64,000 bases of DNA, from positions 10,391,917 through 10,455,916 of the forward strand of contig NC_058508.1 of assembly GCF_020382885.2 (NCBI RefSeq), read 5' to 3'. The DNA is from Scatophagus argus. Taxonomy: Eukaryota; Chordata; Actinopteri; Scatophagidae. Under the pieces are notes generated by a model. The model worked only from the letters and a program-made list of their open reading frames with translations, was not told where the DNA came from and searched no databases. Each line of letters starts with the position of its first letter. The stretch's first letter is position 1. Positions 1-64,000 of the stretch are shown piece by piece. The position numbers and the translations under genes are program-made.

Positions 1-2543
1 AATGCACGCACTTGGGCACAGAAGCAACGGTGCACACAAGTCCACTGACATCCGAAAGGTTGTAAAGTGAATAGCTCTTATATTCAGACATGTTAAGTGT
101 TTGTCTTTGTATGTGTTGCACAAGCAAGTGCACTAGAATTGAGTAGGAAATGGAAAGGAATGTTTGAAGTGGAAAAAAGTGTGTATGTGTGTGTGTGTGT
201 GTGCATGTCCATGCGCGCGCATTGGTCAGTGTGTTATCAAAGGTTTCAGCCAGAGGTGGGTAGAAAGGCCAAGCTGTCTTTCATCTTCAAAGAGTCACAC
301 TGCTAAGAACACAACCTCTATTCATAGAGAGCGCAACAAAGAAAGTGTGTGCGAGTGTAAAATGTATTGACTTCGGTCAGTGTACATAATGTATCATGGG
401 AATATACAGTTTGTGTGTTGTTAAGTGCTGCAGCATATTCTCTGAACATCCTTCTGCAGCTTCATGCTTAACTGTATAATGGTAACAACACAGCTGGTTA
501 ATGAGGGGATGAATGGTACTGGGGGTTTTCTGTGACTGTTGTTTACATCTTAAATAAATATGACAATCACTTAGGGAAAAAAATCAGTGCATGTTCTCTG
601 CATTCTTCCTCTTTCTTATTTTCTAATTTCTTGTTCTATGATGATTTTGTTTTTATTTTAACTCTTTTTTAACACCTGACTTCACTTTCATTACTAGAAA
701 CCCAAACTTGCAAAATAGTGCCTTAAGCTGTCTCTCACTAATTCAGATTGAGTTCCTGAGAGTGGTTTGTCACTTCCACTGTGATCATAATCAATAAAAC
801 AAGTTTCGGGCAAAATTCATGCCACAGATAATAAATGAAAAAAAACAAAACATTTTTGTTGTCCTTGTCAATCATATAATGATAACACTATCAATTTAAT
901 TTTAGCATGCCTATTAGAAATCAGTACTGGTGCGGGAGTGGTCACCCCGAGGCCTGCAGACAGCTCACATCTGATGAACTCACCAAAACACGTTGTTATT
1001 ATAGCCAGTGGGTGGAAGAGAGAAAAAAGACAGATTTAAACCCTAACTTCTACCCTTGAGGGGGGATCTTCTTGTCCTACCCAGGACTCTGGGTAGGAAA
1101 TAATATGACAATAAGAATAAGATGGTTCATATATATTCAAAATAATAAGATGGTTTCAATGACTAAATCAGGAAGCAGTTTACATTTACAGTATTAGAGT
1201 ATTAAAGTATTGTTTGGTTGTGTATGACAGAGTTGTGAAACAGAGTTTTTGTCTTAAATGAAGGGTTACTTACTTTGCTACTAGTCAGTAATACAGAATG
1301 TCATTTGGAAATTTGTGTATCATCTGTCTAGCCTTCGTCTTCCCATTACTGTGGGTGGGAGAGAAAGAGAAAATGAGAAAAAAAAGAAAAAAGCCTTCCA
1401 GTGCTCCCAACAGTGGGATCAGCACCTTGGAGAGCGCTGTGGCGTTCAGTCTTGTCTCTGTCCTGGTCTCAGTTCTAACTCCTGATATATAATATAATAT
1501 AACGCATACAGTTGACAGTTTGGAGACTGGGTCAGCTTCAGTCAGTTGATTAGCACATATTTTTGTAGACTTGCAATGGATCAGAGGATTGGAGGAGTGG
1601 AGGACTGTCAAAATTCAAAACTAAAAAATGGTTTACCTTGCCTTGCCTGTGTGTACAATGTGTCACAATAAAATGCACCACAAATTATTTATAAAACTTA
1701 CAATTTATTTATATTATTTATTTATATTATTTCTAAAACTCGCAGCACACATGCAGCAAACGTTATGACAATCAGAAAAAAACATTGCGTATATTGTTTA
1801 TCGTAACTCGGGTTTTACTTGACATATTACAAAATTTTTAAAAAAATCTTAAAAAAGTTTTAAAAAAGTCCCCACTTTTGACATCTTACATTGGTCATGC
1901 AATAAAGATGCACCGGCATGTCCCTGGAGTCCAGGGGGTTTTAATATGTTGATTATTGGAACTATTAAATTAATTCACCCGTTAGTACAATACAAAATAA
2001 TGTGGAAGAAGTTTAAAAATGTATAAAACTGTGAAAAATGCTCATCACAATCTCCTACAGCCCTAAGTGACGTGTTCTTCGTCAAAGTGGCGGCTTCTCT
2101 CATCCGAACAACAGTTTAAAACCCAAAGACTCCTCATTTACTGTTATAAATGAAAAGAAAGAAAAGTAGCAAATACTTTCATTGAAGCAGTACCCTGTTT
2201 GACATTTTTGTTTAAAAAACAACTGACATTATCCGTCATCGATCATCAAAATATTTGCCAACAAATTTTCCTTCCATTGACTAATCATTGCAGCTCTAGT
2301 CAAAACATAAATGTTAAATGTTAAAGACTATAAAGGCATTTACTGGAAGTTTTAAGGACAGCCTCGCTTCCTTCAGCTCTCTGCATCTCACTGCTTCCTG
2401 CTGTCTTGCTGACACTCTCCTCACTTCTCACTTACAGTCACTCTGTTGTGCCACGCTGAGATGAGCTTGGCTTCATCATTGCTCTTATTAAAGCATAAGG
2501 ACATACTGCCAGACTGAGCGCTCGCTGACTCAGTATTTGTGTG

Positions 2544-2545
<2 letters not shown>

Positions 2546-2582
<37 letters not shown>
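2546..2582. repeat. (TG)n microsatellite
   Basis: Uninterrupted TG dinucleotide tract of about 37 bp inside cacna1a intron 3. It explains the Thr-His reading frame on the opposite strand. Confidence 0.95.
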
Positions 2583-2585
<3 letters not shown>

Positions 2586-3811
2586 AAGAGAGACAGAGAG
2601 TAACCCATTATGTTCACCAAATCACCACATGCACACGTACAACATTCAGTGACCTCAACACATCTGTGCCAGCACTCTCATACAATCATTTCAGTGGACA
2701 CAGTATTCTATAGTGACTCAGCTACTATGTGACAATGAGATGGTTACTATGTCACAACTGTGTGACTTATCAAGTGTGCAAATGACACATGAAAACAGTA
2801 TTAAGGCTGTCAAAATGCCAGAAAAATGTAATGTAAAAAAACAAGAGAACCAGTATGTTGTTTAAATCTGAAGCAAGAATAAATAACCGATTTTTAAGCT
2901 CTGTTAAAATCTTAAGATTTGCTTTAGCAAATTTGAAATGCTGTCAGCTTTGTGCATCAACAGAGAGTATTCTCGCAGTATTTGCATCTCATTCTCATAC
3001 TCACATCCAGCACAGATTCTCCGCTTTTCACCAGCCCATCACTTTTGCAGCCACATTCATCTAAATCACATTAATCGTTAAACACAAACTACACGCATGC
3101 ACCACCATGACATAGTCGTAAATACTTCATCACACAGCCTGCAATATTTACATAAGAAAGAAATTTTATTGTGTCTTTAAAGATGGAAAATGGATGGATG
3201 GATGAACAGATCAACAAATCAGTGCACGTTTCTTCAGCGCTGAAAAATATAATGCAAACCTGTTTGCAATGTGTGTACACAAAATCATTCTGCTCCTCTT
3301 CCCTCTTATTATTTCCATCAATTCAACTTATTATCTATTTGCTGCAGTCCTTTCCTACAGCCTAATCAGGGAAAGTAACTCCATCGTACTAATCCTGTCA
3401 TGTGTCTTAACTCACTCTCGTTTTACGTCACAGTCCTCTGGCTGAATCCCATTTTGCAAACCCTTTACCCTTGCTTTCACATCTTCTCTGAGCATTCAGA
3501 TGAAATGTCATGGTGGCCATTTGCAAAAACTTTACTGACTGAGGTACTTTTTAGTCCTTTCCTCACTTTCCAAGAGAAGCACTGCACTTGCGTATTAGAC
3601 TCCGCACATTTTCATTGGTTTTCATAAATGGTCCTTATTCCACTGTTAAAAGTGTCCAAATTAAACCTGGAGTCTTACTTCATGTTGGAGTTATTGTATT
3701 ATTACCCATTCCTGCTCTTTGGAGGGGAGTGTGCATGTGTCGATACGTGTGCAGCCTGTTACAGACGCCCCCGACTTTCTTCACTGTTTTCTACTGTTTA
3801 TTATTAGAAAG

Positions 3812-3870
3812 TTAAATTAAAGAATTTCCCCTCTGGGATAAATAAAGGAATTCTCATTCTGATTCTGATT
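3812..3870 (+). repeat. LINE-like 3' tail with TTCTGA repeats
   Basis: The stretch reads as a 'cccctctgggataaataaag' type segment followed by short ATTCTG/GATTCTG repeats. This resembles the 3' ends of fish L2-like non-LTR retrotransposons, which finish in short tandem repeats. Only the tail is recognisable, as expected for a 5'-truncated copy. The family assignment is from memory. Confidence 0.5.
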
Positions 3871-4376
3871 GTTTTTCCCTCCCTTATTTGTTTTCCTCCA
3901 CTTCCTGCACTTTTCCATTGTCTCTTTCCACCATGACCTTTCTCTCTCTACTTAGCTACCTGTACTTGTGAATTTCCTTGTATCCTCTGTTCATGCCTTC
4001 TATCCAATGTCACTGTGTGCGCACCCTCACCCCTACCCGTGTGTATATTGTGGTGACATTTGTTCGCTACCCAGGCTGCTGGCTGCCTGTGGTTTTGCTC
4101 TGTGATCTGACTGCTGCCTTACCCAGAATGGGGCCATTCATTAGCTCAAAGAAGCTGGGATAGGACACTCACACACACATGCACAAACACACACTAAACT
4201 ACAGGACAAATCATTTCATTCTGTCCAGTTTTTGTTGAACAAGGCAGACCATATCTGATTCTGACCCCATATTTTTATATCTGTATGTGCTTTTTTGAGT
4301 TTTGATGCAGGTACAACCTGTGTGTATGTGTGTGCCTTCATGTGCTGTCAACTTGTGTATCTTTGTTTGCCACTCA

Positions 4377-4993
<617 letters not shown>

Positions 4994-5099
4994 CAGTCGT
5001 TCAGACAGTGGGGTCTTGTCCCCATCAGGCAGATGTTGCTCCAGAGCCAGGACAATGCAGTTGGCAATGATGGTAGCTAGAATCATCCACTCAAATGGA
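4994..5099 (-). CDS. cacna1a: Voltage-gated calcium channel alpha-1A, coding exon 2
   Basis: This 106-bp exon encodes [20 protein letters not shown] followed by [15 protein letters not shown], which is helix S1 of repeat I and the S1-S2 loop. The 5' boundary has no AG acceptor. Instead the intron ends in AC, 14 nt downstream of a U12 branch-site match, and the exon's first base T completes the proline codon left by exon 1 (EWP-PFEW). The donor is ACTG/GTAAGTTTAG. A Trp replaces the Tyr that mammals have at the PFEYM position. The 106-bp length matches what I recall of the mammalian exon. Confidence 0.93.
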
Positions 5100-5777
5100 G
5101 TGAAGGAGATCAGTCAAGGAAAAATACTTCTCGAAACATAAATCCAAAGTTTCTATGTCAAATTAAACATACCAGTGCAATACAGCTTGAAAGTGCTGTT
5201 TTATGCATAGGCATGGCACATTGTGCCTTACTTTATAACTTTCCACCAAGTGATGCTATAATTACAACATACAGTCTTCACTTAAACTTGGCAAATTAAA
5301 ACCCCTAATTAACAAATATTTGCAGGTCACTCTACCTGTTTTTACCTGTTTGTTTGTTCTGATAATTAGGTTAATATCACTACCGCATGTCAACGTCAAA
5401 TCTAAGGTCAAATGCATGCAATGTAAGTGTAAGTGAGTCAGACAAACAGCAGGTCTACAGCCCAATAGACCAATGCCTGGCTTCTCACCACCACTGCCGC
5501 CTGTGTACACACACACACACACATGCACGAGCACATACACAGACCCACAAGCCATCATTATGAGTCATTTAAATATGCTCCGCTTAGTGTATGTTCTGGT
5601 AACACACCACCCACACACACAAACAAAACAAACAAACACGCAGACGCAGGCTACATTAAAGTGCTAGTGTGTGGCAGCATGCCTGGAAAGTGAGTGAGAT
5701 TTATTGTGACATCACCGTTTGGCTCTATGTACACAACGTCTAAGGGCTAGTTCAGTGATGGGAAAAGAGAAAGAAAA

Positions 5778-5800
5778 GGGGGGGGGGGGGGGGGGGGGGG
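5778..5800. repeat. Poly(G) homopolymer, 23 nt
   Basis: An uninterrupted run of 23 G on the plus strand (C on the channel's sense strand) follows a GA-rich stretch. It could form a G-quadruplex. Its exact length is sensitive to assembly error. Confidence 0.85.
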
Positions 5801-6633
5801 CATCTCAATGTACATCTAATTGGGTATGTCATAACCTCACTCTGTCTCCATCTCTAACACACACAAACACAAACACATACACACAACGGTTATATCTTCT
5901 CACATCAATCCCACTGTCTCGTTAAAGTCGCAAGATGAATAGTTACATTTAAAAGAGAAGACACTGAGCAAGTGGAGAGAGAGCAAGAGAGACTGAGAGA
6001 AAGAATGTGAATGCAAATTTGTGTAGAAGATGAATGAACAATCAAGAGAAAGGAAGAGGGAGGAACGGACTGAGACTGTGGGCTAACAGGTAAATGACGT
6101 TCCCAACCTAACGCCAGTGAAACCATTGTTAGGTTGGGGACTGTTGTCATTGGCCTGTTGTTAATTTATTATGTATGCATCAAATATGTATTTAAGATGA
6201 ATGTACACACCTTCAAATAACATAATGAAAAAGGAAAATTTAATTGTTTGTAACCTATGTGATGCAGACATTTTCTAACCGCAGTGGAGTGGAGTGTGAC
6301 TTTTATAATCAATATAATGTCTACATATCATGAATGGTAAGATTCTATTCTGTCTATTCTTTCTCCTTTTTTTCACCTTTTGTCCTGCTCGCATGCTTCC
6401 TTTGGCAGCAACCATTTGCATGGTAGAAAGGAGGAGGGGAAAAATTGAATGGCAAAGAGTGGAAGAGGAGAATGGAAGAGGAGGCTATTCAAGGCAACAT
6501 ACATCACATGTGTGCTTCTGTCTGTTACATGTACACGCCTGTGTGTATGTGTGTAGACCTTAGTGTGCATGCGTATGTTTGTTTTCTGCAGCCATGATGA
6601 AAGGGAGCTTCTCTAGCTTGGTCCAAGCTCACA

Positions 6634-6634
<1 letters not shown>

Positions 6635-6662
<28 letters not shown>
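6635..6662. repeat. (TG)n microsatellite
   Basis: TG dinucleotide tract in cacna1a intron 1. It sits in a 6.5-6.95 kb region that is rich in TG on the plus strand. Confidence 0.9.
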
Positions 6663-6664
<2 letters not shown>

Positions 6665-8345
6665 TGATCATCTGTTTGACCGCTCTTACCAGGCACACAT
6701 TACTACAACACCCAGGGCACTGCTCAATTAGCCTCCCTGCCCCCCAGCAAAGCATGTGTGTATATGAATGTGAGTGTGTGCACAAGTGTGTATGTATATG
6801 CATGTGTGTGTGGGGTGTCGTTGACTGAAAAAGGGAGAGAGAGAGGGGGGGTGGGCAAGGAGAAGGGGAGCGAGAAGGTGAGAGACTGATATAGAAACAC
6901 AGGTACAAAGGGACAAATGTGTGTATACAGTATGTGTGTGTTGCGTACTAGAAATAATCCTCATGTGGACTGACTGTTCAGTGTGTGTTTATATGATGAT
7001 TATTTGGCACATTTTCTCCCTGCATTACGTTTCAAGGTGCCACATGATTTGCTCGCTCTTTACACCAGCAGTGTGTGTCTGTATGGGCATGTGAAATATT
7101 CACACAAATATGCTTAAAGATGCCTGCTGCAGACACATACACACACACCTATGCACAGAATATAAATGCTCAGAAAATAAATAAATAATTCTCACTCTGC
7201 CATAAACCTTTCAATAATGAATCTCCTCAACATGACAGAGTTAAAAGCAAGGGGAAAATATGGAGTGAGGAAGAGATAAGAATATGTTGCTCTCTCACCA
7301 TTCGCCCCCGCCCTTCATCTTTCTAATGTTTTCTTTGTCCTCAGTCTCTCTCTCTCTCACTCTCTGTCTCCTGCCTTCCCTGGGTTTCTTGCTCTACCCG
7401 TGGTTCTGCATACGCTAGCTTTATATTATCTGTCTGGGTGTACGTGTTTGTGTGTGTGTAGGTGTGTGTGTTTGTGTGTGCGTAAATACACTGTAATGGG
7501 GACAATGGTAGGTCGTAGACGGAGATGTCTCGCCAAGAAAAGGGAAGTGAGTCCCTCAAAGTACACCAGTGGAACCAAATGGCACATGTGCACACACGCA
7601 CACACTTCTACTGGCCTTTTCCTAACCTTGTCCATCACCCAGTCTTCACGTTCTCTCCCCTTCCTACCTTCTGTCCTCCTCAGTAAAGCCCCTGCCTGTT
7701 TCTCACTGATATATTTCTCTCTCTACCTGCCCTGTTAAGCCTCCTCTCTGTCTTTTTTTTCTCCCATGTCTGTCTGCCTCTATGTCACTGGCCCCTCTTA
7801 CATTATTCCATCTCACTCTCATTTTTTCCCCCATTTTTCTTCCTCTCTCCAACTTGTTTCCAGCTTGCATCTCTCCTTGGTCCACCTTTTTCTCACTGAG
7901 TCCGCCCATCAATCATTCCTATCTCTATCATGCCATCTCCATTCAATATCGAATGAGATGCAGCGTCAGCAAACGTACGAGGACACCAACAGCAAGAGAG
8001 AAGACTTTGAGGGGGGATGAAAACAAAGCTTGCTCGGATAGGAGGGAAATATATGGAAGGCTAAATAAAAGAGAGGTGAGTAGGAAAGAAAGAATGAAAC
8101 TGTCCTGTGGGCACAGACATGATTGAAAGGAGTGAGTGGTGAGGAATAAAAGAGAGAGAAGTGGAGAGGATGTAGCACAGGGAATGAAACAACAATGAGG
8201 AAGAGAGAAGGGCAGAGACCGAGAGCATAGAAGTGTTGCTGAATGAAGGAGAAAGAGAGAGAATGACAGAAGGGTGTGAGAGTATTGCAGTATTTTCTTC
8301 TCCTGAGCGCTATGTATGCTCTGCCGAAAGTAGGTTAGTGGCAGA

Positions 8346-8388
8346 ACACACACACACACGTGCACACACACACACGCACACATATATA
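8346..8388. repeat. (CA)n-rich microsatellite
   Basis: Imperfect CA tract interrupted by CGTG, within intron 1 of the channel gene. Confidence 0.85.
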
Positions 8389-11218
8389 CGAAAGGGAGAG
8401 AGTGGGTGGGAGGCTATACATCATACTGCCACGTACAGTATGTATGTGGGTATGTGCAAGTGAAACTGACAAAAGGCACAGTATAAATCACTGCAGCCCT
8501 CATATGTTTCCATATACTGACACACTTCACACATTATGTTCAATCACATGTGCACATGTGCAAATGTTTGGTTTGTAATATGCTGCGTACGTCTCACAGT
8601 TGCAGGTCCTGATGTAGGATGCATCGTGTGACATGAATGCCGACACACTATCACAACAGGACACCCTTTGTCAAAATGTCTGCCCCTCAATAACCTCCAC
8701 ATGCCCGCCTCTCTCCATGCACATGCCACATTGCCATTTAAACGCATGTATTCATACAGCACATGTGCTGCACACACATGGAACAACACTTGAACTCACT
8801 TTGCTGAAACTACAGTCGTCTGCCAACAGAGTCCAGAGCAGCTGCTACCCTCATGAAGGTGCCAGATTCCCTATTAATAAAACCAAGCATGAGAGTGTGG
8901 ACCTCCACACTCACTATCTGTTTCCTTTATTTCTGTTAAACAACACTTATTTGTATGCTGAAATACACTCACTTGAAATCAGGGAGCCACGAAGAAGGAC
9001 AAGAAAAAAAATTACATTAACAGTCTTGTCAACAATCAAATATAGTTTATAAATGTACTTTGACTACGTGAATGCTTTGTGTTGTTTTTAAACAGAAGAC
9101 AACTAAAAGAAAGAAAAAACAGTCTAAACTCATAAGTTAGCAGCGTCCCCTTTTCTCTGACAGCTTTTCTTCTCTCTTCCCTTCCCCTCTCCCTCTCTCT
9201 CTGTCTCTCTGTCCTGTTGCATTATGCAGCAGAGTACTGGCGGAACAGCTCAAATGATTACTTCATTTTCTTGTCACTTTTCCTTCAGAAGCACTGATTT
9301 GATAAAATGAATGGGATTAAGCTCTGTGGTTGAAACCTATCTAATTATTCTGATAATCAGCAGCCATAAAAGATAAGAGACATGGTTGAAGCGCTTCACT
9401 CTATTCCTACATCATACATTTTAAATAGAATCTTGCGAATTACAGTTTAAGTCTCTCTTCATAAGTATTGCAAAATTTTCATTGGTACAATATGAAAAGA
9501 TTCAATTTCTTTCCATTTCACATACACTGTGATGAAAAGCAGGACAAAGGATAACATGAAACCCAAACCAAACACATGTCTATGCCTCAGTGCTACAAAA
9601 CATTTAATGATTGTACATTTATCCCACTTTGGCACCATGTCTGACCGTGTTGCCAAACAAATGGGAGTGCCCGAAGGCCAGTTTAGCCCTGCTTGGCCTC
9701 TCTCAGTCTGATTTAGCATCAGGCAGTGTGTATAGTCCTTACAGTCGCCCACTTCTCCTCCTGCCTGTTTATTCCATACGGCATATGTTGTGTCTCTATC
9801 TCACCCCTGCCACTGCCTCTCCCTCACCACCCACATACAGCCGAGTTGTCACTTTGTGCAAGATGCTGACGATGGTTTGTCTGTGTGTGTGTCTGTGTGT
9901 GTGCAGGGACTGTTGGCTGTGTGTAGAATGTAAGTCTAGTATGTGACATGTTTTTTTTTTTACATTAGTCGCATCTTCAGTAAGGCAATGCAGGGGTGTT
10001 AGATCTGTATACACGTGTTTGCATATGCTGCAAAACCTGCTGATTTGACTTTGTACCTGCTCTTCACTGCCATTGTGTTTATGTACATGAGTTTGTGTGT
10101 GTGTGCCAGCACACCCTGCAGGTAGAGTGCAGGTTTCCAGCAAGGTTTGTCTAGTAACAGCTGCGGCACATGACTAAAGAACACGGGTAGAAAAAAAATC
10201 AATCCATCACAGACTCCCTCCCTGTCTCTCTCCTTTTCTCTCTCTCTCCACGTATTCTGAATTCTCAAAATAGCTCTGCTCCACGTCACTGCACCCCCCC
10301 CCCCACCCCGCACACACACAAACACACGTATTCTCAAAGACACACAACACAAGCGCACAAACTAGCCTGCAACTGAAACTGAATTATTCAACAGAGCCAG
10401 AATGCACAGCTAAGAGAAAAGGGAATGAGAAAAATGCAGAAGGAAAGGAGAGAGAGAAACAAAAGAAAAAGAGATAAATATGTTCTTCTGTTCAACGTGC
10501 ATACATGTGCACACAGTAAACATGGATGAGCAGACATATGGACACAACACATCTGTTGTCAGCAGCTCAATAAGTAAATCCAGGTTGTTTATCTATGTAC
10601 ATATATCAGATTTTCAAAAGGTTTTAAATATTATTTCATCATTAAAGACATATTAATTGCCAAGCTTTCTGTATTATCAGTATTTTTAGACAATGCAAGG
10701 TGACATTGCAATAGGATAGGACTTCAACGTCCTTGACAAGACAGGCCCAAAATTCAAAATAGTAGATATATGTATCTATGGAGTGAAAGTTCCAATTCTT
10801 TGTTGCAACCTCTGACCACATCTAATGTGCGACATCAGAGCAGGGATTTTAAAAGGCAATGACTTGTCCAAAATGATGTAACAGTGCACTAAGACTGTGT
10901 AAAACATCTGCACACACAAGGTTTGACTGAGGCAGTGGTGTTGGTGAATGCTGCCAACAGCTATTGATACCAACATTGCTATTGTGACAAAGATGAGATA
11001 TTAATATTTAAATGTACGGTTCTTCATTTTTTTAAGTGACCCTTTTAAATGACCAGATTGGCTGTATTCTAAAAATATTTAATGATCAAAGACAACACTA
11101 GGCATACAGATGACAAAAACAAAATGCATTTTGAAAAAAAAAATAAATAAAAGCGAAAATCAATCTAAATAGATTAGGCTCTCTAATAAGCTTTATTTCG
11201 TTTCCAGTTCTGTGGATA

Positions 11219-11220
<2 letters not shown>

Positions 11221-11254
<34 letters not shown>
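11221..11254. repeat. (TG)n microsatellite, left arm of a TG/CA pair
   Basis: A perfect run of 17 TG units. A (CA)n tract starts about 100 bp downstream, so the two are reverse complements of one another. Confidence 0.95.
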
Positions 11255-11257
<3 letters not shown>

Positions 11258-11352
11258 AGACTGCCCGTAGGAACTAAGGATACAGATCAATTCACACATT
11301 TATTACCAGACAGTCAAAGGTATGAGGTAGGCAGATTGAGCCCAGAAGGCAG

Positions 11353-11382
<30 letters not shown>
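11353..11382. repeat. (CA)n microsatellite, right arm of a TG/CA pair
   Basis: A perfect CA tract of about 30 bp followed by AACAC repeats. It pairs in inverted orientation with the TG tract that ends at 11254. Confidence 0.95.
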
Positions 11383-11384
<2 letters not shown>

Positions 11385-14300
11385 CACAACACAACACATA
11401 TGCAGATAGACAAATTCACATGCACTTCTTATTGTCAACATTTACGAGCAAACTAAACAAGATTTGCTGTCAGGATGTTTCGCAAAAAAATCCCCAAACT
11501 TCAAACAAATGTTTTAAATTAGCATCACAAAAGGCAGAAGCAGCCAATTAGAGGCAGAGCAAGATGCAGTGGGGGAGAGCCAGTCGAAGGGAGGGGAGAG
11601 AGAAAAAAAGAAAGAATGATGGATAGGATTTGAGTGAAAGAGAGAAAAGTACAGGTAGCGAAACGTGAGAGGAGACGACAAACCTTCACTTTCTATCAGT
11701 CACAGAGAGGGTGAAAAAGAGAGAGGGATGGAGAGAGGGAGGCGAAGGAAAGGGCAGGAAAAAAAGAGCGTCTGGAAGGGGTGGCATTAGTCAAATCCGT
11801 GAGGTCACGTTATGAAAACTCACCACTCACTAGTCTTCACAAGATAAATCATTCAATTTTATGATGAAGACTTGGTTACAATTCATGTTATTAAGTGACA
11901 CGTTATGTGTTTGTGTGCAATGTAGCTGAGTATCTGTCTCTCCACCACTGTGCTGAATGATGCACATGCAGACAGGCAATTTGATTTTCTCTCTCTCTTT
12001 CATTTCTCATAAGTTTATTCTCCTCTTTAATGTCTCCCTCTTACTGACTCGCCCCTCCTTTCTCCACTTTGGCCACTCAATAGTCCAGCTCTCTGTTCCG
12101 TATCTCTAGTCCAGCTGCATATGAGAAACAGAGCAGAAACAGCTTTCCACCTCTCTCTCTCTCTCTCTCTTTCTCTTTCCTTTCCTCCTCCACTTTAGAA
12201 AGGCTCATTTTAACCCCTTACCCAAATATCAAAGCGAAAAATACTATTTAATGCAGGTTACTTGCGCCATTGTTTTATGCTGTTGTTAGTGCACACGGTT
12301 GGCGCGATGCCATTATGTACCACATCGCTTTCAATCATTTCCATAGGCTACATCCTTAACAACAAAGCTTCTCCCCACAAGGATCATGCGCACACAGGTT
12401 AAAAAATCAAAAACACGACTTGTGTTTTTTTGGGCAACTTTATAAAACATCCTGCTAACAAAGAAAGTCGACTGGGGAAACACAGGATGAGAGAAACATA
12501 AAGAAGCGGGGCATAGCAAGCCCCTTAAGTGTTGAAATAACAGGCAACCTCATAGTAGAAATGGAGGAATTATATTTTCAATGGACAAATATAAACAACA
12601 CATAAGAGGAACTGGAGGGTGGGGTGAGGGATGTGAATCGCTACAGAAAGGCGCTCCTTTCAAGCAGCTCCTGTTATTTTTAGGCTGGCCTGATGTAAAA
12701 TATTGGGACTCATGGATGTGACCAGACTGAGGAGAGAGGCAGAGACAAGATCGCGTATGAGCAGAGTGTGTACTGCGAGACTTCATGCATGTGTATGTAT
12801 GTTTGCCAGATTAAAGGCAAAGTACGCTGAATAAGACTGACTGACCCGCAGACGGTGACAGACTTGTAAACAAATGAATAAGAACATATGCATTCAAACA
12901 AACAAGTCCTTTGCACACACACACAAAAACTAAGCTGACGTTACATCTGTGTAGGCTACCAGCTGACAGTTGGAAGCTGGAGAAAGGCCAATAAATAATT
13001 TAGATTCTGCAGTGAACATAGATCACTGACTCTCTACATCCACCCAAAAACACCCAGGTCCCTCTCCCTCCCCCCTCCCCCCCTGTCTCTCTGTTCCTGG
13101 GTGTGTCTCACTGTTTCCCTCTCTGTCTCTCTTAATCACTAATGTGTCTCAACTCACATGATTCCAAAGGTGAGAGACTATTCTCTGTGCTGGCCTGGTC
13201 ATGTACACTAAATATGCAGAGGAAAGAAAAGCTCTGCTTCTGACTCAGACACACACACAGACATGAAATATGTTAGTGTGCTCCCCTTGGCAATCTGTTC
13301 ACAGAGTCAGGAAGTTACACATATAACATCACAGCAACTTACAGCTGTCAGCAACTGTCGGAAACGTTGCTTTGTTACAAATTACTTACACTAAAATACA
13401 AAGGAGAAAAAAAAGCATTCATACTCGAAACACCTTCATACTAATTTACAAGTACACAACTCACTGTGATATATGGAATCAAATCTATGATCTGGAGACT
13501 AATGTGTGTTTTAATTTATAATTTACAAGAAAAGACGTCCCAAGACACAGAAGAGGGAGTTTGACTGCTCAGTCAAACAGCTGAGCAAAGGGATTAAACA
13601 CAATAGTCTTGATCGGTCATTTGATATCTCATTGACTTTGGGTCATATAGGATCAGATATGGAACTAGGAGATTAAAGCACTACTACTCACTCAGATGCA
13701 CACACAGCACACAACACACATCACAACACACAAAACTCACAGCATACTGTATGTAGTATGTACAAACTAACTGATGACATGCTAATACCCTTTTATGAAT
13801 TAACACATTTCTCACCCTATGATTAGTAGACAGTGACTGATTTATGAAACACATTATTGTATTACATTTCACATTGAGCTCATTGTTACTAGGGCTGGAA
13901 TATATATTGAATACCTCTCGATTTACAACAGCAGGGGAAAACACGCTTACATGCATGCTGATAATGCAGGAAACACCATATGGTGTGTGTGTTTCGTGTA
14001 TGTGCGGGGTGAGTATGTTTTTATGGGTGCTAAAATTAGCATTCCGCAGAAGAGCACAATATGAACTTAGCTGACACTTAATACATTGCAGGGTTACACG
14101 GTTTACACTATCTTCGGTGTATGACACCTGATATGCATTCAACAAGGTCAAACGGACATCTAGGGTCAAAGGTCATTCAAGCTGCTGATGGGGATTTCAT
14201 TTCTATGCTCCTATAGGATGACCCTTTTAGTTTCTACTTCCCCTCAGCATGTAACATGAGGTATTTTACCGAGCACATCACAAAGACAGCACAAGCACTA

Positions 14301-17300
14301 TTGATGCTACACGCTATAGTAATACATGACTTGTGCAATAGTTCTTGGGGCCCAGCTAAAAATACTGTAGTGGGGTACTTAAATCTTCTCCTCAGATGAT
14401 TGTGTTTGCTCAATATGCATAAAATGTGATACAAATCAAAATTATAACATTTAGCTAATATTGACTCCACTCACATTTAACGTGTTTGGATATTTTACAT
14501 CAAATGTAAAATAAAAATGTAAAATGTAAATTTGTGTGAATTTTTTTAATTTCACATACCAATAACAATCTGAATTGGCCTTGAATATTATCTTTCATTT
14601 CAGTTTTCAGGAGTTCGAACCACTGAAATCCACTAAATTATTGGAAAGAACTGCAAAACATAATATAAATTGATTTATGAATAGCGAATTTTATTTGTCA
14701 AGAGTTGGGAATGAAAATAACCGTTAATATTAATTATTAATATTAAATCTTTATGTTGGACTATTTTTAGGTTAGTACAGAAAACAAATATATTTTTTAC
14801 AGGCATAAGGAAAACAAATGCTTCACAATGTAATTAGATTAATTCAATCGCATGGTATTATTTCTGTAAATGTAATTATGTTCAAGTACCTGTATAGCAA
14901 TATATGTGTTATTCATTCTTAACAAAAATGAAACAGTAAATTGTGATTGCATCTGAACACTACACTTTGTGTATCTCACGTTCAGTATGTTTACCCAACT
15001 CAGTGAGAAAGATAAATACGGATAATAATTGTATTTAACCAGGCGCTATTTTTCCGCCAATTACTCCATAAAAGAAAATGTAACAGACTTGAATGATGTA
15101 ATACTGATTCTAATTAAACAACAAAATATCTGCGTACTGTATCTAAATGTGGATGTGAGAGAATAGTTATTTCTATGGCACTCCCATGGGCCCAGAGTCA
15201 GTTCACAACTAAATAAAGCTGCAGGTCATAATTCTAGCGAACGGTGAATCCACTGAGACTCATACATCTGGTGAATAAAAAAAAAACTGTTTGAATCTCC
15301 ATTCAGAAACATCAGTCAGTTAAATCCACTAAATTAACATGCATGTGGTAGCAGTTCTGTTGGCTGGGGCTTCTAATGAGTCAGTTGCAATTCATGTATA
15401 TTTTAATGAACTGGATATTTCTGAGTCATTTTCCTCATTGTGTTATGCAATAGGATTTACTTTAATGCTGACCATGAAACAGTCTGTGGAGGACAAACGG
15501 CACATTACTGAGAAGAGAACGTCTTAAAATTAGGGTTTTTTGCCAGTAACAGCTTGATATTCGTGATTTACATCAGTATAAAGCTATAAGATACACATTC
15601 GTTTTTTATGGTGATACAGTAGATGTTGAGGGTTGCTAGTGTGGACCTGTTGTGGCAAGAAAGATTTACAGCATGGAAGGAAGATGAAGGTTCAATGCAG
15701 AATTCAAAAGCAATACTTTAAAAGCCATGGGATAGGATAAAGGTATAGGACAGAGGCAAAATTACTTTTTTAAAAAAAAAAACCCAGTGAGGATATCCAA
15801 ACTGAAATTACTGGGCGTCACTCTGAAGGTTACTCGCTGGCAATGTTGTACGGCGTGTTAGGAACGAATTGTAACCAGTGCTATGGACAGATGACACATG
15901 GTGAGCTTAAATCCACCTTCACTAACTCCAGTATTAATTTTCTGTCAGTTATTTGCATAGAACGGCTTTATTAGGACCCATGTTACTACGGCACAGTTCA
16001 GTTTGGTTCATTTTTGTTCTGCCTTACCTGAGATGACCTCGTGATTGATACTGACATTGTCACTACAGCACAGAGTGAGGACATCCTCAGCACACTCAAG
16101 CTGTAGCACATCAGGTCTTTTAGGACCTAATCCATTCAAAGGATAATTAAACATGAACCAGGCAGAAATAACTAAACCTATATCAATACACAGGTGATTT
16201 AATAACTGATCATTAATATGACCCTTACTGGAATGACTTTCAATGGATGCAGTAGGTTTCGTCTTTGAAAGACTGACTGTAGCAGGTTATGAAAATCTCA
16301 AGATAGCATTTCATTATGAAATCAGTGTTGTTCCTTCCGCTAGCCTTAGCTTGGTTAGTGCTTTCACATTAAGTCACACAATAATATCATCTGTACTTCA
16401 ACCTTACTCAAACTTAACTGCAATTCACCAAATTATACAGAGGCCTGAAAGTATACCAGATTGCATTCCCTGGAGAGGGGGATAAAATGCTGTACTAGGT
16501 ACACCTCACACTTTATTACATTCCAATAAACACCAAAACCACAAAGCACAGCTTCACAAATGACCAATAAATTAAATCAACACCCTGCCACAGTCTTAAT
16601 AATTATCGAACATTATAAGCTTTGCAAACGTAGAAGTTATTGCAATGCTATTGTGTTCAATTACATTAAATCGTACCAGTGTTCATGTTACATGAAACTG
16701 CTCACAACAAGGTCTGTGGATTATCTTGTTATGACTTCTGGAAAGAGACATTGATGTTGAGTTTTTTTTTTGGGGGGGGTGCTTTAAACAGCTAAATGGA
16801 ATTGTGTGCTTTCCCTACTGTAATAAGCCAGAATGTCTTTTGTAACAAAAAAAATAAAAAAAAGGATCTTTCGCAAATTGATGGAAAGTTAAATCAAATC
16901 TATGAATGCACAACATCAAATTTCCTGCACACACTCCCTCTCTCTCTCACTAACACACGTCCATCATTTGGATGGTGAATAGACATGATTCAGAAGCACT
17001 ATAAGTAGCTCCTGCATTTCGCTGGAGCAGCCCAATTAGAGTGTGTAGTTATGTCACGACTCAAGCATCAGCATGGATCAATACAATCATTACTCCAATT
17101 TCCCCTCTTGTCATTAACACTCACAGAAACTTACTTCCACATTTGCATGCTTTCACACAGACATACACGAACCCTGCAAATGAAAATACCAAAATCACTC
17201 ACTATTTCTCCCCCAGAATGGTGCAATATGTGCTAGTTTCATGAAAGATGGAAATGCGGGGAAATGCTGGAAATTTAACACTGCCACACTCAGTAAGGGA

Positions 17301-18094
17301 TAGCACACACACACAGTTTGAAAAGGTGGCACATTCATTTAGTGGCACCTGCATCTTGTGTGATTAAGAGGAGGCACAAAATGGGGGAAAAAAAAATAGA
17401 TACTGTGTCAGTGCACAAGTTAATAGCCTACTGTACTCACATACCGTCTCTCTCTCTCTGACACCTGCTTCATGCTGATATGGGAGCTTGCCTGTGCATC
17501 ACTGCAAGGACACACACACACACACACACACATTGTGGCTGCTTATTTCCATCTCTCTCTTGGTCTCTCCCACCTTTCCTCCCCTCCCCCTACCACTCTC
17601 TCTCCTGTTTCTCTATACCGATGCAAGGCGCTGGGCCTACATGCTGACATCAGCAACCAGCAGCGCCCCCTACACACCCCCCAACCACTATCACCATCAC
17701 CACGACCAACACACACACACACACATCACAAACATACACATACACAGGGATCGTGTATCAAGAAAGCCACAAGCGACTGTTATTACTAACAAATGTGATT
17801 GATGGCGAGCAACAGCCTCGTAAAAAGGGCCACTGGTTCATGCCCCCTCCTCTTAATTAGCTATAACTTACATGTCCAGCATTTCCACTGTCACCTTCTG
17901 TAGCCTACCTCACACGGGCTTGTATTGATTCATTTCCATGTTACATCTTTTCCATTAGCATTTAACGACTTTAACTCCTGGAATGAGAAAATAAGAGTGA
18001 ACGATTCAATATTTGCACATTTGCCCTACCTGATATTCGGGCAAGGCCTACAGTGGCACCTCTTACTCACTGCACAGAGCCAGGTAAAGGATAT

Positions 18095-18426
18095 GGCCAT
18101 TCGGTGATCTTTTTGGCGTATTTTCTGACGAAGTTATCTTCACTGAAAATGAACAGCGAGCGGTTGACAGTGAAACAGTTCTGGCGCACGGGAATGGGGT
18201 TATAGAGGGCCATGGTCCGGGCTCTCTGCGCCATAGACTGCTTGTACATTCTCTGGGCCCCGGGTCCTCCAGGTGGACCGTGGCCGTGGCCGTGGCCATG
18301 GCCGTGGCCGTGACCGTGTCCGTGGCCGTGGGGTCCTCCTTGCCTGCTACCACCGCGACCACCCGGGCCCCCTCCGCCGGCACCCCCGCCATACCTGGCC
18401 GGTACCTCATCGCCGAACCGCGCCAT
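18095..18426 (-). CDS. cacna1a: Voltage-gated calcium channel alpha-1A, coding exon 1 (N-terminus)
   Basis: This exon encodes 110 residues plus two bases of the next codon. It opens [15 protein letters not shown], closely matching the mammalian alpha-1A start (MARFGDE-PARYGG) and unlike the alpha-1B or alpha-1E starts I recall. It continues through a Gly-rich segment, a 9-unit His-Gly repeat (residues 33-50) and the conserved block [20 protein letters not shown], ending [12 protein letters not shown]. This is the cytoplasmic N-terminus of the presynaptic P/Q-type channel. The start ATG (18426-18424) has A at -3 and G at +4; the open frame runs further upstream only through a TTG codon. The exon ends at GGCC just before an ATATCCTTT donor. 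Which teleost paralogue (aa or ab) cannot be told from this part. Confidence 0.93.
18277..18330 (-). repeat. cacna1a: In-frame GGCCAC hexamer repeat encoding (His-Gly)9
   Basis: Nine consecutive His-Gly codon pairs, mostly CAC GGC with one CAT, one GGA and two GGT variants, occupy residues 33-50 of the channel. The hexamer is imperfect at the DNA level, so the dipeptide is older than the latest expansion or is kept by selection. The human alpha-1A N-terminus that I recall is Gly-rich here but lacks this His run. Confidence 0.93.
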
Positions 18427-19588
18427 TCTCTGGACACCGAAAGCCAATCTTCACGAAGCAGTGGAGAAGGAAACCAATGCTCAGCTGTGCAGCCACACAA
18501 CATTACATCCCATCTGGATCAGAACGTCTCATATGCACAACGGGTTGTCTTGTAAAGCTTATGCTAAACACCTGCAGCCGGCCAGCAGTTATGCTGGTTT
18601 TAACAGACGAGGCCGCCCATGTACCGTCTCTCCTCTGTGCGTCTCTGCCAACGGCCAATTGTGGGTGTGAGGAAATTAAATGTGTGGTCGGTTGGCTGAC
18701 TGGTTGCACTGTAGCGTTGTGGTGTAGAGAGTCTCAGTCTTAGTCGGTTCTTATGTCAGTATCAAAACAGGCTTCGCCCCCAACATGAAGTCATGGGGAG
18801 ACTGTTAACATGAATGTTTCATGTTCTCCGTGGTTCATGCCTGTATCAGAGCGCACCACAGCCTCCTATACCTTTCCGGACCATTTATTTCTTTATTCTC
18901 GTGACAGCATGTAATGACAATCCAAACGCCTCTAATGTTACAGGCCTCAATAAATCAGACTGTCGAAAAAAAAATCTGAAAATAATTAACAGCCAAGACT
19001 GTCAGCGGTGTTCAGTTTGGCATATTGTAAACGGTAGCATCTCCGAAGACTTAAAAAGGCATTGAAAAGAGAAAAGCTACTAGTTATTTATTTATTTTTT
19101 GAAACATCCGCAATGTTTGGCACAGTGTGTGGCAATCATGTTGCTCCCGTTGTTTTACCAGCGCGCTCTGACAAGCCTTGAGACCAGGAAAATTGTGACA
19201 TTTGTTATGAAAGCATCTTATTTCAGAGTTCACAGTCTCGAGTAGAAAGGAGACAGAAAAATACCGTTTTCCTTTGAAATGTCGGTGTCATTGTTGAGCG
19301 CTGTAGATGAAATAATTTTCTCAAACGAATCCAATAGCACGATCCCTCGTTGAAAGCATCATCTTCTCTCAGTCACCTGCGCGACCATCCAGAGGCTGAA
19401 TAAGGGACACACGGACGACGTCGTCAAAGACAAGGATATGACGGCCGCTTCTCCGCCGTCTTACACCCTCTCATGATCTTGGTTTGGCTGTTCGAAGTGC
19501 AGCAGTGCCGAGAAAGTCCCTTACCATCCCCGCCCCGAAAAGTCTACCTTTCGTCCGCACAGATAAGCCCAAATGTCCTGGCAGAGCG

Positions 19589-19639
<51 letters not shown>

Positions 19640-19830
19640 ATTGGAGTAGGGTAGAGCGTTCCTCAAGGCTTCCTCTCTTCTCGTCCAGCGGCCCCAAGGG
19701 GAGGAGGAGACGGACGGACGGACGGATGGATAGGTGGATCGGTGAATGGAAGGAGACACATATAAAAGGGAGGTGACCGGGCGTTTTTTTCAGGCCGGAG
19801 GCTACCTGCAAATTAAATAAATCGCACCGC
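18427..19830 (-). promoter_or_regulatory. cacna1a: Putative cacna1a 5' UTR and promoter region
   Basis: This region lies directly upstream of the channel start codon. It has CpG-containing stretches (19370-19560, 19690-19830) and a (CT)22 tract at 19594-19637, which reads as a GA repeat on the channel's sense strand. No transcription start can be fixed. On the plus strand a TATAAAAG box at 19763-19770 could drive divergent transcription away from the channel. No second gene was recognised here. Confidence 0.45.
19594..19637. repeat. (CT)22 / GAGA tract
   Basis: A perfect CT dinucleotide run in the presumed cacna1a promoter/5' UTR. It produces an Arg-Glu repeat in one frame and Ser-Leu in another, neither of which should be read as protein. 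Confidence 0.95.
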
Positions 19831-22800
19831 GCGCGCGAAATCGATGTCTTTCAGATTGTGTGAACTATATGAGCGTCTGTTCGGTTCTGCAGCCGCAGCA
19901 CATGACGCACGCAGCTCGTCAAACTTCCAGACGTAGGCCTATGACACGGACAGAGGGATGGGGTATCGCCTGTTATTTTAAGGTGCTTTTTGCTATACTC
20001 CAGTTGAACTGGACCCCCGCACAGCGTTCAACTCCTTGTCAATTCCAAATAATGCGTAAAATAGCCTGTTGGCTCAGAGGATGAGCTGAGCTGACACAGT
20101 GTTTCTCATTTCCTTCCTTCCATCTTTGTATAACGGTATTTCATAAAGACCCAGTAAGTATGCTTATTATAGCCAGATGTGCGTGCGTGCGCGCGTGTGT
20201 GTGCGTGTGGCGGAAGGTAGGGTGTTGGCATCATGCAGCTCGTGCAAAGATACAGCTGCATCCCAAGCTGACAATGACTGCGCGCACACGGACGCGTGCG
20301 TAGAGTAAACGCGCAGCAAAGTGCGCGCGCGCGAGTCTGTGAGTGTTTGTTAGGGAAGGTGGAGGGGGGAGGCTATTCTTAGCAACAGACATTTGGAAAT
20401 TAATGGACGAAGAGAGCTCTTTCCTCCCTCCCTCCCTCCCTACCCGAAACCAAGTCGAGAATCCTCTCCTCTCCTTTCCTCCTCAGAGCAAACAAGGGCA
20501 CGGTGGATGGACAGTACCGAAAGATAATAAAAAAAAACTGCAGTCTTTTTTTTTTTCTTATGAATTTTCACACCTGTCTTTTTATAGGTACGACATTTCA
20601 GATTTCAAAGTGGATCCTCTAAAGATTCAGTTTCAGTCTGACTACCGACTGTATTTCCATCTTTGAATGGACAGGGTGATTATATTGGATTTTTCTGGTT
20701 CCCGAGAGTGTAGAAAGATGGTACAGAGTGGTCTCATAGTCAATGAAAGTCATGAGTCACTCACTACACCGTGAGCAAAGCACTGGTGCCACGTTATGTT
20801 AAGCCCCGGAGAAGAGGAGCGGAAGACTGCAGCCCACAACATCACAGGACAAAATTCTCTTAAGCTATTATGTGACCTAATTGATTGACTCCAGAAATAG
20901 CCTTCTGTGTGAATGGGAAATGATCGTTCATATACAGATTTAAGGGTGACTGAGGGAATTAATTCTCCTGTCCAACAAAGTGGATCGGGAGAGAAAGCTT
21001 GCGCGTGCCAACGCCAATCGATAACTGCACGACCTTAAACGTCCATCCGATATGTCAGAAAGGGATCGTTTTGCTTCGTGTCCACTTAAGCATGGCTTCC
21101 CAGCCGCGAGAGAGAGTGTGGCCCCACCGCAAGGGCGTGCAAGAACACAAATTTTAATTCCTGATTATGACCAAATAGATAGATGGAACAGAAATACTGA
21201 TAAGGACTGCATCGCAAAGTGCGAGATACTGTTAACTTTACTGGTGCCAGTTAAAGACCATGGACAGCAGCACAAAATCTGCACCATAACGTCATGTCGT
21301 GGACATGTCAGGACCACGGAGAGCGGCCTCGATAAGACACATGGCCGGAGTTTGGGGTGGTGGAGCGACTGAGGGGGTCGATGTCACACTGTCGTTTGTC
21401 ACCTGTGCACAGTTACTGGATGATAGATGTCACCTTTCCCCAACAGGTACACCGCCAGGCCCAACCGGGACTCCGGTGGTCTCTTAGCCTCTCTAAAGCA
21501 AGTGGAACAAGCCTGTCTAACCAGTTACTCCCCTGACTATAGGAGCCTCCCTACACATCGACATGGCTGATGCTAAAATGTGCAACCCCAGTTCCAAAAA
21601 CGCTGAGAGGATGTGTAAAACGTGAACAGAATGCAGTGATGTGCATACAAACCGTGTTTAATGGTAGAGTGCATGCAGTCATATCCTTTTTACAATCAGC
21701 ACAAGGTGGTGAACCTCGTCTTTCAGGATGCCCCTTTCACACCCAGTCATGAAACTATCACCTGTTACCAGGCAACCTGTTTACCTGTGCAATTTCCCAA
21801 ACACATGTTTTTGTTTGTTTGTTTTAGCTGTATACTATTTTTCCAGTCTTTTGTTGCCTTTGTCCAAATGTGTTTGAATTGTGTTCATCAAATTCAACAC
21901 TAGATAAAGCTGATACGGTACAATTTAAAATATGTTTTTGTACTGTTTTAATTGACCGTATGTCAAAAAGGAATTAGAAAGTGATCACATTTTGCTTAAT
22001 TTATGTTTAACACAATGTCCCTGGTTTTCTTTGGAATCGAGGTTGACAACTTTTAAAACTGAGAACAAAAATGTTTAAAAAAAAGATTTTAACAAATACT
22101 GAATTACTGAATGTACTGATTAGAACGGTGACATTTTACAATATGGTGTATGGTTTATTTGTTTGCTAGTTTATTTATTTATTTTAAATTTGAATGATGT
22201 TGCACTTGTTAACACTGGTATGTTGAAATGCTAGTTTGTCAAACATGGGCTCATCTCCTTGGTTGTTTTATCATGCGAATGTGTGTGTTTACACTTGTGT
22301 GTGATGATCTGTGAAATCATCCGCTGGCCTCTGGAGCTGGAGGCTTTGAGGAGCAGCAGCCTTCTGTCCAAACCTGCTTTTTCCATGCAACCAGCAACAA
22401 GAAGCACTGAAGAGCGGCAGCTTCAAGGCCACCCACGCATTAAACATCGTTACCTCACAAGAACACATATTAGAAGAGACAGAGATACATGACAAGTATT
22501 TGGCTGAGAAAAATACCTCAACATGATAGGCCATCTTCGTTCTAGGGCTGTGTCTCTGTGAGGGAGTTTAAATTGTAGTCCACATCTGACTGAAACCACA
22601 CGGCAGAAGAGGAGTATACACATATAATAAAAGACCCATTCTTGAGTATGCAAGTTAATGGGTTGAAGTTGATAATGGTTTTGAGAAGAAGGCAGGTGGA
22701 ACAGGATGTTTGGTCTTTCAGTATGTGGGACCGTGACTCAGTGACTTTGAATCAGTCATGTTTTATGTCTTTACTTTCAACTTCCTGTTGAAAGCAATGC

Positions 22801-23887
22801 AGTGCTTATGCTTTTTGAAAGCATGCTCAGGTTGTAGACCATTGGAATATTTCAGAAAAAATGTGTGATTCATTTAAGATAATGTTTCACATTGTGTTTG
22901 GATGCTGAAATCTATGAGGAATCAGTAGCAATGAAAAGCATACCTTTTAAAGTAAATGTAATGATTCAGCACAAGAGGAAGAAGAAAATAATCAAACTTA
23001 ACTCAAGCAAACAATCCTAACAGGACTGAGAATTATCTACTACCACCACATAAGCTAAAGTATGTTAAGATTTGGATATGCCTATATTTTGTACATCTAA
23101 ATATATCACTAACTATGATGGAAACACAGGCTTTGCTGCAAGTTTTTAATATGCTTACAAACATTTATTCCATCTCCGGAGATTAAAGGATTGTTCTCTG
23201 TTGTTTTTCTTTCTCCGTCAGATGTTCAAATGGTGGGTAGCTGTGAGGCTGGTGCTCTGAGGCGAGGGCCTAAAAAGGAGTGTCGTGACTCAATGATTCA
23301 TAAAGCTGAATAATTCAGTGGCTGGATGCATGTAGAGCACTCCGCCCCTGCTGAACCCGGTCCTCCACAGACCCAATGCAGACTTCTATGTAAACCGCTG
23401 CAAGACTGGTCCACATCATACACAACAAATTAACAAACTCATGACTTTTGAAAATTCATGACTTACTATAGTATGTGTCAAAATGATATTTTGATATTGC
23501 TACAACATAACGAGAGAGAAAATCAAGGTAAGTAAAGGTTCAAGTGTCCAGCCAAAGGAAACTGGGTCAGGTGCTGTGTTTAGTTTAGTTTTGGGTCTAA
23601 CTAGCAAAGAGGCAGTCTTACACATAGTTTGTGCACCGAAAATGATGCGATGAGCATGTGGGACACTAATAAGCAACTCTGGTGGTGGACTGAGGGTAGT
23701 CATTAGCTGAACATACTTACACACACCATGGTGAAGATTCTGTAGTGATGGCTTCAGCTTGTCCTTAGACTTGTAATTTTCTCTTGAACTGCATGAGACA
23801 GTCTGGTGGACCGGACAGGACAGACAGACAGAGAGACAGGTACGTACACTCACTGCGAGACGCCAACTCCCCTTTCACTGCTTTTTC

Positions 23888-23990
23888 AAATCAGAAATCA
23901 GAAATCAGAAATCAGAAATCAGAAAAGACTTTATTGCCATGTAAGTGAAGAGGTTTCACATTACTAGGAATTTGTCTTGGTGATTGGTGC
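23888..23990 (-). repeat. Interspersed repeat 3' end with heptamer tail
   Basis: Five perfect AAATCAG heptamers (23888-23922) are followed by AAAGACTTTATTGCCATG and 'ggaatttgtcttggtgattg'. That non-repeated block resembles a common fish interspersed element that ends in a short tandem tail. Read on the minus strand, the heptamers are at the 3' end, as in non-LTR retrotransposons. Family identity is from memory. Confidence 0.55.
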
Positions 23991-25696
23991 ATACATAGAA
24001 CATAACAGTAACATATAATTGAAGAATAAAATAAAATAAAAAAAATAAAAAATAATAAAAAATAATAAAAATAAAATAGAATAAGGTAACACAAACTGTG
24101 AAATGTAAAATCTGTGGAGATTTTCCTTCAAAGTGTGTCTCATCTCACACCCCTTTCCCCAAATTAATTTCTATTCTTTATGTTAAAACAAAAATATGAT
24201 CTCTTTGCCCCACCAGTGCTGAGGTACTCTCCTCAATGCTCAATGCTACAAAAAAGAACAATCTGTCCTACTTCATTTGTTTTTCAGGATTTTATGATGC
24301 ATAAAAATCTTATGGGAATTTTGACTTCTTGTTGCTTATCACTGCACAGTATAATGGCAGACAGGTTCTACACATGCCACTGCCAAGTATTTTTCTGGCT
24401 ATTTTCAGTTTAATTGCATGTTTCAACAGAAGGGATAATGATGCCTCCAGGACAGGCTGACCGATGATCATGCAGTGAATCGTAGAAGCTTTAAATGAGT
24501 GCACCAACTGGGAATTAGAATATGAACCCAAAACACTCATCATGGCTGGATGAATGTAATGCTGGGGGCAGCAACATGGCATCTAACAATGAAATGGGCA
24601 TCACATCAGTTGTGTGTGTGTGTGTGTTGGAGGAGAAGTGTGTGTGTGTGTGTGGAGGGGGGTTATTGTGGATGCTCACTGACCGAGACCAACAGCCGGC
24701 TCACAGAAGGAGCACTAATAATCCTTGTAGGCCCATATATGTGCAGTGGGTGCGTGGCTGTGCATGCTGCATGTACATGCTCATGCCCTCATGTATCAAA
24801 AGTAAAATTTCCCACACACGTGTGTTAAAGTATGGTGACTATAGGCCAAAGTGTAATTGACAAAAACACACCCACGTCCACATTGGAAGTTGTCTGCCTA
24901 ATGAAATAAGCAAACTGCATTTTGAAACATCTAGAGTTATTAACCTAATCACAGGTAGGGTAACCCAGCTTCTTTCTCATTCTTTTTCTCAATCTCTTTC
25001 TGGATCCCTGATAGTTACTTTTTTTTCTTTTCTTTTTTAAGATCTGGTCTGATCTGATATTGAATTGAAACATCATCTTTCCCTGTAAACCACTAGTTCA
25101 CTAACAAGGGGTTCATCGGAATACAAAGCACATGAGAGAGCTGTCCTGTCCTTAGTGGTAGGTATATAGGTCAATTTTTTTTTCTTTTATTTATTTATTT
25201 TTTTTCTGGGGGAATCTCTAGTGAGGATGAAGTCACTGTTTTAACTGCTCTCAGAACTTTTGGCTCTCTCTTTTTTCATGCTCCATTTCTTTTGTAACTC
25301 TGTAAATGTTTTAAATAAGGTCCTCCCTCACCTTTCACTGTGTGGGTCCTCATGTGACAAAGAAAAATAAAAGAATCTCTATTCCCCATATTAATTAACT
25401 GAATTCTGCATCAACTGCTTACTTTTGCTGTTTATCTATTGTTTTCATTTCCTTAATAATTTCTTCTGCTTTTTTTATTAAATAAACATGCCTTTATTTA
25501 TTTGATTCATTATCATTCATCTGTGATTTTTTCTTGTCCGATTATGACGGATGCTGTTACTCAGGTATAATACACATTGGACAATTAAGATATTAATTTA
25601 TATTAAAAATAGAGAAGTTATTAATCTGAACATGATCCAGGTGTTTGCAATCAGACATTCCCTGCACCATGTAATGTAGTGCTAACCTGCAAAAAT

Positions 25697-25733
25697 ACTA
25701 CTACTACTACTAATAATAATAATAATAATAATA
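25697..25733. repeat. (ACT)n/(AAT)n trinucleotide microsatellite
   Basis: A few ACT units pass directly into about eight AAT units, in the intergenic region upstream of alkbh7. Confidence 0.9.
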
Positions 25734-26413
25734 AGGCCTTTGTGAGTGTACGCTGAAAATGTGCGGTGGACAATCACAGATCGCACTCACAATCATCAGT
25801 GTTCACTGCCCTCCAGTGGTCAGCGTGCAGAATTACAACATCTGCATTCGCTCCTTACTACGTGACGCTTTTTATTGAGTCTTCATATCCCAAAGCTATG
25901 AGAGCAAAAGAGCAAAGAGAAAGCTTGCACTCAATTGGCTTCTTTTGTGGCAGAGCATTGCACGCAGGCCTGTGAGCCTGCACATAAAGATAATATATCT
26001 ATACACAGATATACTGAGCTTTGGGGCAAAAATAGAATCAACTGTTATTGACAGCCATTAGGCTACAGTTTGTCAGCACTGACCATTGTTGTCTGTTTCT
26101 TTAGCCTCGACAGTTAAGGATAATAATAATATGATATTACACTATTTTATATGAGTCAAAGTTGACAAGTGTATACATGGGGTGTCTTACAAAAGTCAAC
26201 CACACAAAAGGTCATTTAGAGAAATTCGTAACGTTACATGTCACCTTCCCAAGGTTACTCCACTCCAAGCTATAAGTCAGGCGACAGAGTTCAGACATTT
26301 CGACTGTTTACAAATACTGTATACGCTAAACATAACATTTAGATTGACAAACGAGGTTTTTATTTCTATTTTTATTCCTCAGTCTCAGCAGAGAAATCAT
26401 TCGCGTATTTTAC

Positions 26414-26465
26414 TGCCGGAAGACTACGCGCCCCAGAATGCATTGCGCTACCAACATGGCGCCAC
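26414..26465 (+). promoter_or_regulatory. alkbh7: alkbh7 core promoter with ETS, ZNF143/THAP11 and YY1-like motifs
   Basis: Within 50 bp, and about 100-150 bp upstream of the alkbh7 ATG, lie three motifs. A CCGGAAG ETS site is at 26416-26422. A long match to the ZNF143/THAP11 element (ACTAC...CCCAGAATGCATTGCG) is at 26423-26447. A CAACATGGCGCC box at 26452-26463 resembles YY1 sites. This set is typical of TATA-less housekeeping promoters. The ATG inside the YY1-like box is out of context and unlikely to be used. Confidence 0.7.
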
Positions 26466-26561
26466 ACATAAAAGCTCGACTTCTATAAACAAGACCAAAA
26501 AGCAGCTTAACGTAAACAGGACTGCGTAGCGAGGTTGGCTAATAACATTTCAGGGAGGAGG

Positions 26562-28413
26562 ATGAAACTTTTGCTGACAGTATTACAACGAATTCATAGA
26601 CCAGCTGTTTACACCAGTCACCAACGTCGCCTGAGCTCCTGCGCCAGCAGCGGCCTGTCACCTGTCCGAGATGGGTCTCTAATCGTCGGGTCAACCCGGG
26701 AGCTCGTGCAGAGACTCGGCTCGCAGGTGGAGGTGAGGGCGGCCTTCATAACTGAGGAGGAGGAGCAGGCATTTCTGCGAGAGCTGGACCCAGGCCTGAA
26801 GAAGAAACGTTACGAATTCGACCACTGGGACGATGTAAGTTAAGTTCACAAGGACGTGGTTGGTTGTTATAACGGGTCCACATACATTTCACACATGAAC
26901 TTGGAGGGTCATGGTCGACACGCACACCTTTTACAGTTTTGTAATGAATTTAGCCCAATTATTAATGACTGTGTTAATGTGTGTTAGAGTAAGGACCCAC
27001 TCATATCTTCGTTATTCACGGATTGACTTTGATCCACATCTCGCACATCTTTCAGTGCTATATATCACCTTGAAAGGCATTTTTTGCCCATATCCTATAC
27101 CTGATTACACATGAAAAATATAGTTTCACCCTGTTTCCGAGTGTGGGTCTGGCTCATTTTAATGTAGATCCAATTTTAAGGATGTCTTGGCCAAGATAGG
27201 AGGCAACAACAGTTTGTTGTGAAGACATGAAAACCATGCCATAACATCAGAAATGAAGCAATAATGCAACACACACATTCATGTATTAGACTCATTGATT
27301 CAAACTGAACCACATGTACATGCTTGAAGTTCCTGTGTGTTTTCATTGGCTCAAAGTGACATAGGCAAATCACAGGATCACTCCACAAAATCATCCCAAA
27401 GAGTAATCGGGAAACGGAGCCACACACTCTCGACAAATGGTTCATAAAAGCAGCTTGTCAAAATGTTGGCCTTGAAATAAATAGTTCATGCATAAATGTA
27501 TTTAAAGTGACAGTGACTTTATTTGTGCTGTGTTCACTTACCCACATGAAGGCTATTCATGGCTACCGTGAAACTGAGCGTGTGAGGTGGGGGGCAGCGT
27601 GTGAGGAGATCCTGAATCGTGTCCGGTCGGCAGCGTTTCCTGAGGGTGGTCCACTCCTCGGGCCCGTGCATGTTCTAGATCTGGACAAGACTGGCTACAT
27701 CAAGCCTCACGTTGACAGTGTCAAGGTAGGTTTCTCTTTTTTCCCTCTGCATGGGCAGTGTTACATACAATCACCTACAAATCACAAATGTTAGGTTCTA
27801 ACGTGGACAGTATCCTCAGCACCACAGCCTTTGAGGAAGCCTTTTGTGTGTGCTGCGCTGTTATGCCAGCTGTGCTTTTGCTGTCTTTTTCACCTTCTAA
27901 TTTTTCAGTTCTGCGGTAGCACCATCGCTGGATTGAACCTTTTGTCGGACAGTGTCATGCGCTTGGTGAAGGAGGATTCCCCCAGTGAATGGCTGGACCT
28001 GCTGCTGCCCCGATACTCCCTCTACATTCTCAGGTTCAGTATATGCTGAAATTTGCTCAAATGTTATATTTTAATATGAAGTATTTGAGTTATTTATTAC
28101 TGCACAGGGCTGTTTTCCCAGGATAAAATGTACTCTCTACTACAGGATGAATACCAATCAAAGGCAATGCAGGCACTAGCGACACATATTTGCTCATGGA
28201 GTGTGCTGTAATTGTATCATATTCTGCAGGATATGTAACAACATCTTACTTTAAACAGTGCAGTCATGCGTTTTATCATCACACCCATACAGGGACCAGG
28301 CCAGATATAACTTCACTCATGAGATCCTGAAAGATGAAGACTCTGTGTTCAATGGACAGAAAGTGCCTCGGCTGCGTCGGATCTCTGTCATCTGTCGGAA
28401 CCTTCCGGGCTGA
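26562..28413 (+). CDS. alkbh7: Alpha-ketoglutarate-dependent dioxygenase alkB homolog 7, mitochondrial
   Basis: Coding exons: 26562-26834, 27552-27725, 27909-28033, 28293-28413. The joined frame gives 230 aa (human about 221). ALKBH7 is a mitochondrial Fe(II)/2-oxoglutarate oxygenase linked to programmed necrosis and fatty-acid metabolism. Visible features are an Arg-rich N-terminus fitting a mitochondrial presequence, [21 protein letters not shown], iron ligands His144 and Asp146 in [11 protein letters not shown], a third ligand His200 in FTHEIL, and the 2-oxoglutarate arginine region RRISVICR (Arg220/Arg226). All junctions are GT-AG with clean phases. The ATG at 26562 is the first in frame; an earlier in-frame TTG is not a start. 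A 717-bp intron 1 and shorter introns follow. AATAAA at 28899-28904 is the likely poly(A) signal, giving a 3' UTR of about 500 bp. Confidence 0.96.
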
Positions 28414-28898
28414 CACCCACCTCAGCTCAACAAGCCTGGATATTTACAGGATTTAGAGGATCGCGTCAGTGATCTCCGCTATATATTAAATCTAACATCT
28501 GATTAAATGTAATTGTTTTTGTTAGCTAATTTATTGCTCATAATTACATCTTTGGTTTATTACAGTGTTTATAGTTTTAGGGATATTAATTAACCAAATG
28601 AGCCCGTCATCATCACTAAATTCATCAGAGAATCTTTTAAGTTTTGCAGTGCTGATTTGAATAAACAGGAGATATTTACAACAGTTTCCAAAATATCTGA
28701 ACCCTCTTGGCTGTAGTTGGAGCATCATTTCAGTCACCACTCAATGCCAGAAAAGATGTCAGCTTTAAATGTGTGAAATATTTCTTTGTGTGTATGTTTT
28801 TTAAAGTATTACCATCACTTTGTTGTGTCTGTCTACTTCTGTGAAATACAGAGCCTCTGTGAATAATGTCCACATAAAACTCAAGTGAACTTGAATGC

Positions 28899-28904
28899 AA
28901 TAAA
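28899..28904 (+). terminator. alkbh7: Poly(A) signal of alkbh7
   Basis: AATAAA lies about 490 bp after the stop codon and is the first canonical hexamer there that sits in a plausible 3' UTR context. Confidence 0.6.
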
Positions 28905-29053
28905 AGCTGGTGAGAATCTGCAGGTTTTGTGTTTTTATTAAGTAAAATAATATTTGAGTAGCTTGAAAAGTAACTTTCCTTTTTCGAACCCGTTGCTATG
29001 AAGAGCATTACCTGTCTTGAGTGCTGATATGTGATTCTGCCACTAACAGGTTA

Positions 29054-29430
29054 TACACAGTTTGGTGAAGGCCCTCTTCAGTTCCACCATGACTGTGCCT
29101 CAGTGCACAAAGCAAAGCTCCATAAAGACCTGGTTGGATGAGTTTGGTGTGGACCCTGACCTCAACCCCATCCAACACCTTCGGGGTGAACTGGAACGCA
29201 GATTGCGAGCCAGATCTTTTGGTCCAACATTAGTGTCTGACCTCACAAATAATCTGCTGTGTTAATGCGCAAAAAACCCCACAGGAACACTTCAAAATCT
29301 TGTGGAAAGCCTTCACAGAAGAGTGGAAGCTGTTAGAGCTGCAAAGCTGTCTGTGTGTTTAGAATGTGATGTCATTAAAATCTCTGCTGGTGTAATGGTC
29401 AGGTGTCCCAAAACTTTTGTCTATAAAGTC
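29054..29430 (+). mobile_element. Decayed Tc1-like DNA transposon, 3' part
   Basis: A plus-strand frame contains HxDC-region remnants and then KTWLDEFGV, PDLNPIQHL, ELERRLRAR and VSDLTNNLL, the C-terminal part of a Tc1-family transposase. The frame stops early, and a short segment between DEFGV and PDLNP, usually present in this family, is missing. The 3' end (29412-29430, TTTTGTCTATAAAGT) resembles the terminal inverted repeat of the MITE at 41070-41225, with a TA just outside. The 5' half and left inverted repeat are not visible. It is dead: truncated, internally deleted and interrupted. Confidence 0.85.
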
Positions 29431-29639
29431 TATGTTCAGGTGAGTGATATTAATTAGCCAGTGATATATTTCTTTTTCCACGACAGAAATTTGTAAGCCA
29501 CTATTGCTTAAATGGATCTTATTCCAGCATTTTTTTTTTAAGTCCTTAATAATTATGTGAACATTCAAGCGAAATATTTCCTTTTGTTTTGTGCACTAAT
29601 CCACATGAATGCATATCTCATAAACTCATAAACGCATAA

Positions 29640-33773
<4,134 letters not shown>

Positions 33774-33973
33774 AGTGACCAAACACTGAGCTGAAAATTT
33801 TATTGCTTCTGCAAGTTGTTATAAGTGTGCAGTACTGGTTAATTCAGTGCTACATCAAACAATACTGTACATCTCATTTATATCAAAGCCTTCTTTTCAC
33901 CTTTTAATCTCTGGATTCTTTCCCTTCTTAAATATTTAATGAAATGGTTGAATGATTTGGAAAGAGGCTGAAA

Positions 33974-34024
33974 AATAAATATTTTAATTTTCAAGCACCA
34001 GTCTTTGTGTAATAATTTAATAAA
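33974..34024 (+). terminator. gfus: gfus poly(A) signals (two AATAAA)
   Basis: AATAAA occurs at 33974-33979, 200 bp after the stop codon, and again at 34019-34024. Either could specify the 3' end of gfus. Confidence 0.65.
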
Positions 34025-34103
34025 AACAAAGAGTTAGCATGTCCCAATGAGGACACACGTGGAGTACAAAGAGAAAATCCTCACACCGCTGCAGCTTTTA
34101 AGA

Positions 34104-34109
34104 TTTATT
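34104..34109 (-). terminator. gtf2f1: Poly(A) signal of gtf2f1
   Basis: TTTATT on the plus strand is AATAAA for the minus-strand gene, about 305 bp past its stop codon. The convergent gfus signal lies only 80 bp away. Confidence 0.6.
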
Positions 34110-34414
34110 AGAAAAGTTCCATCCTAAGAAAAACAAATCACTTCAGAGCCTTCAGAGATTGAGCCGTTTTTCTGTTGTTTGGTGTGATATTCCAGACATT
34201 GGAAAAGAAATTTGAGATGCTTAACAAAAACAAGTTTTTATAAATGTGTACCTGTGAAAACATCTGATACCTGCCTGTTTTAAAACGGACACAAGGCGTC
34301 TCTTTCCAAGGGCTCAGGCTTCTCTGAAATAACAACAAAATCTTTCAGCTGAAGAGTTTCAGCCCGTCGTTCTTTTCTCCGTCCTCTCCACCCCTGCCAC
34401 TCCATCCCTCGCTG

Positions 34415-37400
34415 TTATTCAGTAAGGTAGAAGTGCATTTTGTCGTTGACGTTCTTGCGCTCCGGATTGAGGCGCTTCAGGATCTGTGCCAGCACGTTGA
34501 CAGTCTGCTCACTGCTCAGACCTGTTCGCTTGGTCTGGAACTTCTTCAGCAGGTCTTTAGTGGTCATCGGTTTACGGATCAGGTACCGTCGGACTGCTTC
34601 TTCTGTAAGCTGCACATCACTGTGGAGTAGATGAATAAAAATGTTTTTTCCCTCTTACCATCAATCAAACTATGTACATTTCAGCTAAAATTAATGTGAA
34701 TTCAATTATGGTGTAGAATAATGAAATAACTTGACATTTCTTAGAAGCATAAAGTACCTTGAGCTTGGAGTGGATTTGCCTGATGGGGGTTGAGGTGTAC
34801 TCTTCCCAGAAGGACCAGGGCTCTGACTGCTGGGCTCCATCTTCAGTCTTTTGGCAGCTGGTGAGTCAGTGGCAGGACCCTGAGTCTGTCTCTTACCTGC
34901 AGCAAACAGCAACAAAGGAAGCTCAAGTTTCAATTGTGATGGCCATGTTTCAGTTTTGCACGTTAAAATGTTTACGTGTTGTGTGCATGTGTTGCGGCGT
35001 ACGAGCGAACACCTTGCTCTAGTTTGCTGGCAGCAGCACGTAGCGTATTGGAGGTGGAGGCAGAGTCTATGGATGGTGTCCCTGGGCGACTGCCAGTCCT
35101 GGAGCTGCCGGCAGATCCACGCCCACCTCCACGTTTAGGAGGCGTGCGCTTCTTCTGGGAGAGGAACGGAGACAGGCATTTGATGAGGACAAAAAGAAAA
35201 ACACTGCAAATACAAAACCATTCAGAACTGAAAACATCCATTTACTGAGCCACACACACACACACACACACACAGGCTAATCACCATGAACAGAGCTGAG
35301 GCCGTCTCTCCCTCGATGTCGCTGTCGTCCGAGCTGTCCGACTCGCCGCTGCTGTCTGCGACACACAGATCCACACAACTCAAACTAAATGTGATGGAGT
35401 GTCACTGAACACTGCTTGTGTTTATTATGACCCCATTCTGTTGTACACATGTTGTCAAATCCTCATCTGCCTCTGAGAAACCCGTACCTTTTTTCTTCTT
35501 CTTTTCCAACTGAACCGGGGTTTTCTTTCCTTCCTCTTCTTCTTCTTCTTCTTTTGCTTCCTCTTCATTCGGCTTTTCCTCCTCGCTTTCTTCCTCGCTT
35601 TCAGATGCCTCATCAATCCCTATAAAAGGACAAACATTTAAACAACAATCTAAATAACAGTCATTCTTTCAGGAAAGCCAATGAGTCAAGCAGTTATGTG
35701 GCAGGAATATCAGGACACACACACGCACACAACCAACATTATGGGCATGAATATGAATAAATGAAAGAAAGTGCATAAAATGATCAGTTATGTTCAACTG
35801 TCTGACCTTTAGGGAGGTCTTCTCCTTTGTTGGGTTTTCCTTTTTCTGGCTCGTCCTCTGAACTGTTTGGAGAACAAAATGACATATTAGTAAAGGGAAC
35901 ACAACCAAAAAAAATTAATGAATAAATAAATGACACACTGTAGTGTCCACAGTGGATTCTGTATGAAGCAATGCTACGGATCTGACCTGCTTTCATCTGA
36001 CATGTAATCCACCTCTAGACCCTCGTAGTCCCCGTCATCGCTGTCCTCCAAGGCCTCTTCAGTGCTCTTCCTCTTCTTCTTCTTCTTTCCTTTTCCTTTC
36101 CCCGTGTTATTCTTGGTCTTCGTTTTGCTCTCTCCGTCTGTGCAGCAAAGAGAACAGTGGGGGGGGGGAAAAAAACGCAAGATGACACAATGTTGTTGTT
36201 AACTTACAGGTGTATGATGTCATAATGACAATTCGCAGGGGACGGATGAGGTGCCCATCCTGTTTCTCTCTCCTTACCATCCCCCATACTGCTGTCACTG
36301 TCATCGCTGCTCATCTCCAGGTCGTCATCCAGGTCGTGGATGCGCAGGTCGCCCCCTCTCCCACCCGCCTTCTTTTTCTTCTTCCCCGACTTCTCAGACT
36401 CATCTTCCTCATCGTCACCACGCTCCTGCTCCCGGAAACGTTTCTGAAGCATAATGCTGAAGTGATTCACCACCTTGTTCCTTCTGTAAAAGGAGGAGGA
36501 TGGCTGTTTCACAAACTTGCACCATTTGGGGAGAATAAGTACTTATTTTTTTTTTCTTCTTCACTACAAACTGAAATCCCTCCCTGTTCCTCCACTCCCT
36601 TACCGGCCCCACTCCTCCTCAGCCTCCTCGGCAGTGAGAGTTCGGTGCTTGGCCAGCGGCGTGAAGTTGTACCAGCCGTGGACAGGGAAGGCCTCAAAAG
36701 CTCCATCAGGACACTGTGTGAAGATGTAGTAGGATGCATTTTCTGTAACACCTCCCTTCTTTTGACCTTTGAACCTGACGCCAACACGCAGACAGACAGA
36801 GGGAGAAAGCAGGTGTATTGACAACAGCAGGGAACCTCCATCATGCCTGCACACATAGGCGTATGGAGAAAATTTGATAAGTATATCTACAAACCCAGGT
36901 ATTATAAGCTGACTTTAAAAACATGCCTAAAACACATTTTAGCTTACCACAGCCTTTTAGAATTCTAGAACTTTTATCTTCCCTGCTTTAAGTCCTCTAT
37001 GGATTCAAAGTAACTGACTAAGAGATTTGTGTAAATAATAAGTCATATGCAAAAACATGTCAGTTTGAATTATAATGACGTATATGTTCCCTCCTGACAC
37101 AGACGGGTTCTAAAAGAGACACTTTGGTGAAAATGAGAGTGAATCAGAAAGTTAAGAAGTGTCTTTCTCCCCACCTCTTGCCAGCCTTGCCATTGACCTT
37201 GAGCAGCCAGGGCTGGTCCTCTGCTTTGAACTCTCGTGTCACAATACCAAACTTCTTCCGCCGTGCTTCCTCACGCTGCTTTTTGCCAAACTCGCTGCCA
37301 GCTGCACCTTCCGGCATCTCTTCCTCCCCGTATATCCGCCGAGCACTCATGTCTCTTTCCATACGAGCCTGAAGACAAAGAGAGGGAGATGCTAAAACAT

Positions 37401-38341
37401 GTCAAACTAAAAGGTATATGGCATATATGGCTTCTAATTTAAGTGAATCATCTGAGACTTAAGGTTTCCAGTATCCTTTGATTTCCCTGTTCTTTTGAAG
37501 GGGAAATCGCACTGCTTGTCATTTCTCTCTCTGTACTACCAAGCGATGACAGCAGCTCAAACTATCTGCCATGTGAAGCCCACCTGTGTCCAAGTTGAAC
37601 AGTTGACTCTGTCTCCTGCATTGAAAGCCATGATGTTGTACTTTTTGCTAGTGTTTCTGTGTGACAGACAAACAAACAAAAAGTTATTAACTCCACCTGC
37701 TAATTCCACTTGAAGCTCACAGGAGCAGGCAGGACATTTACTTACAGCATAATCAATTAATCGTGCATGCAGTCTGGTAAATCCATTTTTATTTGGAAAG
37801 GTATATTTAAGCAACAAATCTGATACATATACAAAGAATCAAAACTTGTCAAATAAAGTAAATTGCCTTCAACACACATCATTTCCTTTGGTAAACCCAC
37901 GTGAACACAGAAGTACACAACATCCATGCACAGAAACCGCCAGAGATGGAATCCTTCTAGGCTTTTTTTTCTATTTATACCAACAACAAGGTGGAGACAT
38001 GAGGCTCATTTAAATTCTTAACAGTGGATATTTGTGGATATACGCTTGTCAGAACATGTTACTCACTTGGGAACTCGCACAGTGTATTCTGTGGTTGAGG
38101 AACTGCTGCTCCCCTGCAAGACAAACAGATTCTGATGTTTGTTTGGGTTTTTTGGACTGTATCAGCCCTTTATTTTTCCTCACATCTCTAATGATATTTG
38201 AAGCTAACTACCGTACAGTTGGCTGGTCGTGAATTTGCAGCAATGCACATGCACAAGAGCGGACTTTAGTAGAGTCAGCGGGGATAAAAGGGAGATATTT
38301 GTCGTTGGGAGAGCAGAGTGAAAACTTACCAGAGAGGTCAT
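34415..38341 (-). CDS. gtf2f1: General transcription factor IIF subunit 1 (RAP74)
   Basis: Thirteen coding exons in transcript order: 38341-38330, 38113-38067, 37656-37584, 37368-37175, 36774-36604, 36483-36278, 36137-35987, 35862-35807, 35619-35488, 35355-35285, 35154-35013, 34896-34758, 34619-34415. They give 532 aa (human 517). RAP74 pairs with RAP30 in TFIIF, binds RNA polymerase II and helps initiation and elongation. Residues 1-165 hold the dimerisation region (EYTVRVPK, YNIMAFNAGD, EDQPWLLKVNGK, KKGGVTENASYYIFTQCPDG). Residues about 190-400 are highly charged, with Lys and Glu runs and SDDGDYEGLEVDYMSD. The end is a winged helix (TEEAVRRYLIRKPMTTKDLL to NDKMHFYLTE) known to bind the FCP1 phosphatase. 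The start exon encodes only MTSL. All joins are GT-AG and in phase. Confidence 0.96.
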
Positions 38342-39420
38342 GGCTGGTCGTCTCTCCGGATTCTCTCACCACATCAGCAGTTGCTTCAGCCTAATCGGAT
38401 AGCTTACACTATTAAAAATTAAGATACGTTAGTTAAAAGCTTAACCGAGTTAGAGAACAGAGAACACGTTAGCGTTGACTTAATAATATAACAAACGTAA
38501 CATAAATAGCAATAATGATTTCTGCTGGGCTGTATGTTGTCAAAAAGACGGACTGTAGGGTTAACAGTTGCATCTGATGCTAAAACAAAGGTAAACATAT
38601 TTAGCAAACAGTTTTAGCCGCAGTCTGTAGCTAAGCTACTGCTAACCGTAACTAGGATAATCCATCTTCAAACTAATGTGGAGTTTGTGGGAAATAAGGG
38701 TAGTATACAATTTGTGCACACATACAGAAATCCAAAGTATTAACACTGAAACAGAAATGATCTAAGCCTATATAAAATATCTGTTTTACCGGTGCGCGCA
38801 CTTCCACCGTATTCGTTCCGTTAGCCGACTAGAAACGTAGACTTGATATAATGGTTCCGCAAGGGGTGCTCCGGTCTCCTTTTTGTTTAGCTCATGGGAG
38901 CTCGGGTTGAACCCCACGGCTTTACTGGCTGATGGAAAATATGAAATTGTGATAATTAATTGAGCAACAACTTTATTATTATGTTTGTTATTATTATTTA
39001 TTATTTCTACTCGCGCTAGCTCGGTGATTGTATTTTGAAAGTATTCACAGGAAGTGTTTCCATGCTATCATATCTACCGCAGACATGTTATCTAGCTTAA
39101 CGCTGAAATCTCACGAATCACTAACGCCTCATCGTTAGCGTCAAATAACGTAATAATCATGAATAATATTCTACTGCCCTCTTGTGGTCAAAGCGTGGAG
39201 CTGCAATATATTAAATTCGTCAATACCACGTTAGTACCCTCTAAAGCATGCAGCCACTTCCGGTAAATCCTTTCAAAACGCAGGAACGAAACTTGTAATA
39301 AAAAATTAAATCCACAATTCAGCATGACCCTGCCTTTGTGTTGAGAAATCGCACGGCAGTCTCCCACATATAAAACTCGATTCCTCTTTGTTGTCTAACC
39401 AGGGTGACTGGGGATGACTC
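38342..39420 (-). promoter_or_regulatory. gtf2f1: gtf2f1 5' UTR and upstream region
   Basis: Sequence upstream of the gtf2f1 ATG. CpG-containing stretches occur at 38790-38890, and an ETS-like CTTCCGG lies near 39257-39263. No TATA box or transcription start can be fixed. Confidence 0.4.
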
Positions 39421-40700
39421 TGCACGGCACACTAACTCACTCGCGACAAAAAGCGCTCTCATAGCCATAACCATGTCAATCAGAGAGACTTCGCTGTTGG
39501 ACGGGTTGCTCTGCTGCCTGTTGTGGTCACTAATAATTGACTAATATAAGTCAACTCGCCTTGTGTCATATATCACTAATCCTCTGATTGTAGCACACAA
39601 ACAACTTTACAACGCATCGATAAAGATTTTCTATATATCACGCGCGTCACTGCAGTATTGACCTCAATAGATATGCTCTTCTCCACGCACTTTGGAAGTA
39701 GGCGAAGTTTTGCAAGAGGATCTCTGCAGTTCCTCAATCTGACCACCAAGGGGCAGTAAACACTCGCGATTCAGGCCTGATTACTGGCATGCATTACATA
39801 CGGTAGAGGTTTTTTAAAAAAGTATCTGTTATTAGGTTCTCAACATAACATTTATTTTCAAGTATCTGTCATTACCTTTTATTTACATATGATTTATAAG
39901 AAGCCAGGAGATACTAATATATTAAGTTTCAACTGAAATGAACAGTGCGAAATACATTTCCCCGTGATTGTTTTTAACATAATGTCAGATTCTTCATGTT
40001 TTTGCATCATCCTGTGGCATGTGATAGAATTTTAATTTTTCTCCTTATTAAATTAATCAATATATTCTGAATACAACAGGCACAATTACATGGGGTACAA
40101 CACCACAGATCTTCTTAAAATAGTATGTTATCAAGAAATGGCTGAAGATGAAATTCTTTTTGTGTATCAACCGTGATCTTACTACAGTATTTACACTGGA
40201 TTTTAAAATTAAATTAAAGAAAAACAAGATATTTGCAATGTGACACTCAATCAGAGATCAAACCTGTTGGCTCTAATTGTTCTTACTTAAAAACATCAGT
40301 GTTTCTCCCTCTAGGGATTTGAAAGGCATTTACATACTGCCTTGGATGCACTGCCATGTCACAGTTTTACAAGACAAATTGTCCTGACAGGTGAAGCACG
40401 CACTCTCCTGAGGAGTTTCACTCCTTGTGTGTCATATAACAGATGGTGAATGTGATTCCTCAAAGCAAGTATTTTATTTTATTTTTTTTAACAATGTATT
40501 TTTCAACATCATTGACACGTAGCAATTGTTTTTTCCATGAAAAACATATTTACACTCACAGAGAACTGATGATTTTGATAGCAAACAAACAGTGAAAAGA
40601 CTTTTTTGTGAAAAGATTTTTTTGGACTTAAATTAGAAGCATATCCAAGTCATGACCATTTAGTCCAAAGTATGTTTACTACTACGGCTACTTTGCAGCA
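39421..40700. other. AT-rich intergenic DNA
   Basis: Non-coding stretch between gtf2f1 and the adhesion receptor gene. I see no exon, RNA gene or clear repeat in it. Confidence 0.6.
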
Positions 40701-41350
40701 GCAGGGGTAGAAAGTAACTAAGTACTGTACTAAAGTACAATTATTAAATTATTGTACTTTACCTGAGTATTTTTGTTTTGTTTTGTTTTGTGACTTTATA
40801 ATTCTGCTCCACAACATTTCAGGGACAAATATTGTATTATTTAGTCCAGTGCATTTATTTGTTAATATTACAATATATATTCTACAAATAAATTATGGTA
40901 TCATAAATTAAGATAAACATCTTTGATCTTCAAGAGGGAATTAACAAGCTATCCTGCAGATAAACTCTACAACATAAACCACCTGTACCAGCCTCCACAC
41001 TGAAGTGGTTAACACATCAATACATTCAGAATTATAATCCAGTCCTGTAATATACCCTATTCTGAAATACACTATATAGACAAAAGTATCCAGACACAGT
41101 TCATTATGGGGCTGGTTTTCACAGCTGTTACAGCTGCAAAGCTGTCTGTGTATTTAGGATGTGATGTCATTAATGTTCCTGTTGGTGTAATGGTTAGGTG
41201 GCCCAATACTTTTGTCTATATAGTGTATGCCTCTCTGGAAGTAATTTTACTGAATTTTACTTTTACTTGTGATGGAGTATTTCTAAACTGTGGTATTGTT
41301 ACTTTTAATGCTTTTAGTGAAATACAAGATCTGAGTACTTGTCCCCCCTC
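40701..41350 (+). repeat. Older interspersed repeat with complementary ends, split by a MITE
   Basis: The left end has 'gggtagaaagtaactaagta' followed by AGTACTGTACTAAAGTACAA and TTGTACTTTACCTGAGTATTT. The right end has TTTTACTTTTACTTG, AGTATTTCTAAA and TCTGAGTACTTGTCCC. This arrangement resembles a widespread teleost repeat made of repeated 'acttaagta'-like blocks in opposite orientation at the two ends. It is interrupted by the TA-flanked element at 41070-41225. Confidence 0.6.
41070..41225. mobile_element. Tc1/mariner-type MITE, 156 bp, with perfect 20-bp inverted ends
   Basis: The left end CACTATATAGACAAAAGTAT and the right end are exact reverse complements over 20 bp, and the element is flanked by TA on both sides (41068-41069 and 41226-41227). 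The inner right half (GCTGCAAAGCTGTCTGTGT, TGTGATGTCATTAA, GGTGTAATGGT) closely matches the 3' part of the Tc1-like remnant at 29334-29430, so both belong to one family. It carries no coding sequence. Confidence 0.93.
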
Positions 41351-42063
41351 AGCTCAGCCACATCAACAAGAATTTCTCTAACCTCATATTTAACATTTTA
41401 TATTTAGGATTTGGCTTGACAGGAGTCTAATTAAGCTAAAATAAAACTTTCACCTTTATGCTGTTTCATTAATATCATAACAAACCTCCTCATTTAACAT
41501 GAAATGTTAGAAAATGCTGCTTTTTATTTACAAAGCATAACATGTGATGTATGAATATCAGATAAAATGTCCTGATAATGAAGCTAAGCCAGCATAAATT
41601 CACATTATTCTCACATCAGCAACAAATAATAAACCCAACAGAAAAAAAAATTAAACAAGACAATAAAAAGATAGAAAACTATAAGGCTGAAGCATTTATC
41701 ACGATTATACTGTTATACTATACTGTCTTGAAGTCTTGACTTGAGTTGTGTTATCTCACTGTGTGTGTAAGTTCATTTTGAAAAGCTCAGCTTTTCCTTC
41801 CACGTGCCTTCAATCAAACTCCAACATGGTGTCTTTGGTACGTTTTTCAGACTTATGTAAATGACAGTTTGCACCTCAGAGCTCAGTGCCAGTCATGTCT
41901 TAACGTGACTTGTGCTGCATTTGAGCTTTTGCATCACGAGTACGTCAATTTGCATTAGTGTCAAACCTTGTAAAAACAGTTTTTGGATGCTGTGCAAATT
42001 TCCAAAAATGTACATTCACGCAGGTTAGTGATCTGTGGACTCAGGGACTTTTGTGGACCCGTC
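41351..42063 (+). promoter_or_regulatory. Upstream region of the adhesion receptor gene
   Basis: About 700 bp of AT-rich DNA before the receptor start codon. It contains an E-box-like CACGTG near 41801. No TATA box or certain transcription start is seen. Confidence 0.35.
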
Positions 42064-45000
42064 ATGATGAATTGCGGCACCTTTTCACTTCTCCTGGGTG
42101 AGTTTTTTCTTGTTTTACATAATTGATAATGTTGGGCAACAAATTATTACACTAAAATAAAGTAAAAAACAGTGTATATCTTTATTTAATGTAAGTCCAC
42201 TAGGACAGAACAATTATTTTAATACCTGAATCTGGATTCAGATTTGCATTTAGACTGACAGACAATTATGATACGTGCCCCTTTTATTTTTGGAACCAAA
42301 TGCACTAATATTCTAAAAAATGGCAATGGCACAGTTACTGCAATAAAATACTGTAAGTTTATTTTTGCCCAAAAAATGTGAGTATTAATGTGAGTAGTAC
42401 TACAGAAAATATATAAGTATAATGTACATTATGTTGGTGGCTTTTACAAGTCTTTTAAGAGTACATGTCCATTTCTTGTCATCAATATCATCAGCAGAGG
42501 TAATTTAGTAGTCTAGCATATGTTTATATGTTTATGAAATTTACATGTAATCCTTTTTTCAGATGATGTGAAGACTTTGACAGAAATCATTCAATTTGAT
42601 TGCTGTGCTAATTCAGTGTTGAGATTATCTTGAACAGAACACTGACAGCTATTCTCAGAACCGTTAACTCCTCTTTGTGCTTTATAGGTTCACTCTTCAC
42701 TCTCGGTCATTGTGCTTTTCCACCTGGTAAGGATGACATATATCCATAAACATCAGATAACCTACAGATTCTGGTTCTTGGTGAAGTCACAGTAATTTTG
42801 GAATAATGTTTGGTGATAATTTTGCCATTATGTGCAGGTTCTTGTGATGGATACACCAACGTAACCGAACCATGGCGCAACTATTTATTTCGCTCAACTT
42901 CCTTCGTTGGCTTCCCAAAGGGTGATACACATTTTGTCGGGAAGTGGTGGCGCTTCACAGGGATTGGTGGAGACAGAATCATTCCAATCTGCCATTTAGG
43001 CCCCATTGGTGGTACCCAATACGCCATACATTCTTCTTTGTTATATCCAACAACTGAATCTTTAACTGAAACAACTGGAAGTGTGTTTGCCGATGTTGGA
43101 TTGTGCAACGTTTACCTTATTATAATGAGCGTGGTCCTGTGTCCTGGAGGATTCTACATATACAAACCATCAAGTCATCCGTACAGCAATGCGGGTTATG
43201 TTACCTGTAAGGAATAATTACTCGCTGTCATCCTTTCCTTTATGCTTTAAAGTAGTCATGTTCCACTCAATGGTGTGCTCAATGCTGTAATTAAAGAGAT
43301 CTACTTTCAGCTTTTCAGAATGAGTTTGTCTCTGTGTGTGTGTGTGTGTGTGTGTGTGTTGTCTCTGTTTAGATCATTATCAGTGTAACCCTGATTCCTG
43401 TGGACCACTTGCTAAGTGCTCAGGTGATGGAGGCTGTATTTGTGTTCCTGGGTATGAAATCCCCCCACAACATCTACCTACTCCAGATTCATATGGCTGT
43501 GTTGGTAAGTATATTGATTTCGTCAGTATTGTATCACAATGTGATTTATGAAGACTGTAATTACCTTTTTTTTGTTGCTGGAAATATGTTAAGATGCTTC
43601 ATGCATGCTCATTATCTGTATTTTGTGCTGAATTTCCCACTTTAACTGCTGTTTGTGACTTGTGACAGACATAGATGAGTGTCAGAAGACTGCAGGGATC
43701 TGTGGTCCTTATTCGACTTGTAATAACACCATTGGTAGCTATTTTTGCACCTGCCTCGCTGGATTCAGTGCAACAAATCCAGCAGAATCACCTGGACAGA
43801 ACAACTATTGCAATGGTACCATATAAAAACATATCTCTTTATGATTTAATTATGTCACATTTAAGCAGGTTGGAAAATATCTTCCCAGGTTGACATAGGT
43901 CTGTTGTCTCTATAGATATTAATGAATGTCTTGAAAATGTCTGTGGTGATGATGGAACCTGCCACAACAACGCAGGAAGTTACATGTGTGAATGCCACCA
44001 AGGCTACCACCTGGTACCTGATGCAACTCCCACTTGCCAAGGTGTGTTTACTGTACTGTTACACATTGCTTTATCTAGTCAACAGTATTACCAAGTGCAG
44101 ATCTAAATGTTATGTTTGGAATTTAATGTCTGTCAAAACATTAATACCGTCATCACCAAATTTGGTAGTTTATTATTATTATTATTATTTTTACTGAGGA
44201 AAATATAAGTAAATGCTTTTGTGAAGATGTTTCAGCATCTATCATCAGGTAACTGGAATGCAAATATGTCCTTTTGATTTTCTAAAGTAATGACATTTAA
44301 ATTTTGGAGATTTGGAGAAATGACCTTTTCCTTTTATTTTTCTTATATTCATAATTTCATGCCGGATGTGTTAACTGTTGGTCAGATAAGGACGAGTGTT
44401 TCAACTCAACCATCTGTGGCCCTGACTCCATTTGCGCCAACACACCTGGAGCTTATACCTGTACATGCAAAGTGGGGTACGCACCAACTGAACCAGACAA
44501 GGAACCCGGCGAGGCCAACATCTGTATTGGTATTTGAACTGATGTTTTTCAGATGCAAGATGTTTTTTGGAAAATTCTACCAACTGTAGCTGCAGCTGCG
44601 ACCCAGCCCATAGAAACCCACCAGAGCAGTATACACAGGGGAACGGATAAGTCCATGGCCTAGGGCAGAAAGAGATGAGTTAAACAGCTATCTTTTGATG
44701 CAGGTGTGGTTCACCTATTTGAGTGAATATGCAGAAAGTTTGAAGTTAATAACTAATACTTCCAAAATACTGCCTCCATGCTGTGATTTGTCATGCCTGA
44801 GGTTTCTGGAGTGTTTTTGTAAAGTTTCATGAGGCTGCGATTATCCTCAAGGTCTATTTGAATGAAATGCTATCGCTACAATAAGTCTAGAAGACTAGAA
44901 GTCAAGAGTCATGCAGAAAGCTGTCTGGTTTAGTGATTCATCCGTGTGTGATGTATTTGGCAGATGTTGAGGAGTGTGTCAAAGATGCTACCATCTGCGG

Positions 45001-48000
45001 TCCCCATGCCAACTGCACAAATTCGATCGGTTCTTACAGCTGCACCTGCTTCTCCGGTTTTCGGCTGAACAACCTGGCGGTGATAGCCAGCGCCACTAAC
45101 CCATGCACAGGTGTGTGAACTGCTACTCGTGTGGCTTTTGATTTTACTATCATATATTTTACTACTGTGTGTTTTCTCTCTTCTACAGATATAGATGAGT
45201 GCATCGAAACACCTGGTGTATGTGGTAGAGAAACTGTGTGCACTAATGTACCAGGGACCTTCTATTGTTCTTGTCCAGATGGATTCTTCCCTTCAACTGG
45301 AATCCTGTGGATTTTAGGGGTCTCATTTTGTCAAAGTGAGCTTAGGATGCATTTGGCTACTGAATATACAGTACACTGCAGTAATCTATGTGCTCAGTAA
45401 CTGGCTCATGTTTTTCCTTGTCATTCACTCAACAGATCTTCAGGACATTTTAGATGAGATAAAACCCCCTGAGGTAAATATCAGCAAAATGGCACAGCCA
45501 AGCAAATTTTACACATTGAGATACTTGTAGGACAATTTCCATGATATATCACAAAAGCACATGTGTGTTTTCAAGACTTTTGTTACAAACACATTCAGGA
45601 CAGATCACAGATCCAAGTTACCCATGAGGGGAATAAGTTAATTTGACAAAATTATGCATGCCTCAGTCAAATTTGTCACTTCTTAATAAAGGCTCACTTG
45701 TATTGTCGGCATATAGTGTGCAACAGTGATTTTAGGTATACAACTATCACACATCATTCACCACACACAGATTAAAACACTCCACTTAAACTGCAAAGGT
45801 AACTGAGGTTACGTTTGTGCATTCCCTACAGGGACAGACAAAAGAGAGAGCTTTTCTTGGCCACATGGAGCAGCAATTGAAAGACAACGCAGGCATCATC
45901 TTACCAGAACCGGTGAATAGAGCCACTAATGACCTACACAGAGGGTTCTGTTTAAGCATTTGACTGTGCTGTTAATCATGATTGGATGCTCTCATACTGA
46001 AAACAGTCTACAGATAACTGGGAAGAGGACTGTCACCGCTTTCAGTTTGACCTGGTTTCATCAAGAGGAGGAGCTCTGTACTCGAGCACTCAGTCGCAGT
46101 AGCTCATGTGCACATCTAGTTTCACATAAGCTGGAAATTAATTTAACTTCAGTTTGATGCACATCATGCGTGCATGGCACTGCAACATTTACATAAGTCT
46201 TCTTCTCTGTGTGTCTTGTGCTTTCTCTACAGACTGTGGCAAACAGCTTCTCAGCATCCATGGTACATGTTGTTCTCTAAATAAACAGTGTACTGCATTA
46301 ACCCTACTCTGTGTTTTCATTATCAGGCAGGTCAGTTATTCTCATATTTATTCTTGCAGGAAGTGTCAGGTGTGGGACCACTTACCAGCTCGGTCAGGGT
46401 GAGTAGCGAAGGAGACGGGGAGACCGGCAGTGTGATCCTGGGCCTCTCAGACCGTTTAGTGTCTGCATTAGTGCAGCCAGGTCAGAACCAAACCAGGAGA
46501 ACTGTGAAGAATCCAACAGTGGGTAAAGACATGTTCCTGTTGGTTTATTGTAGAAACGTGCTGTTTGTAAACTTGGGGTGGATATAAAATCAAAGTGCAA
46601 TCTGTGTGTTAGATTTAAGTCTCGAAACTGTTGGGCCTGGAAGCAGCCGTGCAGAAAGATCTCTTCTCTCAGCCAAAGGAAACATCATGGAGATCAACTT
46701 GGAAAGTCTGGCCAAAAACAACAATGGTGAGTGACAGCTCATAATGAAGACGATGGCAATTACCACATTTTTTAAAAGAATTACACCAGCAATTTTGCAT
46801 CCCCGTTTTCCACAAGGGAGGTATATTGTCTTCCTACCTTGTGCAGCGCAGCTGGTTTTAATTCATTTGAAGATGGCAAATCACTGCACAGCCTTTGGAT
46901 TTGTGTGATGGTGTGCTTAGGGAAAATTGATTTGATTTAATTTGGTGACTGTCACATGCTAGAGAAAATAGTTTTGTGCGCACAATAGGAAGTACACAAT
47001 GACACACGTCTGCCTGTCCTGGGTGAGGGATCCCTCCTCTGTTGCTCACCCTGAGATTTCTCCCATTTTTTTCCTGTTAAAGGTTTTTCTGGGCAGCGAG
47101 TCAATGTGGGGGTCGAAGGGCAGAGGATGTTGCTGATGTTATGTTAAGCCCTTTGAGACAAACTGCTTGTAAAAATGGGCTATACAAATAAAGTTGTCTT
47201 GTCTTGTCTTGTCTTGAAAACACAGAGCTGTGAAAACTGTAATGACATGTGAAGTGAGGGAAGAGTTACATAATCACCTTCACTATGTGGACATTTTCAG
47301 GTTCTGCAGCAGCAGCCTTCATGACTCTAAATGGGATGGAGAGCCTTCTTAGTCATCAATACTTCAAAACAGAAAACAGGACAGAGATGTACTCGGATGT
47401 CATCACTGCAATCTTACCCTTGGTTAAGAACACCAGCCTCACAGAGCCTGTCAACTTCACCCTCCGTCACAAGGAGGTGCTGCCCAGTTTATCTATCATC
47501 GGCTTTTTAAAATTAAATCTTAAAAATAGATAGATAATTAGTATGTTAAATGACACACAGCTTGGTATCTTTCAACAAATCTAAAAATCTTTGTTTCTCT
47601 GGGATGAACAGACAACACCTGAATCTGGTTTGATGACCTGCGTGTATTGGGAGGGCAAAACAGAGGGAATGACCAAGACCATGCGTTGGTCAGTGGAGGG
47701 CTGTTGGGTTGCATACACCAATGAAAACTACACAGTGTGCAGCTGCTCTCACCTCTCCACATTTGCTCTCATCATGCAGATCGGGGAGGTATTGTGGATG
47801 TGTTTGTGAATGTGAATGTGAATGTGCATGTGCGGGTTACCCACTCCAAAGCCAGGTCGATCACAGTATGTGTTTGACTCTGTGTTGTGTCTTCTCAGCC
47901 TCCACCAGATGATGCGTTTTTAGAGTGGCTAAACCGAATGTGTGTGATTGTTGGACTGTTCTTCTTGGCTCTGGCCATCTTCACCTTCCTCCTGTGTAGC

Positions 48001-50110
48001 TGGAACCCCAAGATCAACAACACAGCCCGTCTCCACCTGTGCCTCAGTCTTTTCTTTTCTCATCTGCTGCTGCTGTGGAATGACAAATACGTAAAACACG
48101 AGGTAAAACCTGAGATGGAGATCTTGTTATTTCTTTCAAAAATAATAAATGGGATCTCTCAAACATGCAATAATGTGACTGAAGCTGACCATCTTTGCTG
48201 AAGATCATTCTTGAAGGATTTCTTTGTTGTGTGTCTCTGCAGCTGGCCTGCACTGTCATGGCAGGTCTTCTACACTTCTTAGTCATTGCAAGTTTTGTGT
48301 GGATGCTCCTGGAGGCACTACAGCTCCACCTGTTGGTCCGAAGGCTCTCCAAGGTGCAGGTCATCCAGAGAGATGGCCTCCCCAGGCCATTGCTCTATTT
48401 AATTGGTTATGGTGTTCCATTTGTGATTGTGGGTATTTCTGCACTGGTATATTCTGATGGATACGGTGCTACTGAGGCAGATGTGTGAGTAGGACAAACA
48501 GTAACACATACCCTCATTCATATTCTACTGTATATCTAATGTGCCTCTAGGCTGGAAGACTGTATTTGTCTGATTCTTTTGCAGGTGCTGGCTCTCACAA
48601 CAGCGCAGTTTCAATTGGGCTTTAACAGGCCCTGTGATTGTTATCCTTGGAGTGAGTATATTGGATATCAGCAATTGTGTCCTATCTGTTTAAATGAAAT
48701 TACAATCATCTCAGCCTGGTGTGTTCCCTATAATTGTCTGGACCATGTTTTTTTTGCCTGCAGAAAAACAAACCAAGGTGCACTTTAAGACTGACATCTG
48801 TCAAAATACTGTTGCTGAGAATGTTATGAACAGATTGTCAATGAAGACCAACTAAATACATGCATTCCAAAGAGAAATTTTCCTGTATTCACCTACTTAA
48901 CATGAGTTCAACAGGTGAACTTCTTTCATCATGTCTTCATGAGAGACATGAAGAAAGGGTGTTTTCATAAGTTGTAATGCAAAGGAAGGTGAAATTTTGA
49001 TGTACAAGAAACTGAAAAAGTGATGCAGAAGCTTGCCAGAAAGTGTAGTCCACCAACTGTGGATAAATGTCTGTAGAGGACAAGACTATTATTTTGTGTG
49101 TCATTTGACTAAATGATAAAAAAGATAAAAAGCAGTCCTGCATGGCACTGAGTCACAAATTAGGCAAATTGTTAAAGAAAATTTTATTGATTACTTACAC
49201 AATTTTGCTGTGGAGAAAGCTTCTTGTTAGCTTGTGAGCGTTGACACCTTTTACTGCTAGGACACCCTAAAGAGGATGAGGCTCTCATACTTTTGGCATA
49301 GCTTGTATTGAACCTCTATTTATGTATTTTTCTCAAAGAGATGTTTCTTTACGATCATTGGAGGTTTGTGTGGAGGTTTTTAATGCGTTTTTCAATATTT
49401 GGCAATACGTTGTGGTTTGTTTTATCGCTCTCTCTCTTTCAGCTTAATTGGATTTTGTTCTGTGCGACTCTGTGGAGTCTGAGACCCACATTGGCCAACA
49501 TGAAAAGTGATATTTCTCAGTCCAAAGACACCAGGTATGAAGCAAGACTGTTAAAATTGTCTCCACATAGATATGACAAATCAGAAATTTATGAATTTTG
49601 CTGTTTGACTTCAATAGAAGTTGCTTGTTTCCAGGAAAGTAGAAGGTGACAATTAAAAAAATACACTGTAACAACATATCACATACTCCACATGTTCATT
49701 TAAAGGATTTTGGTGACCTTAGGCTGATTTATAATTTGATATTCTAATATAAATTTATATTGAGCGAAAATTAGGATCCTGAAGAAAATCATTATTATGG
49801 TGACTGAGAGGTTTGGGGACAGAGTTTTGTTTTCCATCCTTTTGTGTGATAATGTGTTGGCTCTTTTTAAGTAGATATATAAGTTAGAAACTCATTCAAT
49901 TCTCAATTATTTTACAGGCTGATTTTGTTCAAGATTGTGGCGCAGTTTGTCATACTGGGCTGTACTTGGATTCTGGGCCTGTACCAGACAAATCTGTTCT
50001 TTCGGGTCCTGTTTATAATTCTTAACTCCCAGCAGGGAACCTTCCTCTTCATTGTCCACTGTCTGCTCAACAAGGAGGTACTTTAGCTCCACCAGTCTCC
50101 TTTTGTAGAG

Positions 50111-50147
<37 letters not shown>

Positions 50148-50586
50148 AGCACTGAATTGCTGATTTGTTTGTTCCAGGTGAGAGAGGAGTATATTAGATG
50201 GCTGACATGCTCTTGTGGAAATGACAGATTTGTGGTGAGTTCCTTGATATAAATCCTTTTTTATCCCAGTTGAATTTGAAAAAGTTGTATTACAAACAAA
50301 CTTACATGTATTGATTTACTTCCCCTCCTACACATCCCTCATGAATCATCCCTCATTCTCAGCTGATATCTTCAGCTCATGCTGTATTCAGTGCTTTGTA
50401 TGTAAAATGGATGGTGTGAACAGTGCAGATTTTGAGCATTTTGGTTGTACGTAGACTGTAAATAAATTTCAACAGCACTAATATCGATTAAATAATCTGT
50501 TTCAACAGAAAGATGCACCTTCAGTGTCTGAGGATTTGGACAAGACCGAGAAAAAGACAGATGAGGGAAAAAATGATGACTGCTAA
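42064..50586 (+). CDS. adgre5: Adhesion G protein-coupled receptor E5 (CD97)-like, with N-terminal D8C module
   Basis: Twenty-three coding exons: 42064-42097, 42688-42726, 42838-43206, 43373-43504, 43669-43815, 43916-44041, 44386-44529, 44964-45110, 45189-45335, 45436-45473, 45832-45912, 46233-46262, 46360-46522, 46613-46726, 47301-47476, 47612-47788, 47899-48102, 48243-48484, 48585-48651, 49443-49534, 49918-50077, 50178-50234, 50509-50586. All phases close, giving 987 aa. Order: signal peptide (1-23), D8C module (25-147), six EGF modules (148-428), GAIN/GPS (about 440-688), seven helices (about 695-945) and a short charged tail ending NDDC. EGF, GPS and 7TM sequences are CD97/ADGRE-like; the D8C module is not found in mammalian CD97. 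Teleosts have several adgre5-like genes, so the exact paralogue is uncertain. It is a plasma-membrane receptor expected to self-cleave and signal through a tethered agonist. Confidence 0.9.
42838..43206 (+). CDS. adgre5: Receptor exon 3: D8C (uromodulin/GP2-like) module
   Basis: This single large exon has phase-1 borders, so it is a shuffling-compatible module. It encodes [33 protein letters not shown], a GGTQYAIHS segment and [16 protein letters not shown]. These landmarks follow the D8C pattern of uromodulin, GP2 and OIT3 (C-D-x-Y, PWRN, WYRFxGxxG, CGT, GFYVY). Only five cysteines remain of the usual eight: the second cysteine, the one before GT, and one of the later pairs are missing. Confidence 0.8.
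43333..43359 (+). repeat. adgre5: (TG)n tract before the receptor exon 4 acceptor
   Basis: A TG run lies 13 nt upstream of exon 4, separated from it by TTGTCTCTGTTTAG. Confidence 0.9.
43373..45335 (+). CDS. adgre5: Receptor exons 4-9: six EGF-like modules, one per exon
   Basis: Six consecutive phase-1 exons (43373-43504, 43669-43815, 43916-44041, 44386-44529, 44964-45110, 45189-45335) each encode one EGF module. EGF1 ([12 protein letters not shown]) lacks the calcium signature. EGF2-6 start DIDEC, DINEC, DKDEC, DVEEC and DIDEC and contain [32 protein letters not shown] and NVPGTFYC, the calcium-binding pattern with the Tyr/Phe-Cys hydroxylation-type motif. In CD97/EMR receptors such EGF arrays bind CD55, matrix or glycosaminoglycans; the ligand here is unknown. 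Phase-1 exons allow EGF skipping by alternative splicing without breaking the frame. Confidence 0.92.
47008..47216 (+). repeat. Interspersed LINE/SINE-like repeat in receptor intron 14
   Basis: The stretch has 'ggatccctcctctgttgctc', CCTGTTAAAGGTTTTTCTGGG, AAGCCCTTTGAGACAAACTG and GGGCTATACAAATAAAG, then a (CTTGT)n tail. This strongly resembles a common teleost non-LTR repeat 3' end with a pentamer tail. It lies in the 574-bp intron between exons 14 and 15. Confidence 0.7.
47612..47788 (+). CDS. adgre5: Receptor exon 16: GPS autoproteolysis motif
   Basis: The exon encodes CVYWEG, then [20 protein letters not shown], then [10 protein letters not shown]. The four-cysteine/two-tryptophan GPS pattern is complete, and the cleavage triad His-Leu/Ser (residues 676-678, genomic 47750-47758) is intact, so self-cleavage is expected. 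The residues after the cut ([10 protein letters not shown]) match the tethered agonist of ADGRE receptors. Confidence 0.93.
47899..50077 (+). CDS. adgre5: Receptor exons 17-21: seven-transmembrane domain
   Basis: Exon 17 carries helices 1-2 ([35 protein letters not shown]), exon 18 helices 3-4 ([38 protein letters not shown]), exons 19-20 the CWLS extracellular loop and helix 5, and exon 21 helices 6-7 ([33 protein letters not shown]). The extracellular-loop Cys and the helix 3 Cys that form the class B2 disulfide are both present. The intracellular LLNKEVREEY motif after helix 7 is typical of the family. Confidence 0.93.
50115..50143 (+). repeat. adgre5: (TG)n tract in receptor intron 21
   Basis: The TG run fills nearly a third of a 100-bp intron (50078-50177). 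Confidence 0.9.
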
Positions 50587-50696
50587 TGCTGATGAAGAGA
50601 ACAGAAAGAAAGTGAACAGAGAGACAGAGCAGACACAAAATAATCAGTTATTTTTGTTGTTGTTGTTATCATGTTTTTATAAATTCTAGTTTAGGG

Positions 50697-50702
50697 AATA
50701 AA
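50697..50702 (+). terminator. adgre5: Poly(A) signal of the adhesion receptor gene
   Basis: AATAAA lies 110 bp past the receptor stop codon and is the nearest canonical hexamer. Confidence 0.6.
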
Positions 50703-52900
50703 AAATATCACATCTATTTTAGCATGAATCTTGAATGCATTATTGTCCACTTCTTGTGGTTGTAGCTGGATATTTTCATGGTTTGAGGGTTTAAAGTGAA
50801 ATGTTTTAAGTTATGTCTTAAATGCTACTCTTTCTCCAATTACTATTGCCAGGTTCAAGAGTGAACAATGGCAACACCATAATATTGTAATGCTGAATAC
50901 TTTTTAGACGTAGATCACTGTATGTGAAAAGTTCATGCATTAAATACTTGAAATCTATCAGAAATCTTCTATTGTAATTTATTGTAACATATTAAACTAC
51001 AATAGCTATTAAATAATTGATGTAGCACACAAAAGACAACTTTAAAGTATTTTTACTCAAGAGAGTTTAACAAAATGAGGCCCAGACTATCAGGAGTTCT
51101 CACCTTGACATAAAACACTGGGGAGACTTGTGGAAATTGCCACCGTATCTCCAAGTGATTCATTTGTTTGGGCGTGGGAGCTTTCACAAACATTTTATTG
51201 CTCGAACCCTCAGTCAGCCACTGTCTGAAAAAACAAACTTTCTACAAAGTAAAAACACTCACGTCTCAGTTGTTTCTTTCTCTTTCCATTTGTGTTGCAT
51301 TTACATGGGAGCTGGGACACTTTCAGGTGCGTCAGACTTTACAAGACAAATTGAAGGGACCGGACGAGCTGAGCAAATTATCTGTCATTTAAATTGGATG
51401 CCTATAAATTGTATTGACCTCATACATTGATTCAGAATTACCTACTCTGATCACAGGAGTGTGATACTTTGTAGATTGGTAAGATAAACAAAACACAAGG
51501 GTCAACCAGGTTTATCCTTGTTTACTTCTTTGTACATCAAAAAGGCCTTTGTTAGAAGTGCTTGTCACATGCATGACCGAACAACATAAAAAATCAACTC
51601 ACTGCTGTCCTTCATCTTCAGGAGAATACTGATGAGCACTCCACTGTCGTCACTTTCCCATCATGTCAGTGGTATCCTTAACCACCTAACCTTAAAAGTT
51701 TATTTTTACAAGGGTAATGCACATTACTCAGTTTTACTGATGCAGTATTACCTATCTGACGAGTTTCTTTTGAATTTCTCTGGTTGACAACTGAATTTCG
51801 TCCTAAATTATAAAAATAAATGTCGGATATGACAGGTTAAGACCAGCAAACACAAAATCTGTAATGTTGTTGTTTTGGTGGAACTTCTGTCTATCAGTAG
51901 ATGATGTGATGTGGATTATTAAAGACACAAAACTTTACATGAGAAATGGCAAGCAGCAATTTAAAATTAAAAGTAAGTAATATTACATATTTTATTTGTC
52001 ATTATGTAAGTAGAATATGCATACTTTATTGTACACAGACAACACAGGTTGAAGCCTTCACTGTCTGCAGTAGCACAGTGTATATATATATATATGTATA
52101 TACACTTAAAGAGAACACAGCAGGCAACATATAATTTGTATCATGTAAATATAATGACACAGATGACCACTAGGACGCAACATAATGACAGTTTGGTAAT
52201 ATTATATTACCTAATTTAGATAATATTAGGTAAAGTGTCCCAGTTTTTCCTTTTGAAATGTGGCTTTATGGCCCAATGAAAGGGTACTTAGGAGTCTGTG
52301 ATGGTAATATGGCCTATAATTTAAAATAAATAACTTTACGAGCAGGATGAACAACAACGATAAAGAGGAAAGCTTTGAATGGAGAGGATGTCATTTCATT
52401 GAGACATTAATCTCAATATTAGAAACGAGCAAGAGGAAAGTCCCTGCATCCTATATGTCTGTTTTGTTTGTTTTTGCAATCAAACCAAGGACAGACTGCA
52501 GACAAAGCGCATGAGCGATCATGGGAAATAGCTCTAACAATTGCATGAAACTTCTCAGTCTTATCCATTTTAGAAGATAATGAGGACTGACCAATTACTC
52601 AGTATAACTGCAGAGTGACTGAGGTCGCAGATTATAGAAGCTGCTGAAATCCCCTGTGGAAATTTGGGCAGAGAGTGGAAATAAATATTCCCTTCACTCC
52701 CTCATCAACTGCAACCTCAGTGCTCTTAAGTTACAGGCACTTAATTACACTACCAGCCAACAGTGGAAGATGTTGTTGCAATCTTGATTACACAGCTAGT
52801 AGGCGAATTAAGGTGCACTCAACACATGCTCTTTGCTGAAAATTGCTGTAAAATATCAGTGGGTGGTTTCAAATGTTTCTGAATAGTTCCAATCACGTCT
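50703..52900. other. AT-rich non-coding DNA downstream of the receptor
   Basis: No exon, RNA gene or strong repeat apart from a TA run near 52079-52105. Open frames are short and lack protein character. Confidence 0.6.
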
Positions 52901-52934
52901 GTGTCACTTAAATGGCTGTTGTTAAATGTTAAAT

Positions 52935-53456
52935 GTTAAAGCAACAATTCTGCAATCATTTTACTTTACAATAACAAGATCCAAATCATTTTGACAGTAC
53001 CCTGACTTGCAATAGAGGCAATGGCGCTTCTGTCATTCCCACTCTGCACCCCGAACGCCCGCTGAGCAGGTACAATCTCCTGGGAGAAGTGCGTTTTGTG
53101 GCGTTACATTACACAAAGCTAGCTTGTTATTCTCAGTACAGACATCATCGCAGAGTCCAAGAGACCAAACAGGAAACTGATGGATGCGGGAAAGTAAGAA
53201 GAGACATAAAGAATGATGACACTCCACCCCCAGGCTCAGTCGGACCTCACCAAAGGCTGTAAATTTTTTCACAGTGTGTCAGCAGCCTCAGAGAAAAATG
53301 CAGCCATTACCTAACAGGGCAGCTCAAAAGTTGTGGGTCAAATCCAATACACTGTCAAACAGAGAATGAAACAATCTTTTTGGTGTTGGTGTAGTTTTCT
53401 ATCACTACCACTAGATGTTACAGAAGGGCCATATTTTACTGACTGTACCTTTAAAT
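52935..53456. repeat. Putative non-autonomous interspersed repeat
   Basis: The stretch starts TTAAAGCAACAATTCTGCAA and ends ACTGTACCTTTAA, so the two termini share an inverted TTAAAG/CTTTAA. The interior (aacaagatccaaatcatttt, CTAGCTTGTTATT, CACTAGATGTTACAG) has the feel of a common teleost repeat whose copies end in '-cacctttaa'. Boundaries and class are uncertain. Confidence 0.4.
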
Positions 53457-56183
53457 GAGTGATTTTATAAGAGCGTTGGCTTCTAATTTTCCTCAAACTG
53501 CTCCTGGTGAAATGTGAACAGCCCCTGACAGTGGTGATTATCTTTTGCACTAATGCTTTTGCGCATTAACACACACTGTTGTTAACATAAGCAGCACCAC
53601 ATATGACATCACTGCTGAGTTCCAGGAATAAAGATATATGATTTTTTTGTGACCAAGAAAACAAGCTTAAAGCAGTGCAAGCTTACTTCGCACCACTCTT
53701 GTTTTCACAGGATACACAACAAAGCAGTACAATGGAAGTTTTACCATGAGGGTACACATCAATGTGTGAGAGACTGTGAACTATATTAGCAGACTTTTAC
53801 CTGTTTTTTTGACCACGTGAAGAGTCATTTTTAAAGAGTCTGCGCTTAAGACATTGTTATCTGTTTGGTAGTGGATCAGACTGAGACTTGCTGTTGTAAC
53901 TGAGGAACAATCAATAAACATTTGCTCAAGATACCTGCACAGTTCTAAGTCCTTTGGGATCACTACTGTGAGACATGCGTGGATAGGTTTACCATCTATA
54001 CAAACTAAGTGGTCTTAGACTGTGGAAGTAAGTGACCACTATGGTGTGTGTGATTGTATGCTTGTATGAATGCATGTGAATTGTAAGAGAAACTCTGGTG
54101 CATTGAGACTCCTGTTTAATGATGTGTAGTGTCTGTAAGGATCAGCTGGAACTCTGAGTTCTGTCTGCTTCAATGCTGATTGCATCCCAGTTGAGTCTTG
54201 TGATGATGCCCTCGACTCTGTCCAGGCCACTGATGACAGAGCCAGCATTCACACTCTAAAAGCCCTGTTCACAGCCGCATATTCACTGTGTCTTAAACAC
54301 CAAATCTGCTTGCTATGAATTCTGAAAGTTGTCTATAAGCATGAACCACAACTGAGAAATCAGCTTTGTTCCTAGAATGTTTCTAGAAAATAACTTCAGA
54401 GATCTCTGATTCAGTTGGTGAACAACCTAATCCACCACTGAGCAGGTTTCATATCAATATTTCTGAAATTAGTGGTACATTACCAGAGGAAATCTACCAG
54501 AATGCTTACACGGAACCAGAGCAATAAACAATCAACTGCCTGGTGACGTACTGCGAGTTGGGCAGTCTTTGGTTTTGGCTCATCTGTATTGAAACATGAA
54601 ACAGTATGGTGGTGGGCTGGTAACCAACAATGTCATATTACAGAGTTTTTTCAGCTTCCATTTTCACACTCAAGGAAACAGTATGGCCTATTTATCCACA
54701 AACTTTCTCTATTAAAGCTCAACAGTACGCTAAAATAAATTTTTGTAGACCTTTTCGGTTAGACATGGTTCTCATTTGATCACCATTGCCTTGCTTTACA
54801 GTTCGATCTGAGTTTAGAGACATTTCTTGATTTGGTCTCTTTGTGTCCGTGGAAGTGGCTATGCAAAAGAGTGGAAATACAGTCTGAAGTCTAAAAGTTT
54901 AACATTGTTCACTTACATATACAGTACTGAACACTTTGTAAAAACATGAATATGAGTGAAAACTGGCAAAGTTTCCCTTGAAGTTATACATTTTACAAAT
55001 TAACTTCACCACTTTAAAAAGGAGGTCTTCAATTTTGTATTTTTATTAATTATAATTGCCCCCTTATAAAACTCACTAAGTAATGTTACCTTATTCTAAC
55101 AGCTGGTGTAGTTGGTTCCCTTTTGGATCTGGTTTAGATTGTGTGTACATCATTGAGATAGTGACAGATAGTGTCAAAGCATTTTTAACAAACCTAAAGA
55201 CCAGAAAATTTGTTGAGCTCGAGCTGTAAAAGGCAATAATGTTAATGGGTTGAAAACAAAATTGTATACGCACAAAAAACGTATTCAAAAATGTCAATAC
55301 ATTTCGTTAAAGCATCAAACAAACGTTTCATGTAATCGTGCTATTGGGAATCTTACATGTTACTCAAGCTACAGCCGCCTCAGAACGAAATAATGGACAG
55401 GGAGGGAGAGGAGTGAAACATGTTAGAATACACTGCTCAGGGTTAGCTTCAGTGTCTCTCACTCTTTGCTCCTCTTCTCAATACTATACTTGGTTACCAT
55501 GGCAACATACTTGCAGCGCTTCAGTCGGGAGGACAGTCAGCTGAGGTACCTCGTCTGGTAAACAATCCTGCAGTCTGAACTGTGCATGCTGTGTGTGTGT
55601 TTGAATTTGTCAAATGATATAGATGTCAGCCAGGTTGCAGGGCCAGTGTTGGGTCAACTATAAAGCTTTCCTGGTGCAAGTTTTGATGTTTCATTTCACT
55701 GGAATTTAACAGATGCTGTATGAGCCTTTTTAATCGACTAGACAAGGGACATAAGCAAGCTGACACAGGTTACCAGGCGCAGTCAAAATCTATTGTTATT
55801 TTTTTTTTCTTTTTCAGCCGACTATACGGTCATAAAAGGAAAGACAGATACACAGAGAACTCATTAGGCATTGTTAAGAATCGCTCTCTAAATCTATGAA
55901 CAAAATTGGTAGTATGTAATTGTATATTGTGCTACCTACGTGTATCTTGTCTGCATACTCTGATTTCGAGAGCAGCCATTTCATGCCTATAATTATCATT
56001 ATAAAAAAGTAACTAAGACTCGATAGACCTAATGATCTTTATTGTCTATGAAGACAGCCTGCCCTGTATTCACAATGATGTACATCATCAGCACAAAAAA
56101 CACTGTTTTATAATTATACAGTATGCAGAGCAAGACAGGCCTTGATGTCAGTGAAATTTTCCCAGTCATGAGTATGTGAGTGT

Positions 56184-56185
<2 letters not shown>
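53457..56185. other. Non-coding DNA
   Basis: No gene recognised. One exon-like minus-strand frame at 54142-54255 is discussed among the findings. A stretch at 55490-55560 (TACCATGGCAACATA) is slightly GC-richer. Otherwise the region is AT-rich. Confidence 0.55.

Positions 56186-56241
<56 letters not shown>
56186..56241. repeat. Compound (CA)n(TA)n microsatellite
   Basis: About 17 CA units pass directly into about 11 TA units. Confidence 0.95.
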
Positions 56242-59200
56242 CATAAGACAGACAAACCAGTCAACGCCTCATGATGTTTCAATACACAAAATTCAGAAAA
56301 GCAGTGTTTTCTTTATTTATGTCAGCCTTCAGTCCTTAGCCAAACATAATTAAGAAGCTTAAAAGTGAGACTGGGGCTAAAGCAAAAAGATTCTCAAGCA
56401 AACATTTAAAAGGCAGAGTATCCTTTAACTGGCCTTTCAAAGAAGCAGAAGCACTTAAACACGGGGATAATTGTTTGGAAAATGGAACAAAGTCATGTAA
56501 ACCTTGACCTCCATTGAAGCAAGACTGCATGGATCAAGGTAACGCAAGTGAGGAAGAGTAAGCAGTAAACACAGCAAACAAAATCCTATCCTATCAGAGG
56601 CAGTCATTCTGTCAGACGATCGCACTGAGCCACACAGCAGCCTGCTACACAACACAAAATCTGCATTAGCTTTCCTCCCAATGCTTCATTCTTAACTAAC
56701 TTATAAACATGAACACCCAAATCTTGTTCTGAATCTTGGCTTCTGACTAGCTTCTTATCTGCAGCACACTGAAACAGCGTGTAAAAATACCTGCAAATAC
56801 TTCTTAACTCTACATTACTGTGAACAATGTGCAGTGTGGCCATGACATGCAAGCTACAGCGTACGGTTGTTTACTATCATTCCTTACAGTACAGTGTTGG
56901 CACTCTGGCAGCCGTCCTGTCACTGTCATCAATTATATTATTTTTTATTATTCATTTTATTAATATATCATATATAAAAGATATTATGCATAAAATTAAT
57001 AATAAAACTTTTAACAATACAAAGAGAACACGCTGACTTTATTTTTGATGGCAAATAGGAACGACTGAATGTGATTTAAGTTGAGCTTTAAGAGGAGGAA
57101 ACACGTGAGCAGATGAAGCTGATGAGGTGCACCAAAGCGGTTTCCTCAGGAAAGTATAAAAAATAAATCAAGTAGTAAAGTGCTGCACGAAATGCACCCA
57201 GTTGGAAAGATTTCTGGGATGGGAAGGCATCTGAAACAAGGTTCATTAATGGAGCAGCCAGTGTCATCGTCCCAAAACCTAAAGCAGCCCCCCCCCCACA
57301 CACTTGTCTTCACGCTAATAGTTAGCCTCACAAGAAGGATTCAAAATTCAAGTCCCTGGCAGTAACTTGAAAATATAAGAGCAGCTTCGATTGTTTGGCT
57401 GCCAGGAAAAGGCCATGCATCAAGACCCATGCATCAAAGTGGCTTCGTATGTGAGAGTGAAATTAGGAATGAACTATTTATGAGCAGACAGCTGGATGAG
57501 GGTATTATGAAATGCAAGCAGACATGCAGACCAGGATCTTTGGGTCCTGTAAGACAATCAGCAGTGGGTTGACGAGCCCATATCTTTGCTGATCATGGCC
57601 GGTCAGCCTGTCCTGTGTGTCAAACACAAGACACGATGTCTCAACAAATACTGCCTACAGAGATGTTTTGTACAGTTAGATGCAACTGTTTTTGAGCCCA
57701 GCTGATCATTTAGGACCACAATCGGGTCGTTTACTCTGCCACACCATTTAAAATACACCCGAGATTCACATTAAATTTGTGGTTGGTATTCACAATACGC
57801 ATTCATGATCTGCTTCGCTCTCTCTGCTGTACCGTCTCCAATCCAGTCCTCTAAGTCTCTGTTTACCCCCAGGTTAGCTTTTGCAAATCAGCGAGCTTGA
57901 AGCCATTAATTATGTCACGTGTGCAAAAGTACGATGGAACGAAATATTTTTGGGCCATGGCTAAATGAGGGTGAGGCAGGAAACACACCGTATTGCTCAT
58001 TTCTCTCTTCCTTGCTCTAATTTTTACCTCGCATTTGTCTCTTGCCATCCACTAATTTTCCTAGATTGCATTCCGCCAACAAATGCACTAAAATAATGCG
58101 CTAAAATCGTAGATCAAAACTGACCTGATGCAGATAGACAGACAGGCTTATTACAGCACAATTCTGTAAATCTGTAAGCAGGGCTACAACTCAGCTGTGT
58201 AGTCGTCAAAAAAAAAAAAAAAAAAAATGCACCATGGCTGCATCTGCGCTTTCCAGACAATGTGGAATAATGATGTGGTTCTACAGTCGCAAATTATTTT
58301 TGATGCAAGAAATCATCATTATCCATTATTAGGCCCATTGCTGTGCAGCTGTATTTTTACTCATGACATACAATGGAGCCTACTGTGTATGCAAGCACAG
58401 GCATTAAATAGAATCACACATGACTACATGTCCTCCCGGCAGCAGCAATAGATAACAATTTTGTTTAGCATCATGCCAAGACAAGCCTTTATGCTATTGC
58501 TGAACACTACAGGCACTGATAATGAGAAAATATTAATGACAGTCTCAGTACCACATCAGTCTCTGGAGCTAATAGTCCTCCACTGATGGAGAAAAAATAC
58601 AGAGATGGAGACAGAGCGAGAGAGAGATGAGTTAATGAGATGAACTATATGTGTGTGTCTGCATGTGTCAAGGAGACCAAAAAAAAAGCAAGTGAGAAAT
58701 AGGGAGGGGAAAAGCGTTAATTGAGTATGATCACACCTCCAACATATTCCTTCATGTGAAACAGACAGAATCAAACCTCCTGCCGCCCACACAGTCATGC
58801 AGAACACCATCAGGACCCGCACTTTCCCAGCTCTGGATTTGCACCATGTTTCCACAGCTTGATTCACAAACTGCTGGAGACGTATTCACCTCTCAGCCCC
58901 GACTCCATCTGCCACTCTTCTTCAAGCTTCACATGTGTATGAAGATAGCGTGGAGAACGAAATTATACTTCTAGTAAATGGGGGAGAAATATGAGAAATA
59001 AAGTAGGGAGGGAGCTGAACATCTTAATGCAGCCAGACCTGTTGGCTAGATGACACTGCTTGTGAGCTCAGAGTAATACCTCGATAAATTAATATTTTAT
59101 TGTACATCTTTCATTTCCCCAAATCATTGCAGTGTACTTACAAAATGTGATGCTTTTTGCATGGACTTTTTAATAATTCACCTCCCAGATATGTTTTTTT

Positions 59201-59640
59201 TTTATGTGACTGAATCTATCAGACTAGAACTGTTCAGACCATGGAGCAAAATCCTGCCTCCCTCCTCTTTTTTCTCCTCTCCTCTCCCACCATTTTTTGG
59301 CCTTTTACAACATGCATTTGTGAATTTCTTAGCTTTATTACTGCTAAGAATAACAAAGATTAGTCAGGTTCTGTGTGTCTCTGTCACTCTCCCATACATT
59401 CTATTCCTTAGTATGCTCACTAATAATTCTAATTTTGCTGGCGCATTTAAAGTCATTTCAACGCCAATTGCTATTTTTTTGTAAGTCCACAGTCGAGATT
59501 GAAGGTAAGTGCTGCCACAAAGCGCATTTGCAGGTATAAAGTATTCACTTAACAGAAAAAGATGCCAGCTGTAGAGGCAGATGTCCACTGCAGTTCAACT
59601 ATATTACTCTACGCAGAGGTCTGTGTATCCTCCACCTCTC
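56242..59640. other. Non-coding DNA
   Basis: No gene recognised. Contents are poly(C) near 57289, a poly(A) run of about 21 at 58207-58227 and purine-rich DNA near 58590-58720. A minus-strand open frame at 58556-58867 has a hydrophobic stretch but no supporting splice structure. Confidence 0.55.
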
Positions 59641-59649
59641 TCCGCCCCC

Positions 59650-59693
<44 letters not shown>

Positions 59694-60720
59694 AGTCATC
59701 CTCTCCCGCCGTGCTGCTGAGCCTGCGACGTTAGCAGTGGGTGAAAAAGAAAAAAAAAATAAACAACAACAAAATTCTCTCTTTGCCTAACAGCGGACGC
59801 ATAATTTCGAAGGGAAATAAGAAAAGGTACTGTATGCACGTTTCTATCTCAAGATTTGAACATATACATTTGTATATACATATTTATTAATTTTTTTACG
59901 TTTCCTTGGTATGATGGATGTAAGCGACGGCAGAGCGATCATGCACCTGCACTACAGACTCCAGCGCTCTGCTGGGTCGAGTCTTCTTGGTGCAACAGAA
60001 GCCCATATGGTTGATTTTACGAGAGCATGAAACCATGTTTTTTTTTCCTGTTTGGGGTTTGCATTGCAGTTTTGAGCAGACTTGTAACACTGAATAATGT
60101 TGTACGTGTGTGGAATTAGATTTTATTGCTGCCTATTAGTCTACATGTTCCCCTTTTTTTTGCTGCAGTTGTTGCTGTATACCACAACGCGCTATTTTTA
60201 GGGTTTAAATGTCAAACAGAAGTGATTAAAATCTGTGGCCATAGATTTAAAGTGTCACATGAAGCCTGGCTGGTATTTATTCTGGGTTCTGCGGGGATAG
60301 GATGGACGGGTAGAGTACGCGCCATGGACAGATGTGCAAGAGGGGATTTAGTATCGAGGGAGGAATCACGCAGGGGATAAAACTGGCGATGCGTGTGTGT
60401 GTGTGTGTGCGCGCATATGGCCCCAGTTTTTCAACAGTGTTGACCACTGGCGCACGACAGGCGCCACACTTTACCTGCAATGAGAGCTTCGGTGTGAGCC
60501 TGTACTCCTGTGCTCGTGCGTGCTTCTGAGTCAGTGAGTGAGTGAAGGAGAGGGAGAGAGAGAGAGAGAGATTTCCTGCCAGTAGCAGCAACAGTGTCCG
60601 ACCACTGACCGATGGACCACACAGATTTCTTCGCCCACACATTTTGCACTTCCAGGCACGAGATAACACGTAGCAACTGCGAACGGCATTTTAAATAATC
60701 TATCACCACGTTGGTTAAAT
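59641..60720. promoter_or_regulatory. CT-tract and CpG-bearing, promoter-like region of unknown gene
   Basis: This stretch starts with a (CT)20 tract at 59652-59691 followed by CCCGCCGTGCTGCTGAGCCTGCGACG. Later come a TG/GCGC run (60388-60415), a GA tract (60548-60570) and several CpGs. On the plus strand AAGAAAAG/GTACTG at 59826/59827 could be a splice donor of a non-coding first exon. It resembles the composition upstream of cacna1a, so it may be the 5' end of a gene lying mostly beyond the right edge. No coding exon supports this. Confidence 0.3.
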
Positions 60721-62636
60721 TAATCAGCGGTGTTTGCACACACTTAGAGGCTCAAGTGCCTATCAGCAAATACATGTGCAGAGTGTGAGTGCAGAGATTC
60801 AGCTTCACCGACATTCTGCTGACCTGGTGCAAAATGGGGTTTTGGTGGTCCGTAAACGCCACATGTTGGGATCTAAGACGTGATAAGTGAATGCCCGGAC
60901 ATGATCTGCATGCATAGTCTAAGAATGCACCTTTTTGTGTACAGTTAGGTGATCCGAGATTAAATAGAAGAAATACTTACAGAGGAATCTGGAACTGAGT
61001 TCTGTATGGAAGTGAATGGCTGGAATATGGATGCTGGCAAGTTAAAACTAAACCATTGAAAACAAACACACACAAACTAAAATGTGACTCTATATTTTTG
61101 CAATTAATTATGTCTACAATTCAGTCCATATTAAAATGAATAAAGAAAGTAAAAATAAATTAATCTGAATTCAATACAGGTGTCAAGAAGCCTGTCACGG
61201 TCAATTGATGTTAGCCTTAAACTAAAGGTGCCAGTGTCAATAAGACAGCACTGTTTCTTTGCTGATCAATAGTTAATAAGTGCTCCTTTAGGTTCTTTTC
61301 AAAATGACACAAGGCTGTTTTGGTTTGCTAAGTAGGTGGATTCCTTTTTATAAAGTGCAGTAAATTTGCTTTCAGTACAGTCAATAAGGAAAACCTCTCC
61401 TGGCATTCTTTACCATCCATGTCTAAGTTCTGCCCCATCAATCACTGTCCACACCCAGCTGAATTAAGGAGAACTGCATGTCAAGCCATCTGGCCCACAT
61501 CCTTTCTTTCTTTTATTACACCCCTTTGGTTTCCATAGATTGCTCCATTCTCTCTCTATCCACTTCATTCATTTTTCACATTCTGCTTATCTCCCTAAAT
61601 CCATTTCCTCCTGATGTCGATGATTCCTGATGTTGCCCTTGGAGGAATGATGAGAAGTCTCCAATCAATTGCAATCACAGATCAGTGGTGTACCAGGAAA
61701 AGGGAGAGAGGAAATCAGTAGGGAAGGCAGCACTGGGAGATCTGAATAATGACCACCCACCAACCAAACCCCACTTTAGTGTTGCTATGTAATCTTCAGT
61801 TCATCACAATACTATTGAACTATGTTAGCCATAATTCAGGGAATCCATAGTGCTGTCGGTTGGCGTTGCTATCAAGAGGTGATGGATGTTATACCTTAAG
61901 AAACCTGAAGTGTAATTTTCTTCCTGCTTACTTCTCTTGTTTGAATTCCACAACATGCAAACGGATACTCTGGGTGAATAAAATAAGGAGAAACAACAAT
62001 GCCAGCAGCGGGATTGCTGGAACAACATAAAAACAGGATACAGCAAAATAAAAATGGGAACCTGCCTTCTAAAATAACATTCCAAGTATCTCAGCATAAC
62101 AAGAAAAAAGTAAAAACTGAATACTCAGTGCATGTACTCTAAATCAACAGTATAATTTAGTCTGATGGGTAACCGACATATAGGAGTAGAAGCAGTTTGA
62201 CCTCGGACAAATAAAGAAAATGTTCCAGCAGTCTCTATTCTCTGCACAATGTCCAGGTTAACTGTTTTTATCCATCACCTGGGCCAACCGAGAGCCAGAT
62301 GGGCAGGAGCTTGATTGGTTATTGAATAGTTAATAAGAAGAGCCATTAGTGCTGTTATATTTTCCCGACCTGAGTGCACTGAGAGGCCAAGACACTTAGA
62401 GCTCCTCTGACCTAATTAATTCACCTTGCACTCAGGCCAAGTCGATGGCGGTCCTGATGTGGTCAGCTGTGATGGAATGTTTCTACGGTATGTGCTGATC
62501 AGATGAGGATATTTTGTCACTGATGAAACAGTCGCAAAACCTGTTTATATGCATGTGCAATTCCTCTCTGACAGCACATACCTGTTGAGAAATGTCGACT
62601 TGATAAAACATGCAAAAGTGATAGTGTAGTGTAGTG

Positions 62637-62672
<36 letters not shown>

Positions 62673-64000
62673 TGACGGGCTAATGAAGCAGATCGCTGGG
62701 AAGGTGACTGGCTACTTAGCTGACTAGTTGACTGACTAAGTCACTAAACCTCGTGCTAGTTCACAATCAACAGTTGTCTCTGTTGAGTTGTTGCCGCTTG
62801 CAAGTTCATGCTGCAGATACAGCGCGACCTTAAAGGCACAATCCATGATCCAACAAAAGAAAGTGTCGCATCAACATGTAGATTCAAAGCACAGGATTGA
62901 AACCAGCTGTGACAGTTTGATAGGTTGATTTGACCATTTAAATATATAGACAACTAACTAACCTCATGTAATATTTATTTTCATTTCCTTTTCATCCATA
63001 CATGATGTATATCTAAGGATAGCATAGACATATCAACGTCTAGTATAGACCAGAAACATGTAACCTATAAACTTCTGTAAAGTTTTGTTTAAAAATGATA
63101 CAAATTTGATATCGTGCCTCACTAATTTCAGGGCTATTATTTTACAAAGTGTTATATTGTGTGTTCATGTGTTTCTGATCCTTAGTATATTCTTGGGAAT
63201 AAGACTTGACAGCTTGACACCCACAATTCAATATCTCAGATCTTTGGTCTTCCTCAGCAGCTCCACCTCCCTGTGGCCTCCCTTTCTCAGCCACGCCCTC
63301 CAAATTGATTTCTGTATCCATCAGAAAGGATTATGCAAAGATCCTGAGAGGGATCACCCTTGGGAGACATTCACACTTGCTCACTCCTCCACATCAAATT
63401 CTTGGCCGTAGCACACTGTGCTCTCTTTGAGCCTACCAGCTGTTGCAGTGCTCTGTGCAATCAATACGACAGTCATGTTTCACAACAACCACCACTCCTT
63501 CACTGCCAGGATCCTGTGGGAGGTCCCCCTGGGCAAGAGACATGGTAGACAGTGATTTGCTGATGAGGTTTTTGAAATACAACAGCATTAGCAGGTTCGA
63601 GAAATTCAGATGCAGTTTTATTAGCTGTATGTTTGTGAGGCGTGAACGTGTTGAGAGCTACTGTTTTATGTTCCATGGGAGGATGAGATGTGAGTGGAGT
63701 GCAGAGAGTGTGGATAGACAGAGCGAAGGAAATGAGAGTAATCAGGGAAGTAATTTAAGAGGAGGATACATGAAGATATACAGGAAAGAAAGGCAAAAAA
63801 TAAGAGTGTGAGTGATGAGAAAATAGTGAACCTCTAATCCTCCAAACCACCTTAATGCCTGGAATGGCAGGTACCCTGGTAGGCCGGTGTGCTTATGTCT
63901 CATAGCTGTCAGCAATAATATAAAATAGAGAGGTGGTGGAAAATCTGTAGAATCCCAGTATTTTCTGGGCGGTGCTGAGCGTAAAGTGCTCAACAAGTGC
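60721..64000. other. Non-coding DNA to the right edge
   Basis: No convincing exon. The stretch holds a (TAGTG)n to (TG)n microsatellite at 62622-62670, AT-rich DNA, and a slightly GC-richer segment at 63250-63560 whose open frames (108 and 122 codons) show no family resemblance. It may be an intron or an intergenic spacer. Confidence 0.55.
62622..62670. repeat. (TAGTG)n/(TG)n compound microsatellite
   Basis: Three to four TAGTG pentamers lead into about 15 TG units. Confidence 0.9.

Follow-up and report, generated by a model that had tools for sequence, protein, structure and literature searches.

The window analysed here is the whole 64,000-nucleotide stretch of Scatophagus argus DNA (positions 10391917-10455916 of contig C16). 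On its forward strand, between 42838 and 50234, lies a predicted receptor gene of 20 exons that can be read in a single, stop-free frame with AG and GT at all splice borders (Table 1). The first of these exons codes for the module that is the subject of this work, and it is followed by six EGF exons (126-147 bases), each of the seven beginning and ending in phase 1, and then by exons for the GAIN region, the GPS, and the 7TM part. Upstream of the receptor gene, and head to head with it, is a gene for TFIIF alpha (PF05793), to the left of which are an epimerase-type gene and an ion-channel exon.

Table 1. Predicted exons of the receptor gene and neighboring features, in window coordinates
Feature	Position	Strand	Phase	Basis or remark
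Ion-channel exon	4377-4616	-
Epimerase-type gene	32317-32559	+
TFIIF alpha	34418-37401	-		PF05793
Candidate first coding exon (ATG and first half of signal peptide)	42067-42097	+		inferred from exon combinations
Candidate small exon (second half of signal peptide)	42688-42726	+	1-1	inferred from exon combinations
D8C/D10C-derived module, four cysteines	42838-43206	+	1-1	phmmer, shuffles, profile
EGF1	43373-43504	+	1-1	matches EGF1 of ADGRE5/EMR2; not of the D-I-D-E-C type
EGF2	43669-43815	+	1-1	calcium-binding type
EGF3	43916-44041	+	1-1	calcium-binding type
EGF4	44386-44529	+	1-1
EGF5	44964-45110	+	1-1
EGF6	45189-45335	+	1-1
GAIN-region exons (span 45436-47476)	45436-45473, 45832-45912, 46233-46262, 46360-46522, 46613-46726, 47301-47476	+		open frame, splice sites
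GPS exon, CSCSHLSTF (cleavage motif HL|S)	47612-47788	+		Pfam GPS 2.2e-12
7TM exons (span 47899-50234)	47899-48102, 48243-48484, 48585-48651, 49443-49534, 49918-50077, 50178-50234	+		Pfam 7tm_2 1.4e-38; ADGRE1 2.7e-59

The receptor gene

Pfam searches with the 938-residue model matched EGF_CA at 1.8e-39 in addition to the GPS and 7tm_2 families given in Table 1, and none of the 10 families matched was a ZP module, with a GPS and a 7TM part present instead. Among 24 PDB sequences matched at E ≤ 1e-10, the 7TM part was closest to ADGRE1, followed by ADGRE5 (1.8e-56). EGF modules 1-4 were closest to ADGRE5 (3e-27). By these matches the predicted receptor is an ADGRE (CD97/EMR-type) adhesion GPCR, for which autoproteolysis at HL|S and G-protein signalling would be expected by analogy. 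The proposal of the initial annotation that D8C, EGF, GAIN and 7TM parts belong to one gene is supported by sequence, frame and phase.

The label of the GAIN region reflects its position between the EGF array and the GPS, with no profile match of its own. Three of its exons, no more than 38, 81 and 30 bases long and lying within 45436-46262 between the EGF array and the GAIN region, were placed by splice sites and open frame only, and are the least certain of the GAIN-region set.

A tblastn search with the model gave 29 matches in the window, none of them outside 42800-50300 and hence no second copy of the gene. The flanks, covering 100 kb on either side in 20 stretches of 10 kb, were negative in tblastn at 1e-2 and, over 4080 ORFs, in the profile search at E ≤ 1, so that no tandem duplicate was found within this range. 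Collections of viral and genome contigs yielded 5 and 27 pattern matches, respectively, none of which was confirmed by tblastn, as expected for an animal gene.

Homology of the module exon

The module exon comprises 369 bases, preceded by AG and followed by GT, and encodes a module of 124 residues. Its borders, with phase 1 on both sides, agree with those drawn in the initial annotation and join it in frame to the EGF exons and, beyond these, to the GPS and 7TM exons. All of the landmarks on which a D8C module had been proposed (CDGY, PWRN, WWRFTG-GGDR, GGT and GFYIY) are present in the exon.

A phmmer search of the PDB with the module returned five sequences at E ≤ 1, namely two of GP2 (4.6e-6 and 3.7e-5), two of UMOD (1.4e-3 and 2.0e-3), and one unrelated sequence (0.27), with the GP2 and UMOD alignments extending over nearly the full length of the module. 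Furthermore, the Smith-Waterman scores against GP2, UMOD, and an OIT3-like copy on contig C10 were each reached by none of 2000 shuffles; the score against a partial copy on contig C21 was at shuffle level, reached by 183 of 2000. A D10C profile was then made from an alignment (A1) by removing the window row and keeping the OIT3-like, GP2, UMOD, C21 and C9 rows, and with this profile, the gaps of which had been set with the window row present, the exon headed the 1341 ORFs of the window (7.6e-10, against 0.12 for the runner-up) and scored 34.3 bits, as against 10.8 bits for the best of 5000 shuffles. Relatives of the module had been sought in the genome (570.7 Mb in 48 contigs), and of the seven matches found, A1 took in those on C10 and C9 and, with its two pieces combined into a single row, that on C21. 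Left out were C24 (L007), which is like C9, and C6 (L008), which had an E value of 0.98 and whose listed ORFs showed no D8C.

The Pfam family D8C_UMOD (PF23283) did not match the exon at E ≤ 1, nor the 938-residue model at E ≤ 0.1, and it did match two other D8C genes of the same genome (5.5e-22 and 7.8e-38). Judged by the matched ranges, the 88 positions of PF23283 start after C2, so that it would depend on five of the six cysteines that this module is missing. A fortuitous similarity, in an exon that is unrelated or not coding at all, would be in keeping with the silence of Pfam and with the shuffle-level score against the C21 copy, but is all but ruled out by the phmmer, profile and shuffle results, with three targets for which no shuffle reached the score, and its probability is negligible. 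On these comparisons the exon encodes a homologue of the UMOD/GP2/OIT3 D8C module, now termed D10C. Because it is homologous yet missed by PF23283, and has four cysteines, it is better described as a D8C-derived homologue than as a canonical D8C; the earlier assignment thus held with respect to homology and failed with respect to the Pfam family.

Cysteines and core residues

The spliced module has four cysteines, at positions 3, 52, 90 and 102, and not the five counted previously, because the cysteine of GYVTC was read through the donor T|GTAAGG, where the spliced codon T|AT encodes Tyr. The four occupy invariant columns in the six-module alignment and correspond to C1, C3, C6 and C8 of GP2. 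The bonds of the GP2 D10C module are reported as C1-C8, C2-C9, C3-C6, C4-C10 and C5-C7 (PMC8930769). In the window module C1-C8 and C3-C6 are kept whole and C2-C9, C4-C10 and C5-C7 are lost whole, with six of the ten cysteines gone, including those behind the name D8C. Were four of ten cysteines kept at random, two whole pairs would remain in 10 of 210 cases, a weak number in itself, and pairwise retention is what would be expected of a protein that still needs to fold. The spliced count of four and the two whole GP2 pairs rule out five cysteines together with a disulfide pattern that, as the initial annotation put it, must differ: the pattern is thinned, and not necessarily different.

Eight non-cysteine positions of GP2 are listed for kidney-disease mutations of UMOD (PMC8930769). 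By eye, five of these are identical here (R74, D86, W92, R94 and Y164), V163 is conservatively replaced by I, and D61 and P62 are changed. The buried W and R and most of the buried core are kept relative to GP2 and UMOD, and the module is accordingly expected to retain the D10C fold in a small version; AlphaFold2, run on the single sequence without an alignment, gave a mean pLDDT of 35.4 and a pTM of 0.24, values too low to bear on the fold. The module would provide an example of how far the D10C fold may lose disulfides in register, with three pairs lost whole and two kept whole.

Candidate leader exons and inclusion of the module

A search for a single signal-peptide exon ending in phase 1 found nothing convincing. 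Combinations of leader exons were more productive, with 17 passing (these have pieces in common) compared to 0-4 in 20 block-shuffled controls. The pair in Table 1 has the best splice-site scores of the 17 and is third in hydrophobicity, two other combinations being slightly more hydrophobic; it enters the D8C-derived exon in phase 1 and is consistent with the residue numbers 25-147 given to the module in the initial annotation. This two-exon leader is to be taken as a model, one of several possible exon pairs.

The leader exons plus the module would suffice to encode a short protein, and the exon could thus be part of a small gene of its own, for a secreted protein, lying immediately before the receptor gene. 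There is, however, no ending within the exon, its phase-1 donor fits EGF1, 166 bases downstream, and no alternative terminal exon came to notice there, making such a gene very improbable. A second concern is that the exon, while homologous, is a cassette or is decaying, and that most or all transcripts omit it, in which case the mature receptor would start at EGF1. With phase 1 at both borders it could be skipped without a frameshift, its donor is middling (score 1.8), six cysteines have been lost, and human CD97 manages without the module. We nevertheless consider regular skipping quite unlikely, as the exon is open over its full length, core residues are kept and cysteines are kept pairwise, and a plausible leader enters it in phase 1.

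Source of the exon

The best other relative of the module in the genome (1.8e-9) is found on C10, in a gene (L002/L010) that has its D8C, encoded by a single phase 1-1 exon, ahead of EGF modules and a ZP-N/ZP-C pair, and which we take to be OIT3-like from this architecture. Its copy gives the best pairwise score to the window module, at an identity of 26%. In both exons the distance from C8 to the split exit codon is 22 residues, and in both genes the exon after the split codon starts with H-Y or F-Y. In the D8C genes on C21, C9 and C24, the module lies in two reading frames with a break inside. Because the C10 gene has a one-exon, phase 1-1 D8C with a common exit point, and the modules on C21, C9 and C24 are split, an OIT3-type exon is the likeliest source of the window module. 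The earlier suggestion of exon shuffling gains support from the symmetric phase of the exon and from the OIT3-like gene, where the D8C is likewise confined to a single phase 1-1 exon.

On C21, the D8C copy (PF23283 at 7.8e-38; L004:1423-1863, minus strand) is followed at a distance of about 0.7 kb by an open frame for a C1q domain (2e-13; L004:276-698, also minus strand); the two may represent another D8C fusion, or else neighboring genes. The copies on C9 (L006) and C24 (L007) are similar to each other, each in two exons, and are presumably VWDE a and b.

Alternatively, vertebrate ADGRE genes may have had the exon from early on, with mammals losing it later, in which case fish would not have acquired it by shuffling from OIT3. 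The comparison is based on one genome, a long divergence is suggested by the 26% identity with the OIT3-like copy and by the six missing cysteines, and ADGRE genes are described as numerically unstable across vertebrates (PMC8584163). Against this, human ADGRE5, the only comparison made, is without the module, and no D8C appears among the domains listed for 59 zebrafish adhesion receptors in the available part of that survey, the authors of which warn that 5' ends are often incomplete (PMC4335454). On balance we consider an ancient exon the less likely reading.

Proposed function of the module

The explanation that we favor, and hold to be probable, is that of an ADGRE receptor whose extracellular part starts in a reduced D8C/D10C module, which would serve as a ligand-binding tip. 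A single exon with phase 1 at both ends, most likely an OIT3-type one, would have been inserted into the phase-1 intron between the signal peptide and EGF1, after which three of the five disulfides would have been lost, each pair whole, with C1-C8, C3-C6 and most of the buried core retained. If spliced in vivo as modelled, the module would form the outermost tip of a six-EGF stalk, as part of the N-terminal fragment. Its partner may be a glycan or a glycoprotein, presented by another cell, by mucus or by a microbe. Engagement of this partner, and the pulling force that comes with it, would then be passed on to the GAIN domain after self-cleavage and would uncover the tethered agonist that follows the GPS, as in other adhesion GPCRs.

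The UMOD/GP2 module presents a high-mannose glycan to FimH (PMC8930769). In the window module, Lys stands opposite UMOD N275 and Gly opposite GP2 N65, leaving no sequon at either place, and there is a sequon, NVT, at C1+5. By analogy, the module may serve as the pathogen-binding head that was initially proposed. Teleost omcins, which are UMOD/GP2-like, GPI-anchored ZP proteins, carry D10C modules, and they protect zebrafish against bacteria, with omc5 mutants being more bacteria-sensitive (PMC11415648). Since D10C-bearing omcins have this protective role, an immune role of the window receptor is possible. The more specific suggestion, that of a signalling receptor with a UMOD-type microbe- or mucus-binding tip on a force-sensing adhesion GPCR, is speculative and rather unlikely as it stands. 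Were it true, contact with the module, which in UMOD, GP2 and the omcins traps bacteria in the manner of a decoy, either soluble or anchored, would here trigger signalling in the receptor-bearing cell; a module that still binds glycans or bacteria would in this way join the decoy to direct signalling. Adhesion GPCRs are mostly orphans, and their extracellular domains point to ligands; a D8C-derived head would accordingly offer a lead to the ligand of one ADGRE receptor.

Comparison with known systems

Mature CD97 and EMR proteins start with EGF modules. ADGRE5/CD97 and ADGRE1/EMR1 have in common with the window gene an EGF array whose first EGF is of another type, the HLS of the GPS, and the 7TM part, and differ from it in that the window gene has one extra module ahead of EGF1. 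In PDB 9mqr, the solved chain of human ADGRE5 matches EGF1 of the window gene from chain residue 11 onward and has no D8C module; the initial statement that mammalian CD97 lacks the module therefore holds as far as this one solved chain goes.

Searches of open-licence papers on D8C/D10C, UMOD, OIT3, adhesion GPCRs and exon shuffling turned up no D8C-GPCR fusion, and in the available text of a 2026 review the words 'uromodulin' and 'D8C' are absent (PMC13197933). Automated annotations with this architecture may exist. Teleost omcins resemble the window gene in having D10C modules, and are described, in the portion of the source available, without a GPCR fusion (PMC11415648).

The OIT3-like gene on C10 (OIT3/LZP) has the same one-exon, phase 1-1 D8C, the same exit point, and EGF modules after it. 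It differs in having ten cysteines and a ZP module, whereas the window gene has GAIN and 7TM parts instead. With the decoy module of GP2 and UMOD, a D10C, the window module shares a nearly full-length alignment, the C1-C8 and C3-C6 pairs, and the buried W and R; in contrast to that module as described (PMC8930769), it is without C2-C9, C4-C10 and C5-C7, and is carried by a gene that has no ZP filament.
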